A stretch of 64,000 nt of DNA from Ascidia mentula. Taxonomy: Eukaryota; Chordata; Ascidiacea; Phlebobranchia; Ascidiidae. The position numbers were made by a program, and so were the translations under genes. Numbering within the stretch: the stretch's first letter is position 1; the number at the start of each line of letters is the position of its first letter. Below the pieces are notes generated by a model. The model was not told where the DNA came from. It made no database searches and worked only from the letters and a program-made list of their open reading frames with translations. Below, piece after piece: positions 1-64,000 of this stretch. The stretch covers positions 11,413,001 through 11,477,000 of the forward strand of contig OX387205.1 in the NCBI GenBank assembly GCA_947561715.1. The letters are read 5' to 3'.

Positions 1-225
1 TATACCACTAGGCACGATTTTAGCAAACATTCGGCAATGTTTATAGAACTGATTTAATCGCGGATTACCCTCAAGCTCCTGAGCCAGACGTGGCCATGTC
101 GTTATCCTGGGAGTTTCTTTTTTCTTGCGTAATGCCGTATAAAAACGCGCCAGCGTGGAAACAATTTGCCACTGAAATGGGAAGTAATTCAAAGCAAGAA
201 AGCGTTTTGGCAATCGATAGCTCAT
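1..225 (-). CDS. 5' part of an unrecognised protein gene (runs off the left edge)
   Basis: The minus strand is open for 75 codons from an ATG at 225 to the window edge, with no stop. The peptide begins MSYRLPKRFLALNYF and continues with a basic stretch (RKKKETPR) and then a region reading WPRLAQELEGNPRLNQFYKH. Composition and codon use look like real coding sequence rather than a chance frame. It starts 286 bp from the divergent Myb/SANT gene on the plus strand, so the two probably share a promoter region. I do not recognise the family and would not guess a function from 75 residues. The start could be internal if an upstream exon exists, but the ATG sits just after an AT-rich, promoter-like stretch. 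Confidence 0.55.
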   Translation of the reverse strand, partial: MSYRLPKRFLALNYFPFQWQIVSTLARFYTALRKKKETPRITTWPRLAQELEGNPRLNQFYKHCRMFAKIVPSGI

Positions 226-511
226 TTCGCGTGATTTAAAAACTCTCGCATTTCGATTATTTTTATATATATCGGTGTACTGTTAGGGCCCTACGCACTA
301 GAGCTTTTGCCATTACTTGTAATGATGTGGAATCAGTTTACATTTTCACGTGGCTGTATCCACGTGCGCCAACAGGGCAAAAATCTATTTGCATGCGATA
401 CAGTCGTAAGAGGGAGAACTTTACAGACACGTAATAATAAATAAGAGATACTGAATAAAATATTGTTTCTATTGGTTGTATCTCTGCAGATTAGCTATAG
501 GCCTTTAAAGT

Positions 512-1521
512 ATGAGTGATAGTGAATCGCACGCTACACCTGAGAACATACAAACAAAGGTGCACAATTATCGGTCAAAAAGGAGTCCAAATTGGAGCAC
601 CAAAGGTGATACCTACATCACATATTTGTTTGTAAATGGTTTCTTTTTGTTCGTGGATTTTTTTGGTTATTTTATTGTAGCAAAGCATTTTATTGTAACG
701 GAGAAATGTTTTCAGAAATAGAGGTGCTCTGTCAGTTTGTGCGTGAACACAAAAAGGGTCTTTTCTCAAGGAGTGCGAAAGGTTCGAACGCAAGCAAACA
801 GCGTTTATGGGAACGAGTTACGCAACTGATCACAACCACGTGTGGCGTGGATCGGCATTGGATTCAAGTTAGAAAAAAGTGGAAAGACCTTTCATACTGC
901 GCAAGGAACATGCAAAAAGGTTTACAAACTACTCCATATGTGTAGAAAAATATTCTTCTTTCTATCCATACTTAGCATTATTTTTCTATAGAAGCTGATC
1001 AAACCAACTCCAACGATACCGCCTACTCGTCCACTTCATCTGATATATCGTCGCCCTCAAGCATTCTCTCATCGTGCGAATTCCAGTCACTGGCTTGTGT
1101 CAAGGTGGAGACAGACTCTTCGTACAGTGTTGAAGATGTAACCGCGCCCATACAACCTCCAGTAGTGGAGTTCCAGGGTGAGGGACCACCAGCGGGGCTC
1201 CAGATATGCAGGGTATCAAGTCAATCTTCATGCGATACAAACGCAGAAAACGGCGACACTTCAAGTTCAAACGGTCCAACCGAAATGTCCGCTTACGAGG
1301 CATCACGCTTGGAGATTGAAAGGGAGAAGCTGGAACTGCAACGGAACTCCCTCGAGTGCCTTAAAGACATATCGTCCGGGTTGCGCAAAATGAATACAAC
1401 CCTTTCTCGTTTAAAAAGACGTAGGAGAATGGCGGGTCATGATTCGAGAGCGAAAAGACGTCGAGCCATTTCACGTCGTCGCAATGTAAGCGCGTCTGAA
1501 TCTTCAGATTACGACTTTTAG
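512..1521 (+). CDS. Myb/SANT-like DNA-binding domain protein, 275 aa, 3 exons
   Basis: Exons are 512-605, 716-919 and 992-1521; the phases join exactly, giving 275 residues. Residues about 25-100 form a Myb/SANT-like domain of the NAIF1/MSANTD type: a start reading RSPNWSTKEIEVLCQFVREH, then a W in LWERV and a final W in KKWKDLSYCARN, the spaced tryptophans of a three-helix fold. A serine-rich acidic linker follows, then a charged helix (about residues 185-225) and a very basic tail (RLKRRRRMAG, AKRRRAISRRR) likely to be a nuclear localisation signal, ending in an acidic SESSDYDF. This layout, N-terminal trihelix plus C-terminal coiled and basic region, is typical of nuclear regulators and of domesticated Harbinger-transposon partner proteins. 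The DNA target is unknown. A polyadenylation signal follows at 1560. Confidence 0.85.
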
Positions 1522-1559
1522 TGCTAATTATTTTGCCATTTGGTGCTTATTCTGTGTGA

Positions 1560-1565
1560 AATAAA
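1560..1565 (+). promoter_or_regulatory. Polyadenylation signal AATAAA of the Myb/SANT-like gene
   Basis: A canonical AATAAA lies 39 bases after the stop codon, in the sense of the gene, which supports the gene ending here. Confidence 0.6.
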
Positions 1566-3644
1566 ATAGCTCCGCTAAATCAATTTGTTTCTTTTTAAGG
1601 AATGCAGGGTTGTATTCGCACATGAACAAGTTGGGCTATTAGACTTTCTCCACTTAACCTGAAACATGCACACGGAAAATAATTGAGCATTTGTCAAATA
1701 AACATTATTAGCATTAGCATTCCAAATGCCTTTAGGATTGTAATAATACATCTAATTCATGGGTGCAAAATATCTGGGCTTAAAAATTGACTTTAACAGC
1801 GTTCTAGCTTTGGTTTTCTTTTCAAAGACATCTAATTCAGGTTTGCATGCATCTAGATATTGCGTCAAGCAATTAATTGTGCTAAAACTTTCACAAAAGT
1901 GCAGAAAGGCCTGATATAAATTATTGCGACCAAGTATCAAAGCCAAATGCATTTATTTCTTTTGTCAGGTTTATTGTTACATTTTTGAACGCTTGATTCG
2001 GGTGTTCCTGATTATTAATTATTAAATCGCCTCGGGAAAAGTTTGAACCGCGCACACATTATTAGCCGGTAACTGAAGTTGTGTGCTGGCCAACCGCGGT
2101 ACGCCGTTTCGGCGAATGGCGACACTAATTTCCGCCAACAATAATAATAGCCGAATTAGGGTTACATTTCAACCCGCTGTTTCCCATTCACGTTTGTTTG
2201 TGAAACCGGGAAACAATGAAAATCAATTGCTTATGCACGAGAACACAGGTTAGAGGCTTTGCAAGATTTGCCACCAAGTTAAACTGTTTATAGTTTTTTA
2301 GTAGGCTAGCTGTTAAATACGCATCTACCAAACATTTTCTCACATAACCTATGGCCTAAATCACCTTGGCCTAAAACACCTTGGCCTAAATTATATCTTT
2401 ACCTTGAACACCCAGAACTATGCTTGGTTGTGCCTTTGATCTGCGTCTCGTCAAAAAATGTCATTACTACATTGGTTAATATATTTTGTTGCGGACAATA
2501 ACGATCCCCTGTAGGCTGTATTACATAAATTCTTTCCCGCCACAATGTTCGTTCAGTGATATAGGCGCCTTGTGACGTAACAATGTCACAATTTTCTTTC
2601 CTCGTGTTGAGTGATTGAGAGTGGCAGTTTATATTGTAGGATAGAAACGGTAAATCAGTCGATGAAGTATGATGTTGGACGAATAACTCTTAACTGTATC
2701 GATATTATATTTGAATAAGGTGCGGTACGAAACCGTTTAAAATCAAAACCCTGATACCGTCCTGCTTCTACCAGTTATCAAAGGATTACTGAAATGTAGA
2801 TTAAGCAGTTCTTGAATTCCACATATTTATACTGCGGCAGCTTTATTTTAAAACGCGAGTGACTGAGGCCAAGGATTTTCATACAATTGTTCAATCACCT
2901 TAAAAACGGGGTAACAGGATTTGCTAATTCGCGAGACTGTGACTACATAACAAAAAAGTCACAGGCTGCAATACAAGCATGCACTGTTACAAATATTTTT
3001 ATTACTAATTCGTAGGCTAATGCAATCGTAATTTTTCATTGTTGTGTTGTTTATTTTTGTGTATTATCCTGTCACGCTGATTGGGCTAAAATTGTACAAA
3101 TAGGGGTAGACTATATGGCCAAAAAGGTTTTAGAAGCCCTATCTTAAAATATGCAGGCTATTTCGTTCGTGCTAAATTAATGAAAAGCTTTTGTATTCAT
3201 ACCTGTTTTATATTTTTATTTAAAGTCAGTTATTACTTCAAACCCGTTTAAATGCATAAAAAAATATATCTTCCAAAGGTTCTGTAAAATTTAAATTTTT
3301 CCCGCGTTTTTGTCATGGCTTGTTGAAAACTCTGATTCCATCTCTCCATAAAACTGAGTGAGTGAGATCAGTGAATGAGATTGATTATTAAGATCTTTGC
3401 TTTAGTTTGGCGGGAAAATGTTTTTTATATTGGTTTAGGCTGGCGAAATGTTCTATTATTTGACAAAACATTAAGCCTAACAATGAACCATAGCGTCCAG
3501 CCTAGGACCAAAGGGTTTTTGTTCTGCGGTTATTTTACAAATATTTGTGTTGTAACTAACATATTATCGATTTATTCGGTTTTGTCTGTGGTTTGGCTAA
3601 TTTTGCCTCAATTACCAGAGAAATTACCGTTTTGTACATTCGAC
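1566..3644. other. Intergenic, no gene found
   Basis: AT-rich DNA without a convincing exon on either strand. A three-fold 13-bp direct repeat around CCTTGGCCTAAA lies at about 2351-2392. An open frame from 3375 runs into the first exon of the next gene but has no coding character before 3645. Confidence 0.5.
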
Positions 3645-6070
3645 ATGTCATTAAGACTATTTCACCAAGATGAGACACGATTCATCGAGTTTGGAGGCAT
3701 CATTCACAAGTTCAAAATAAAGTTTGATGCTAGTTCTAGGTGTGTACAATGTATATTTACAAATATGATTTTAAAGGTTAAAATTTATAAATATTTTCAT
3801 TGTTTATAGTGTTTATTTGTCAAATGTCCACACACTTCAAAAAGATATTGAAGTAAGTTTTATGTTTGCCAACTTTTGTTTTGTTTTTGGAACCTTTTAT
3901 TTCAGTTGTGAAATTGGTGAAATTATGATATATATATTTCAAAACAAAACTTCGAAAAGAATTGCTTTTTGTGCCACAGAAATTATACATTTAATTTTGG
4001 AAATCACAGCAAATATTGTAAATATGTATAACTTGATATTTTGTATTAAAATTTAAATTCGAATATCTGTGTCTTAAGTAACTTATGAATTACTGTGTTG
4101 GATTGTTAACGTTGATCTAGCTCGTTTGTTTGTCTTTTTTTACATTTTCCAAAATAATAAAAATTTCCAGAAAATCATCATACACCTTCTAAGTGGACAC
4201 AATAACTCCATTCATGTCATTCATGGTCACGCTGTTTCTGTGCAAATCAGTAAGTATGTTGTGCATTAACATAGGTATTTTCTGCATAATTAATTGAGAT
4301 ATTTACCAGCCATCAGTTAACTGTTATATTGGGCAATCATATTGCAGAAGCTCGTCAGTGGACATGCAAAACAATTGTAAACAATAATGGGAGGCATCTT
4401 AAACCATCCAAAATATCATTCAAGCTCTTTGTAACAAGGAGAGAAATTAATCAACCAATGGTAAAGGTATTTTTCATTAAAATACACTTTCTGATTCTGT
4501 GATTTTATTTCAACAGAGTCCTGACACTACATTGGATAATTCCTTTCTTCAGTGCAATACTGCTGAAACAGAAGGTGATTGTTTTCTTTTTTCGTACTGT
4601 GGCTGATCACTTGATTGTTAAAGTTTAAACTATATACTTTAATTTCCACATGCGCAGTAGTAAACGTTGAAACTGTCTCTCCTAACCTGCCTAATCTACA
4701 ACTTGGAAAGTGTGACATTACAAAGGCTCAACATTAGTAAGAGCGCTTATGTGTTGTTTTTTGTGGTAATATATATTGTGCTCAAGCAATGTTGTAAGGC
4801 TCCATAAGTTGTGTTAAAAAGTGTGGTGTATCTGGGAATTATGTTAAACTTTTATGATATATATGTATACATATTTATGCCTGTACAGTTTATCATTGTT
4901 TTGCTTGTAGTGTAAGGATGAATGAGGTAGGTAATGATTCGTTGATAAATTCTTGGTAAAGATTCATTTTGATATGTAGTTAATGATGCAAATATTATTT
5001 CGTTTTTTGTTTTCTTTATCTTTTTGTTTGACAATGCTACCAAAATGGAGTGGTTGCATGTGTTTGTTTTGTTTAATTTGCACATTTGCCATTGATACTT
5101 GACCTAAAATTTATGTTGCAGGCTTCCACTCAAACAGACGAGCTGGGCATCAGTTTATGCTTGAATACTGAAAAATCTTTCACTGAAAGAGTATTTGCTG
5201 CTTCATGTGATTTGGAAGCAACAGGTATAGTGCAAGCAAAGTCTATGTTTGTTTAATTAATAAATATCTGTTGCTAAAAAATAGAAATTTTTTTCTTCTG
5301 TTGATTATTGTTTTGTTGACAAGGTCATGAATTATCAATTTTTATTTTCGTCTTCATTATGTAAGTTTAGAACACAAATATTGATGTGAAAAGATCAACA
5401 ACAATATGGTAAAAAGGGATTCTTAAAGTACGGGTCACGACTAGTGATGTCTTGCACCAGATCCGGGGACCCAGAAACATATCGCAAATTACTTGTTTTT
5501 GGGACCCACTCTGTGATACTCGCTGACTTCCGATTTTTTGATTGTTTGTGATTAAGTTTTTTTGTGACATGTTGATTTGTTCCTCTCATGATAGGCTAAA
5601 CATAGCATTCTGTTTGGCAATCAAACATTTTTGCCATACCGTTAAAATACACGATTGAATCGGTGTTAACAAACTGCCAGATCCAAATTATCCAGCCGGA
5701 TTTGATTGATAACAATCCGGATCGGGCCGGGCCTGATAATTTGGAACTGGGAACATCACTACTCAACAACCCCATTAAGGTTTTTTTTAATCAATAATAC
5801 AAAAAAGTTTCAGAAGCCTTGTGTATAGAAATCACGTGTCACCTTATGCGTGATGTTGTGATCATTTTTACTCACTATTACTATTTTTTGATTCAGAAGA
5901 AGATCAAGCTCAGGATCATAAGAAAACTATACTGTCTTACACTTCTTGTGTACTTTTGTAGGTCATATTATGACACATTTTGTTCAATTCATGCTTTCGT
6001 TCAATATTCTTTCTTTACCTTTCCCTTCTCATATTGGATGAAGCACTGGAAACAATTTGAAACCGAATGA
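3645..6070 (+). CDS. MAJIN-like protein (candidate meiotic telomere membrane anchor), multi-exon
   Basis: Exons 3645-3739, 3810-3852, 4171-4249, 4348-4460 and 4517-4574 have good splice sites and compatible phases. The protein opens MSLRLFHQDETRFIEFGG followed by HKFKIKF. From memory of the family this resembles the start of vertebrate MAJIN (MSL...ETRF...G...KFKI), and the next ~90 residues (QKDIE, SVQIKARQW, SFKLFVTRR) fit the MAJIN N-terminal core in length and hydrophobic pattern. MAJIN anchors telomeres to the inner nuclear membrane in meiosis, with TERB1/TERB2, through a C-terminal membrane helix. Less certain exons lie at 4676-4723 and 5122-5224 (ASTQTDELG). A final hydrophobic exon around 5960-6070 ends SFFTFPFSYWMKHW, where a membrane tail would be expected. 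Phase does not close between the later exons, so the 3' half is provisional. Confidence 0.45.
5441..5762. mobile_element. Possible degenerate MITE with short inverted ends
   Basis: The stretch starts with TAGTGATGT (5442) and ends with ACATCACTA (5753-5761), an inverted match resembling hAT-type termini. Between them are related GGATC/CCGGATC-rich motifs in both orientations. It falls inside an intron of the MAJIN-like gene. No clear 8-bp target duplication is visible, so this is tentative. Confidence 0.35.
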
Positions 6071-6315
6071 CTCAATTACTTTGTTTATGAAACCACTTGA
6101 TTACTTTTCGAAACTAATTGTGTTTGAACATTCCAACAACAACAAAAAACATTGTGACGTCGTTCACATGACTTTTTAATCGAAGTACTGTTTCAACAAG
6201 ACCAGTAGCTCGCTGACTGGTTGGTATCCATTACGGACGCACCATGCTTGGTTACAGAAATGTCTTCTCATCCTAGGCTCCAGAAACCATGTGTTCCGAA
6301 GACCAACAAATTCGA

Positions 6316-7878
6316 TCAACGGTGTGGTATCAAACATCCTGGCACTGTAAATAAAAGGAAATGTTGAGACTGAATATAAGCCGATGGTTACTGATTTTCG
6401 TAAACGCACGATTGCAGCGCGGAAAACGAACTTTTAAGTTACCGTGTTTTTTGGTTACTAATTACTTATGCCACTGGCCTACATATTTTTGTAGCCAAAT
6501 GTTTTTGTATGAAATTGATACACTTTATCTTTGGTCTACCTCAAGTACTCCAGGTTAAGACAGTAGGACGCGTCGAGATATCTCATCGTTGGGTTGTACT
6601 TGAACAGGTCACTTGGCAATCTTATAATTCTCGTGAAGGAAATGCGTAGCTCTCTCAATTCTGCAGAAAATAAAGCGGTATTGTGATTGGCCAGTTTTAC
6701 TGTAAAACTTGCGTTAATAGGTGTTCAAAACGTTTATAGGCTATAAGCTTCGGGTGCCAATGAAATGTGATATTTTTCGTTACTCAACATTGAAAAAATA
6801 CATCTTTGTAAGTAAGGCATTTTTTTCCGATGAGAATATCACAAGCAAAAAAGTTTTGAAATGAAAACATTTTCTTTACCTGGGTTGTTTTTAAAGAGAG
6901 TATTTGGGATTATCTTGAAAGGATTTTCGTTCAGTGTAACTTTGACCAGTTTGCTGTTGTTGGCAAACAGATTCTCTGGCAGAACTTGTATGAGATTTTC
7001 TTTGAAATCTGCTTGTTCCAGCATGGGATTGTGAGCTAAGAAATCTCCTACCAGTCTTGAGACGCTGGAACGGTCTATCTTGATCACCTGTGAAAATATA
7101 AAAAATTTATTCTGTTCAGCTGTAAGAAACGTAATCAAAATTACCACAGACAATATAGTCACGTTAGAAACTAAGTGCCAGAAGAACAATTCTGATTAAT
7201 TAATATAGTCAGCTTGTTTTAATTTTTTATTTCTACACACTTATTAATCACATGGCGAGCACATTTAGACCCCTGACAACGCTTCCAATCCCGAGGGTCA
7301 CTGATACCTCCGGTTGAAAATCACTGATCGATAGTGAATTATACACAACTGAAGGTTGTTCGTACTTTTAATTCCGGCATATGTCGTATAACGTTGTCTC
7401 GAACTGACTCTATGTCATCGCCGATAATGTTGTAGCCGAGATCCACCCACTGAGTGTCTCCGCGCACAACGATTCGATTAAAGCTGGTCAAGCGCTTTGC
7501 ACGGCATTTCAACTGTTTTAAACTGAACATAAGTTAGTTTTAATCTCACATATCTTCTTTACCACTTGTAAACTATTGCAAGTGTGATTTACTACGTTGT
7601 TTGTCGGTATCCACTGTGTTTGAAATATCGAACTCTCGGTACAAACACGCACGGTGTTGGGGACCTTGTATCCGGTTGCTGGCAATCGTCGCCAACCCAT
7701 CCTGCAAAGTGCAGAAATCACCCAATTACATAGTGCAGTATTAGTTTAACATTATCAACCCACCTCTAGCGCAGTCGCAAATGCTTCCATCCTCACTGCA
7801 TATCATCCTTTCATAAGCGACAGAAATTTGTGGGAAGCCAATACACGTCAACAGCAAAAAATACGTTAAAGACGTCAT
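6316..7878 (-). CDS. Secreted EGF-like / leucine-rich-repeat protein, about 183 aa, 5 exons
   Basis: Exons on the minus strand: 7764-7878, 7649-7701, 7366-7512, 6880-7087 and 6316-6344, with consistent phases. Exon 1 encodes a signal peptide (MTSLTYFLLLTCIGFPQ). Exons 1-2 join to give CDCARGWVGDDCQ, the C-x-C-x-x-G-W-x-G-x-x-C signature of an EGF-like module. An LRR N-terminal cap (TPCLKCRAKRLTSF) and repeats with LPENLFANNSKLVKV and IIPNTLFKNNP follow. The product would be secreted and probably mediates protein binding; the partner is unknown. One oddity: in the last exon the phase-consistent frame stops after 9 residues, while another frame stays open for 57 codons to 6176 and contains CNQAWC, resembling an LRR C-terminal cap. 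A frameshift, an alternative splice or a missed exon could restore it. Confidence 0.6.
7164..7199 (+). repeat. Dispersed repeat fragment, copy 1
   Basis: 36 bases match 13328-13363 at 34 positions, same strand. The piece lies in an intron of the EGF/LRR gene. The second copy sits beside a hammerhead-like motif, so both may be 3' ends of the same retroelement family. Confidence 0.6.
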
Positions 7879-9990
7879 TTTGTTCCAGGTACAACTCGTT
7901 TAGTGAACCTTGCTTGTATGTAGTGCAGACGTCGTCCCAGTAAATGCAGAGGCTTCCTAGTTAGCATGTGGGTCAGTCGAACACCGCTGATAAGGGAATG
8001 AATGATCGTCTTGTGTTCACTGATAAGCCGTGATGTAAAATGCACGGCAAGTTAGTGATCCAAGAGTTGGGATATTTGTTGTTATAGATATATCAGAAGC
8101 CTATAAAGTGTCTACAAAATTATTATTTTAAACTATTTATGGCATGGAAAAGAAGTATGACATGACAAGGAAGTATTATGGAAAATTCCTATGTTACGTC
8201 ACAAAGCCTAAATCAAGGCGTCATTTTCGTCATACCTAGTCGATGCCAACGCACATACACACATAGCATATTGATTTTTCTTGTGCTGGTGGCGCCTTTG
8301 GTTACATTTCAACGAGAAATTATAACTCTATTTACGTATAAAAGGCATATTCTTTTCGGAACCGTTCTACCCAAACGTTCTTTTTCGCTCTCGCATCGAT
8401 TCTGTGGAGACCAGCCTAAGGGTGGCAGAAGAAATCTAAATTTGTATGAGTTAAAAAGCTTTGAAGGCTTGTTCTTTAACTTTGGACAAGGGGCTTGTCG
8501 ACGATGTTTGACTTTTGTTTAATGTGAGTTTCATGATGGTGATGGAAACACAACGGGAAAAAGGAATTCTAATGAATACGTTTCATAACTATGATAGTTT
8601 GTTCCCATTAACCAACGGGTTAGGCCCAGAAAACTCGCGCAGTTTTCGCGAACGCTCAAACGTCCAACCTAAGTTCAATGGTTGAAGGACTGCGCCGCAA
8701 ATTAGGAATCGATTAACAGCTGATGCCACAATTAAGCGGGTATAGTACATTGCTTAGTTAATAAGTATTTAAATACGCTGAAGCGTTACCGGCTGGCTTC
8801 TGTTCTCACGAACACTTGAGTGACGATGTTTAAAAGCTATAGTGAATGTATTCATTCGTTGCTATACAGTTTTAATGTTCAAAAAATGAGGCATGGCCTT
8901 TAGAGCTCAGTGAGCTCAGGGGGTGCGTACATTGATCCGTTGGTTGGTATATTAGATGATACATGGGACCAAGGTTTACGTCAACGTTTGCATGTAATTC
9001 TGTTCGCCAATGTGGTACGGTTTATTACAACGCATTTAATTAGTGGTAAATTTAGTAGCTTCTGGATATCTGTTAAACATTGCGTTGTGTGAAGCTTCGT
9101 CAAAATATAGTCAAAATCATATTTTTGAAGTATGGAAAAAGGTGGGTAAGGTGTATCAGTACCAGTCAACATACATAAACTTGTTTTAGTTTCTAAAAAT
9201 ATCTTATTGTTATTCACTCGCTGCGGATAAGGGGAAATTACGCTGTAACATTATTTGCTACGCTCCAGTGCACTGTATTGTTTCTCAAGCTTCCACGAGT
9301 ATAAGTTCCGAGCCAATAAATGCCGCCCAGGTCAAATAGGAGTATTCGCTATAAACCTATACGCTTTCACAAACATTTGTTGCCATTCTTGCTTCATTGT
9401 TAAGACTATCTTAATTTGGACATTATAGGAATAATAAAACATAAGATCGAGGTGCTGCTATCACCAACAAAATGTTTATACGTGGAAGGCCACTGTTGAT
9501 TTGCCCGCGCGTAAATATGCGGCATAAATAATTAAGCCATGCAATGTAAATATTGGCTGCTGGCCAACGTATTTCTTGCCAGTATTGAAAGTGGACGTAG
9601 CAAAGGTTCAACCATATGAGTAACATGCAGTATAGGGCAGGATAATCGCTATGAACTTTTGTTGCTTAGTACGTTGCTTGTTGTAATATGTCAATGAAAA
9701 ACACGAAAATGAGACAGCGGTTTAGAGATATTTATGTATATTTGCTCATAAAAGACTACAGCACGGGACTTGTGCCATTATGAAAGTCCCACGATGTTGA
9801 AAATTATGAGCAGGAATTTTACTGTTAAGCAGCTGAGCTATGTTGATGAATAATTAAGCGTGTTAAGTGCACCTATTACCTTAGCGTTGCCACCTTTACC
9901 AGCGCAGGTCAAATACCTTTGTGCAATATCAGCTCGTTATATTTGTTTTCTCCTTGAGGTGTGCGTTGTTGTGTAGCAATGTAAAGCGAG
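7879..9990. other. Intergenic, no gene found
   Basis: Short open frames occur (for example 8178-8522 on the plus strand) but without splice sites, domains or coding composition. The region should contain the promoters of the EGF/LRR gene (left end) and of the sulfotransferase gene (right end). A dispersed repeat lies at 9560-9625. Confidence 0.45.
9560..9625 (+). repeat. Dispersed repeat, copy A
   Basis: About 66 bases, beginning TGGCCAACGTATTTCTTGCC and ending with CAACCATATGAGTAAC, match 11380-11444 with a few substitutions and a small gap, same strand. It is not simple sequence, so it is probably a transposable-element remnant. Confidence 0.6.
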
Positions 9991-12179
9991 ATGCCGTTTC
10001 CGCGGAAGCTTGTGAAATCATTTGGGGCGCTGGCCCTTCTGTCTGTCAACTTGTACGTCCTACATGTGCTCCTGGTTTCACACCAGGTAAGATGGGGTGA
10101 TTGTTTTCTGTGTTGTGTTATTGTATATCGCTAGACGGTAAAGACATTGCAGAGTTGGGATTTTCGATTGGTCTTATTTGTATTGCACAACTATTGTTTA
10201 GTTATTTTCCTGATCAATCAGTATACATCATTTCAATTAGTGCCAGCGTCTGGTTTATATGCAAGATCGAAAGCAAATCTAATACAACACAACATATTAT
10301 CAATATTGTGTTTGTTGCCTTGCACGAAATACTCCACGCCAAAACTACAGATATTCACATTGGCAGGTGGCAAACCAGGAAGCAATGCGGGGAATTCCCA
10401 TTGCGTCACGAGCATTTTTAACATCTCAGGCTGCGTGGGTTGAACCAACAGAAAATTCAATAGCCCTGGAGCTCCAGCGACGGGTAACATCGATGCATCA
10501 GCGTTGCGACGACGCAAATCTCACCAGGGCTTTGGATTTTAACAAGCTCCCGTAAGTCCTCTTAGATTTAATGGAGAGTTAACGGCATCACAAAATACAT
10601 GGCATCTTTAAGGTTTGTCCGGTACCTTTTCCGGTTTGGTATACCCTTTACATTTGTGCTTCCCAACCTGTTATGGCTTACGGCACCCCACAAAATAAAA
10701 ACGGTTTTCATGGCACCCATTGTGAACCCAAAGAACATCCGCATTGAAATATTACCATGAATATAACAAAAAAATTCCATGGTGAGTATGCATGGAAAGA
10801 AGCTATAGCGGCACCTTCAAAAGTTACAAATGGCACCCCAGTTGGAAATCACTGCTTTACATAATGTATACACCGTGTTTGGATGCTGTTTTTTTTAGTT
10901 AAGTCTTAAAACAACTCCTCTGCTTAAATATAACAAATCCTCTACTTAAATATAAACAGATCACGCCTCTAAAATCTTGCTGTTAAATTCAGGGCTGGTG
11001 ATTGGCCGTGGATTTACGTCTCGCGCGAATACAAGATGCTTTACTGCCAAATTCCAAAAGTAGGCACCACGAACTGGTTGAAACTCTTTGCCGCAATGAA
11101 AAACAGATTTAACACAAGCGGTAGCGCGGGTAAGACACGGTTGCTTATTTGTCTTGAGAAATTAGATCCGTCACAATGCACTGATTAGGTTTAATGCTTT
11201 AAAACACTGCATTATATGAGAACTGCAAACACAAATGCATGTGTTTAGTTTACTTAACTTATGCCAAGTGTAAATTTTGATGAAGTTGAAGTTCTCTAGA
11301 ATTGTATGGGCTATCTTGTTTATATTAAAGATGTACAAAACCGTGAGTTATGTTCCTAAGTGTAAATTATAATTAATTCTGGCCAATGTATTTCTTGCCG
11401 GTTCTGAAGGTGGACGTGACGAAAGTTCAACCATATGAGTAACGTATTATTAATTCAGACTGTTTTATTGGCGCAATTGGTGACAAAATTTGTTTGCGGT
11501 TTATTATGTTCCAAATACTAAATTCTTCAAATCGATCATTTTTTATTCCGTATCAGCAGGCGTGAGTGGCAAAAACGTACACGGAATGAAACTTGAACTT
11601 CTTTCGTATCTGAAGCCAAATGAACGGAAGCAGGTTTTACGCAACTTTACCAAGTTCCTTGTGGTTCGCGATCCGTTCGAGCGAGCTCTGTCTGCGTTTC
11701 GGGACAAATTCGAATGGTGCCCCGACCTCAAGGGTCCCATGTTTCGTAAACTATCCAAAAACCTAGTGGAGCGCTACAGAACAAATTATTCGGCAGGGCA
11801 CACCTCAAGACTGCCACCTCTGCCGCGATTTAGCGAATTCGTGCAGTTTCTCGTCGATCCGCAAGGTAGCGCTCTGGTGACGCACTATTCGGAGCCGAGA
11901 CATTGGCAGCCGCAAAACCAGCTTTGTTTTCCCTGCAATATCGACTACGACTACGTTTTGAGTCTTGACAATATAGATGCCGAAGCCGAATTTTTGCTGA
12001 GAGCCTCTGGGGTGCCAGAGGTTATAAAATATCCGCCAAGGGGGAGCAAAAAGAACCAATATGCTGAAATGATGACGGCGTATTACGGAAGCGTAGACCC
12101 AAGATTCGTGAATGCCTTGTATCATTACTACGCCCTGGATTACCGAATATTTGACTTCAGCCCTCCACCTCAGTTTTAA
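9991..12179 (+). CDS. Golgi carbohydrate sulfotransferase, HNK-1ST/CHST8-14 family, about 346 aa, 4 exons
   Basis: Exons: 9991-10086, 10367-10551, 10993-11129 and 11557-12179, phases all consistent. The N-terminus has basic residues and one hydrophobic helix (about residues 11-30), a type II Golgi anchor with a very short cytosolic tail. The catalytic part shows both PAPS-binding signatures: CQIPKVGTTNW at residues 112-122 (5'-phosphosulfate loop) and FLVVRDPFERALSAFRDKF at 173-191 (3'-phosphate site, R177 and S185). The family transfers sulfate from PAPS to hydroxyls of GalNAc, GlcA or related sugars on chondroitin/dermatan or glycoprotein glycans. Length and a conserved C-terminal RFVNALYHYYALDYRIFDF fit the family. 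Which sugar is modified cannot be told from the sequence. The first bases of the last exon form a NAGNAG acceptor (11557 or 11560), giving isoforms differing by one alanine. Confidence 0.92.
10653..10857. mobile_element. hAT-type MITE remnant in sulfotransferase intron 2
   Basis: The ends form an imperfect inverted pair: GTGCTTCCCAACCTG at about 10656 and CAGTTGGAAATCACTG near 10838-10855, of the CAGTG(G/A)TT..CCAACC type common in hAT miniature elements. Inside, GGCACCC motifs repeat at intervals. There is no coding content. The same kind of end occurs near 7305-7325, 23472-23493 and 25770-25793. Confidence 0.5.
11380..11444 (+). repeat. Dispersed repeat, copy B
   Basis: Partner of 9560-9625, in intron 3 of the sulfotransferase gene, same strand. 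The two copies are about 1.8 kb apart and lie either side of the first exons. Confidence 0.6.
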
Positions 12180-13259
12180 CTTTCATGGAATTTGGCGCAT
12201 TTATTGAGTGGTAGTATTGCTGCGTTGTTATTGAAAAATGAATTTATAGCGTTATTGCATATAGGAGTAGATTACTATTTTCTTACTAGCTCAAATATTT
12301 GAAAAAATACTAAATTAAACTACACCTATATGTGAACTATAGCAAAGACGTTTTACTATGATCTGTGCAATTAACGTTGGATTTTATCGTATAACTGCAA
12401 CCTTGGTAGACTGAATTGGACTCTGTACACACCCCCGTACATGTATTGCACGTTAAAGACCCCTTAGCACTAGTTACTGCTATACTGATACACCCTTCAT
12501 ATTCCCAACTTGTGAGAAAATATTTATGTTATATTGTAACGGTAAGTTCATGCTAACATAAGAAGCGTAGACTCGAAAAGTAAATGTTTTTTTGCACATT
12601 GCTGACATCCCGTAGCACTCGTTAGGGTTTTAGATCTGAGGATTAAATACAAATGTGCAGGTGTTGTTTGTCCGTTACGTATATATGTAACAACGTTTGA
12701 CATCGATTTAAACGTTGTTGCGTTGGCAATTTACAGAAAAATACCGTTTTTACCGTTTCCAAGATAAAATGTATCGGAAATACTACCACAGAAATCATAT
12801 GTTAAGGCAAAAAAATGCTGCATCAATTAACTCCACTTTTTGTTTTCATACCGGACATAACACAAATAAACAACACACACGCAAAAGGAAATCAAAACAT
12901 TCTACACTTTAGATACAATTTTCAAGCTCCAGGTAAACAGTCAGTTGTGATGAACATGGGCTGTCACAAGTTCCAACTCCAAAGCTTGAGTGTCAAAATC
13001 CCGTCACCAGATAGCGCTAAGGAGTGTTCGATGGAAACAAATTCACCACCACCGGTGGAGGTTTTTAATTGTAAAGTTTTTGGCAAGTTTTTTACTGACT
13101 TCCTTCCTTTTCTTCTTCCTCAATCAGGGTTGACTTTTCAAATCTTGACAAGTCTGCATTATTAAAGTGGTTTTTAGTGATCCGTGCGCAGTGAAGTGGC
13201 CCGTGGATACAAAGTTCAGGTAATCGACGCTGTTTTTTGAAAGACCTGATTTGATGCAT
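12180..13259. other. Intergenic, no gene found
   Basis: Contains the 3' UTR of the sulfotransferase gene. Open frames at 12715-13165 have no recognisable domain. The stretch 13130-13330 looks like the 3' end of a retroelement. Confidence 0.4.
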
Positions 13260-13363
13260 TATTGTTGACATAACCCCGAGGAAGTCTCGCCGAATGGCAG
13301 ACGAAACATCGGTTTCAAATAAACACTTTAGAAACTAAGTGCCAGAAGAGCAATTCCGATTAA
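13260..13363 (+). mobile_element. Retroelement 3'-end fragment with a hammerhead-ribozyme-like core
   Basis: At 13276-13308 the strand reads CCGAGGA, then a hairpin GTCTcGCC-gaat-GGCAGAC, then GAAAC. This is the layout of a hammerhead core (CUGANGA, stem II, GAAA) with one change, C for U at the second position. AACC before the core and GGTT after it could form a short closing stem. Hammerheads of this minimal kind are known from Penelope-like and related retroelements. The fragment ends with the repeat shared with 7164-7199. No reverse transcriptase frame is attached. Self-cleavage is doubtful given the changed core base. Confidence 0.4.
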
Positions 13364-14404
13364 CTGACTGTATGTTTGCTTACCGCCGTAAATGTTATTC
13401 GGCAAATGCCACTTTCACCAAAAGATATTTTGTTACCACAGCTACAATCAAATAAATTTGCCACGTGTTTTTACATTAATTATGACTGCGTTGAAATACA
13501 AACAATTACAAAGGTCAACTTGTATGTTTGCTGAGGGTTATTTTAGTTCGTCCAATCCACGCATTGTTATCTTTTTTTCGACTAATTTCTTTTTTCGACA
13601 GAACCTAATTGCGCGCAAATTACACTGACAACCGTATAAACACATCGCAAGCAAAGAGCGGCCGAATCACACACTGTACATGTCTAATTTATGGGCCAAA
13701 CGCCTTTGAATAAAACATGAGCTAATGGCCCGAGATTGAATGGGTGGATTGGCGTGAAACTAAAAACGTTGTTTTGGTGCTCTAATTTTCGAAACCAAAG
13801 TTATAGTTCAATATGATTTTTACAGCAATCAAATACTGGAAAATTGAAGTATTTGTTTATCAAGTGAACGTCCTTGCAGTAAATCGTTATCACTTCGAGT
13901 ATTAAATTATAAGCACAAAGCTATATAGTTCAAAAACGTTCAACATCAACACGAAATCAACTGTAGAAATCCGAGACCAACCTTTAAAAACAGGCACTTG
14001 GAGTTGTAGTGGCGTATCCTGGCGGTGTAGGATTTTCTTGGGACGCTTGTTGTCATTTTTTGGTCCTGTGCAATATGGTTAAATGTACGTTCAGTTTTTG
14101 ATTATGGAGGGAACAGCATAACACATGGGCAAAGTGTTTGTATATCTTATATTTTTAGTCTACGTGACATTAACACAGATAATATCACGATCCGAAAGGC
14201 AACGCCTACCAGTGGTTATAAGGAAGTGGCGATTGATCGAAATCGATGTTTATTTGATTTTTCATAGCATAAAGTTTGTAAATAAAGTGAAGAATTTTTA
14301 TGAAACAGAATTACTCTGGATACTGTACGACACTCGAATGAGCATTTACAAAATATTTACCATTCGGACTAGGGCGAAACTGTAGATGCTTTCCATCTGC
14401 CATG

Positions 14405-14824
14405 TTAAGGTTGGCAACCGCATCTTTGCTTAACCCGTTGCCATACTTGGCGGTCTGAGCTGAAAAGGTAAAATTGTATGACGTATTATTTTCGCACAAA
14501 ACTTATTTATACACGCTAAATTGGGAACTCTAATGGCTCAATGACAATTACAATAACAAGGTACCGCGAAAACGCATAGGCGCGATTTAAAACTTTTGGA
14601 ATTTTTGTCCCATTGTTAAGTACATGAATATTAGGCCGACTGGGAAACTCTATAAAACTTGATTCGATGAATTGCAAACGATCCGAGCTATGCAGGATAA
14701 ACTCTGCCAGCCACGTTACTTTGCATCGTTTACCTAAAAAGGGAAAACGTCGGTCTAATGCGTGAAAATCGTGGCTAATGCGACAGCGGCGTAACAAGTG
14801 TGTCCAGTTGTAATGAGGGAGAGA
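14405..14824 (-). CDS. Candidate 3' exons of a cysteine-containing, possibly secreted protein
   Basis: Two minus-strand exons fit together: 14565-14824 (acceptor TTTGCAG, open for 86 codons) and 14405-14459 (acceptor TTTTCAG). Joined, they end in FSRSDRQVWQRVKQRCGCQP and a stop. Cysteines occur as RRC, KRC and a terminal CGC. A terminal C-x-C after a W and basic residues is seen in several cystine-knot factors, but I cannot assign a family. The 5' exons and a signal peptide were not found. A different reading of the second exon (an open frame from 14461 to about 14352, splicing on to 14003-14072) also has good splice sites, so the locus may be alternatively spliced or my model wrong. Confidence 0.3.
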
Positions 14825-14829
14825 CTGCA

Positions 14830-17800
14830 AATGTCTGTCTTTATACAGGGCAATTGTGGGTCACCAAAAGTTAACTGACCCAATTACAAACAAAAGTTCA
14901 AAAGAGTCAACTTTTTGTTGCTGGATCTGCAACTACGCCTGCATGTCCGGCATTTCAGGCATCCCTATCTTTTTCATTTTCCCATGGCTTTTTACTCATG
15001 TTTTCGTTACGCATTTACGGGCTTATCATTATGCAGCACGGAAACGTGCTTTGTAGTTTGTCACAACAGGTACATAATTTATGCAAACGTTTGACAATAA
15101 CGATTGGTTACAGGAACTGGACTACAGAGAATGTACATCTACCATTACTGATTGTCATTTTTTCGAATTGTTATTACTTAGTGGTATCTCAGTATCGATC
15201 TGTGAGCGCCACCGTCTATATTGGGCCGAACCAGTGTAGTTGCTTTTATAACTACCATTAGCAGCTATAATGCTAGCAAATATAATTTGATGAAACTTAC
15301 TGTTTGATGAAACTTCTGCCATCTTTCAAAAGAATCTGCTTTGTTTCGTAGACGCAGTGATGAAATTTGAACTGAATGAAGTTACAAGTAGCTGATGGTT
15401 GTCTTCGCTTGCTCGTTCAACAACACTTGTCAGTTCGACTGAAATTGTTTTCGCGAAAGGTTGTGAAAAGCTATGCTTACAAGCTCTCTGCAAACACAAC
15501 ACATGCAAATGGTTACATGGAATTGATAACATCGTTGAAATAGATGGAAGCAGAACAGACACGACCGCATCTCCCTGCCGAAGCTTGTTTACGCAACAGG
15601 TTTCCCGAAAAAAAAGGTTGTTGCGGTTAATTGCATTGGTCGGGTTCTTGCTTCGTTCGGTGGATGTTTATCGTCATAACAACCGTTTATTTGTGTGGGT
15701 TTTAATTGAACGATCTTGTAACATTTTTGTAAAGGTTGAAAAGAATAGGTGAATTTCACTGTTCTTTAAATTCTACCGAGTCGAGTATGACGAGTTTGCA
15801 CGATGCTGCTAAAATCCTATAAACTTGTGGCGTATTTTGTGCAAACGCCTTTCAAAAACCCACATGTTATTAACAGCCAGCGAAGCAAGGCACGAATGCA
15901 AATGAAAGCGCTGAGAACCGGCCGCACCATTTCCCCCAATCAACCGCATCAACAAGCGTGTTCTCTGAACAAAACCTTTCACTGCTTCCCCGAAGCGTTG
16001 GGTTTCGTCCAAACCGCTACCGCGTGACGAAATGCAGTTTTCCTTGTTTGCACTGTTGTTATCTTTGATAGCCCGTGTATCTGCCAGCTGCATGACAGCC
16101 AACAACGTGTTTTTGCGAAAGAGCGGCGTCTTGTGATGAATCTGTCCTACCTGTCAATACATTCGATACCACTTTATTTCGCCAGAGGTTTCCGGTGCGT
16201 TTTTAAACAATAATATATTGATTGTTTTGTCGGGGTTTAACCACAAAAAACTGCACTCTGTATTTCCAAGCATAGCGGATACCTTGGCTTGGCCTGCGCC
16301 TTTCTGACTTCGTGGTGTTTTAATGATGCGATAAAAAAATCGATGCCCGTGCACTTGGCAGTCTCTGAGTACATTTGAAACCGATGCCAAGCAACGAGCT
16401 CGTTCTCGCTATAAACGTTGTAAGGTTGTTTTTCTTTTCTAAGCTATCCATTCCTACAGTCAAAGATCTTCCTAACAGTCACTCACCACGCTCCTTTGAA
16501 ACACTGACAAGTGACTACCGAATCACGAAAGAGCTGCGTCATTCAAGCGCTCAGAAACCCCGTCACGATCTAACTGGTGCGCATTGGACACGCTTATAAA
16601 CCCCCATAGCGACCACAATTTTTAATCACGCCCTGACGGGGTGTAGACTGTTGGTTGTTTCGAAGACAATAGATTCACGTCACGATCATTCATGATTTGA
16701 CCGCTTTTTGTGCGTATACGGTCACTGGTCAGTCAAGAAATCCAAAAATAACAGTTGTTGATGCTGTAGATGCGAAAATAGACTTAATCTTTTGTTTGAT
16801 GTTTAGTTAATATTAGCGCCACTCGTTTAGACGAATATTATTGACAATATGCGCACGTGCTCCTCGTCAAAAATCTAAATTTGTGAGACAAATGAATATA
16901 TTTCTACGTAACAGTACAAGCTGGTTTTGGGTACACAAGGTTGTTCGTTTTTACAGTTCAAAGTAGTTTTAACAAATGTGCCTGAAATCTTTACGACAGC
17001 GAGTTTTGTCTGCTAAGATCTTGCTTGGATCAATGTACTGCTGGGGAAAATATGCTGTTTACAAAACGTTAACCACGAAGAACCAAACCCTCTGCACCTG
17101 CAACGCCAAACGCGTGGTTTTCGTGGTGTTATGAAGCGTAAAATTGAACTTTCTTTTTCAAACACTCACTTTCGTCAGCTTATTCTCGTCTGTTTAAGCC
17201 TAGTATGTTTGTTTTGTTGTTTGCGTAAGCCGATAAAAAGCTTCTGTTGGGTTACTTATATACGATAGATGCGTTTACTCGGAGATAAAAACCTCTCCTG
17301 TTCTCTGAAGATGCGTAGATAAAAACATGCTCTGAAGACGGCGAACTCAAATTTAAACATTTGTTTAACATGAAGTACATTTACGCTATTACAACGTTGT
17401 ATCGCCGTCTGGTCTGTATTAAGGCGCTTTCTTTCTGTTTCAGTCTTTGCGTACAAAGCCATAAATTTCTTTATTTCAAGACTGCCTTACAGTTAACGTA
17501 AAGTAGTACTGACGCATCTGTAACTGACGTTGCTCTCACAATAATAAGTCAAACTAAAACACAAATTTTGTCGCCTGAGTGTATGCAAACGTGGTTGCAT
17601 TGCGAATAGTAGAAGGGGTTTAGGTCGACCGACACATTGACAAGAACAGGACTTTACCCATCATCATACGAGATTTATTCGCTCCACGCAAACCATAGCT
17701 TTTGCCCGAACGTCCATCAAACCTTCCACCGGAGGTTCGCAGTCAATAAAGTACGGATTGACGCCAAATACCACGCAATCCTCGCTACATCTGCAACTGC

Positions 17801-20800
17801 GAGCCCACCCAGGCAGCTTCTCTCCTGTCATGGGACGTACAATCTCTGCCTGTGAATGTGCAACGCCTGGCGGTCACAAACTGTAAAGTTTCCGGTTTAT
17901 TCAACCTTGCCCACGGCCCTGACAGAGAGAGATCTGCTTGATGCCCGAAGTGTAGCCACAGGCCAATGCTGAAGTTATCGCTCATTTGAAGTCAAACTCC
18001 CTTCAACAGCGATCGAACATCAAACAGTGATTGGCAGATTAGGTTATTTTGTCGTAGAAACGCAGCACACCGCGTTCTGTGGACGAAACATGAAATTGTC
18101 CCGCCCATGCTCACCATGCAATACTACTATGTCTTTAATTGATCAAAAGGCATTGTCAGGTCATATTCAGAGAAGGCTGACGTGGTTGCTGTTATTTAAT
18201 TTAGAAGAAATTTCGTTGCAATCACGTCACATGTTAATGCCACAGCACAGGAAAAGCAACAGCAAAAATTGTTCCACGTTAACCGAGGTTCGTCCAATTG
18301 TAAACCTTAACTGATATCCAAACCAATGCTACAACTTCCTTACATAACCTAGTTCAGATGCTTGGACAAAACAAGCAGAGGCGGTGCAAAATGCCGACAG
18401 TGGCCTCCTTTCTGCGAAATTCGACCGCCAAAACAAGCCGCCCTCTTTGTTGCGTGCTTAATATCAAAGGCCCGATCTTTTTCTTAGTATCTGCTGACCG
18501 GTAGTTAAAACTGGCCTCTTTTATCCGTAATTACAGCCCACGCTTGAGAGACCAACGGGCACGCGCCTTGAAAACAAACTTAATTTTGGGATAATCATAC
18601 TGACGTCACCAAACGTGGGCAGTCAGTTGTATTGATAAAATTGACAAAAATCGGACGAATCACATTATTGGCCCATTTTTGTTACAGACTACTCAACTTA
18701 ACGAGTTGTTACGCTATAATGTATTACTGTGTTTTCGAATATGGATTTTGCACTTACATTTTTCTGCAAACTGCTGTATTTTTCTGAAACCTCCAAAGTA
18801 TTTCATACCACCGCCCAATGATAGAAACAGAAATATTTTTGATAGTTTTAATTGCAATTGGTTAGAAGCCGTGTAACAAATATAATTTCAAATAAAGCGA
18901 ACTCCGCTTTGTTGGTAGAAATAACTTTAATAACCTCATAAAGCGTAACACGTGTTTTAGAATGTGCGAAACTGCCTGTAAAATATAATAGAATTTCATG
19001 GAAACAAGCAGACTAAAGCCCATTGTCTGATCGTAAACCCATTTGCGTACCAATTGCTTTGTAACAAGCGTTGCACCGCAAGTACACACAATCCGTATGT
19101 ATAGCACGATTATTGTCCGTAACAACAGCAATCTGGCTTTAATCACTATATGTAAAACATCAAAATGCATGGATATAAATCGTGATTTGCCATCAGGAAC
19201 TTTATACATTTCTGTAAGTCAACTTTGATCGTTAAGTCGTTCATCAGGCGATGCGCATTGGTATACATGGAAACCTTTATGCTTTACACTTCCTATACAT
19301 TGTCTGTAGAAAACACTTTTTACAAACCGACTAACATTGAGTTTACCCCAAATTTATGCGATATAATGCTAGGGATAAACGAGGTAGTTCGTCGTTCAGC
19401 CTGTCTTTATATAAACTGCTGTAATTGAGGTACATGTTCTAATTACATTGACGACACGGCCCGCGAAACATCAACAGACTGCATAATTTTCTAGCGGTCC
19501 TGGAATTTATACAGACTCCCTGTTATTTAAAGGCAGATGGTGGGCGTAAAATAGCGAGACAACAAAAAAAAACAACAAGGCAAATGCCAGGTCAGGTGGG
19601 TGTCTTATTCCAGCCTGCGGTACACAAGAGCGTTGACAAGAGCGCAAATTTAATAACCTCCGCGACAAGCAACTATAGTGTGGGTTGCACATAACCTACC
19701 TCCTTTCTACGAGCAAACAAGTCTTCGAGCTAACAAGTGTTTTATCGGAAAAGTGACGGCAGCCCCTTTTTCGTTTAAAAAATATTCTGATAAGGGATAT
19801 CTTACTGTGCAATTTTGTTTTTCACATATCATTGCATCATCATTAGCAACTCCGTCTAACTGGTGTTTCCGTCATTAAACGACTTCGTACTGTGGAAACA
19901 AAGACTATTTGAAAGTTTGTTTTAAAGCGTCGAATCCCCATTTCCCCTTACTCACGACTCATCCATCTTGGTTTGGCAAACAACGCAATCGCAAGTATGA
20001 CAGAACGTGGGTGCGCCTGAAACGTCTTGTTAAACCCTGTTTTGTGACGTTGTTTACTTTGCGCTTCTGTCTCACGCGCATCCCTCTATTTTTAGCAAAA
20101 TTTGGTCCCATGATTAAACTCCAACATACCACATTACAGGCTAATTTTTTTGGCACTTTGTTGTGTTACGTATAAACAGGGATGCCATGTCATCCTCATT
20201 TTTAAGGTATTTCCTTATTTTTACGTTATTTAAGTTGATTTAACTCTGGGTTTTCTTTTTCAACAATGGTAAATGCAAACGTGTTTTGCATGCATGTTTG
20301 GTTTCACATTTTGACATCAGCCCTAAAAAGGTCATGACGTTCACATTGTACATAATTTAGCGTCATTAAAGGTAAATCGTTTCCGTCATCAAACGTCAAA
20401 CTTATTTTTGCGATCCATACTGCTGGCTATGCTGCTGCGTATAAAACAAAGCGTAGTCCTTTGCACAGACTGTGTGCGCACATTTTTTGCTTTTAGACAG
20501 ATTCCGTCTGAAGTACAATGCCAGACGTTTTAAATTCCAACACCAACATCAAAGACTTATCCTGATTATCCTCAAGTTTGAATGTGTCCTCCACACCTTT
20601 AATACACAATCGCGATCACTCCACATTTGTAGCAGACAATGCGTCAAAGCATTCGAGCAAAGTCATTTCTGCTTGCCAAGCACGTTTAAATTGTCTCTTT
20701 CATGTTCTACAAATATTGGACAGGTATCTTCCAAATGCTTTCATGAAGCTGTTCGTCGCGTCTGGAATTTTCGAAACCTATGAATATCAGTGTTCGCCAT

Positions 20801-22150
20801 CACACAGTGAGATATGAAAGTACCGGATTTTGCGTATAGTCCCCGATCAATAAAAACCGAATTTTCTGTCATGGACGTCATCCGGAAACAATTGAAGCAA
20901 ACGGTTTGCTTGCTGATAACAAGAATGAGTCATGCTGCGCTTCGGGGTAAACAACAGACTTTTCGACCCCGCGTCAATTTCTGACAGGTTTTAACACAGA
21001 TATTGGTTCCTAACCTTACTTGATACATTCTCCCTTTGCTTGTATTGGAGCTTATGTCAGGCATTTTTATTACTGCTGCCAAAAGAGCTGACTTGTAGCT
21101 ATACATTTCTCCCCTTGTAACACAAACGTTTTCAATATTACAAAATTTATGTTTATCCGATACTATTCGTGGAAATAGTTACCAAACGCAGCGTATGATC
21201 AAAACACGCAAATATGCTACTAATATAAAGAATAGGGAAATTACATTGAACAAAAATGTAAGGTAGACATTCCTTCTCAGAACTCACGAAATTCCCCTTT
21301 CGGAAGGATTTCCTCCCCGGTTGTTATAAGCGATGGCGTTCGGCACTTCTCCTTAAAAATACTTTTATCACAAGATTTACAATCTTGACTCATTCTATAT
21401 TGCTTTCATTTATAGGGGCAATAAAACGCGATAAACAGAAAACGTTTGCTCACTTTGGATGATCATAAACTAAGAAAATGTCAATGGTTCGGCCCTCCCA
21501 TGCAGCAATACTAAGTCGGTCTTTTGATTTTACGTATACTTGAAATTCAATCCATGGAAACAAATACCTTAACGTAAGGAAGTCCCCAACAGCGGCGTCG
21601 CTTTGGCTCTGTCTAGTTTAGGCGGATTTGAATAATTGATGGGTTGCCTTTGTCGACCCATGGGTACCTTGAAGCGGTTGTCAACAACAAAGGTTATGTC
21701 TTATTTTGTAGATTAGCTGTACACACCTGCTGAATTGCCTGGCTTGCGTTAGTTTGCGACAAAACAATTTCAATATCCATCATTTATGCAAAACTTTATC
21801 AAAACAGTGGTTAAGTTTGTTGAAACGCGTCTTTTGAAATATTTGAAGCTATGGCTTTCTAAAAATGGTAATCTTCACATGACCTTTGTACAGCAGTGAG
21901 ATTCCTACAACAGGGCAACTGTTTTATTCACGGGACTTGTGACTGGACAAATGTACGGGCAATCCGCACTTGGTATAAATAAATCGATGTATGGGGATCC
22001 GAACACCTCCACATCTGTTGTTGATTAAATTTGTGGCCAATTGTGAAATTCCTGAAAAGTTTTAAATTGTGAATACCAAAAGCTTATGAGAAAAGCATCA
22101 GTTGCCTACACAATTTTTCTTGAATGTTAACAAACTACACTCGCTCGCAC
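14830..22150. other. Long region without an identifiable gene
   Basis: Over 7 kb, scattered open frames of 60-117 codons occur on both strands (15399-15752 plus, 15809-16105 minus, 18862-19209 minus, 20472-20783 plus). None has a domain, signal peptide plus cysteines, or a run of compatible splice sites. Parts may be 5' exons of the 14.4-14.8 kb candidate, distal regulatory DNA, or old repeats. No RNA gene was recognised. Confidence 0.4.
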
Positions 22151-22786
22151 CACCTAGCGGCAGTAATGTTTAAAAGAACATGAAGTATGGAAGGTGTTCG
22201 CTGCAAACGTGACACCTTGTAAGTTTCAGTCAAGCACAACGCAAAATTCCTGCTGTCCTTAACTCCACTCATAATGCATGGGACGACACTGACAAAAAAA
22301 CTGATTTAGACACGGCATGACACAGAGTCTAAGGGCTGATTCTCACAAGAGTCCAAGAGCAAGGTGGAGGTTCAACTAAACATGGAGTGTCTTATCGGTC
22401 AAATACAAAACCATCGTTAAATTTGGACACGTGTAAGCATTTTTACGGTCTGTTTGTTGTTGTTGTTGTTGTTGTTGCACCACTTGCGGTACCAGTGTCG
22501 CAAACAACGTTCTTTTTTCTCTGATGTATAGTTTTAGGAAAACTCCTTTGTGTCAGCTTTATTTGCAATAATACCCCATTTCAAGAGCACAAGCATACAA
22601 AAGCCATGCTCACAAACACAGCGTGCCCTTTAATTTTTTGCACTTTCATGTTGAAACTTTTTTATGAGATTGAAAATAAGGCAAGCAACAAGTAGCTAAC
22701 GAAAACGCAGCATTAAGTGTAAAGCAACAAATACGACACAGGGCATGCACTACTTTCGATAGTCCGGAAACGACGAAAACGCAACA

Positions 22787-23225
22787 CTACGCAAAATTAG
22801 GCCGCCAACCATATGCCTCACGTTGATAAATCTCTCCATCTTCTTTGATGTCTTGTGAAAATTTTAAGGGCACAACTTCTTCTTCATGAACTAAAACGTG
22901 TTTTGGACTTTCGTGAACTGCTTTGCTGTGGGTTGGGTACAACACCGATGATGTTTGCTGCGTTCCTGCAGGTTTGTCTTCTTCGATAAGGTTGTAGCGC
23001 AAGTCGAGTGTGAGGAAATCGACCAGTTGCTGCTTGGCCCTCTGTTTTCTGCAAAAACTTTTTGTTATCCAAGTCTGGTCCCCAAATAAAACTTGACCTG
23101 TACGTCTTGTGGAACCAAGTTGTATATGTGTAGAAATAGGTGTGACTTAACAAGCAGGAAAGACCAGAAACCAAAACTAGCATGAGATAAACAACAAACA
23201 ACAAAAACAAACACTTCGTTTCCAT
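22787..23225 (-). CDS. Small single-pass membrane protein, 129 aa, 2 exons (copy 1)
   Basis: Exon 1 is 23098-23225 and exon 2 is 22787-23048, with a 49-bp GT-AG intron (23049-23097). The spliced frame gives 129 residues: a hydrophobic helix at about residues 5-28 (CLFLLFVVYLMLVLVSGL), a short Y/T/W-rich juxtamembrane stretch, a basic segment (YRKQRAKQQLVDF), then a soluble acidic tail ending EAYGWRPNFA. The helix could be an uncleaved signal anchor or a signal peptide. Against copy 2, exon 2 differs by two base changes, both silent in this frame, and exon 1 by one T-to-I change; the flanks carry many indels. This supports the splice and suggests purifying selection or gene conversion. No family is recognised. 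An AATAAA on this strand lies about 225 bp downstream. Confidence 0.65.
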
Positions 23226-24191
23226 GGCCAACTCGGACAATGCACTCGGTCATTACCCAAAGTCGACCAAATTGAAATGGCCAGAATAGTTTGCGTTTCC
23301 AGGACCAAAATTATCCACGCGTAACGTAAATAAACAACTATCGACCGACAGTCGACGACTGGCGACGACCTTGTTCAAAAGTCACAAAAAAGAAAAAAAA
23401 ACGTAGATTTTAACAAGAAATTCGTACTCATTTACGGACCTCTAAAACCCCTTGGGAGCCCGCGACCCCGGTTGGAAACCACTGGTTTAGCATGTTGAAC
23501 TAAAAAGGCAGTAAATTATGTAGGTTGGTTGCGAACAGAAAAACTACATGTAAACAAGACATGTCGTCTCAAACGTATTTTATATTTTAAAGTTGAACCA
23601 TACACTAGATTGTGAATCGTGTTCACTAAGGCCTCGGGGGACGGGGTGGTAAGATTGAAAAACCGCGCGTCCGTTAACAAAGCGCAATTATCGTCGTTGC
23701 GGTTTCGTAACAAGCTTTCGAAGTGGATTGTTGCGCACTTATTCATAGGCATGCAAGTCGTTCAATAACATGTTATTATGCATCTCGGTTGCCACTTTTT
23801 GATAAAAAAACTTCTTTCAAACATTGCATCTTGCATTTTCAATGTTCAATACTAGACCAATAAATGAGATGAATATGTCACAAATCGAAACCACATTATA
23901 GCATGTAGGCAAAAAGTGGTAGTTGCACAGAAAAAATTGGCAGCGTAATCAATCTTTGTTTTTTTGCAAAAAATATTTGTACGTCGATATCACGTCGTTT
24001 GCGAAATCGTACCAGATTGCTTTAGCAGTTTAGCGCACTTACCTTTCCATTTTCCGTTGGAGAACCAAACTATCTGAGTCCATGATCAAGTTCCGGCGTT
24101 TATTAAAAGCCGAGATTCTGCACCTATAGACGTGACACTCGTAGCAAAACAATAGAAGCTGACAGCTTCACTGATATACCCAAGCTAACGT

Positions 24192-24453
24192 TTGGTTGAA
24201 ATCTGCCTGGGAAACGAACATTTTCGTTACAGACAAAATTCGAAAATCAATGTATCGAGCGAAACAACAAACCGGTTTAAACCGGATTTGGAGACATTCA
24301 ATTTTCGGTCGATTTTCGAAAAAACACCAAGGCTAACCCCTTTCCGTTTTTTCCGATTTTGGCCGAAACGAAAATATCCGGTTTGAGGCCGAATTCACCG
24401 GAATATTCCGGTTTCAAACCGGTTGGGGCCGGTTTCAGCTTTGGGGCCGGTTT
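24192..24453 (+). repeat. Solitary diverged monomer of the 187-bp satellite
   Basis: The segment carries the satellite landmarks in order: ACCGGTTTAAACCGG, TTTTCGAAAA, ACCGGAATATTCCGGT and AAACCGGTT. It has its own base changes (for example TTTTCCGATTTTGG) and an extra partial GGGGCCGGTTT at its end. It sits exactly at the border of the two duplication copies, 2.4 kb before the main array. Confidence 0.85.
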
Positions 24454-25088
24454 CACCTAGCGGCAGTAATGTTTAAAAGAACATGAAGTATGGAAGGTGT
24501 TCGCTGCAAACGTGACACCTTGTAAGTTTCAGTCAAGCACAACGCAAAATTCCTGCTGTCCTTAACTCCACTCATAATGCATGGAACGACACTGACAAAA
24601 AACTGATTTAGACACGGCATGACACAGAGTCTAAGGGCTGATTCTCACAAGAGTCCAAGAGCAAGGTGGAGGTTCAACTAAACATGGAGTGTCTTATCGG
24701 TCAAATACAAAACCATCGTTAAATTTGGACACGTGTAAGCATTTTTACGGTCTGTTTGTTGTTGTTGTTGTTGTTGTTGCACCACTTGCGGTACCAGTGT
24801 CGCAAACAACGTTGTTTTTTCTCTGATGTATAGTTTTAGGAAAACTCCTTTGTGTCAGCTTTATTTGCAATAAAACCCCATTTCAAGAGCACAAGCATAC
24901 AAAAGCCATGCTCACAAAAACAGCGTGCCCTTTAATTTTTTGCACTTTCATGTTGAAACTTTTTTATGAGATTGAAAATAAGGCAAGCAACAAGTAGCTA
25001 ACGAAAACGCAGCATTAAGTGTAAAGCAACAAATACGACACAGGGTATGCACTACTTTCGATAGTCCGGAAACGACGAAAACGCAACA

Positions 25089-25527
25089 CTACGCAAAATT
25101 AGGCCGCCAACCATATGCCTCACGTTGATAAATCTCTCCATCTTCTTTGATGTCTTGTGAAAATTTTAAGGGCACAACTTCTTCTTCATGAACTAAAACG
25201 TGTTTTGGACTTTCGTGAACTGCTTTGCTGTGGGTTGGGTACAACACCGATGATGTTTGCTGCGTTCCTGCAGGTTTGTCTTCTTCAATAAGGTTGTAGC
25301 GCAAGTCGAGTGTGAGGAAATCGACCAGTTGCTGCTTGGCCCGCTGTTTTCTGCAAAAACTTTTTGTTATCCAAGTCTGGACCCCAAATAAAACTTGACC
25401 TGTACGTCTTGTGGAACCAAGTTGTATATATGTAGAAATAGGTGTGACTTAACAAGCAGGAAAGACCAGAAACCAAAACTAGCATGAGATAAACAACAAA
25501 CAACAAAAACAAACACTTCGTTTCCAT
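25089..25527 (-). CDS. Small single-pass membrane protein, 129 aa, 2 exons (copy 2)
   Basis: Exon 1 is 25400-25527, the intron 25351-25399 and exon 2 25089-25350. The predicted protein is identical to copy 1 except for I in place of T in YFYIYTTW, just after the membrane helix. The AGG arginine codon right after the intron is CGG here, silent in the spliced frame but a residue change in the unspliced one. That is direct evidence for the 49-bp intron. The paralogue keeps the same start, stop and splice sites, so both copies appear functional. Function unknown. Confidence 0.65.
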
Positions 25528-26474
25528 GGCCAACTCGGACAATGCACTCGGTCATTACCCAAAGTCGACCAAATTGAAATGGCCAGAATAGTTTGCGTTT
25601 CCAGGACCAAAATTATCCACGCGTAACGTAAATAAACAACTAGCGACCGGCAGTCGACGACTGGCGACGACCTTGTTCAAAAGTAACAAAAAAGAAAAAA
25701 AAGAAATTCGTACTCATTTACGGACCTCTAAAACCATTCCACGAACCCCTTGGGAGCACGCGACCCCGGTTGGAAACCACTGGTTTAGCATGTTGATTTA
25801 AAAAGGCAGTAAAGTAAATGTGGGTTGGTTGCGAACAGAAAAAAACATCATGTATACATGTATTTTATATTTTAAAGTTGAACCATACACTAGATTGTGA
25901 ATTGTGTACACTAAGGCCTCGGGGGACGGGGTGGTAAGATTGAAAAACCGCGCGTCCGTTAACAAAGCGCAATTATCGTCGTTGCGGTTTCGTAACAAGT
26001 TTACGAAGTGGATTGTTGCGCGCTTATTCATAGGCATACAAGTCGTTCAATAACATGTTATTATGCATCTCGGTTGCCACTTTTTGATAAAAAACTTCTT
26101 TCAAACATGGCATCTTGCATTTTCAATGTTCAAAACTAGACCAATAAATGAGATGAATATGTCACATATCGAAACCACATAAAAGCATGTAGACAAAAAA
26201 GTGGTAGTTGCACAGAAAAAATTGACAGCGTAACCAATCTTTGTTTTTTGCAAAAAATATTTGTACGTCGATATCACGTTTAATGTGAAATCGTACCATA
26301 TTGCTTTAGCAGTTTAGCGCACTTACCTTTCCATTTTCCGTTGGAGAACCAAACTATCTGAGTCCATGATCAAGTTCCGGCGTTTATTAAAAGCCGAGAT
26401 TCTGCACCTATAGACGTGACACTCGTAGCAAAACAATAGAAGCAGACAGCTTCACTGATATACCCAAGCTAACG

Positions 26475-26792
26475 TGTTCTCTGTATCTATTTCAGACGCT
26501 TGGTGTAAAGTGATCTTTAAATCGCCGCGTATACGTAAACCTTTGCAACGATTCGCGCCCGCAAAAAGCCCAAGGCAAAAAGAAATAAATCTATCAGAAA
26601 CTTGAACGGGAGAAATCTATTCAAGTTTGCAATATTGTTATTCATATGCCATGTAATGAAATCATCGCAGGATACATGATTAACAATGTCATGCATCATC
26701 ACTTAATTGATTGTTTTCTCAGTAAGGATAACGATAACATCAGTCAAATGGCGCCAGAGGCAATTTTTTGGCCAATGGAAAATGAAAAAAGA
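26475..26792. other. 318-bp segment present only in duplication copy 2
   Basis: AT-rich sequence with no clear inverted ends or target duplication and no coding signal. It separates the gene copy from the first satellite-related bases. I see nothing recognisable in it. Confidence 0.5.
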
Positions 26793-28468
26793 TTTGGCTG
26801 AAATCTGCCTGGGAAACGAACATTTTCGTTATAGACAAAATTCGAAAATCATTGTATCGAGCGAACCAACAAACGGTTTAAACCGGATTTAGAGACATTC
26901 AATTTTCGGTCGGCCGAACGAAAATATCCGGTTTGAGGCCAAATTCACCGGAATATTCCGGTTTCAAACCGGTTGGGGCCGGTTTCAGCAGCCTCCCGAA
27001 CCAACAAACCGGTTTAAACCGGATTTGGAGACATTCAATTTTCGGTGGATTTTCGAAAAAACACCAAGGCTAACCCCTTTCCGTTTTTTCGGATTTTGGC
27101 CGAAACGAAAATATCCGGTTTGAGGCCGAATTCACCGGAATATTCCGGTTTCAAACCGGTTGGGGTCGGTTTCAGCAGCCTCCCGAACCAACAAACCGGT
27201 TTAAACCGTATTTCGAGACATTCAATTTTCAGTGGATTTTCGAAAAAACACCAAGGCTAACCCCTTTCCGTTTTTTCGGATTTTGGCCGAAACGAAAATA
27301 TCCGGTTTGAGGCCGAATTCACCGGAATATTCCGGTTTCAAACCGGTTGGGGTCGGTTTCAGCAGCCTCCCGAACCAACAAACCGGTTTAAACCGTATTT
27401 CGAGACATTCAATTTTCAGTGGATTTTCGAAAAAACACCAAGGCTAACCCCTTTCCGTTTTTTCGGATTTTGGCCGAAACGAAAATATCCGGTTTGAGGC
27501 CGAATTCACCGGAATATTCCGGTTTCAAACCGGTTGGGGCCGGTTTCAGCAGCCTCCCGAACCAACAAACCGGTTTAAACCGGATTTGGAGACATTCAAT
27601 TTTCGGTGGATTTTCGAAAAAACACCAAGGCTAACCCCTTTCCGTTTTTTCGGATTTTGGCCGAAACGAAAATATCCGGTTTGAGGCCGAATTCACCGGA
27701 ATATTCCGGTTTCAAACCGGTTGGGGCCGGTTTCAGCAGCCTCCCGAACCAACAAACCGGTTTAAACCGGATTTCGAGACATTGAATTATCCGGTTTGAG
27801 GCCGAATTCACCGGAATATTCCGGTTTCAAACCGGTTGGGGCCGGTTTCAGCAGCCTCCCGAACCAACAAACCGGTTTAAACCGGATTTCGAGGCAAGAA
27901 ATTTTCGGTGGATTTTCGAAAAAACACCAAGGCTAACCCCTTTCCGTTTTTTCGGATTTTGGCCGAAACGAAAATATCCGGTTTGAGGCCGAATTCACCG
28001 GAATATTCCGGTTTCAAACCGGTTGGGGCCGGTTTCAGCAGCCTTCCGAACCAACAAACCGGTTTAAACCGGATTTCGAGGCAAGAAATTTTCGGTGGAT
28101 TTTCGAAATAACACCAAGGCTAACCCCTTTCCGTTTTTTCGGATTTTGGCCGAAACGAAAATATCCGGTTTGAGGCCGAATTCACCGGAATATTCCGGTT
28201 TCAAACCGGTTGGGGCCGGTTTCAGCAGCCTCCCGAACCAACAAACCGGTTTAAACCGGATTTCGAGGCAAGAAATTTTCGGTGGATTTTCGAAAAAACA
28301 CCAAGGCTAACCCCTTTCCGTTTTTTCGGATTTTGGCCGAAACGAAAATATCCGGTTTGAGGCCGAATTCACCGGAATATTCCGGTTTCAAACCGGTTGG
28401 GGCCGGTTTCAGCAGCCTCCCGAACCAACAAACCGGTTTAAACCGGATTTGGAGACATTCAATTTTCG

Positions 28469-30151
28469 GTGGATTTTCGAAAAAACACCAAGGCTAACCC
28501 CTTTCCGTTTTTTCGGATTTTGGCCGAAACGAAAATATCCGGTTTGAGGCCGAATTCACCGGAATATTCCGGTTTCAAACCGGTTGGGGCCGGTTTCAGC
28601 AGCCTCCCGAACCAACAAACCGGTTTAAACCGGATTTGGAGACATTCAATTTTCGGTGGATTTTCGAAAAAACACCAAGGCTAACCCCTTTCCGTTTTTT
28701 CGGATTTTGGCCGAAACGAAAATATCCGGTTTGAGGCCGAATTCACCGGAATATTCCGGTTTCAAACCGGTTGGGGCCGGTTTCAGCAGCCTCCCGAACC
28801 AACAAACCGGTTAAAACCGGATTTCGAGGCAAGAAATTTTCGGTGGATTTTCGAAAAAACACCAAGGCTAACCCCTTTCCGTTTTTTCGGATTTTGGCCG
28901 AAACGAAAATATCCGGTTTGAGGCCGAATTCACCGGAATATTCCGGTTTCAAACCGGTTGCGGCCGGTTTCAGCAGCCTCCCGAACCAACAAACCGGTTT
29001 AAACCGGATTTCGAGACATTCAATTTTCGGTGGATTTTCGAAAAAACACCAAGGCTAACCCCTTTCCGTTTTTTCGGATTTTGGCCGAAACGAAAATATC
29101 CGGTTTGAGGCCGAATTCACCGGAATATTCCGGTTTCAAACCGGTTGGGGCCGGTTTCAGCAGCCTCCCGAACCAACAAACCGGTTTAAACCGGATTTGG
29201 AGACATTCAATTTTCGGTGGATTTTCGAAAAAACACCAAGGCTAACCCCTTTCCGTTTTTTCGGATTTTGGCCGAAACGAAAATATCCGGTTTGAGGCCG
29301 AATTCACCGGAATATTCCGGTTTCAAACCGGTTGGGGCCGGTTTCAGCAGCCTCCCGAACCAACAAACCGGTTAAAACCGGATTTCGAGGCAAGAAATTT
29401 TCGGTGGATTTTCGAAAAAACACCAAGGCTAACCCCTTTCCGTTTTTTCGGATTTTGGCCGAAACGAAAATATCCGGTTTGAGGCCGAATTCACCGGAAT
29501 ATTCCGGTTTCAAACCGGTTGCGGCCGGTTTCAGCAGCCTCCCGAACCAACAAACCGGTTTAAACCGGATTTCGAGACATTCAATTTTCGGTGGATTTTC
29601 GAAAAAACACCAAGGCTAACCCCTTTCCGTTTTTTCGGATTTTGGCCGAAACGAAAATATCCGGTTTGAGGCCGAATTCACCGGAATATTCCGGTTTCAA
29701 ACCGGTTGGGGCCGGTTTCAGCAGCCTCCCGAACCAACAAACCGGTTTAAACCGGATTTGGAGACATTCAATTTTCGGTGGATTTTCGAAAAAACACCAA
29801 GGCTAACCCCTTTCCGTTTTTTCGGATTTTGGCCGAAACGAAAATATCCGGTTTGAGGCCGAATTCACCGGAATATTCCGGTTTCAAACCGGTTGGGGCC
29901 GGTTTCAGCAGCCTCCCGAACCAACAAACCGGTTAAAACCGGATTTCGAGGCAAGAAATTTTCGGTGGATTTTCGAAAAAACACCAAGGCTAACCCCTTT
30001 CCGTTTTTTCGGATTTTGGCCGAAACGAAAATATCCGGTTTGAGGCCGAATTCACCGGAATATTCCGGTTTCAAACCGGTTGCGGCCGGTTTCAGCAGCC
30101 TCCCGAACCAACAAACCGGTTTAAACCGGATTTGGAGACATTCAATTTTCG
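28469..30151 (+). repeat. 3-monomer higher-order repeat (561 bp x 3)
   Basis: The order of variants is: a unit ending GGATTTGGAGACATTC, then one with GGTTAAAACCGG and GAGGCAAGAAA, then one with TTGCGGCC. It recurs three times at exactly 561 bp (starts 28469, 29030, 29591). The last of the nine units differs slightly (GGAGACATTC instead of CGAGACATTC). Confidence 0.85.
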
Positions 30152-33100
30152 GTGGATTTTCGAAAAAACACCAAGGCTAACCCCTTTCCGTTTTTTCGGA
30201 TTTTGGCCGAAACGAAAATATCCGGTTTGAGGCCGAATTCACCGGAATATTCCGGTTTCAAACCGGTTGGGGCCGGTTTCAGCAGCCTCCCGAACCAACA
30301 AACCGGTTTAAACCGGATTTGGAGACATTCAATTTTCGGTGGATTTTCGAAAAAACACCAAGGCTAACCCCTTTCCGTTTTTTCGGATTTTGGCCGAAAC
30401 GAAAATATCCGGTTTGAGGCTGAATTCACCGGAATATTCCGGTTTCAAACCGGTTGGGGCCGGTTTCAGCAGCCTCCCGAACCAACAAACCGGTTTAAAC
30501 CGGATTTGGAGACATTCAATTTTCGGTGGATTTTCGAAAAAACACCAAGGCTAACCCCTTTCCGTTTTTTCGGATTTTGGCCGAAACGAAAATATCCGGT
30601 TTGAGGCCGAATTCACCGGAATATTCCGGTTTCAAACCGGTTGGGGCCGGTTTCAGCAGCCTCCCGAACCAACAAACCGGTTTAAACCGGATTTCGAGGC
30701 AAGAAATTTTCGGTCGATTTTCGAAAAAACACCAAGGCTAACCCCTTTCCGTTTTTTCGGACTTTGGCCGAAACGAAAATATCCGGTTTGAGGCCGAATT
30801 CACCGGAATATTCCGGTTTCAAACCGGTTGGGGCCGGTTTCAGCAGCCTCCCGAACCAACAAACCGGTTTAAACCGGATTTCGAGGCAAGAAATTTTCGG
30901 TGGATTTCCGAAAAAACACCAAGGCTAACCCCTTTCCGTTTTTTCGGATTTTGGCCGAAACGAAAATATCCGGTTTGAGGCTGAATTCACCGGAATATTC
31001 CGGTTTCAAACCGGTTGGGGCCGGTTTCAGCAGCCTCCCGAACCAACAAACCGGTTTAAACCGGATTTCGAGGCAAGAAATTTTCGGTGGATTTTCGAAA
31101 TAACACCAAGGCTAACCCCTTTCCGTTTTTTCGGATTTTGGCCGAAACGAAAATATCCGGTTTGAGGCCGAATTCACCGGAATATTCCGGTTTCAAACCG
31201 GTTGGGGCCGGTTTCAGCAGCCTCCCGAACCAACAAACCGGTTTAAACCGGATTTCGAGGCAAGAAATTTTCGGTGGATTTTCGAAAAAACACCAAGGCT
31301 AACCCCTTTCCGTTTTTTCGGATTTTGGCCGAAACGAAAATATCCGGTTTGAGGCCGAATTCACCGGAATATTCCGGTTTCAAACCGGTTGGGGCCGGTT
31401 TCAGCAGCCTCCCGAACCAACAAACCGGTTTAAACCGGATTTCGAGGCAAGAAATTTTCGGTGGATTTTCGAAAAAACACCAAGGCTAACCCCTTTCCGT
31501 TTTTTCGGATTTTGGCCGAAACGAAAATATCCGGTTTGAGGCCGAATTCACCGGAATATTCCGGTTTCAAACCGGTTGCGGCCGGTTTCAGCAGCCTCCC
31601 GAACCAACAAACCGGTTTAAACCGGATTTCGAGACATTCAATTTTCGGTGGATTTTCGAAAAAACACCAAGGCTAACCCCTTTCCGTTTTTTCGGATTTT
31701 GGCCGAAACGAAAATATCCGGTTTGAGGCCGAATTCACCGGAATATTCCGGTTTCAAACCGGTTGGGGCCGGTTTCAGCAGCCTCCCGAACCAACAAACC
31801 GGTTTAAACCGGATTTCGAGGCAAGAAATTTTCGGTGGATTTTCGAAAAAACACCAAGGCTAACCCCTTTCCGTTTTTTCGGATTTTGGCCGAAACGAAA
31901 ATATCCGGTTTGAGGCCGAATTCACCGGAATATTCCGGTTTCAAACCGGTTGGGGCCGGTTTCAGCAGCCTCCCGAACCAACAAACCGGTTAAAACCGGA
32001 TTTCGAGGCAAGAAATTTTCGGTGGATTTTCGAAAAAACACCAAGGCTAACCCCTTTCCGTTTTTTCGGATTTTGGCCGAAACGAAAATATCCGGTTTGA
32101 GGCCGAATTCACCGGAATATTCCGGTTTCAAACCGGTTGGGGCCGGTTTCAGCAGCCTCCCGAACCAACAAACCGGTTTAAACCGGATTTGGAGACATTC
32201 AATTTTCGGTGGATTTTCGAAAAAACACCAAGGCTAACCCCTTTCCGTTTTTTCGGATTTTGGCCGAAACGAAAATATCCGGTTTGAGGCCGAATTCACC
32301 GGAATATTCCGGTTTCAAACCGGTTGGGGCCGGTTTCAGCAGCCTCCCGAACCAACAAACCGGTTAAAACCGGATTTCGAGGCAAGAAATTTTCGGTGGA
32401 TTTTCGAAAAAACACCAAGGCTAACCCCTTTCCGTTTTTTCGGATTTTGGCCGAAACGAAAATATCCGGTTTGAGGCCGAATTCACCGGAATATTCCGGT
32501 TTCAAACCGGTTGGGGCCGGTTTCAGCAGCCTCCCGAACCAACAAACCGGTTTAAACCGGATTTGGAGACATTCAATTTTCGGTGGATTTTCGAAAAAAC
32601 ACCAAGGCTAACCCCTTTCCGTTTTTTCGGATTTTGGCCGAAACGAAAATATCCGGTTTGAGGCCGAATTCACCGGAATATTCCGGTTTCAAACCGGTTG
32701 GGGCCGGTTTCAGCAGCCTCCCGAACCAACAAACCGGTTTAAACCGGATTTCGAGGCAAGAAATTTTCGGTGGATTTTCGAAAAAACACCAAGGCTAACC
32801 CCTTTCCGTTTTTTCGGATTTTGGCCGAAACGAAAATATCCGGTTTGAGGCCGAATTCACCGGAATATTCCGGTTTCAAACCGGTTGGGGCCGGTTTCAG
32901 CAGCCTCCCAAACCAACAAACCGGTTAAAACCGGATTTCGAGGCAAGAAATTTTCGGTGGATTTTCGAAAAAACACCAAGGCTAACCCCTTTCCGTTTTT
33001 TCGGATTTTGGCCGAAACGAAAATATCCGGTTTGAGGCCGAATTCACCGGAATATTCCGGTTTCAAACCGGTTGGGGCCGGTTTCAGCAGCCTCCCGAAC

Positions 33101-33517
33101 CAACAAACCGGTTTAAACCGGATTTGGAGACATTCAATTTTCGGTGGATTTTCGAAAAAACACCAAGGCTAACCCCTTTCCGTTTTTTCGGATTTTGGCC
33201 GAAACGAAAATATCCGGTTTGAGGCCGAATTCACCGGAATATTCCGGTTTCAAACCGGTTGGGGCCGGTTTCAGCAGCCTCCCGAACCAACAAACCGGTT
33301 AAAACCGGATTTCGAGGCAAGAAATTTTCGGTGGATTTTCGAAAAAACACCAAGGCTAACCCCTTTCCGTTTTTTCGGATTTTGGCCGAAACGAAAATAT
33401 CCGGTTTGAGGCCGAATTCACCGGAATATTCCGGTTTCAAACCGGTTGCGGCCGGTTTCAGCAGCCTCCCGAACCAACAAACCGGTTTAAACCGGATTTC
33501 GAGACAAGAAATTTTCG

Positions 33518-36500
33518 GTGGATTTTCGAAAAAACACCAAGGCTAACCCCTTTCCGTTTTTTCGGATTTTGGCTGAAACGAAAATATCCGGTTTGAGGCC
33601 GAATTCACCGGAATATTCCGGTTTCAAACCGGTTGGGGCCGGTTTCAGCAGCCTCCCGAACCAACAAACCGGTTTAAACCGGATTTGGAGACATTCAATT
33701 TTCGGTGGATTTTCGAAAAAACACCAAGGCTAACCCCTTTCCGTTTTTTCGGATTTTGGCCGAAACGAAAATATCCGGTTTGAGGCCGAATTCACCGGAA
33801 TATTCCGGTTTCAAACCGGTTGCGGCCGGTTTCAGCAGCCTTTCGAACCAACAAACCGGTTTAAACCGGATTTCGAGGCAAGAAATTTTCGGTGGATTTT
33901 CGAAAAACACCAAGGCTAACCCCTTTCCGTTTTTTCGGATTTTGGCCGAAACGAAAATATCCGGTTTGAGGCCGAATTCACCGGAATATTCCGGTTTCAA
34001 ACCGGTTGGGGCCGGTTTCAGCAGCCTCCCGAACCAACAAACCGGTTTAAACCGGATTTGGAGACATTCAATTTTCGGTGGATTTTCGAAAAAACACCAA
34101 GGCTAACCCCTTTCCGTTTTTTCGGATTTTGGCCGAAACGAAAATATCCGGTTTGAGGCTGAATTCACCGGAATATTCCGGTTTCAAACCGGTTGGGGCC
34201 GGTTTCAGCAGCCTCCCGAACCAACAAACCGGTTTAAACCGGATTTGGAGACATTCAATTTTCGGTGGATTTTCGAAAAAACACCAAGGCTAACCCCTTT
34301 CCGTTTTTTCGGATTTTGGCCGAAACGAAAATATCCGGTTTGAGACCGAATTCACCGGAATATTCCGGTTTCAAACCGGTTGGGGCCGGTTTCAGCAGCC
34401 TCCCGAACCAAAAAACAGGTTTTAACCGGATTTGGAGACATTCAATTTTCGGTGGATTTTCGAAAAAACACCAAGGCTAACCCCTTTCCGTTTTTTCGGA
34501 TTTTGGCCGAAACGAAAATATCCGGTTTGAGGCCGAATTCACCGGAATATTCCGGTTTCAAACCGGTTGGGGCCGGTTTCAGCAGCCTCCCGAACCAACA
34601 AACCGGTTTAAACCGGATTTCGAGGCAAGAAATTTTCGGTCGATTTTCGAAAAAACACCAAGGCTAACCCCTTTCCGTTTTTTCGGATTTTGGCCGAAAC
34701 GAAAATATCCGGTTTGAGGCCGAATTCACCGGAATATTCCGGTTTCAAACCGGTTGGGGCCGGTTTCAGCAGCCTCCCGAACCAACAAACCGGTTTAAAC
34801 CGTATTTCGAGACATTCAATTTTCGGTGGATTTTCGAAAAAACACCAAGGCTAACCCCTTTCCGTTTTTTCGGATTTTGGCCGAAACGAAAATATCCGGT
34901 TTGAGGCCGAATTCACCGGAATATTCCGGTTTCAAACCGGTTGGGGCCGGTTTCAGCAGCCTCCCGAACCAACAAACCGGTTTAAACCGGATTTGGAGAC
35001 ATTCAATTTTCGGTGGATTTTCGAAAAAACACCAAGGCTAACCCCTTTCCGTTTTTTCGGATTTTGGCCGAAACGAAAATATCCGGTTTGAGGCCGAATT
35101 CACCGGAATATTCCGGTTTCAAACCGGTTGCGGCCGGTTTCAGCAGCCTTTCGAACCAACAAACCGGTTTAAACCGGATTTCGAGGCAAGAAATTTTCGG
35201 TGGATTTTCGAAAAAACACCAAGGCTAACCCCTTTCCGTTTTTTCGGATTTTGGCCGAAACGAAAATATCCGGTTTGAGGCCGAATTCACCGGAATATTC
35301 CGGTTTCAAACCGGTTGGGGCCGGTTTCAGCAGCCTCCCGAACCAACAAACCGGTTTAAACCGGATTTGGAGACATTCAATTTTCGGTGGATTTTCGAAA
35401 AAACACCAAGGCTAACCCCTTTCCGTTTTTTCGGATTTTGGCCGAAACGAAAATATCCGGTTTGAGGCTGAATTCACCGGAATATTCCGGTTTCAAACCG
35501 GTTGGGGCCGGTTTCAGCAGCCTCCCGAACCAACAAACCGGTTTAAACCGGATTTGGAGACATTCAATTTTCGGTGGATTTTCGAAAAAACACCAAGGCT
35601 AACCCCTTTCCGTTTTTTCGGATTTTGGCCGAAACGAAAATATCCGGTTTGAGACCGAATTCACCGGAATATTCCGGTTTCAAACCGGTTGGGGCCGGTT
35701 TCAGCAGCCTCCCGAACCAAAAAACAGGTTTTAACCGGATTTGGAGACATTCAATTTTCGGTGGATTTTCGAAAAAACACCAAGGCTAACCCCTTTCCGT
35801 TTTTTCGGATTTTGGCCGAAACGAAAATATCCGGTTTGAGGCCGAATTCACCGGAATATTCCGGTTTCAAACCGGTTGGGGCCGGTTTCAGCAGCCTCCC
35901 GAACCAACAAACCGGTTTAAACCGGATTTCGAGGCAAGAAATTTTCGGTCGATTTTCGAAAAAACACCAAGGCTAACCCCTTTCCGTTTTTTCGGATTTT
36001 GGCCGAAACGAAAATATCCGGTTTGAGGCCGAATTCACCGGAATATTCCGGTTTCAAACCGGTTGGGGCCGGTTTCAGCAGCCTCCCGAACCAACAAACC
36101 GGTTAAAACCGGATTTCGAGGCAAGAAATTTTCGGTGGATTTTCGAAAAAACACCAAGGCTAACCCCTTTCCGTTTTTTCGGATTTTGGCCGAAACGAAA
36201 ATATCCGGTTTGAGGCCGAATTCACCGGAATATTCCGGTTTCAAACCGGTTGGGGCCGGTTTCAGCAGCCTCCCGAACCAACAAACCGGTTTAAACCGGA
36301 TTTCGAGGCAAGAAATTTTCGGTCGATTTTCGAAAAAACACCAAGGCTAACCCCTTTCCGTTTTTTCGGATTTTGGCCGAAACGAAAATATCCGGTTTGA
36401 GGCCGAATTCACCGGAATATTCCGGTTTCAAACCGGTTGGGGCCGGTTTCAGCAGCCTCCCGAACCAACAAACCGGTTTAAACCGTATTTCGAGACATTC

Positions 36501-39500
36501 AATTTTCGGTGGATTTTCGAAAAAACACCAAGGCTAACCCCTTTCCGTTTTTTCGGATTTTGGCCGAAACGAAAATATCCGGTTTGAGGCCGAATTCACC
36601 GGAATATTCCGGTTTCAAACCGGTTGGGGCCGGTTTCAGCAGCCTCCCGAACCAACAAACCGGTTTAAACCGGATTTGGAGACATTCAATTTTCGGTGGA
36701 TTTTCGAAAAAACACCAAGGCTAACCCCTTTCCGTTTTTTCGGATTTTGGCCGAAACGAAAATATCCGGTTTGAGGCCGAATTCACCGGAATATTCCGGT
36801 TTCAAACCGGTTGCGGCCGGTTTCAGCAGCCTTTCGAACCAACAAACCGGTTTAAACCGGATTTCGAGGCAAGAAATTTTCGGTGGATTTTCGAAAAAAC
36901 ACCAAGGCTAACCCCTTTCCGTTTTTTCGGATTTTGGCCGAAACGAAAATATCCGGTTTGAGGCCGAATTCACCGGAATATTCCGGTTTCAAACCGGTTG
37001 GGGCCGGTTTCAGCAGCCTCCCGAACCAACAAACCGGTTTAAACCGGATTTGGAGACATTCAATTTTCGGTGGATTTTCGAAAAAACACCAAGGCTAACC
37101 CCTTTCCGTTTTTTCGGATTTTGGCCGAAACGAAAATATCCGGTTTGAGGCTGAATTCACCGGAATATTCCGGTTTCAAACCGGTTGGGGCCGGTTTCAG
37201 CAGCCTCCCGAACCAACAAACCGGTTTAAACCGGATTTGGAGACATTCAATTTTCGGTGGATTTTCGAAAAAACACCAAGGCTAACCCCTTTCCGTTTTT
37301 TCGGATTTTGGCCGAAACGAAAATATCCGGTTTGAGACCGAATTCACCGGAATATTCCGGTTTCAAACCGGTTGGGGCCGGTTTCAGCAGCCTCCCGAAC
37401 CAAAAAACAGGTTTTAACCGGATTTGGAGACATTCAATTTTCGGTGGATTTTCGAAAAAACACCAAGGCTAACCCCTTTCCGTTTTTTCGGATTTTGGCC
37501 GAAACGAAAATATCCGGTTTGAGGCCGAATTCACCGGAATATTCCGGTTTCAAACCGGTTGGGGCCGGTTTCAGCAGCCTCCCGAACCAACAAACCGGTT
37601 TAAACCGTATTTCGAGACATTCAATTTTCGGTGGATTTTCGAAAAAACACCAAGGCTAACCCCTTTCCGTTTTTTCGGATTTTGGCCGAAACGAAAATAT
37701 CCGGTTTGAGGCCGAATTCACCGGAATATTCCGGTTTCAAACCGGTTGGGGCCGGTTTCAGCAGCCTCCCGAACCAACAAACCGGTTTAAACCGGATTTG
37801 GAGACATTCAATTTTCGGTGGATTTTCGAAAAAACACCAAGGCTAACCCCTTTCCGTTTTTTCGGATTTTGGCCGAAACGAAAATATCCGGTTTGAGGCC
37901 GAATTCACCGGAATATTCCGGTTTCAAACCGGTTGCGGCCGGTTTCAGCAGCCTTTCGAACCAACAAACCGGTTTAAACCGGATTTCGAGGCAAGAAATT
38001 TTCGGTGGATTTTCGAAAAAACACCAAGGCTAACCCCTTTCCGTTTTTTCGGATTTTGGCCGAAACGAAAATATCCGGTTTGAGGCCGAATTCACCGGAA
38101 TATTCCGGTTTCAAACCGGTTGGGGCCGGTTTCAGCAGCCTCCCGAACCAACAAACCGGTTTAAACCGGATTTGGAGACATTCAATTTTCGGTGGATTTT
38201 CGAAAAAACACCAAGGCTAACCCCTTTCCGTTTTTTCGGATTTTGGCCGAAACGAAAATATCCGGTTTGAGGCTGAATTCACCGGAATATTCCGGTTTCA
38301 AACCGGTTGGGGCCGGTTTCAGCAGCCTCCCGAACCAACAAACCGGTTTAAACCGGATTTGGAGACATTCAATTTTCGGTGGATTTTCGAAAAAACACCA
38401 AGGCTAACCCCTTTCCGTTTTTTCGGATTTTGGCCGAAACGAAAATATCCGGTTTGAGACCGAATTCACCGGAATATTCCGGTTTCAAACCGGTTGGGGC
38501 CGGTTTCAGCAGCCTCCCGAACCAAAAAACAGGTTTTAACCGGATTTGGAGACATTCAATTTTCGGTGGATTTTCGAAAAAACACCAAGGCTAACCCCTT
38601 TCCGTTTTTTCGGATTTTGGCCGAAACGAAAATATCCGGTTTGAGGCCGAATTCACCGGAATATTCCGGTTTCAAACCGGTTGGGGCCGGTTTCAGCAGC
38701 CTCCCGAACCAACAAACCGGTTTAAACCGGATTTCGAGGCAAGAAATTTTCGGTCGATTTTCGAAAAAACACCAAGGCTAACCCCTTTCCGTTTTTTCGG
38801 ATTTTGGCCGAAACGAAAATATCCGGTTTGAGGCCGAATTCACCGGAATATTCCGGTTTCAAACCGGTTGGGGCCGGTTTCAGCAGCCTCCCGAACCAAC
38901 AAACCGGTTAAAACCGGATTTCGAGGCAAGAAATTTTCGGTGGATTTTCGAAAAAACACCAAGGCTAACCCCTTTCCGTTTTTTCGGATTTTGGCCGAAA
39001 CGAAAATATCCGGTTTGAGGCCGAATTCACCGGAATATTCCGGTTTCAAACCGGTTGGGGCCGGTTTCAGCAGCCTCCCGAACCAACAAACCGGTTTAAA
39101 CCGGATTTCGAGGCAAGAAATTTTCGGTCGATTTTCGAAAAAACACCAAGGCTAACCCCTTTCCGTTTTTTCGGATTTTGGCCGAAACGAAAATATCCGG
39201 TTTGAGGCCGAATTCACCGGAATATTCCGGTTTCAAACCGGTTGGGGCCGGTTTCAGCAGCCTCCCGAACCAACAAACCGGTTTAAACCGTATTTCGAGA
39301 CATTCAATTTTCGGTGGATTTTCGAAAAAACACCAAGGCTAACCCCTTTCCGTTTTTTCGGATTTTGGCCGAAACGAAAATATCCGGTTTGAGGCCGAAT
39401 TCACCGGAATATTCCGGTTTCAAACCGGTTGGGGCCGGTTTCAGCAGCCTCCCGAACCAACAAACCGGTTTAAACCGGATTTGGAGACATTCAATTTTCG

Positions 39501-40248
39501 GTGGATTTTCGAAAAAACACCAAGGCTAACCCCTTTCCGTTTTTTCGGATTTTGGCCGAAACGAAAATATCCGGTTTGAGGCCGAATTCACCGGAATATT
39601 CCGGTTTCAAACCGGTTGCGGCCGGTTTCAGCAGCCTTTCGAACCAACAAACCGGTTTAAACCGGATTTCGAGGCAAGAAATTTTCGGTGGATTTTCGAA
39701 AAAACACCAAGGCTAACCCCTTTCCGTTTTTTCGGATTTTGGCCGAAACGAAAATATCCGGTTTGAGGCCGAATTCACCGGAATATTCCGGTTTCAAACC
39801 GGTTGGGGCCGGTTTCAGCAGCCTCCCGAACCAACAAACCGGTTTAAACCGGATTTGGAGACATTCAATTTTCGGTGGATTTTCGAAAAAACACCAAGGC
39901 TAACCCCTTTCCGTTTTTTCGGATTTTGGCCGAAACGAAAATATCCGGTTTGAGGCTGAATTCACCGGAATATTCCGGTTTCAAACCGGTTGGGGCCGGT
40001 TTCAGCAGCCTCCCGAACCAACAAACCGGTTTAAACCGGATTTGGAGACATTCAATTTTCGGTGGATTTTCGAAAAAACACCAAGGCTAACCCCTTTCCG
40101 TTTTTTCGGATTTTGGCCGAAACGAAAATATCCGGTTTGAGACCGAATTCACCGGAATATTCCGGTTTCAAACCGGTTGGGGCCGGTTTCAGCAGCCTCC
40201 CGAACCAAAAAACAGGTTTTAACCGGATTTGGAGACATTCAATTTTCG
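33518..40248 (+). repeat. Higher-order repeats of 7, 9, 6 and 9 monomers
   Basis: Successive blocks start at about 33518, 34826, 36509, 37631 and 39314, that is 1308-1309, 1683, 1122 and 1683 bp. Each opens with the same five-unit series, including a TTGCGGCC/CCTTTCGAAC unit, a GAGGCTGAATTC unit and a unit with GAGACCGAATTC and AAAAAACAGGTTTTAACC. Blocks differ in whether two to three units (GGCAAGAAA with TCGGTCG) are present before the closing CGTATTTCGAGAC unit. The 9+6 pair forms a 2805-bp superperiod. Confidence 0.85.
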
Positions 40249-42063
40249 GTGGATTTTCGAAAAAACACCAAGGCTAACCCCTTTCCGTTTTTTCGGATTT
40301 TGGCCGAAACGAAAATATCCGGTTTGAGGCCGAATTCACCGGAATATTCCGGTTTCAAACCGGTTGGGGCCGGTTTCAGCAGCCTCCCGAACCAACAAAC
40401 CGGTTTAAACCGGATTTCGAGGCAAGAAATTTTCGGTCGATTTTCGAAAAAACACCCTTTCCGTTTTTTCGGATTTTGGCCGAAACGAAAATATCCGGTT
40501 TGAGGCCGAATTCACCGGAATATTCCGGTTTCAAACCGGTTGGGGCCGGTTTCAGCAGCCTCCCGAACCAACAAACCGGTTAAAACCGGATTTCGAGGCA
40601 AGAAATTTTCGGTGGATTTTCGAAAAAACACCAAGGCTAACCCCTTTCCGTTTTTTCGGATTTTGGCCGAAACGAAAATATCCGGTTTGAGGCCGAATTC
40701 ACCGGAATATTCCGGTTTCAAACCGGTTGCGGCCGGTTTCAGCAGCCTCCCGAACCAACAAACCGGTTTAAACCGGATTTCGAGACATTCAATTTTCGGT
40801 GGATTTTCGAAAAAACACCAAGGCTAACCCCTTTCCGTTTTTTCGGATTTTGGCCGAAACGAAAATATCCGGTTTGAGGCCGAATTCACCGGAATATTCC
40901 GGTTTCAAACCGGTTGGGGCCGGTTTCAGCAGCCTCCCGAACCAACAAACCGGTTTAAACCGTATTTCGAGACATTCAATTTTCGGTGGATTTTCGAAAA
41001 AACACCAAGGCTAACCTTTTTCCGTTTTTTCGGATTTTGGCCGAAACGAAAATATCCGGTTTGAGGCCGAATTCACCGGAATATTCCGGTTTCAAACCGG
41101 TTGGGGCCGGTTTCAGCAGCCTCCCGAACCAACAAACCGGTTTAAACCGGATTTGGAGACATTCAATTTTCGGTGGATTTTCGAAAAAACACCAAGGCTA
41201 ACCCCTTTCCGTTTTTTCGGATTTTGGCCGAAACGAAAATATCCGGTTTGAGGCCGAATTCACCGGAATATTCCGGTTTCTAACCGGTTGGGGCCGGTTT
41301 CAGCAGCCTCCCGAACCAACAAACCGGTTAAAACCGGATTTCGAGGCAAGAAATTTTCGGTCGATTTTCGAAAAAACACCAAGGCTAACCCCTTTCCGTT
41401 TTTTCGGATTTTGGCCGAAACAAAAATATCCGGTTTGAGGCCGAATTCACCGGAATATTCCGGTTTCAAACCGGTTGGGGCCGGTTTCAGCAGCCTCCCG
41501 AACCAACAAACCGGTTTAAACCGGATTTGGAGACATTCAATTTTCGGTGGATTTTCGAAAAAACACCAAGGCTAACCCCTTTCCGTTTTTTCGGATTTTG
41601 GCCGAAACGAAAATATCCGGTTTGAGGCCGAATTCACCGGAATATTCCGGTTTCTAACCGGTTGGGGCCGGTTTCAGCAGCCTCCCGAACCAACAAACCG
41701 GTTCAAACCGGATTTGGAGACATTGCATTTTGGCCGAAACGAAAATATCCGGTTTGAGGCCGAATTCACCGGAATATTCCGGTTTCAAACCGGTTGGGGC
41801 CGGTTTCAGCAGCCTCCCGAACCAACAAACCGGTTTAAACCGGATTTGGAGACATTGAATTTTCAGTGGATTTTCGAAAAAATACCAAGGCTAACCCCTT
41901 TCCGTTTTTTCGGATTTTGGCCGAAACGAAAATATCCGGTTTGAGGCCGAATTCACCGGAATATTCCGGTTTGAAACCGGTTGGGGCCGAGACATTAAAT
42001 TTTCGGTCAATTTTCGAAAAAACGGTTTAAACCGGATTTCGAGGCAAGAAATTTTCGGTCAAT

Positions 42064-42883
42064 TCTCTGTTACAAAGCTTAACTAACATCACACTTTTCT
42101 GACCTTTACCTAATATAGTATACAACAGGGTTTTAATTCTTTTATTGTTCATTCTTTCAACGCTTCAATCTCACATCTTTCTTAAATGTTGCGATCTTCG
42201 GATATGTTTTACGCGTTTTAAAAGTTACATCGATGGTAAGGTTGCCATAAGATTTGCTTATTTTCATATAAAATCTCTCATCATGAATATTTCTAATTTC
42301 GGCATCAAAATGCAGGTGTTATTGTTAAAGTCTCTGTTAAAGTCAATACGCATGTGGTTGGTTGCAGCAATTGCTCGTTCAACCTTTAGATTTGCTTTCT
42401 TTCAATTGTTTTCTCTTCAGTTGGCCAAGTTGTGTAGCACGGTGGGTGAAAATTCATGGAGTCTCTTTTCCTGAGGGAACAGAGGTAGCGCATTAGCTGA
42501 CGTATGAAAAGCTTTTACTATCATTTTAAACTTACTTTTTCGACTACCAAAGCATTAAATACACTTCCATTTTCGTTAGTTGAAGATTTGTTTCACTCCC
42601 GTTCAGGTTGTCAAATCTTTTACCAGAACGTCATAAAAAAGCTAGGTTTCAGTAAGAATACAGTGGTATTTCTACATAACCCTAATTACCCTACTTTCTG
42701 GAAAACAAAAAACAATACATATCCTGCAGATGTAAAGTTTAGTAAATTGTTGAATCTACAAATCAAAACCGGTAAAAGTACTATTGAAACATTGTTGCCC
42801 TGTGCACCTGAAAACTTGGGAGAAAGTTATCCAGACTAAAAAAAACGGAATTAAAACTAACCTAAAACAATAATTTAAAAAGT
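42064..42883. other. Satellite flank with two unexplained open frames
   Basis: Plus-strand frames 42145-42474 and 42504-42839 (111 codons) are open, but neither has a known domain, signal or supporting splice sites. The second has somewhat protein-like composition (FHSRSGCQIFYQNVIKKLGF). They might be exons of a gene or remnants of an element; I would not call them genes on this evidence. Confidence 0.3.
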
Positions 42884-43318
42884 TACAACCTGAAACAGAA
42901 ACAAGAAAAGTTACAACCTGAAACAAGAAAAGTTACAACCTGAAACAAGAAAAGTTACAACCTGAAACAAGAAAAGTTACAACCTGAAACAGAAACAAGA
43001 AAGTTACAACCTGAAACAGAAACAAGAAAGTTACAACCTGAAACAGAAACAAGAAAGTTACAACCTGAAACAAAAACAAGAAAGTTACAACCTGAAACAA
43101 AAACAAGAAAGTTACAACCTGAAACTAAGACAAAGTTACAACCTGAAACTAAAACAAGAAAGTTACAACCTGAAACTAAAACAAGAAAGTTACAACCTGA
43201 AACTAAGACAAAGTTACAACCCGAAACTGAAACAAGAAAGTTTCAACCTGAAACAGAAACAAGAAAGTTACAACCTGAAACTAAGACAAGAAAGTTACAA
43301 CCTGAAAGAAGAAAGTTC
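42884..43318 (+). repeat. Minisatellite, 22- to 27-bp units (AAGTTACAACCTGAAAC...)
   Basis: About 18 units with the core AAGTTACAACCTGAAAC. Early units are 22 bp; later ones are mostly 27 or 24 bp, that is 9 or 8 codons, and on the plus strand stay open as KLQPETETR / KLQPETKTR repeats until a stop soon after 43318. There is no start codon upstream in that frame, so coding is not established. Confidence 0.85.
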
Positions 43319-43339
43319 ATCTGAAACAATATGAAAGTT

Positions 43340-46000
43340 ACAGCTTCAAAAATTTATTAGTATTTGTTAAATAAGCATTAGTTATGAAGCAAGAAACAAG
43401 AAAAATCACCTTTCCAAACGAGAAATTCCAGGTAACAAAGATTGTAATCCGTCGTGTTCCAAAATAATAAATGCCTGCAAAGAAATCACGTTAATATTGA
43501 ATTTACTTCATACCACAAAACAATTACCTCTTGGGAGGTTTTGGAGGGGTCCAAATTTAACATCTTCTCCTCTTGTACCGATATATTCGAATCTGCTAAC
43601 TAATTAAACTGAAACCAGAGATAACCGACGATGGCGGACCACAGAAAGGAGAAACCACAATAACTTATCGGCTGATATAAAAGGCACAACACCCCCCGAG
43701 AACTGATCTAACTAAAGTTGGAAACAAAGGATAGAAAGGTCCAGAGTTTTTACTAGAAGGCGAGTAAGTTAAAAACATACGCATACAGATGTCGATTTCT
43801 GATTGGTAGTTCATCTGCTTCGGCAACAAAAAAACAAGTTTACGAAATACACAAGTGGTACCGCCATCGTCACTGCCCGCCCCAAAGCAAACACACCAGT
43901 TTCTCAATTTTTGCCTTGACTAAGACTAACTGAAACTGCCAAACTCGTAAAATCAAGTATATGACCTATGAACAAAGTAAAAAGTGAATCTGCCGTGTTT
44001 TTCAACCATTCAAACATTAATAAGCACGCTCCGAGAGAAGCAACGCTTTGTCCATGAAGAACGGCCGAGTCAACCAGGATTGCGAAATCGATAACACAAT
44101 TAGTCAAAAGTCAACATTCAGAAAAGGGCATGACCAGCTATAATAAATGGACAAGTTATTCATGTAACTACACCAAAGTGTAAATTAATTTGGTATTGAA
44201 AGTTTCCAAGGAGTTTTTTCATCTCAATGCTTGACATCCAAATTGCAATCTCTTTTGCAAAAGAAAGCTGCGACCCGGATATACAAGCATCGGACAAAAT
44301 AGCTGGTCAAACCCGAAATCCACACAAACCCTAATGTTACAGTTACAACAGGCGCAAAAGAGTGTTTATAAAGGACAGCAACGTTTAAAGCGTATAACTC
44401 AACATCAATTAGTCGCTGTCCTTGCCCGGGGTCACCCCCTCCCGAGTTAAATGCGCAGTGGTGGGGTTAAATGTTTACATAGTTACTGATTGCGCCCTAC
44501 GGGGTGGCTCGCGGGCCGTTCGGGAGCAATGCTATGCCGGCCCCTTCAACACGAATGTCGTCGGAGTAGCGGGTGTCCCTACTAAGCCCGCCTGCACCGC
44601 GGCCGCGCAAGTGCGGTGGAGGCCGTGTTAATCGTGGTTCTAAAACGCATCCTATATTAAATCTAAAGCCATTTAACAACGCGCCACACTTAGCTAGACA
44701 ACGTTGTAATGAAAGGCCCAATGTGGCGCGCGGATCCCAAGTAATCTGTATTGCCTCACCTAACCCTATTTAAGTGCTACTGTAGTTCTAGCCCTAAGCG
44801 AGATAGCTGAAAGTAGTAGCACTAATACGAACTTGGGACTTCTTTCGCCCGACGAAACCCTTCCATCGGGATTCGATGGCAAAAGAAATCCACTCACCCT
44901 ATACGCCGCAAGTTAGTTTAGAGTTAGGCCTAAACAATTCCGCCATCCCGGTTGACGCACAACAGACTCTAGTGTTCAACTAACATTATTTAAAAGTTTG
45001 TCCAGCACGTTGGAAGGGACGGTTGGAAATGTACGTGGAGATCAAGCGACTTGAATCTGAATAAAACATAGAACATGATACTATTTCAATCGTTCCTTGT
45101 GGTTGATGTGCAGAAAATATATTACTAGCTGAAGAAATACATGGGATCGATTACCATGCTTCTATAATACACTTAATAATAACAACGTACCTTTAGCTTT
45201 CACACCAACCTCCGCACGCTTCGAAGTGAGAAATGAAATGACCGAAAACAAAAGACTGCAATTGAAACTCGGCTTTTCCTGATCAACGAAAGAATTTGCG
45301 CTGATTGGTTGCGTCGCGCGCACAATTCAACGCGTTCAAGAACTTCTCCAGTTTATATTTTCTGCTGGGGTATTTTCTTTTTTGTTAATCAAGTTGATTT
45401 TACTAGAAATATAAAGAAATGGTACTTAATTAAAATATATATTTACCTAGCATATACAATAATTTTGACCATACTGAAGTATACAATGGTTGCATTACAC
45501 CTGTCGGTTATGTCTAAAGCCATTTTGAACAACGTTCGGTAACTTGTGACCTTGTAATGTTGTTTTCAAAATACTTTAATCAATTCAAAGCCGTAATCAA
45601 ATTAGAGCCATATACATGGATAAACAACTGTTCTGAATTTGTTTTGTTACTTTTATTACTGGACAAGAAGGCAAAACAAAAAGCTTATGGCTGCAGGAAA
45701 GAAAAGTTCAATTTTACACATCCATCCACTGCGCATCGGCCAACAGACAGACTGATTATTTAGTGAGTTACAGAAACAGTGACCGCTGTTTTTACCTTGG
45801 TCTCGTGACTATAATGTCTTACCAGAGCAGCCTTGGTGACTTACTAAACCTTGTCAACTAAATATAGCAATTACCCTACAAGCTTTACTGCGTGCTGAGT
45901 GAAGTCGTTTTACCTTGTTTTATTGTCATAACTTTTCATTGGTGAAAGCAGTTGCTCAAACCAGATTAACTGAAAATGTCAACGCTCAATCAAAGTATTT
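43340..46000. other. Intergenic region with a GC-rich island (about 44410-44760)
   Basis: Most of the region is AT-rich with no recognisable gene. Between about 44410 and 44760 the sequence turns markedly GC-rich (CCCGGGGTCACCCCCTCCCG, CTACGGGGTGGCTCGCGGGC, ACCGCGGCCGCGC), unlike anything else nearby. It does not match an rRNA or tRNA that I recognise, and its open frames on both strands look random. It could be a captured element, a CpG-type promoter or foreign DNA. Confidence 0.4.
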
Positions 46001-46003
46001 ATT
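45998..46003 (-). promoter_or_regulatory. Polyadenylation signal of the desulfurase-TtcA fusion gene
   Basis: TTTATT on the plus strand is AATAAA in the sense of the gene, about 160 bases after its stop codon at 46163. Confidence 0.5.
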
Positions 46004-46162
46004 TTGCAACGTAAGTTAAAGGCACACGTGTGTTTTTTCAATTTAAGTGCAAGTTTTGTTGTTTCTGCTGACCAGTACAACAAACGTAAACCAGGTTTAT
46101 CAGGTGGCAATATCACGACGTTTGCTCTCTTCCGACAGAAAAGTAAAACAAAGTATTTCAAC

Positions 46163-49100
46163 TTAAATATCGTCATCTTGTTGCTTTGTTGAATCGCGTT
46201 TTGAAATCGAACTTTCCAATCCAGTCGCACTTTTCGAATATAACGGGTGCATGGCTTCTTTCAGGCTGTTAAACAGACGAGGATGGAGAATTTCTTGCGA
46301 GGCAAGAAGTTGTTTCATACGGTGTCGCTCCTGTATGCAACCATATGATTAAACAGTGACAAGTGCCGAAATTCCAAAAAGGGCCGAATTACAATACCGC
46401 TGATGTTTGAAACCAGCAAGAAAATGCATAATTTTGCAAGACTTTGTGAAAAAATGGTCCAAAAAATCCATAAAACGCCGACGTTTTAAACAAAACAGTT
46501 GGTACTAATCAAGTATTAAGTTACAAATGTCTTTTGGTCAATTTTGTAAAAACAATACAATGTAAAAAATTATCAACAAGCGAAAGTGTCCAATCTGTTG
46601 ACTTATCAGTGCAATTCCAACTGTGCTTCAAATTTGTAAACGTAGAACACTGGGGACGACTTGGCGCGAAATCAATGCAAAAGGAAACGTTATGTTACTA
46701 ACTCGTCACCCATTTAAAACAAATTTTCGATGAATTTTTTTGTCTCTGCCTAGAAAGTTATATAAATATATACGATGAAACATCAAATAATTCCACCTTT
46801 GGAGCTTCGAAGCACGCTGGGCAGTTTTCAGGTATAACTGGAAGCTTTGAGGATTCGGCAAATTGTCTTGTGTCGGTTTCGCGAACGTAGATGAAAGGGC
46901 GAATCACACGCAAATCACCTTCCCTTTATAACAAAATATACCACCATACAAACCCTGTAACCTTTCCTCGTCTGTTTATTTAAAGGTTTTTTAGGTTTTA
47001 AATGAAGGTTAATTGAAGGCAAAAAACACACAAATACGTTGTTTTATTTCAGATTAAACATAAGCAACGTGTAGCATAGGATATTCCTTATTTGGCTTGT
47101 ACAATGGTTGTTTAACAACATGCCTTTTGACACTATTTAGCTTCTTGTTTGACTTACTGAAGTAAATAATTGCTTTACACGTCCAGTTGCACCGAATACA
47201 AACCACAAACTTACTGCACAGTGTAATTGGCTTTCATGGTCCGAAGCAAACCATTGTGGAAAGCGGACATGAGGAAACTTTCGGCAAGATCGTCCAGGTG
47301 TTGACCAAATGCGAGGACATTCCAACCCTCTCTTCTGGCACAAGCGTATATCCGACCCCTCTTCATCCGAGAACAAAACGCACAAATTGACGTGGCAGAA
47401 GTCTCAAGCGCCTGTTCTAGAATGTCTGAAAGTTTGATGGATTTGTTAGAAGCGGAAAATGATTGATGGTTGATTATTTGAGATAATTGGCGAACAGGAT
47501 TAACTAAATACGAATATCAACAAAATATTTTTAGTTTCCAAATACAAATCAAAGCACAACTAATTTTTAAGTAGTAACACCGAAGGCAGTTTTTATCAAA
47601 AAATTTCGGATATTTAATGACTCACTCTGTTCTTCATAGAAGTAAGTTACATTTAAGGCTTTAAGGTATGGAATCAAAGGTGAAGGGTCAAACGATGAGG
47701 TCATGGGGTCAACTGTAACAGCTCCCAGATTAAAGTTAACACCTCGACTTTTCGCATAGAATTGATACTGATGCAGGACGTGAAGCAATGATAAGGAATC
47801 CTGTTAATTTTAACACAAATACAATTATTCTACAACTAACAGTGTGCAATAAAGTTTACAATGGAGAACAAGATCTTACCTTGCCTCCAGATAAGCAAAC
47901 CAACACTTTATCTCCATTACAAATCATCTGAAACTCCTCAATTGCGTCAGCAGTTAACTTAAACAGTCTTTTTGGTGGCGATGCAAACATTGCTTTAATT
48001 GCTGTAGAGTTTGTTTGAGATTGTGGTTTGCATTTCTTGCAAGTGATATTTTCATTAGGGTCAACATCTTGGCTTTCCGACGCAACACTTCCATTTTCTA
48101 CTTCTCTTGCAGGTTGAACATGAGGTGTTTCCAGCTTTAAATGGGAAATATCAGCAGTGTTTTGCACAATCTGTTTCTGAACTTTTTTCGTGACTGCAGT
48201 GTTGAGCAACTTTCGCTGCGCTTCAATCAACTTGTTTGTTTCTTCCAATGTCAGAACACGTATTGTCTTTCTCACTTTGAAGACATTTGCTGGAGGAAGT
48301 GGAACAAGTGTTTTGTTTTGTATCAGTAGCTGAGCTTCTGATGGTAGAAGAAACCAACGGAGGTGGGCTACACTGTTACTGAACATCAACTGATGATTAG
48401 GGAGTTTGTTTTCATATCCCTGCATCAAAAAAAAGTATTTTGTGCTTTTGTTATATGTGAACACCAAGTCTAAAGTTGTAAAAATATACCACAAATAGTT
48501 TCAGCTTCATCTATGGATTTTTCAGGGTATAAAAATATTAACTATGACACAAAAACCAAACTAATGTACGATTGAATGTCTGCCCTGTTCTACCAAGGAA
48601 ATTTGTCTGCTCAAATATGTACAAAGTAGCGAAAATTCTTAATTTCTAAAATATATTGTATGGTGGCAAATTGTACTGCCTGCAATACAAAACCCACCTT
48701 TAATGGTTGTTGAAATATTTGCTGAGCCATCTCAAGAACTTTGTTTGCTTCTATTGAATCTTTATATTTCACATTGTGAGACAGTTCCAGCCCATCACCG
48801 GTAAACCTAACATGCCCAAGCCATTTTCTGTCAGCAAATACCTTTGCAACAACGAATACAAAAATGGTCTTAGGAAAATACTAATAAACAACAAATAGTA
48901 AAAGACTGATATAAATTTTGTATATATTAGGAATGTTTGTACATTCTAAAAAAAATTCCTTAAATGTATATCTATGCTTGCAATGGCCAACATTGCACAT
49001 GAGCAGTTTCAGCATTTTTTCACAGTATTTAAAGCATGTTAAAACGAAGAATATTTCATCAGCACACCTTGTGCTTTGTATGCCTCCATTCTCCTGTTTC

Positions 49101-51893
49101 TGGGTTAAACATATACTGTGGAAGAAGTCGCCACCCATGTTCTGCTACCATGGCAACTGCTTTGATCACAAAGTCTGCTTCCTCATCCGAGCAGAAAAAG
49201 GGAAAATTTAAGCGCACAAAGCCTGGTCTTAGAACCTCATTTTGTGAGTATTCGCTTTGACGTCGAAGATGAACTCGGTCAAGTCGCCTGGATAACAAGT
49301 TAACTATCTACTAGCTGTGTTAATTCCTAAACAAAATTAAAAATACAATTGCTTAAGATGTCTGGTCTTGTTTATGCTGCTTAATATTGTCTGTGTTTGC
49401 CTTGTTTACTGCAGTTAAAATAACAAACTTGATGCAGAAATGTGTTTAGTCTTTCTATAGGAAATTGTGGTGACAGAATATTTTGCATAGAAAAGGGTAC
49501 AAGCCTGTCTTCCAACAAAGCTTCTTCAAATTCTTTGGCTTTTTGCTCATCGATGCCCAACAAATCTTGAGCATATGGACCAGCACATGCACAACCTCCA
49601 CGAGCCTAAAAAACACAATTTTTATTAGGCAAAAAACTTGTATAACTACCATAAACAGGAAAACTATCCATATCATATGAAACAAACCATACTTGGATTC
49701 CAAATAAATCATTCAACAAGGCAGCAATGTAATTGTGATGAAGATAGTTTTGTGTTTGGGGACAAAACACCATGAAGGAAAAAATTGCCAACTGGTCGTC
49801 TGTTGTTTTGTCACATTTTCCGAGTATTTCAAGATTTTGATGCCTGCTCCATTGTTCTAATGCTCTGTCAAACAAATGTGTTTCTCTCTGTGCAATGTTG
49901 ATGGCTGCTACACTCTACAATGTTGCAAAATGAAGATACATATATTTACGTTGTGGTATATTATAGTTTTTGTAATCACATGATGAAGATAAATTTAACA
50001 ACATTATCTGTCGTAACAAAATTAATTGATATTTTATGTCATAAACAATACTCACAATTAGCACTACATATGCTGTGACACATGTCCAACACAGCAGTAT
50101 TTTACTTGCCTGCTTTAATTCCATGGCAAGAGCAGCTCTAACACTACCAACAACACGGGGAGTTCCCCCTTCCTCTCTAGCCTCCTCATCTTGAAGATAA
50201 CGGTGCCCATTCCTTCTCACGAAGAAAACAGCTCCTCCTCCGGAATTGGAAGGGACAGCGTTTTGAAAAAGGGATCGCTTGGCAACCAACAACCCTTTGG
50301 GCAGAAATAAAAAAGTCAAAGGCATTGGTTCATCTTTTATGAACATATGTAACACAATAACATTCTGTACGTTTGTAATCTGACATGTTTTTTGTACCCT
50401 TGTTATCTGACATGTTTGCTATTTCATTTTGCAAATTACTGAAAAAAATTTACAACAGAAAGTGTGAAATAAAAAGTTCCATTTCTGAGGTATATGCCAG
50501 TTTTTAGAAAAAGTTACAGACAAAAAAATTGCATACAAACAAAATTACCTGGAGCATCAACACCTCCAATGAACTTGTGCATCGACAGAAAGATGGCATC
50601 TTTGGAGGCATCACCCTCAGACAACGGATGCATATCAATGTTAACGTAGGGGCCAGCAGTAGCATAATCCCAAAACGCAAGAGCCCCATATTTGTGCAAC
50701 AGCGATGATACAGCAACAGTGTCAGTTACAATACCTGAAAATTAGGACCATAAAGACAACTAGACCAATTTCTTGTAGTCTGGCGAAAAACAACCAACCT
50801 GTTACATTGGAAGCAGCTGAAAAACAACCAATTATTTGAAGTCCACAACCCTGGTAAGCTTTTAGTCCTGCCTCTAGGTGAGCAAGATTGATGTGTCCAT
50901 CTATGTCTTCACTTATTCTAACGACCTTAAATTGTTTCACAAATTACTGTATTAGCATAGAATGTCAAAAATTATGATCGGAATTCAACAGCTAAGATTG
51001 CCTGCCATGTACAGCCTATGTAGTGAAGCGAATAAAACATTTCGGCTCTTGTAATATTCAACAAATATTGTTTATATTACTTGGGCAGCAATTTCCCTCC
51101 ACGGAAGTAGGTTGGAATGATGCTCATGAGGACCCACAAATACAACTGGTGGGTCGACAAAGTTAAGAGCATTTATTAATTTGTCCACTGCACCAGTGAC
51201 ACCATTCCCAGCAAAGATCACTGCATCATGCTCATCTGCATGCAAAGCATTTCTCAACATAACTCTGCAAATAAAATTCACATAACTCACACTTTTAAAG
51301 GTATATCGGTGTACTTATCAGTATCTGTATAATGTAAATATAATTAACAGCCCATGGAAATTATTTTTGATACATTACATCAGACATACTTAGTTTAGTT
51401 TTGCCATTAAATTATTATGAGCTGTTGGGACTGAGAATGTACATTACAACAAGTGATATGTCAAAAGAATGTAAACCTTACACTTGTGCTCATGCATATC
51501 AAAAAGAACGAAGTAAATAGTATATGCAAACCTTGCCTCCTGAAGGAACATTGATGATTGCAGAGACGTAACAGTTGTTGTTGTATGTGTGTTTCCATAG
51601 AATGGAAGAATATGATCCCTAATATAAGACTCAATACATTCCAAAGCCCGTCCAGATGCCACATGGTCACAGTACACAACTTTTCTTAAACCATATGGCC
51701 CAGACAACGTTGTCTCCTTTCCAATGACATTTGCATCAATAAACTTCATTATCCCCTCATGGTGACTTTTGGAAGTTAGATGAGAATTTCCGTTACCACC
51801 GGCAACAAACTTAGATGGAATGTCATGAAAGCGTCTTCGGCCATGCAATTGTTTGTTGGTCTCAAAACTTTGCGATTTAAAAGTGGAAGCCAT
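46163..51893 (-). CDS. Fusion of a cysteine-desulfurase-like class V aminotransferase and a TtcA-like tRNA thiolation domain, about 980 aa, 14 exons
   Basis: Minus-strand exons: 51532-51893, 51081-51264, 50799-50925, 50549-50734, 50110-50294, 49693-49914, 49505-49605, 49068-49287, 48698-48841, 47880-48419, 47626-47800, 47215-47416, 46797-46923 and 46163-46330. Phases join throughout, 981 codons with stop. Residues about 60-520 are a PLP class V fold: D247 in FWDYATAG, the PLP lysine K278 in SMHKFIGG, and a cysteine pair in RGGCACAGPY (C427, C429) where desulfurases hold a catalytic Cys. After a low-complexity linker (about 600-730), residues 735-970 are TtcA-like: PP-loop SGGKDSLSLLH (754-764), CAFC (C827, C830), GQHLDD, and NCPACFEAPK (C917, C920), giving cysteines for a 4Fe-4S cluster. 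TtcA makes 2-thiocytidine in tRNA using sulfur from a desulfurase, so the fusion would join donor and transferase. The ends of exons 5 and 7 use GC donors; exon 7 is the least certain. Confidence 0.88.
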
Positions 51894-52021
51894 GTAAAAT
51901 AGCAGCAACCAAAATATTTTCAATAAATACTGACCAAACACTAAAAGGTAGCTGAAAGCAACACAAACAATTTTAATAGTTTTAACACATAATGTACTAG
52001 TTGTTGTTGATAAAACTCTTT
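51894..52021 (-). promoter_or_regulatory. Short intercistronic spacer, candidate spliced-leader acceptor region
   Basis: Only 128 bp separate the DUS4L stop from the ATG of the downstream gene on the same strand. In the sense of transcription the spacer has a pyrimidine-rich TTGCTTTCAG and a second CAG nearer the ATG, plus a weak ATTAAA polyadenylation signal at about 51971-51976. It is too short for an ordinary promoter plus terminator. In tunicates such spacing marks operons in which downstream genes receive a spliced leader. Confidence 0.5.
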
Positions 52022-53157
52022 TCAAACATGTATGAATTTATCTAAATATTCCAAAACTGCTGGAGTGCTTTGCAGTGAATTGAATATTCGTTTTTCAGGT
52101 TTTGATGTAACTTTTTCAAGCATGTAGATCAGGTGATTATGAAAACAGGTGAATGGTGTTCCAAGACTAATGGCAATGTCAACCCAATCCTTAATACATT
52201 CAATTGGAGTTTGCTGATAATTACTAAATATAGCCGGGTTCGCTAAAATTCCTCTTGCCACCATGACACCTTTTGACCCTGAAATAAAATAACATTTTTA
52301 CAGTTAAGATTTTAAAGTGTTTTAGCTATGAATGCAGTTAGCTATGAATGAAGTACTAAAAACAGATGATCAAGTCTTCTAATATAAAAAAATGCATGCT
52401 AATAATATTTTATTTTACTGGAAGATTGTGGATACCAGTAAATTAAATCCAGCAACGAACCAGTTAAATGATGCACTTTATGAAGATCATCCATTGTATT
52501 CACATCGCCATTGGCAACAACTGGAATTGAAATGGAATCACTGATGAGTTTCATTTCATCATAGTGCACTGGTTGGTAGCGTTCATTTGTAGTTCTTCCA
52601 TGTATAGATATGTAACTTAAACCTGTCCGTTCCAAAGCTTGGCACAAGGACACAGTTTGTTTGATATTGGCATGCAAACGGATCTTAACAGAAACTGAAA
52701 ATGTTGTATCTGATATTCGTGCTCTTGTTTGCTTCACAAAATCAACCAGTTCCTCTGGCTTTCGGAGGAGTTTGGCTCCATAACCCTCAGCCATTGCCCA
52801 ACGCTGGGGGCATCCACAGTTCAAGCATACTCCATCACAGAAAGGATATACCATTTCGGTGGCATCAGCAAAGTCCTTGGCGTTGTTGGCTGCAAACTGC
52901 ACAACCAAAGGCCGATCTGTCTCATTAGTTGTGAATTCAACGTCTTGACATGCCTTCGATTTGACAAATGAGCTTGAAACAATCATAGGGGTGTAAGCTA
53001 AATCGCATCCATACTTTCGCACAAGCATCCTGAACGCCAACTTGGAATAACGCACCATGGGTGCACATATTTTTACTGGCTGTTTGTTGTTCAACAATTC
53101 GACAATGTCGCAGCGTTTTCCTTCGCAGTTGCTATTAACTGTAAGTGAATTCTCCAT
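52022..53157 (-). CDS. DUS4L: tRNA-dihydrouridine synthase 4-like, 317 aa, 2 exons
   Basis: Exons 52461-53157 and 52022-52278 join in phase to give 317 residues, the length I recall for the human protein. The FMN-binding TIM barrel is clear: an early KICAPMVRYSKLAFRMLVRK segment, then PLVVQFAANNAKDFADAT, the catalytic-cysteine loop DGVCLNCGCPQRWAMAEGYG, SVSVKIRLH, YISIHGRTTNERYQP, IPVVANGDV and GVMVARGILANPAIF, the phosphate-binding end of the barrel. Dus4 enzymes reduce uridine to dihydrouridine at positions 20a/20b of the tRNA D-loop with NADPH and FMN. It is divergent from HINFP (287 bp between starts) and is followed 128 bp later by the desulfurase-TtcA fusion, another tRNA modification gene. 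Confidence 0.96.
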
Positions 53158-53444
53158 TGTGAGATCAACAAATGTGTGTTGTTATTGCACACGTGCTTTT
53201 TTAGAAACATCTGTGCTTAACCAAGCGTGGGGTAAAGAAAAAAGGTTTGGTTTTTCTTTTTTTCTGTCACTTTCCGACTGGATTCATTTGCCTTCGTGGA
53301 TTTGGCGGGAACAATACTTTCCTATAAATCACAAAAAAATTGTCTAGCTGTTTTTTGTTCATAAATTTAGGGTTTGTGCTGCAAGGTGCGCATAAGAGCC
53401 GTTATTGGGCACAATATGCTTTGAGGTGAAAACTGATATTTAAG
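53158..53444. promoter_or_regulatory. Divergent promoter region between DUS4L and HINFP
   Basis: The two start codons face away from each other across 287 bp. No TATA box is placed convincingly on either side. The stretch is T-rich near DUS4L. Both flanking genes have housekeeping roles (tRNA modification, histone H4 transcription), which suits a shared bidirectional promoter. Confidence 0.5.
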
Positions 53445-56400
53445 ATGGGACGCAAAAAAGGAAAAGGAATAAAAGACGACGAGCTTCAACTAAAGTGTGA
53501 ATGGGGTGACTGCCGATGTGTTTTCGACGATTTAAGACAGTTTTATCAGCACCTCGAAGCTCATTTCAACAGTGACATCAACTTTCTCCAATTTGAAGGT
53601 AAGTTCTGTCTCTGCAAGTTTACACAAACAATTTATGCGTTGTGTTTCTTCAGGAACGGAAGTGGGGTGTCGATGGGTTGAGTGCGTGTTTTTTACCACA
53701 TACAAGGAAGATTTACTGAGGCATTTGTATTTCCATGGTTACCACACTAAGGTACAAGTTTGTTGTAAATGCATTGCTGGAAATTTACAAAGTCAACCTA
53801 ACCTAAAAGAAAAAGTCATTAAAAACTTTACCGCTACTAGACACTTCCTCTATTTATAAATTCAATCACAAAAAAATCTAATATTTTTTGCACTGTATTG
53901 TAGTTGAAATGGTGGGGGCTGTTGTGTAATCAGCGTGAACAACTGGGTGAGTGCCGAGCATTACACAATCGCAATGTCATTCCTGAGCTTCCAGAAGGTT
54001 TTCACTGTGACTGGGAAAACTGTGACATGGTACACTATATTATGCATTGGAATTTACCAAATTTTAACAACTTTATGGAAATAATGATATTTGCATTTTT
54101 ATGATTTAGCTTTGTTTGGGTGCTTGTCAGTGATAATACATAGAAAAAAACCTGTGTACCATCACAAAATTTTTAGAAAACTATTTGCTGTGACTACTGT
54201 TGCACAATGCTGTCAGAAAAATGACAAGTCTGTGTAATTCAAAACATGGTAATGTTACCTACACCTTTTTTGCAGGTGTGTGACATTCCCGACCAATTTT
54301 ACATGCATGTTGCTGATCATATTATAGACGATGAGATTTTACCTAACCAACAACGTGGATTTGTCTGTCACTGGGAAGGTAGAGTTGCACCTTCACCTCT
54401 ATAAAGTGTGAAGCCTAAAGAAACCCTATAATTTCAGGTTGCACATACAGTTATGAAATTACAAACCCACAGCGCAAGAGCTGTGCCAAGTTTAAGTTAC
54501 GTGAACATCTAAGGACACACACCAAAGAACGTTCCTATGCTTGTCCCTGGTGTGGCAACTTGTATGTTAACAAAACGAAATATGCAGATCACCTGAGCCG
54601 CCAGATCAATGTTGAGAGTAAGTTAAAGCTGTTGGTGTAACTCCTATAATATGTGGCTGCTCTTTCTAGTGTATTGGCACTTACTATAAAATACTAATTT
54701 CATAAACCTTTGTATTATAAACTTTAAAGCAAGTGTACATACATAAGAAAAGAGCTGTTGGATGATCAGAGACTGGCACAGCTTGTTTTATAATTTGAAT
54801 TATGTCTCCTGTGATAATGATAGATATTATTGATGATAACTTCAATTTATTATTTACAGGTCACTGTTTTCAATGCACCCACTGCTCACGTACATTTGCC
54901 AGTGAACGCCTGCTTAAAGATCACATGAGACATCATGGTAAAGATGTATTCCTTTTCGTACAATGTATTTTGGTATATTTCACAAAATCTTGATTGCAGT
55001 AAATCATTACAAATGTCCAAAGTGTGCAATGACCTGCCCAAACCCCTCAGCTCTGAAGCACCACATTCGATATAAGCACACGGATGAGCGTCCATTTGCA
55101 TGCGAGTTTTGCCCATATAGGTACGTAATCTATTATGCTCCTTATTATGACCATTGCTAATTATGAACTTTTGTTTCAGATCAAAAGCAGCTTATGATCT
55201 GCAAGTTCACATGGTATTTCATAGAAGAGATCTTGAGTACAAATGCCACATCAATGGTTGTGACTATTCTGTTCGATCGTTGCAAAACCTCAGATATCAT
55301 TTCAGAACAAAACATTTAGTGAGTAAATGTTGTGTTTATTGTTTTGATTTCCTTCTTAGTATCTCCTACAACATTTATATTGTCATTATAAAATCACAAA
55401 CCACTCACTGAATGTTGTCACCCATCAGTACTCTAAACCAAATAGAAACTACATTTGTTACTTGATATCATCTTTAAAAAAAACTTATCTGCATTGCATG
55501 GTGTGGTACTTCAATCCATAAAGTGAAACTAAACCAACCATTGTAAATGTAAACCAATTGCAAATTAAATGCAGAAAGAAAGAGGAAAGTGTTATGCATG
55601 TCACTTGTGTGATAAGAAGTATGGAGTTGGCCACCAGCTGACCCATCATCTACGCAATACACATAGCTTTCATTGGCCTCCAGGACACACAAGATTCAAG
55701 TAATAATTTTCCTTTACACTGCTCACAACCAAAAGTTGTTATTAAAAACAAATCTTAAATATGTGCATTAGAATAAATTTGTCTTGATTATTTTTGAGGT
55801 CAGCGATAAAAAACAAATAAAAAGTATAGTTGTGCCAAATATAAATTTGAACAAGGGTTTTTTGCATTGTCAGATATAAGGAGTGTGATGATCATTTGTT
55901 CCGGCTGCAGACTTTCCGTTTCGAAAGTGTGGAACTCACAGAACAACTACTGGTGGATGATGAAGATGATACTGCTACAGGGTAATGATTGGTTTCAATT
56001 CAGTTAAAAACATACCTCCATTAGGACCAGTAGTTAGATTTTTTTTAACCCTTCTGAACATATTTAGTTAGTTGCGGGAAATTCTTTGAGAGCATGATTT
56101 TGTGAAAACATTATGTTGGTTTTTTTACATGAAAATTTTCAATTCTTTAACCATGATTTCGGAAATTCATGTGATTATTTATGTTGATTTTTGATTTGTA
56201 CATATTGAAAAATGTTTGAATAGTTTCTGGGTACTTGGACAAATGACAAAGTTTTAAAACCATTTTTGAATTTAGATCTGAGACGCAAAACCCTCATCCA
56301 ACAAAAGCAAAATGTTTGAGAAAGCGCAAAAATCTTTCCAGTTCTTCAACACTAAAACGTCTTACAAGAGCCTCGACAGCCAAAGAAAAAGCTAAAAGTG

Positions 56401-57077
56401 GGTGTTATGTCACCTTTTATATTTTCATTGTGCCATAGCTATGTTGCAAATCCTGTTTTGATGTGTTGTTTTTCTATTTATAGAGACTTTAAGAACAGCA
56501 AGAAACACACGAAAACTAAAGAATGTAAAATCCAGTTCCATTTCATCTAAACAAGTAAATATTATTACAAACAGGTACTGCCCCCAATACAATATATTAG
56601 CTTGAAGTTTTAATTCATATTTTCCATGCAGTGAAACAAACTGCAATGAAAGCGAAACCAACGACCATGCAGGTAAATATTCAGGTTTATTTTAACACAG
56701 CACAAAATTAACTGTCCTGTGCTATAGAACTTTTGGACCAAGAACACATAAACACTAGTTGGTCACCTTCAGCAAAAAGAAAAAGGTTCAAATCTCCCAT
56801 GAAAAGTCCTTTAAAAACAGCTGAGCAAGACTTGAGTGACCAAAATGTACCGTCCACATCTTCTGCACCGGACGTTTCTGCACATTGTCCTGAACCAAAA
56901 TCTCCACCAGAAGTTCAACTTGATTTGGACAATGGTGTTATTGCCAGGGATGAAAATGGGAAGCCTGTTCAAGTGGAGGTGGACGGAAATAAATTTTACC
57001 TTGTCAAAGGAACAGACAAGGGTAGTTCAGTTTCATACTGTTTAGTAAGTGTTGACAATTACCCAAATGATGACTAG
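53445..57077 (+). CDS. HINFP: Histone H4 transcription factor, C2H2 zinc-finger protein, 611 aa, 14 exons
   Basis: Exons: 53445-53598, 53654-53751, 53904-54029, 54276-54378, 54438-54617, 54860-54937, 55000-55120, 55180-55318, 55575-55699, 55874-55981, 56276-56397, 56484-56574, 56632-56672 and 56728-57077, phases consistent. The finger array matches HINFP/MIZF in order: [93 protein letters not shown], and a last finger followed by [18 protein letters not shown] and [13 protein letters not shown], the conserved family tail. HINFP binds the histone H4 promoter and activates it at the G1/S transition through p220/NPAT. The basic linker (residues about 410-500) and the acidic C-terminal part diverge, but a short conserved end ([15 protein letters not shown]) remains. 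An AATAAA lies at 57319. Confidence 0.95.
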
Positions 57078-57318
57078 CTGAGCTACAACTAATATTATTC
57101 TGTTGTCATGGATTGTATCACTGTGGACAGTCTGTTGCGTTTTTGTGATTACGTTCGTTGCTATTTAAATAATATAAAACTATTCAAAGAGGCTGAGCTC
57201 ATCTAGTTCTAGTGAGTGACTGTAGTCGTAGACAACATGTTACTGTGCAGCATTATTCTCTTGTAGGAACTTGTGTCAATGTTTATTAGCAGCAGAATGA
57301 AGAAGAAAAACAGCAGAA

Positions 57319-57324
57319 ATAAAG
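57319..57324 (+). promoter_or_regulatory. Polyadenylation signal of HINFP
   Basis: AATAAA about 240 bases after the HINFP stop, in sense orientation and before the 3' end of the convergent FBXW5 gene. Confidence 0.5.
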
Positions 57325-57677
57325 AACCATAAAAGTTTGCACCGTAAACAAAAAAAATAGAAAAACATTTCTGTGTTGAGGTTGGCCAATAGCAACAGGA
57401 TTGATTGAGAAATTCACTGCAAAATTATGTAACAGCATCTGTCAGCAGTTTTATGAGATCCCAAAGGAAATTTTTTGGTAAAAATCCTAGATTATCTTAA
57501 TACAAACAGAAAATGGTAAACCGACAAAGTATTACGTTGCCTATAGTCCAAACAACCTTCATTGCAAATAATAAGAAACAGCATGAAATGTGTATTTAAA
57601 TATTAAATATCCAGGTTGTACCACAAACACGAATGCAAAATCATGTGATTAATAAAAGAAAGTGAAGGGGTAGCTAG

Positions 57678-57683
57678 TTTATT
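57678..57683 (-). promoter_or_regulatory. Polyadenylation signal of FBXW5
   Basis: TTTATT on the plus strand gives AATAAA in the sense of the gene, about 60 bases past the FBXW5 stop at 57742. Confidence 0.45.
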
Positions 57684-57741
57684 TTTTAACAAAAGAACTA
57701 ATATTGCAACCAGAACAAACACACGAAACACTGGTTTGGCT

Positions 57742-60700
57742 TCACAAGGACAAATGGTGAGTCGAAAATCTTGGCTTGTTTCTCGCTTTAGCTCTGGCTC
57801 CATTCAATAACCTACAAAATTATGATATTAATTAATGAACAACTATCCTGCAAAAGAACCTTTTTTTAAAAGTTAATTAAAGGTATAATGCAGAAAAAAA
57901 AACTTTTCCACAAATTTAGGTACTAAAAATTTCCCAAATGATAAACATCTGCACCTAAAATGACACTGGCAGTTTTACTAACTTTGTACCTGTTAACCCG
58001 GCATGTTAAACCGATTAGTAAATCCAACCTACCTATGAAATGCCCTCGACCTCCAAATTTTGATGGTCTTGTCGTCACTTACAGACACAGCCATCGAAGG
58101 GTCACGAGGGTTCACAGCCACACAATTCACAACATCGTCATGTGGTAAAGACGAAACTGAGGTGTTATAATGACGATCCCATATGTATCCCCGGGAGTCT
58201 TCCGATCCACTGAAATGAATTGCAGCAAAAAATATTTTTCACATTATCAGTTAATACAATTCTAACATTTGAGTTTATAGTATGTGGAAAATCATTACCT
58301 AGCAACGTAGAAGTCATTGGAGCTCAGATGGAGAAAGAAGACATCGCTGACTGCACTGTGACCAAGCATTGTTGACATCTGAAATACATGGAAATTTATG
58401 TTTGTCAAATTGACTAAAAAAATTTGTACATGCAGGCCTCAATAGGACTTGATCAATTAGTTTAAAAAAAAAAAAAACAATACTGTGCTTTTTATTATCT
58501 ACCCCTGTCTTGGCAGCTTGGTAAAAGAGCTTTTTCTATAAGGTCGCTGTGACCTACTTTTTTACTCAATATGACATTCTTAAGGTTTCAGCATATTTTT
58601 AAAAATGGTACCTTTTTCATTGTAATAAGATCAAACACAACCAATTTAATCATGGTTGAGATCTTTGGAGATTCAAACTGAAGCCGATTGTTTTGCTGCA
58701 AAAGTAAATCCCAATTTCCAATCCATTCCCTCACATTCACATACAGGTATCTGAACAACAGCCAAAATGCAACATTATTTTTATCCCAAATACTACAAAA
58801 AAATACAACTTAATCATCTTTTTACAATAAAACTGAATTGACAAACAGACTACACAGGGAAGTGTTACCTGTTGCAGGGTGATAAAGTCATCCCAACACA
58901 TTGTCCATTCATTTCAAGGATGTGGTCCCAAGCATCTGCCTCCATAGTTGATCTTGATAACAGAAAGAAGTTGTAAATTTTTGATATTTTTTCATTTTAA
59001 TACATAGTTACATCCCTGTGCTAGTAAAATGAATAAAAACACATTAAATCCTGTACTACGTATTAAAATGCTGACTTCTTTACCTGGATAGCAATAGAAT
59101 AAGAATCATTTAATTTTACACTTTTATGTGTTTGTTGTAAAAACATCTTGATACAAAGGAGTTCACGATAAAAATATAGTTGTTACATTTAGCATCCGGT
59201 TGTCTCACTAGCACTATGCCAGAATAACCATTGGAATACAATGCTTAAAGTGAAACATAGGCAAATGCATACAATTTTTAACAACTGGTTGGTGTAGGTC
59301 ATTTAAGTACAAGAACCGGCCAAATCCAACCACTACATTTACTTAACATAACAGGACTTTTCAATTTCAAGATTATAAACCGTGGTAAGTGTTTTGTTCA
59401 CCAACCTGCTGTGGTCACTGCCTGCAGACAGACTTCCTGTGTCTCCATCAGCCAGTTTGCTGCATTCTTCTTGTTTCAACATTTTAATACCTGAAAAGTG
59501 TTACAGATGCTGGTCTGAAATTCACATAGTTACATACAGTAAATGTTTCAATGCAAATGGAAAAAAATACACATAGGAAATTCTAACAGTGTTGCAATGG
59601 TTCAAAATAACTCTCAACTCATTTAACCAGCAATAGGGTTGGACTTAAAGAAAAGCATGTACAAATTTAAAACCACAATATTTACATGCATTTACCAATC
59701 TGATGGGGGAAACACACTAGCTGGCCAGTAAAGCACACTAGTAGCTTGTAACGTTTGGGAGCTCTAACAGCAGCAATGTCATCATCTGCACTTGTTGCAG
59801 AACTTCAAAAAAAAAGAAATCAGTGTTTACTTAATGCAAGTTAAAGGTAACACAACAAGTATTAAAATTATCACTTTATCATCATTTTAAATTTACAAAT
59901 TAAACACACCAATTTACAAAAATTATGTTATTTATAGTACCAGGCCTTATAGGCATATGCCAGATACATTTCCTCATGTACGCTACGCTTACCTAGAATC
60001 AACATCACTGTTAAAAGCAGCATGTGAAGGCCTGAAGAACTGTAAATTCATCTTTTTGCCACATTTTTCACAGTATTGAACATTGTTTTGTGTTGCTCTG
60101 TCAGTGACATCTGAGTTTAAATCAGGATATAGCACACTGTCTGTGTCAGTGTTCATTCCACAAGATTTAAAAAGAGTTTTTGATTCTGCCTGCAATGCAG
60201 AAGCCTCCACATCACTGTCTGCCTCTTTGCTTTTGGAGCAAAAACTGAAACAGCTTGACTTGGTTGCCAAGGAAGAAGTGGATGAGAGCTTGGCAAGCTT
60301 GATGTGCTGGTTTCTTTCATCACATGTATTACACAGTAGATCTACCAAAAGAATTTCACTTTATTGAATAAAAAAGTACAGGTCACATATTATGAGAAAC
60401 ACTTTATGTTGAAAGCATTTTGCAGAGTCCAGGATTTATGAAGAGACTGTAAATATGCAACAGCAAACATACTTTTGTTTGGGAAATGTGCTAAGTATTC
60501 TTCTTTCTGCAAATCTTCCTTGAGGTTTTTAACATGTATTGGGTGAAGTATAGTCGACAAGTCTTCTGTGTAATGATTTCTTATGATCTGCAAACAACAT
60601 TGAATTTACATTGCTAAATTTTTCATGGAAAATACCACAAGTACAAACAAGTTTATATTCTTATAAATTATTGGTGAATGTATTTTTTCAAACAAAGGCA

Positions 60701-63639
60701 GTTTTTATAGTGTTTGGTAATTGATTCTGGGAATCATTGCCCATTCAGTGGCAACTGTCCCTGACAATTTCCACCTTATGTATAATAATTGTTTACAGAC
60801 ACTAGGAGTACTTTTTCTTGAAAGCAAAATACATTTGTATTGTGTACCAAGACTGACAGACTTTTAACATTTTGTTTTGATTCAGTGATTGTGTTATTTT
60901 TTTGTGTATTATATGGAACTCAAAAAAATCACTTTGTATCGACTATATATATACATTAAATTACAGTATAGCCTTGTGACAATATGACAAAACTGCATAA
61001 CACAGATCTGCGAACAAGGATATTTAATGCCCAAACAGATGCCTGTCACAGATAACCATTGTGCAACTATAGAATGATGATTAAGTGCTAATCTATGTCA
61101 AAGTCCAGCCTCATATGAACCTTATACAGCATTACATATTAATAAACTGAACACACAAGAAACAGCTTGCTGATGAATTGTCATGATGACAGCACTGATT
61201 TATAAATAATCAGGTTGTGGAAACAAATTTGAGATAATAGTACTGCATATACACATATTTTGTGCTGGCCAGCGAACATACAAAAGTGACATTTTTTTCA
61301 CATTATATATATACTTAAAAAGAAATCACTCTCACATTGTTTAAGTATATATATTGTACAGAATAAGGTCTAAACAAAATAATGACTAATTATTCATTTT
61401 TACTCTTAGTTTACAGACACACCACTTCTAACAGACTTATTATTGACGTCATTTTGACAAGTGATTTATTTTTATTTGAAAAATAGTTATATACCTGTCT
61501 CACAGGCTTTGTGAGGTCAGAAACGAGCAAGTAACTGACAGTTGCAAAATTGTCGCATCTGAACAAGAAGGAGCGAGTCACAGTGGATTGGTAAAGAGAT
61601 TCCACTTCCTTTGAAACATAAAAAGACATTTTTTCCCACAACGCAAAAATTTCAAAAATAAATTCAAAATAAAAATGTTGAAAATATAATGAGCTTTATC
61701 GAATTCAAAAGGAAATTGTATTATTAGGCCTTGCTGTTACTTTTTTGAAGTTACTGTATGTTTACTCGCATGACCCAATAATGCAGTGACTAACAGTCAC
61801 ATGGTTGGCAATTAGCACATCCAAATTGCATCATAAAAACTGTGCAAATTTCACAGGCCTTGCATGAATAAAAAAACTATTGCATCATCAGCAAACCTTT
61901 TGTATTGCCAATGCACTATGTAACAAAATTATAACCACCAAAAATTATAGAAGCTTGACTGACCTGTGCAGATTTGTTGAGTACCACTTCACACAAACAC
62001 TGTTGTGTTGAGGTAATAATGTGAGCTCGGGCAGAGAGGATGTGAGATTCGTTTAACCACGTACCCATAACATCGTACGGAATAATTCGAACCCTAGCCT
62101 ATGAAAAAATATCCACTGTAAGCTGATTCTGTTCCTATCACTGGCAATGAAAACTGATTATACAGTGTTTATGAGTATTGTTTTAAATCAATAACAAAGC
62201 ACATTATGGAAATTATCAGCACAAAAACCAAAACGCCAAAAATATTTGTAACCCATAAAAAAACATTTAAAAAAGAATTTCTAAAAAAATTAGAATTTAC
62301 CACTCACAACAATTTAAAGCAATTTTAAGTAAGTTAACAAACTTAAGCTTGCAAATGCACATACTTGTATCGTAAAGTTCCCTGCAAATATGTTGTAGAT
62401 GACAATCTCACCACCTTGGTTTGATCCCGCACATCGCCCAGATACTAAAAGTTGCGTGTCACTTGGACTAAACTGCGACAATTGCGAGTATTTCCATTGG
62501 AAAAGTGAATTTGTGCCACCAAGACGACTGCTAAATACTGTCTCGAATGGCCAGTCAGCATTAAATACCTGAAAAAAAATATTTGAAAATAATGGGCTGC
62601 TTACATTTACCACCAAAAAACAAAACTTTTAAATTTTTATTTTAATAAATGGTCATGTTGATCTATACATTATAAACACATTTTTGCATTGCTAAAAAGC
62701 ATACATGTAAAGATTACTTGGGTATACTTTTATATACGCATCCTTCGAGCAGGTTGAAAACATCATGCCATTGTGAGAAAAAGCAACATGCAAAACTTCA
62801 TCTGAATGTTCCTCAATTTTATCCAACTCTTGGCTTGGAGTTCTGTCAAGAAGCCTCTCATACTCTGCTCTCCATGAAGTTGCACCTTTTGCAATGAGAG
62901 TGGATAAAATACAACATACAATTATGTAGTCTGTAATCTCTCTCAGGGTACTGGATTGTCATTAAGAAAGTTATAACCTTTTATTTGACAAGGTGCCATC
63001 AAAACATAATTTTTAAAACGAACACATGTTCATCAATTTTAGACTAACATTACATAGTTGGTAATGGAACCCTTGATATTTTGTTACGCTGCTAAAACAC
63101 TATTGCTCAACACATTTAACAACACTTAATTATCTAAAATACAATGAACAAAAATATAACCACAAACAGCATTGAAATGTATCATCAGTTTACATGTAGG
63201 CCCTTGAAAGTTAAATTATAATGCTACCTGGTAAAAGTTTGACATCTTGGGTCAACTTGTAATCAGATACGAATCTTTTTTTCCAGATAAGTTCAGTTTC
63301 AGATACGTTTTTCCACCTCCAACAAACTTGACCTAGACAAAAATACTTATTAGTAATTACAGCATTGGATTATATACCACTGTAAATAGATAAACCCTGC
63401 AATTTTTTTGTGATGTCCAGACTTTATCATATGCTACAATACAATTAAACCACAGAAACTTGCTCATTTTTTAGCAGTTAAAGAGTTTTATGTTTGTAAA
63501 GAAACTTACCCACACATCCCAGTTCTTTGCAGCTCAACAACTCAAAAATTTGCAGAAGAATATCTTCCGGCAAAAAACTCCATGTGATCATTTCACATTT
63601 TCCCACTTGCACATCATCAACAATATGATCCAATCTCAT
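57742..63639 (-). CDS. FBXW5: F-box and WD40 repeat protein 5, about 683 aa, 15 exons
   Basis: Minus-strand exons: 63510-63639, 63228-63332, 62728-62885, 62365-62568, 61964-62098, 61495-61608, 60473-60587, 59993-60341, 59696-59802, 59406-59490, 58869-58952, 58612-58750, 58299-58378, 58033-58209 and 57742-57811, all in phase. An F-box lies at residues about 20-70 (FLPEDILLQIFELLSCKELG..VCWRWKNVSETELIWKKRF). WD repeats follow, with EEHSDEVLHVAFSHNGMMFS, CSKDAYIKV, RYLYVNVREW, SGSEDSRGYIWDRHYN and SVSDDKTIKIWRS, in the order found in FBXW5. The protein is a substrate receptor of CUL1 or DDB1-CUL4 ubiquitin ligases; vertebrate FBXW5 targets include SASS6 and EPS8. Its length exceeds the human protein by over 100 residues, mostly in exon 8. 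The start at 63639 is the first ATG before the F-box; an upstream exon is not excluded. Confidence 0.94.
59993..60341 (-). other. FBXW5: FBXW5 exon 8: low-complexity insert with two CxxC pairs
   Basis: This 349-base exon encodes residues 321-437. It holds CNTC at 324-327 and CEKC at 411-414, a CFSFC between them (351-355), and long Ser/Asp/Glu stretches. Two CxxC knuckles about 85 residues apart could form one zinc ribbon closing the loop. I do not recall this in vertebrate FBXW5, whose WD propeller has a different insertion at a similar place. Confidence 0.55.
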
Positions 63640-64000
63640 CTTTTGTATGAAGTTTTTTATGAAAATGTTTACTACCACTCAGCTACAGTACCCAATACCA
63701 AAAAATTTAATTTAACAACTATTGCACCACATAAAGTTCCAAAATATTGGTTCTTCACTGCAAAGTCCAAAGCAACAAATCAGATTCGATTTTCCTATAT
63801 TTTAGGCCTTGCAAAGTATTATATACCCGCATCTGTTAATTTCTTGAAAGTCCGCAATGCTCAATTAGTTTTCGTCTAAACAGTAAAATACCACATTATA
63901 CAGTACCTAGAATATCAAGAATATAATTATCTACAATTCTGTTAACCCTGAACAAAATTAAAGTCCAGTCGGTTTTGTAATTAGGGAGAAAATATAAGGT
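63640..64000. other. Upstream of FBXW5, no gene found
   Basis: Presumed promoter or 5' UTR of FBXW5. An open plus-strand frame crossing from 63490 to 63879 is mostly the antisense of FBXW5 exon 1 and is not a gene. Confidence 0.4.

What the first reader, a model, noticed from the sequence alone, without database searches (positions are those of the whole stretch)
46163..51893. Animal gene fusing a cysteine-desulfurase-like enzyme to a complete TtcA-type tRNA thiolase
Seen: one chain of 14 phase-compatible exons joins a PLP class V aminotransferase (K278, cysteines 427/429) to a PP-loop domain with SGGKDS, CAFC and NCPAC motifs. Known: bacterial TtcA thiolates C32 of tRNA using a 4Fe-4S cluster, with sulfur from the separate desulfurase IscS; eukaryotic cytosolic thiolation uses Ctu1/Ctu2 and Urm1. 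Inferred: the fusion is a self-contained tRNA thiolase or sulfur-relay enzyme in an animal, a role I do not know to be described. All key residues seem intact, so it is not a relic.
Basis: partly seen in the sequence, partly recalled or inferred. Interest (0 to 1): 0.88.

Follow-up and report, generated by a model that had tools for sequence, protein, structure and literature searches.

The report
Animal-wide desulfurase–tRNA thiolase fusion gene
A sea squirt gene joins two bacterial-type enzymes, one that looks able to take sulfur from cysteine and one that looks able to put sulfur on tRNA, into a single protein that many animal groups share but that I found no study of.

Summary
On the minus strand, 51893–46163, 14 exons encode one 983-residue protein: a SufS-like cysteine-desulfurase half and a TtcA-type tRNA-thiolase half. 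The boundary lies inside one uninterrupted exon (48419–47880), so separate mRNAs cannot explain it. It is not peculiar to this ascidian: the same fusion fills the best-120 lists of two database searches, from sponges to amphioxus, with no vertebrate named. The key motifs of both halves are present in 130 of 131 of these proteins. Each half resembles a different stand-alone bacterial gene. The thiolase half's bacterial subfamily is the only TtcA-type protein in 37 of 38 genomes checked. Bacterial relatives of the other half sit beside a DecR-like, cysteine-type regulator in 6 of 8 loci read. Best reading: a thiolase with its own sulfur donor that makes 2-thiocytidine, or a close relative, in animal tRNA. 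Activity, Fe-S cluster and substrate are untested. Databases already name some orthologues TtcA; eight paper searches found no description of the fusion.

The parts
51532..51893 (-). exon 1, ATG at 51893; start of the desulfurase-like half
51081..51264 (-). exon 2 (EHHSN motif; H169 aligns with SufS H123)
50799..50925 (-). exon 3
50549..50734 (-). exon 4, PLP lysine K278 (MHKFIGG)
50110..50294 (-). exon 5; followed by a GC-AG intron
49693..49914 (-). exon 6
49505..49605 (-). exon 7, RGGCACAGPY with C427 and C429 (C429 aligns with the SufS catalytic Cys); followed by a GC-AG intron
49068..49287 (-). exon 8
48698..48841 (-). exon 9
47880..48419 (-). exon 10: end of the desulfurase half (RWFLLPSEA, residue 598), poorly conserved linker, and start of the thiolase half up to SGGK (754-757); the domain boundary lies inside this exon
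47626..47800 (-). exon 11 (thiolase half, from DS of SGGKDS)
47215..47425 (-). exon 12, corrected start 47425; CAFC motif C830/C833
46797..46923 (-). exon 13, NCPAC motif C920/C923
46163..46330 (-). exon 14 and stop codon
52022..53181 (-). neighbouring tRNA dihydrouridine synthase (Dus) gene on the same strand (open frames 52399-53181 and 52022-52297), stop codon 52024-52022, 128 bases before the fusion's ATG
51952..51960 (-). splice-acceptor-like TGCTTTCAG between the Dus stop codon and the fusion's ATG, as expected if the two genes form a trans-spliced operon (inference)

Best explanation
The gene makes one bifunctional protein. The N-terminal SufS-like half (about residues 40-610) uses PLP on K278 to take sulfur from L-cysteine as a persulfide on C429. 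The sulfur is passed within the chain or dimer to the C-terminal TtcA-type half. There cysteines of C830/C833 and C920/C923 hold an Fe-S cluster, the PP-loop uses ATP to activate a tRNA base, and sulfur is inserted at position 2, most likely of cytidine 32 (s2C32). It is thus a TtcA-type thiolase with its own sulfur donor, fixed early in animals by joining two bacterial-type genes, and apparently lost in vertebrates. Shown here: gene structure, fold of the first half, residue conservation, different bacterial relatives of the two halves, wide spread in animals. Inferred: every chemical step, the Fe-S cluster, tRNA C32 as substrate, and the loss in vertebrates.
Against: No activity, tRNA or Fe-S data. 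Scores lie below NCBI's curated cut-offs for TtcA (184 of 272 bits) and SufS (112 of 475). The thiolase half is only 34% identical to E. coli TtcA. One of the 38 genomes has both kinds of TtcA, and most of the 38 are drafts. A 2020 review assigns s2C to archaea and bacteria only (PMC7694415, passages) and a 2022 paper calls it absent in human tRNA (PMC9508811, passages); no source seen here reports it in an animal. The Ciona model (pTM 0.68, linker pLDDT under 50) does not show how the two active sites face each other.
Confidence: 0.6

Rival explanations
1. The fusion is a bifunctional thiolase as above, but its target is not tRNA C32: another tRNA position, another RNA or a small molecule.
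For: TtuA, NcsA, TilS and LarE share this fold and differ in substrate. s2C has not been reported in animals in the sources seen. Low identity to E. coli TtcA; score under the TtcA cut-off.
Against: The thiolase half scores far better with the TtcA model than with TtuA, TilS or NcsA (184 versus 47, 46 and 25 bits), and its bacterial subfamily is the only TtcA-type protein in 37 of 38 genomes.
Confidence: 0.22
2. The desulfurase half supplies sulfur for building the Fe-S cluster of the thiolase half, or releases sulfide or persulfide generally, and is not the donor of the sulfur put on RNA.
For: SufS-type enzymes mainly serve Fe-S assembly (established knowledge); bacterial homologues sit beside DecR-like regulators, and DecR/CyuR controls cysteine breakdown.
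Against: A fusion conserved across animals suggests direct hand-over; no Fe-S scaffold domain was found in the protein (Pfam scan).
Confidence: 0.13
3. Two separate genes or mRNAs were joined by the reader.
For: Only genomic DNA was read; no transcripts of this species were available.
Against: The boundary lies inside one exon. In 122 of 131 listed proteins in which both patterns matched, the desulfurase end motif precedes the PP-loop in one chain; some of these bear transcript-assembly names (P0044, P0085).
Confidence: 0.02
4. Bacterial contamination or a recent transfer into this genome.
For: Both halves resemble bacterial proteins.
Against: 14 exons, more than 11 Mb into a contig of a 196-Mb genome; the thiolase halves of 23 animal fusions, sponges included, form one clade (100*).
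Confidence: 0.01

Closest known systems
TtcA, tRNA-cytidine(32) 2-sulfurtransferase (E. coli)
   Same: PP-loop and both CxxC motifs align; best-matching NCBIfam family.
   Different: Stand-alone in bacteria and fed by IscS (PMC5372739 and PMC7694415, passages); 34% identity; the animal half belongs to a sister subfamily and is fused to a desulfurase-like half.
SufS/CsdB (group II) cysteine desulfurases
   Different: About 25% identity; a further invariant Cys two residues before the catalytic one; extra C-terminal part ending in RWFLLPSE; fused to a thiolase; under the SufS model's cut-off.
CD-Rhd fusion of Pseudorhodoferax (PMC8931425, section 11)
   Same: Desulfurase fused to its sulfur acceptor in one chain; the acceptor domain raises the desulfurase rate.
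   Different: The acceptor is a rhodanese, not a tRNA thiolase; bacterial; the authors found it through COG1104, to my knowledge the IscS-type group.
ABA3 / MOCOS (desulfurase-like + MOSC)
   Same: Eukaryotic desulfurase-like domain fused to its user domain (ABA3: PMC8931425; MOCOS recalled).
   Different: Second domain is MOSC for molybdenum cofactor; no MOSC and instead a PP-loop domain here.
Ctu1/NcsA and TtuA thiolases
   Same: Related PP-loop tRNA thiolases, NcsA and TtuA with Fe-S clusters.
   Different: Fed through ubiquitin-like carriers (established knowledge); this genome has its own Ctu1-like protein, Ctu2 and Urm1.
Unstudied animal orthologues, e.g. Ciona LOC100175538, Trichoplax 'TtcA', Nymphon 'tRNA-cytidine(32) 2-sulfurtransferase'
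   Same: The same fusion.
   Different: Automatic names only; I found none described in a paper (searches listed under Tried and rejected).

Membership tests
PP-loop family (PF01171) | Over Pfam gathering score; PP-loop SGGKDS | tested here: met
   42.7 bits versus 27; motif at 754; GG[KR]DS in 131 of 131 listed fusions
TtcA (bacterial equivalog) | Two CxxC motifs aligned with E. coli C122/C125 and C210/C213 | tested here: met
   C830/C833 and C920/C923
TtcA (bacterial equivalog) | Score over NCBIfam equivalog cut-off NF007972 | tested here: not met
   184.3 of 272 bits; so called TtcA-type here, not filed as the TtcA equivalog
TtcA (bacterial equivalog) | [4Fe-4S] cluster and s2C32 formation in tRNA | not testable with these tools
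   needs protein and tRNA analysis
Class V PLP enzymes with SufS-like fold | Over Pfam Aminotran_5 gathering score; SufS fold | tested here: met
Class V PLP enzymes with SufS-like fold | PLP lysine and catalytic cysteine of cysteine desulfurases | tested here: met
   K278 and C429 align with SufS K226 and C364
SufS subfamily (TIGR01979) | Score over curated cut-off | tested here: not met
   112.4 of 475.1 bits; so called SufS-like
Cysteine desulfurases | L-cysteine desulfurase activity | not testable with these tools
   needs purified protein
MOCOS/ABA3 | C-terminal MOSC domain | tested here: not met
   Pfam scan finds only PF00266, PF01171 and a sub-threshold PF00155
Ctu1/NcsA | NcsA model score and zinc ribbon PF16503 | tested here: not met
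   24.8 of 500 bits for NcsA, no PF16503; the genome's Ctu1-like protein (L001) has PF16503 and 173 bits for NcsA, itself under that cut-off

The most novel reading that the evidence does not exclude
Many animals outside the vertebrates carry, in a single protein of two bacterial origins, a complete cysteine-to-tRNA sulfur route that needs neither Nfs1 nor Urm1/Ctu1 as sulfur donor. They use it to put 2-thiocytidine, a modification so far recorded for bacteria and archaea, in the anticodon loop of their tRNA. Vertebrates lost both the enzyme and the modification.
Probability: 0.42. Interest if true: 0.82.

Novelty: new variant of a known kind. Interest (0 to 1): 0.63.

Why it matters
To my knowledge 2-thiolation of tRNA pyrimidines in animals is described only for wobble uridine, through Ctu1/Ctu2/Urm1 in the cytosol and a separate mitochondrial enzyme. 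A conserved second thiolase with a built-in sulfur donor, from sponges to amphioxus, would add a modification that work on human cells could not have shown. It can be tested at once in laboratory animals such as Ciona, Nematostella and sea urchins. It would also be a case of two bacterial-type genes fused and kept since early animals.

Tried and rejected
Exon 12 starting at 47503 (my first model) was rejected because its 26 extra residues are absent from all 20 relatives aligned. A bacterial operon as the fusion's precursor: no desulfurase-like gene was found in the 38 TtcA-subfamily loci, which hold up to 6 kb on each side, and no TtcA gene in the 21 bacterial desulfurase-like loci, which hold at most about 1.5 kb on each side. 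Recurrent neighbours of the TtcA subfamily: none recurred in more than 8 of 38 loci, and those looked like housekeeping genes to me (there my open-frame lists recognised the TtcA gene in 31 of 38 loci). The second whole-protein search used P0044 in the hope that it was a choanoflagellate protein; it is 79% identical to the sponge Oscarella lobularis, so an origin before animals was not tested. Eight paper searches on the fusion or on s2C gave no description of the fusion in their listings; most subscription papers are not held. One more search, for a Ciona operon with a dihydrouridine synthase, returned no paper; the tenth was for DecR. A 2026 study of arthropod genes fused with transferred sequence does not hold the five terms tried in its main text. 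Three papers found for '2-thiocytidine' in animal work either list it among purchased standards or mention it for a bacterium, so they are no evidence of s2C in animals. Strict motif patterns matched 110 of 131 fusions; looser patterns matched 130 of 131, the exception P0249 being a record marked partial. The fold search with the whole Ciona model was filled by the desulfurase half, so the thiolase half was compared by structure only through a bacterial relative with a mediocre model. No tRNA gene lies in the window, and repeats in the region were only weak chance-like pairs.
Full report
What was checked. The window lies on a contig of a 195.8-Mb genome. The best protein match is Phallusia mammillata at 73%, an ascidian of the family Ascidiidae, so this is most likely an ascidian. 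Eleven introns are GT-AG and two GC-AG. My first model kept a 26-residue stretch at the start of exon 12 that none of 20 aligned relatives has; starting exon 12 at 47425 removes it and gives 983 residues with one terminal stop. A search of the whole genome with the protein gave 14 exon-sized matches, all in this gene; only the best candidates are scored, so a distant paralogue is not excluded.

The fusion is real. Stand-alone bacterial homologues of the first half end shortly after a motif of the form RWF.LP.E (strict pattern in 11 of 14 examined; RWF itself in 14 of 14 in the alignment). In this gene that motif (residue 598) and the SGGK of the second half's ATP-binding loop (754-757) are encoded by the same uninterrupted exon, 48419-47880. 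No splicing or polyadenylation choice between exons 9 and 10 could separate the two domains. A database search with the uncorrected 1009-residue model gave 3734 proteins, of which the best 120 are listed; by my reading of the list all 120 carry both Pfam domains, at about 850 to 1,580 residues and 45-73% identity. A second search with a sponge member gave 5507 proteins, 120 listed; one of these (P0249, marked partial) lacks the PP-loop annotation. Together the lists hold 131 different proteins; in 122 of them both of my patterns matched, with the desulfurase end motif before the PP-loop, and 130 of 131 match patterns for the PLP lysine, the CxC, the PP-loop and both CxxC motifs. Every listed row that names an organism names an animal: tunicates, hemichordates, echinoderms, amphioxus, cnidarians, Trichoplax, sponges, molluscs, annelids, a brachiopod, a nemertean, chelicerates, crustaceans, non-holometabolous insects and tardigrades. 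No vertebrate, nematode, fly or beetle is named. Only the best 120 of each search are shown, so this is suggestive of loss, most of all for vertebrates, since amphioxus, sea squirts and sponges all rank high; it is not proof.

Origins. A tree of 79 thiolase domains (this gene and 22 of the other listed fusions, 40 close bacterial rows, 16 of 28 available canonical rows, E. coli not among the 16) puts the animal fusions in one clade (100*), together with the close bacterial proteins and apart from the canonical ones (100*). The close bacterial set was found mainly with patterns taken from the animal proteins and is biased towards likeness. A tree of 79 desulfurase halves (22 fusions including this gene, 23 animal proteins listed without the thiolase domain, 34 bacterial rows; one partial bacterial locus left out) separates animals from bacteria (100*). 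Within animals, 13 stand-alone proteins form their own clade (99*), while the other 10 fall among the fusions (97*), as secondary losses, duplications or split gene models would give. So animals seem to have two old desulfurase-like genes of one bacterial-type origin, one fused to the thiolase and one not. Both trees are quick searches without bootstrap.

Bacterial context of the first half. 21 of 398 Pseudomonadota genomes have a close homologue (E 1e-60 or better). In the protein database the six bacterial rows that name an organism are Polyangiaceae (2), Kofleriaceae (2), Myxococcales and Deltaproteobacteria. I read 16-17 kb around 8 of the 21, the six best and two lower ones. In 6 of 8 a neighbouring open frame is an Lrp/AsnC-type regulator that is 42-55% identical to E. 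coli DecR; in the other two (L074, L076) I saw none. DecR, also called CyuR, is a cysteine-dependent regulator of hydrogen sulfide production from cysteine (PMC11408624, passages). This clue points to L-cysteine as substrate. No TtcA gene lies in the short stretches held around the 21.

Cell context. The same genome encodes Urm1 (E 2.9e-36), Ctu2 (E 1.6e-13), a Ctu1-like protein (L001; PP-loop and zinc ribbon) and several exon-sized matches to IscS/Nfs1 on contig C2, below that model's whole-protein cut-off as expected for exons. So the fusion adds to the usual route and does not replace it. Directly upstream on the same strand ends a tRNA dihydrouridine synthase gene, its stop codon 128 bases before the fusion's ATG, with a splice-acceptor-like TGCTTTCAG between them. 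Tunicates trans-splice operons (recalled), so the two tRNA-modifying genes may be one operon; this was not tested further.

How it probably works. Cysteine is desulfurated on K278/C429, the persulfide is handed to the C-terminal half, a cluster on cysteines of C830/C833 and C920/C923 holds or uses the sulfur, ATP activates the base, and 2-thiocytidine results. Only residues, fold and conservation are shown; the chemistry and the C32 target are inferred, and the model does not show how the two active sites face each other. The nearest working precedent is the Pseudorhodoferax desulfurase-rhodanese fusion, in which the second domain accepts sulfur and raises the desulfurase rate (PMC8931425, section 11).

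Known or new. A 2020 review assigns s2C to archaea and bacteria (PMC7694415, passages), and a 2022 paper states that it is absent in human tRNA (PMC9508811, passages). One krill study lists a transcript named TtcA with a sinusoidal expression pattern (PMC3714250, one passage), which fits expression of an orthologue, though I did not see that sequence. Eight searches of the held papers found no description of the fusion (listings only). Databases already hold the orthologues, some automatically named TtcA. I therefore rate it a new variant of a known kind: known domains, an unstudied combination, in a kingdom where the expected product is not on record in what I saw. In checking this report I corrected the aligned histidine (H169, not H170), the identity and length ranges, and the number of paper searches; none of these changes the odds.

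Noticed in passing
window 52022-53181, minus strand, and 51952-51960: A tRNA dihydrouridine synthase gene ends 128 bases before the fusion's ATG with a splice-acceptor-like site between; possible trans-spliced operon of two tRNA-modifying genes.
   Followed up: partly
proteins such as P0139-P0192: Animals (echinoderms, a hemichordate, cnidarians, molluscs, a priapulid) also have a second, stand-alone desulfurase-like gene family; 13 of the 23 stand-alone animal rows used form a clade apart from the fusions.
   Followed up: partly
L069-L073, L075: Bacterial stand-alone desulfurase-like proteins sit beside a DecR-like regulator in 6 of 8 loci read: a probable uncharacterised cysteine-metabolism pair.
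   Followed up: partly
L002-L039: A TtcA subfamily with a CPAC-type second motif appears to stand in for E. coli-type TtcA, many of its holders being named as sulfur oxidisers (only TtcA-type match in 37 of 38 genomes).
   Followed up: partly
window introns after exon 5 (from 50109) and exon 7 (from 49504): Two of the 13 introns use GC-AG splice sites.
   Followed up: no
window 11484-12179, plus strand: Open frame with a Sulfotransfer_2 domain (E 4.3e-31).
   Followed up: no
window 976-1521, plus strand: 181-aa open frame with only a sub-threshold Pfam match (20.8 of 25 bits).
   Followed up: no
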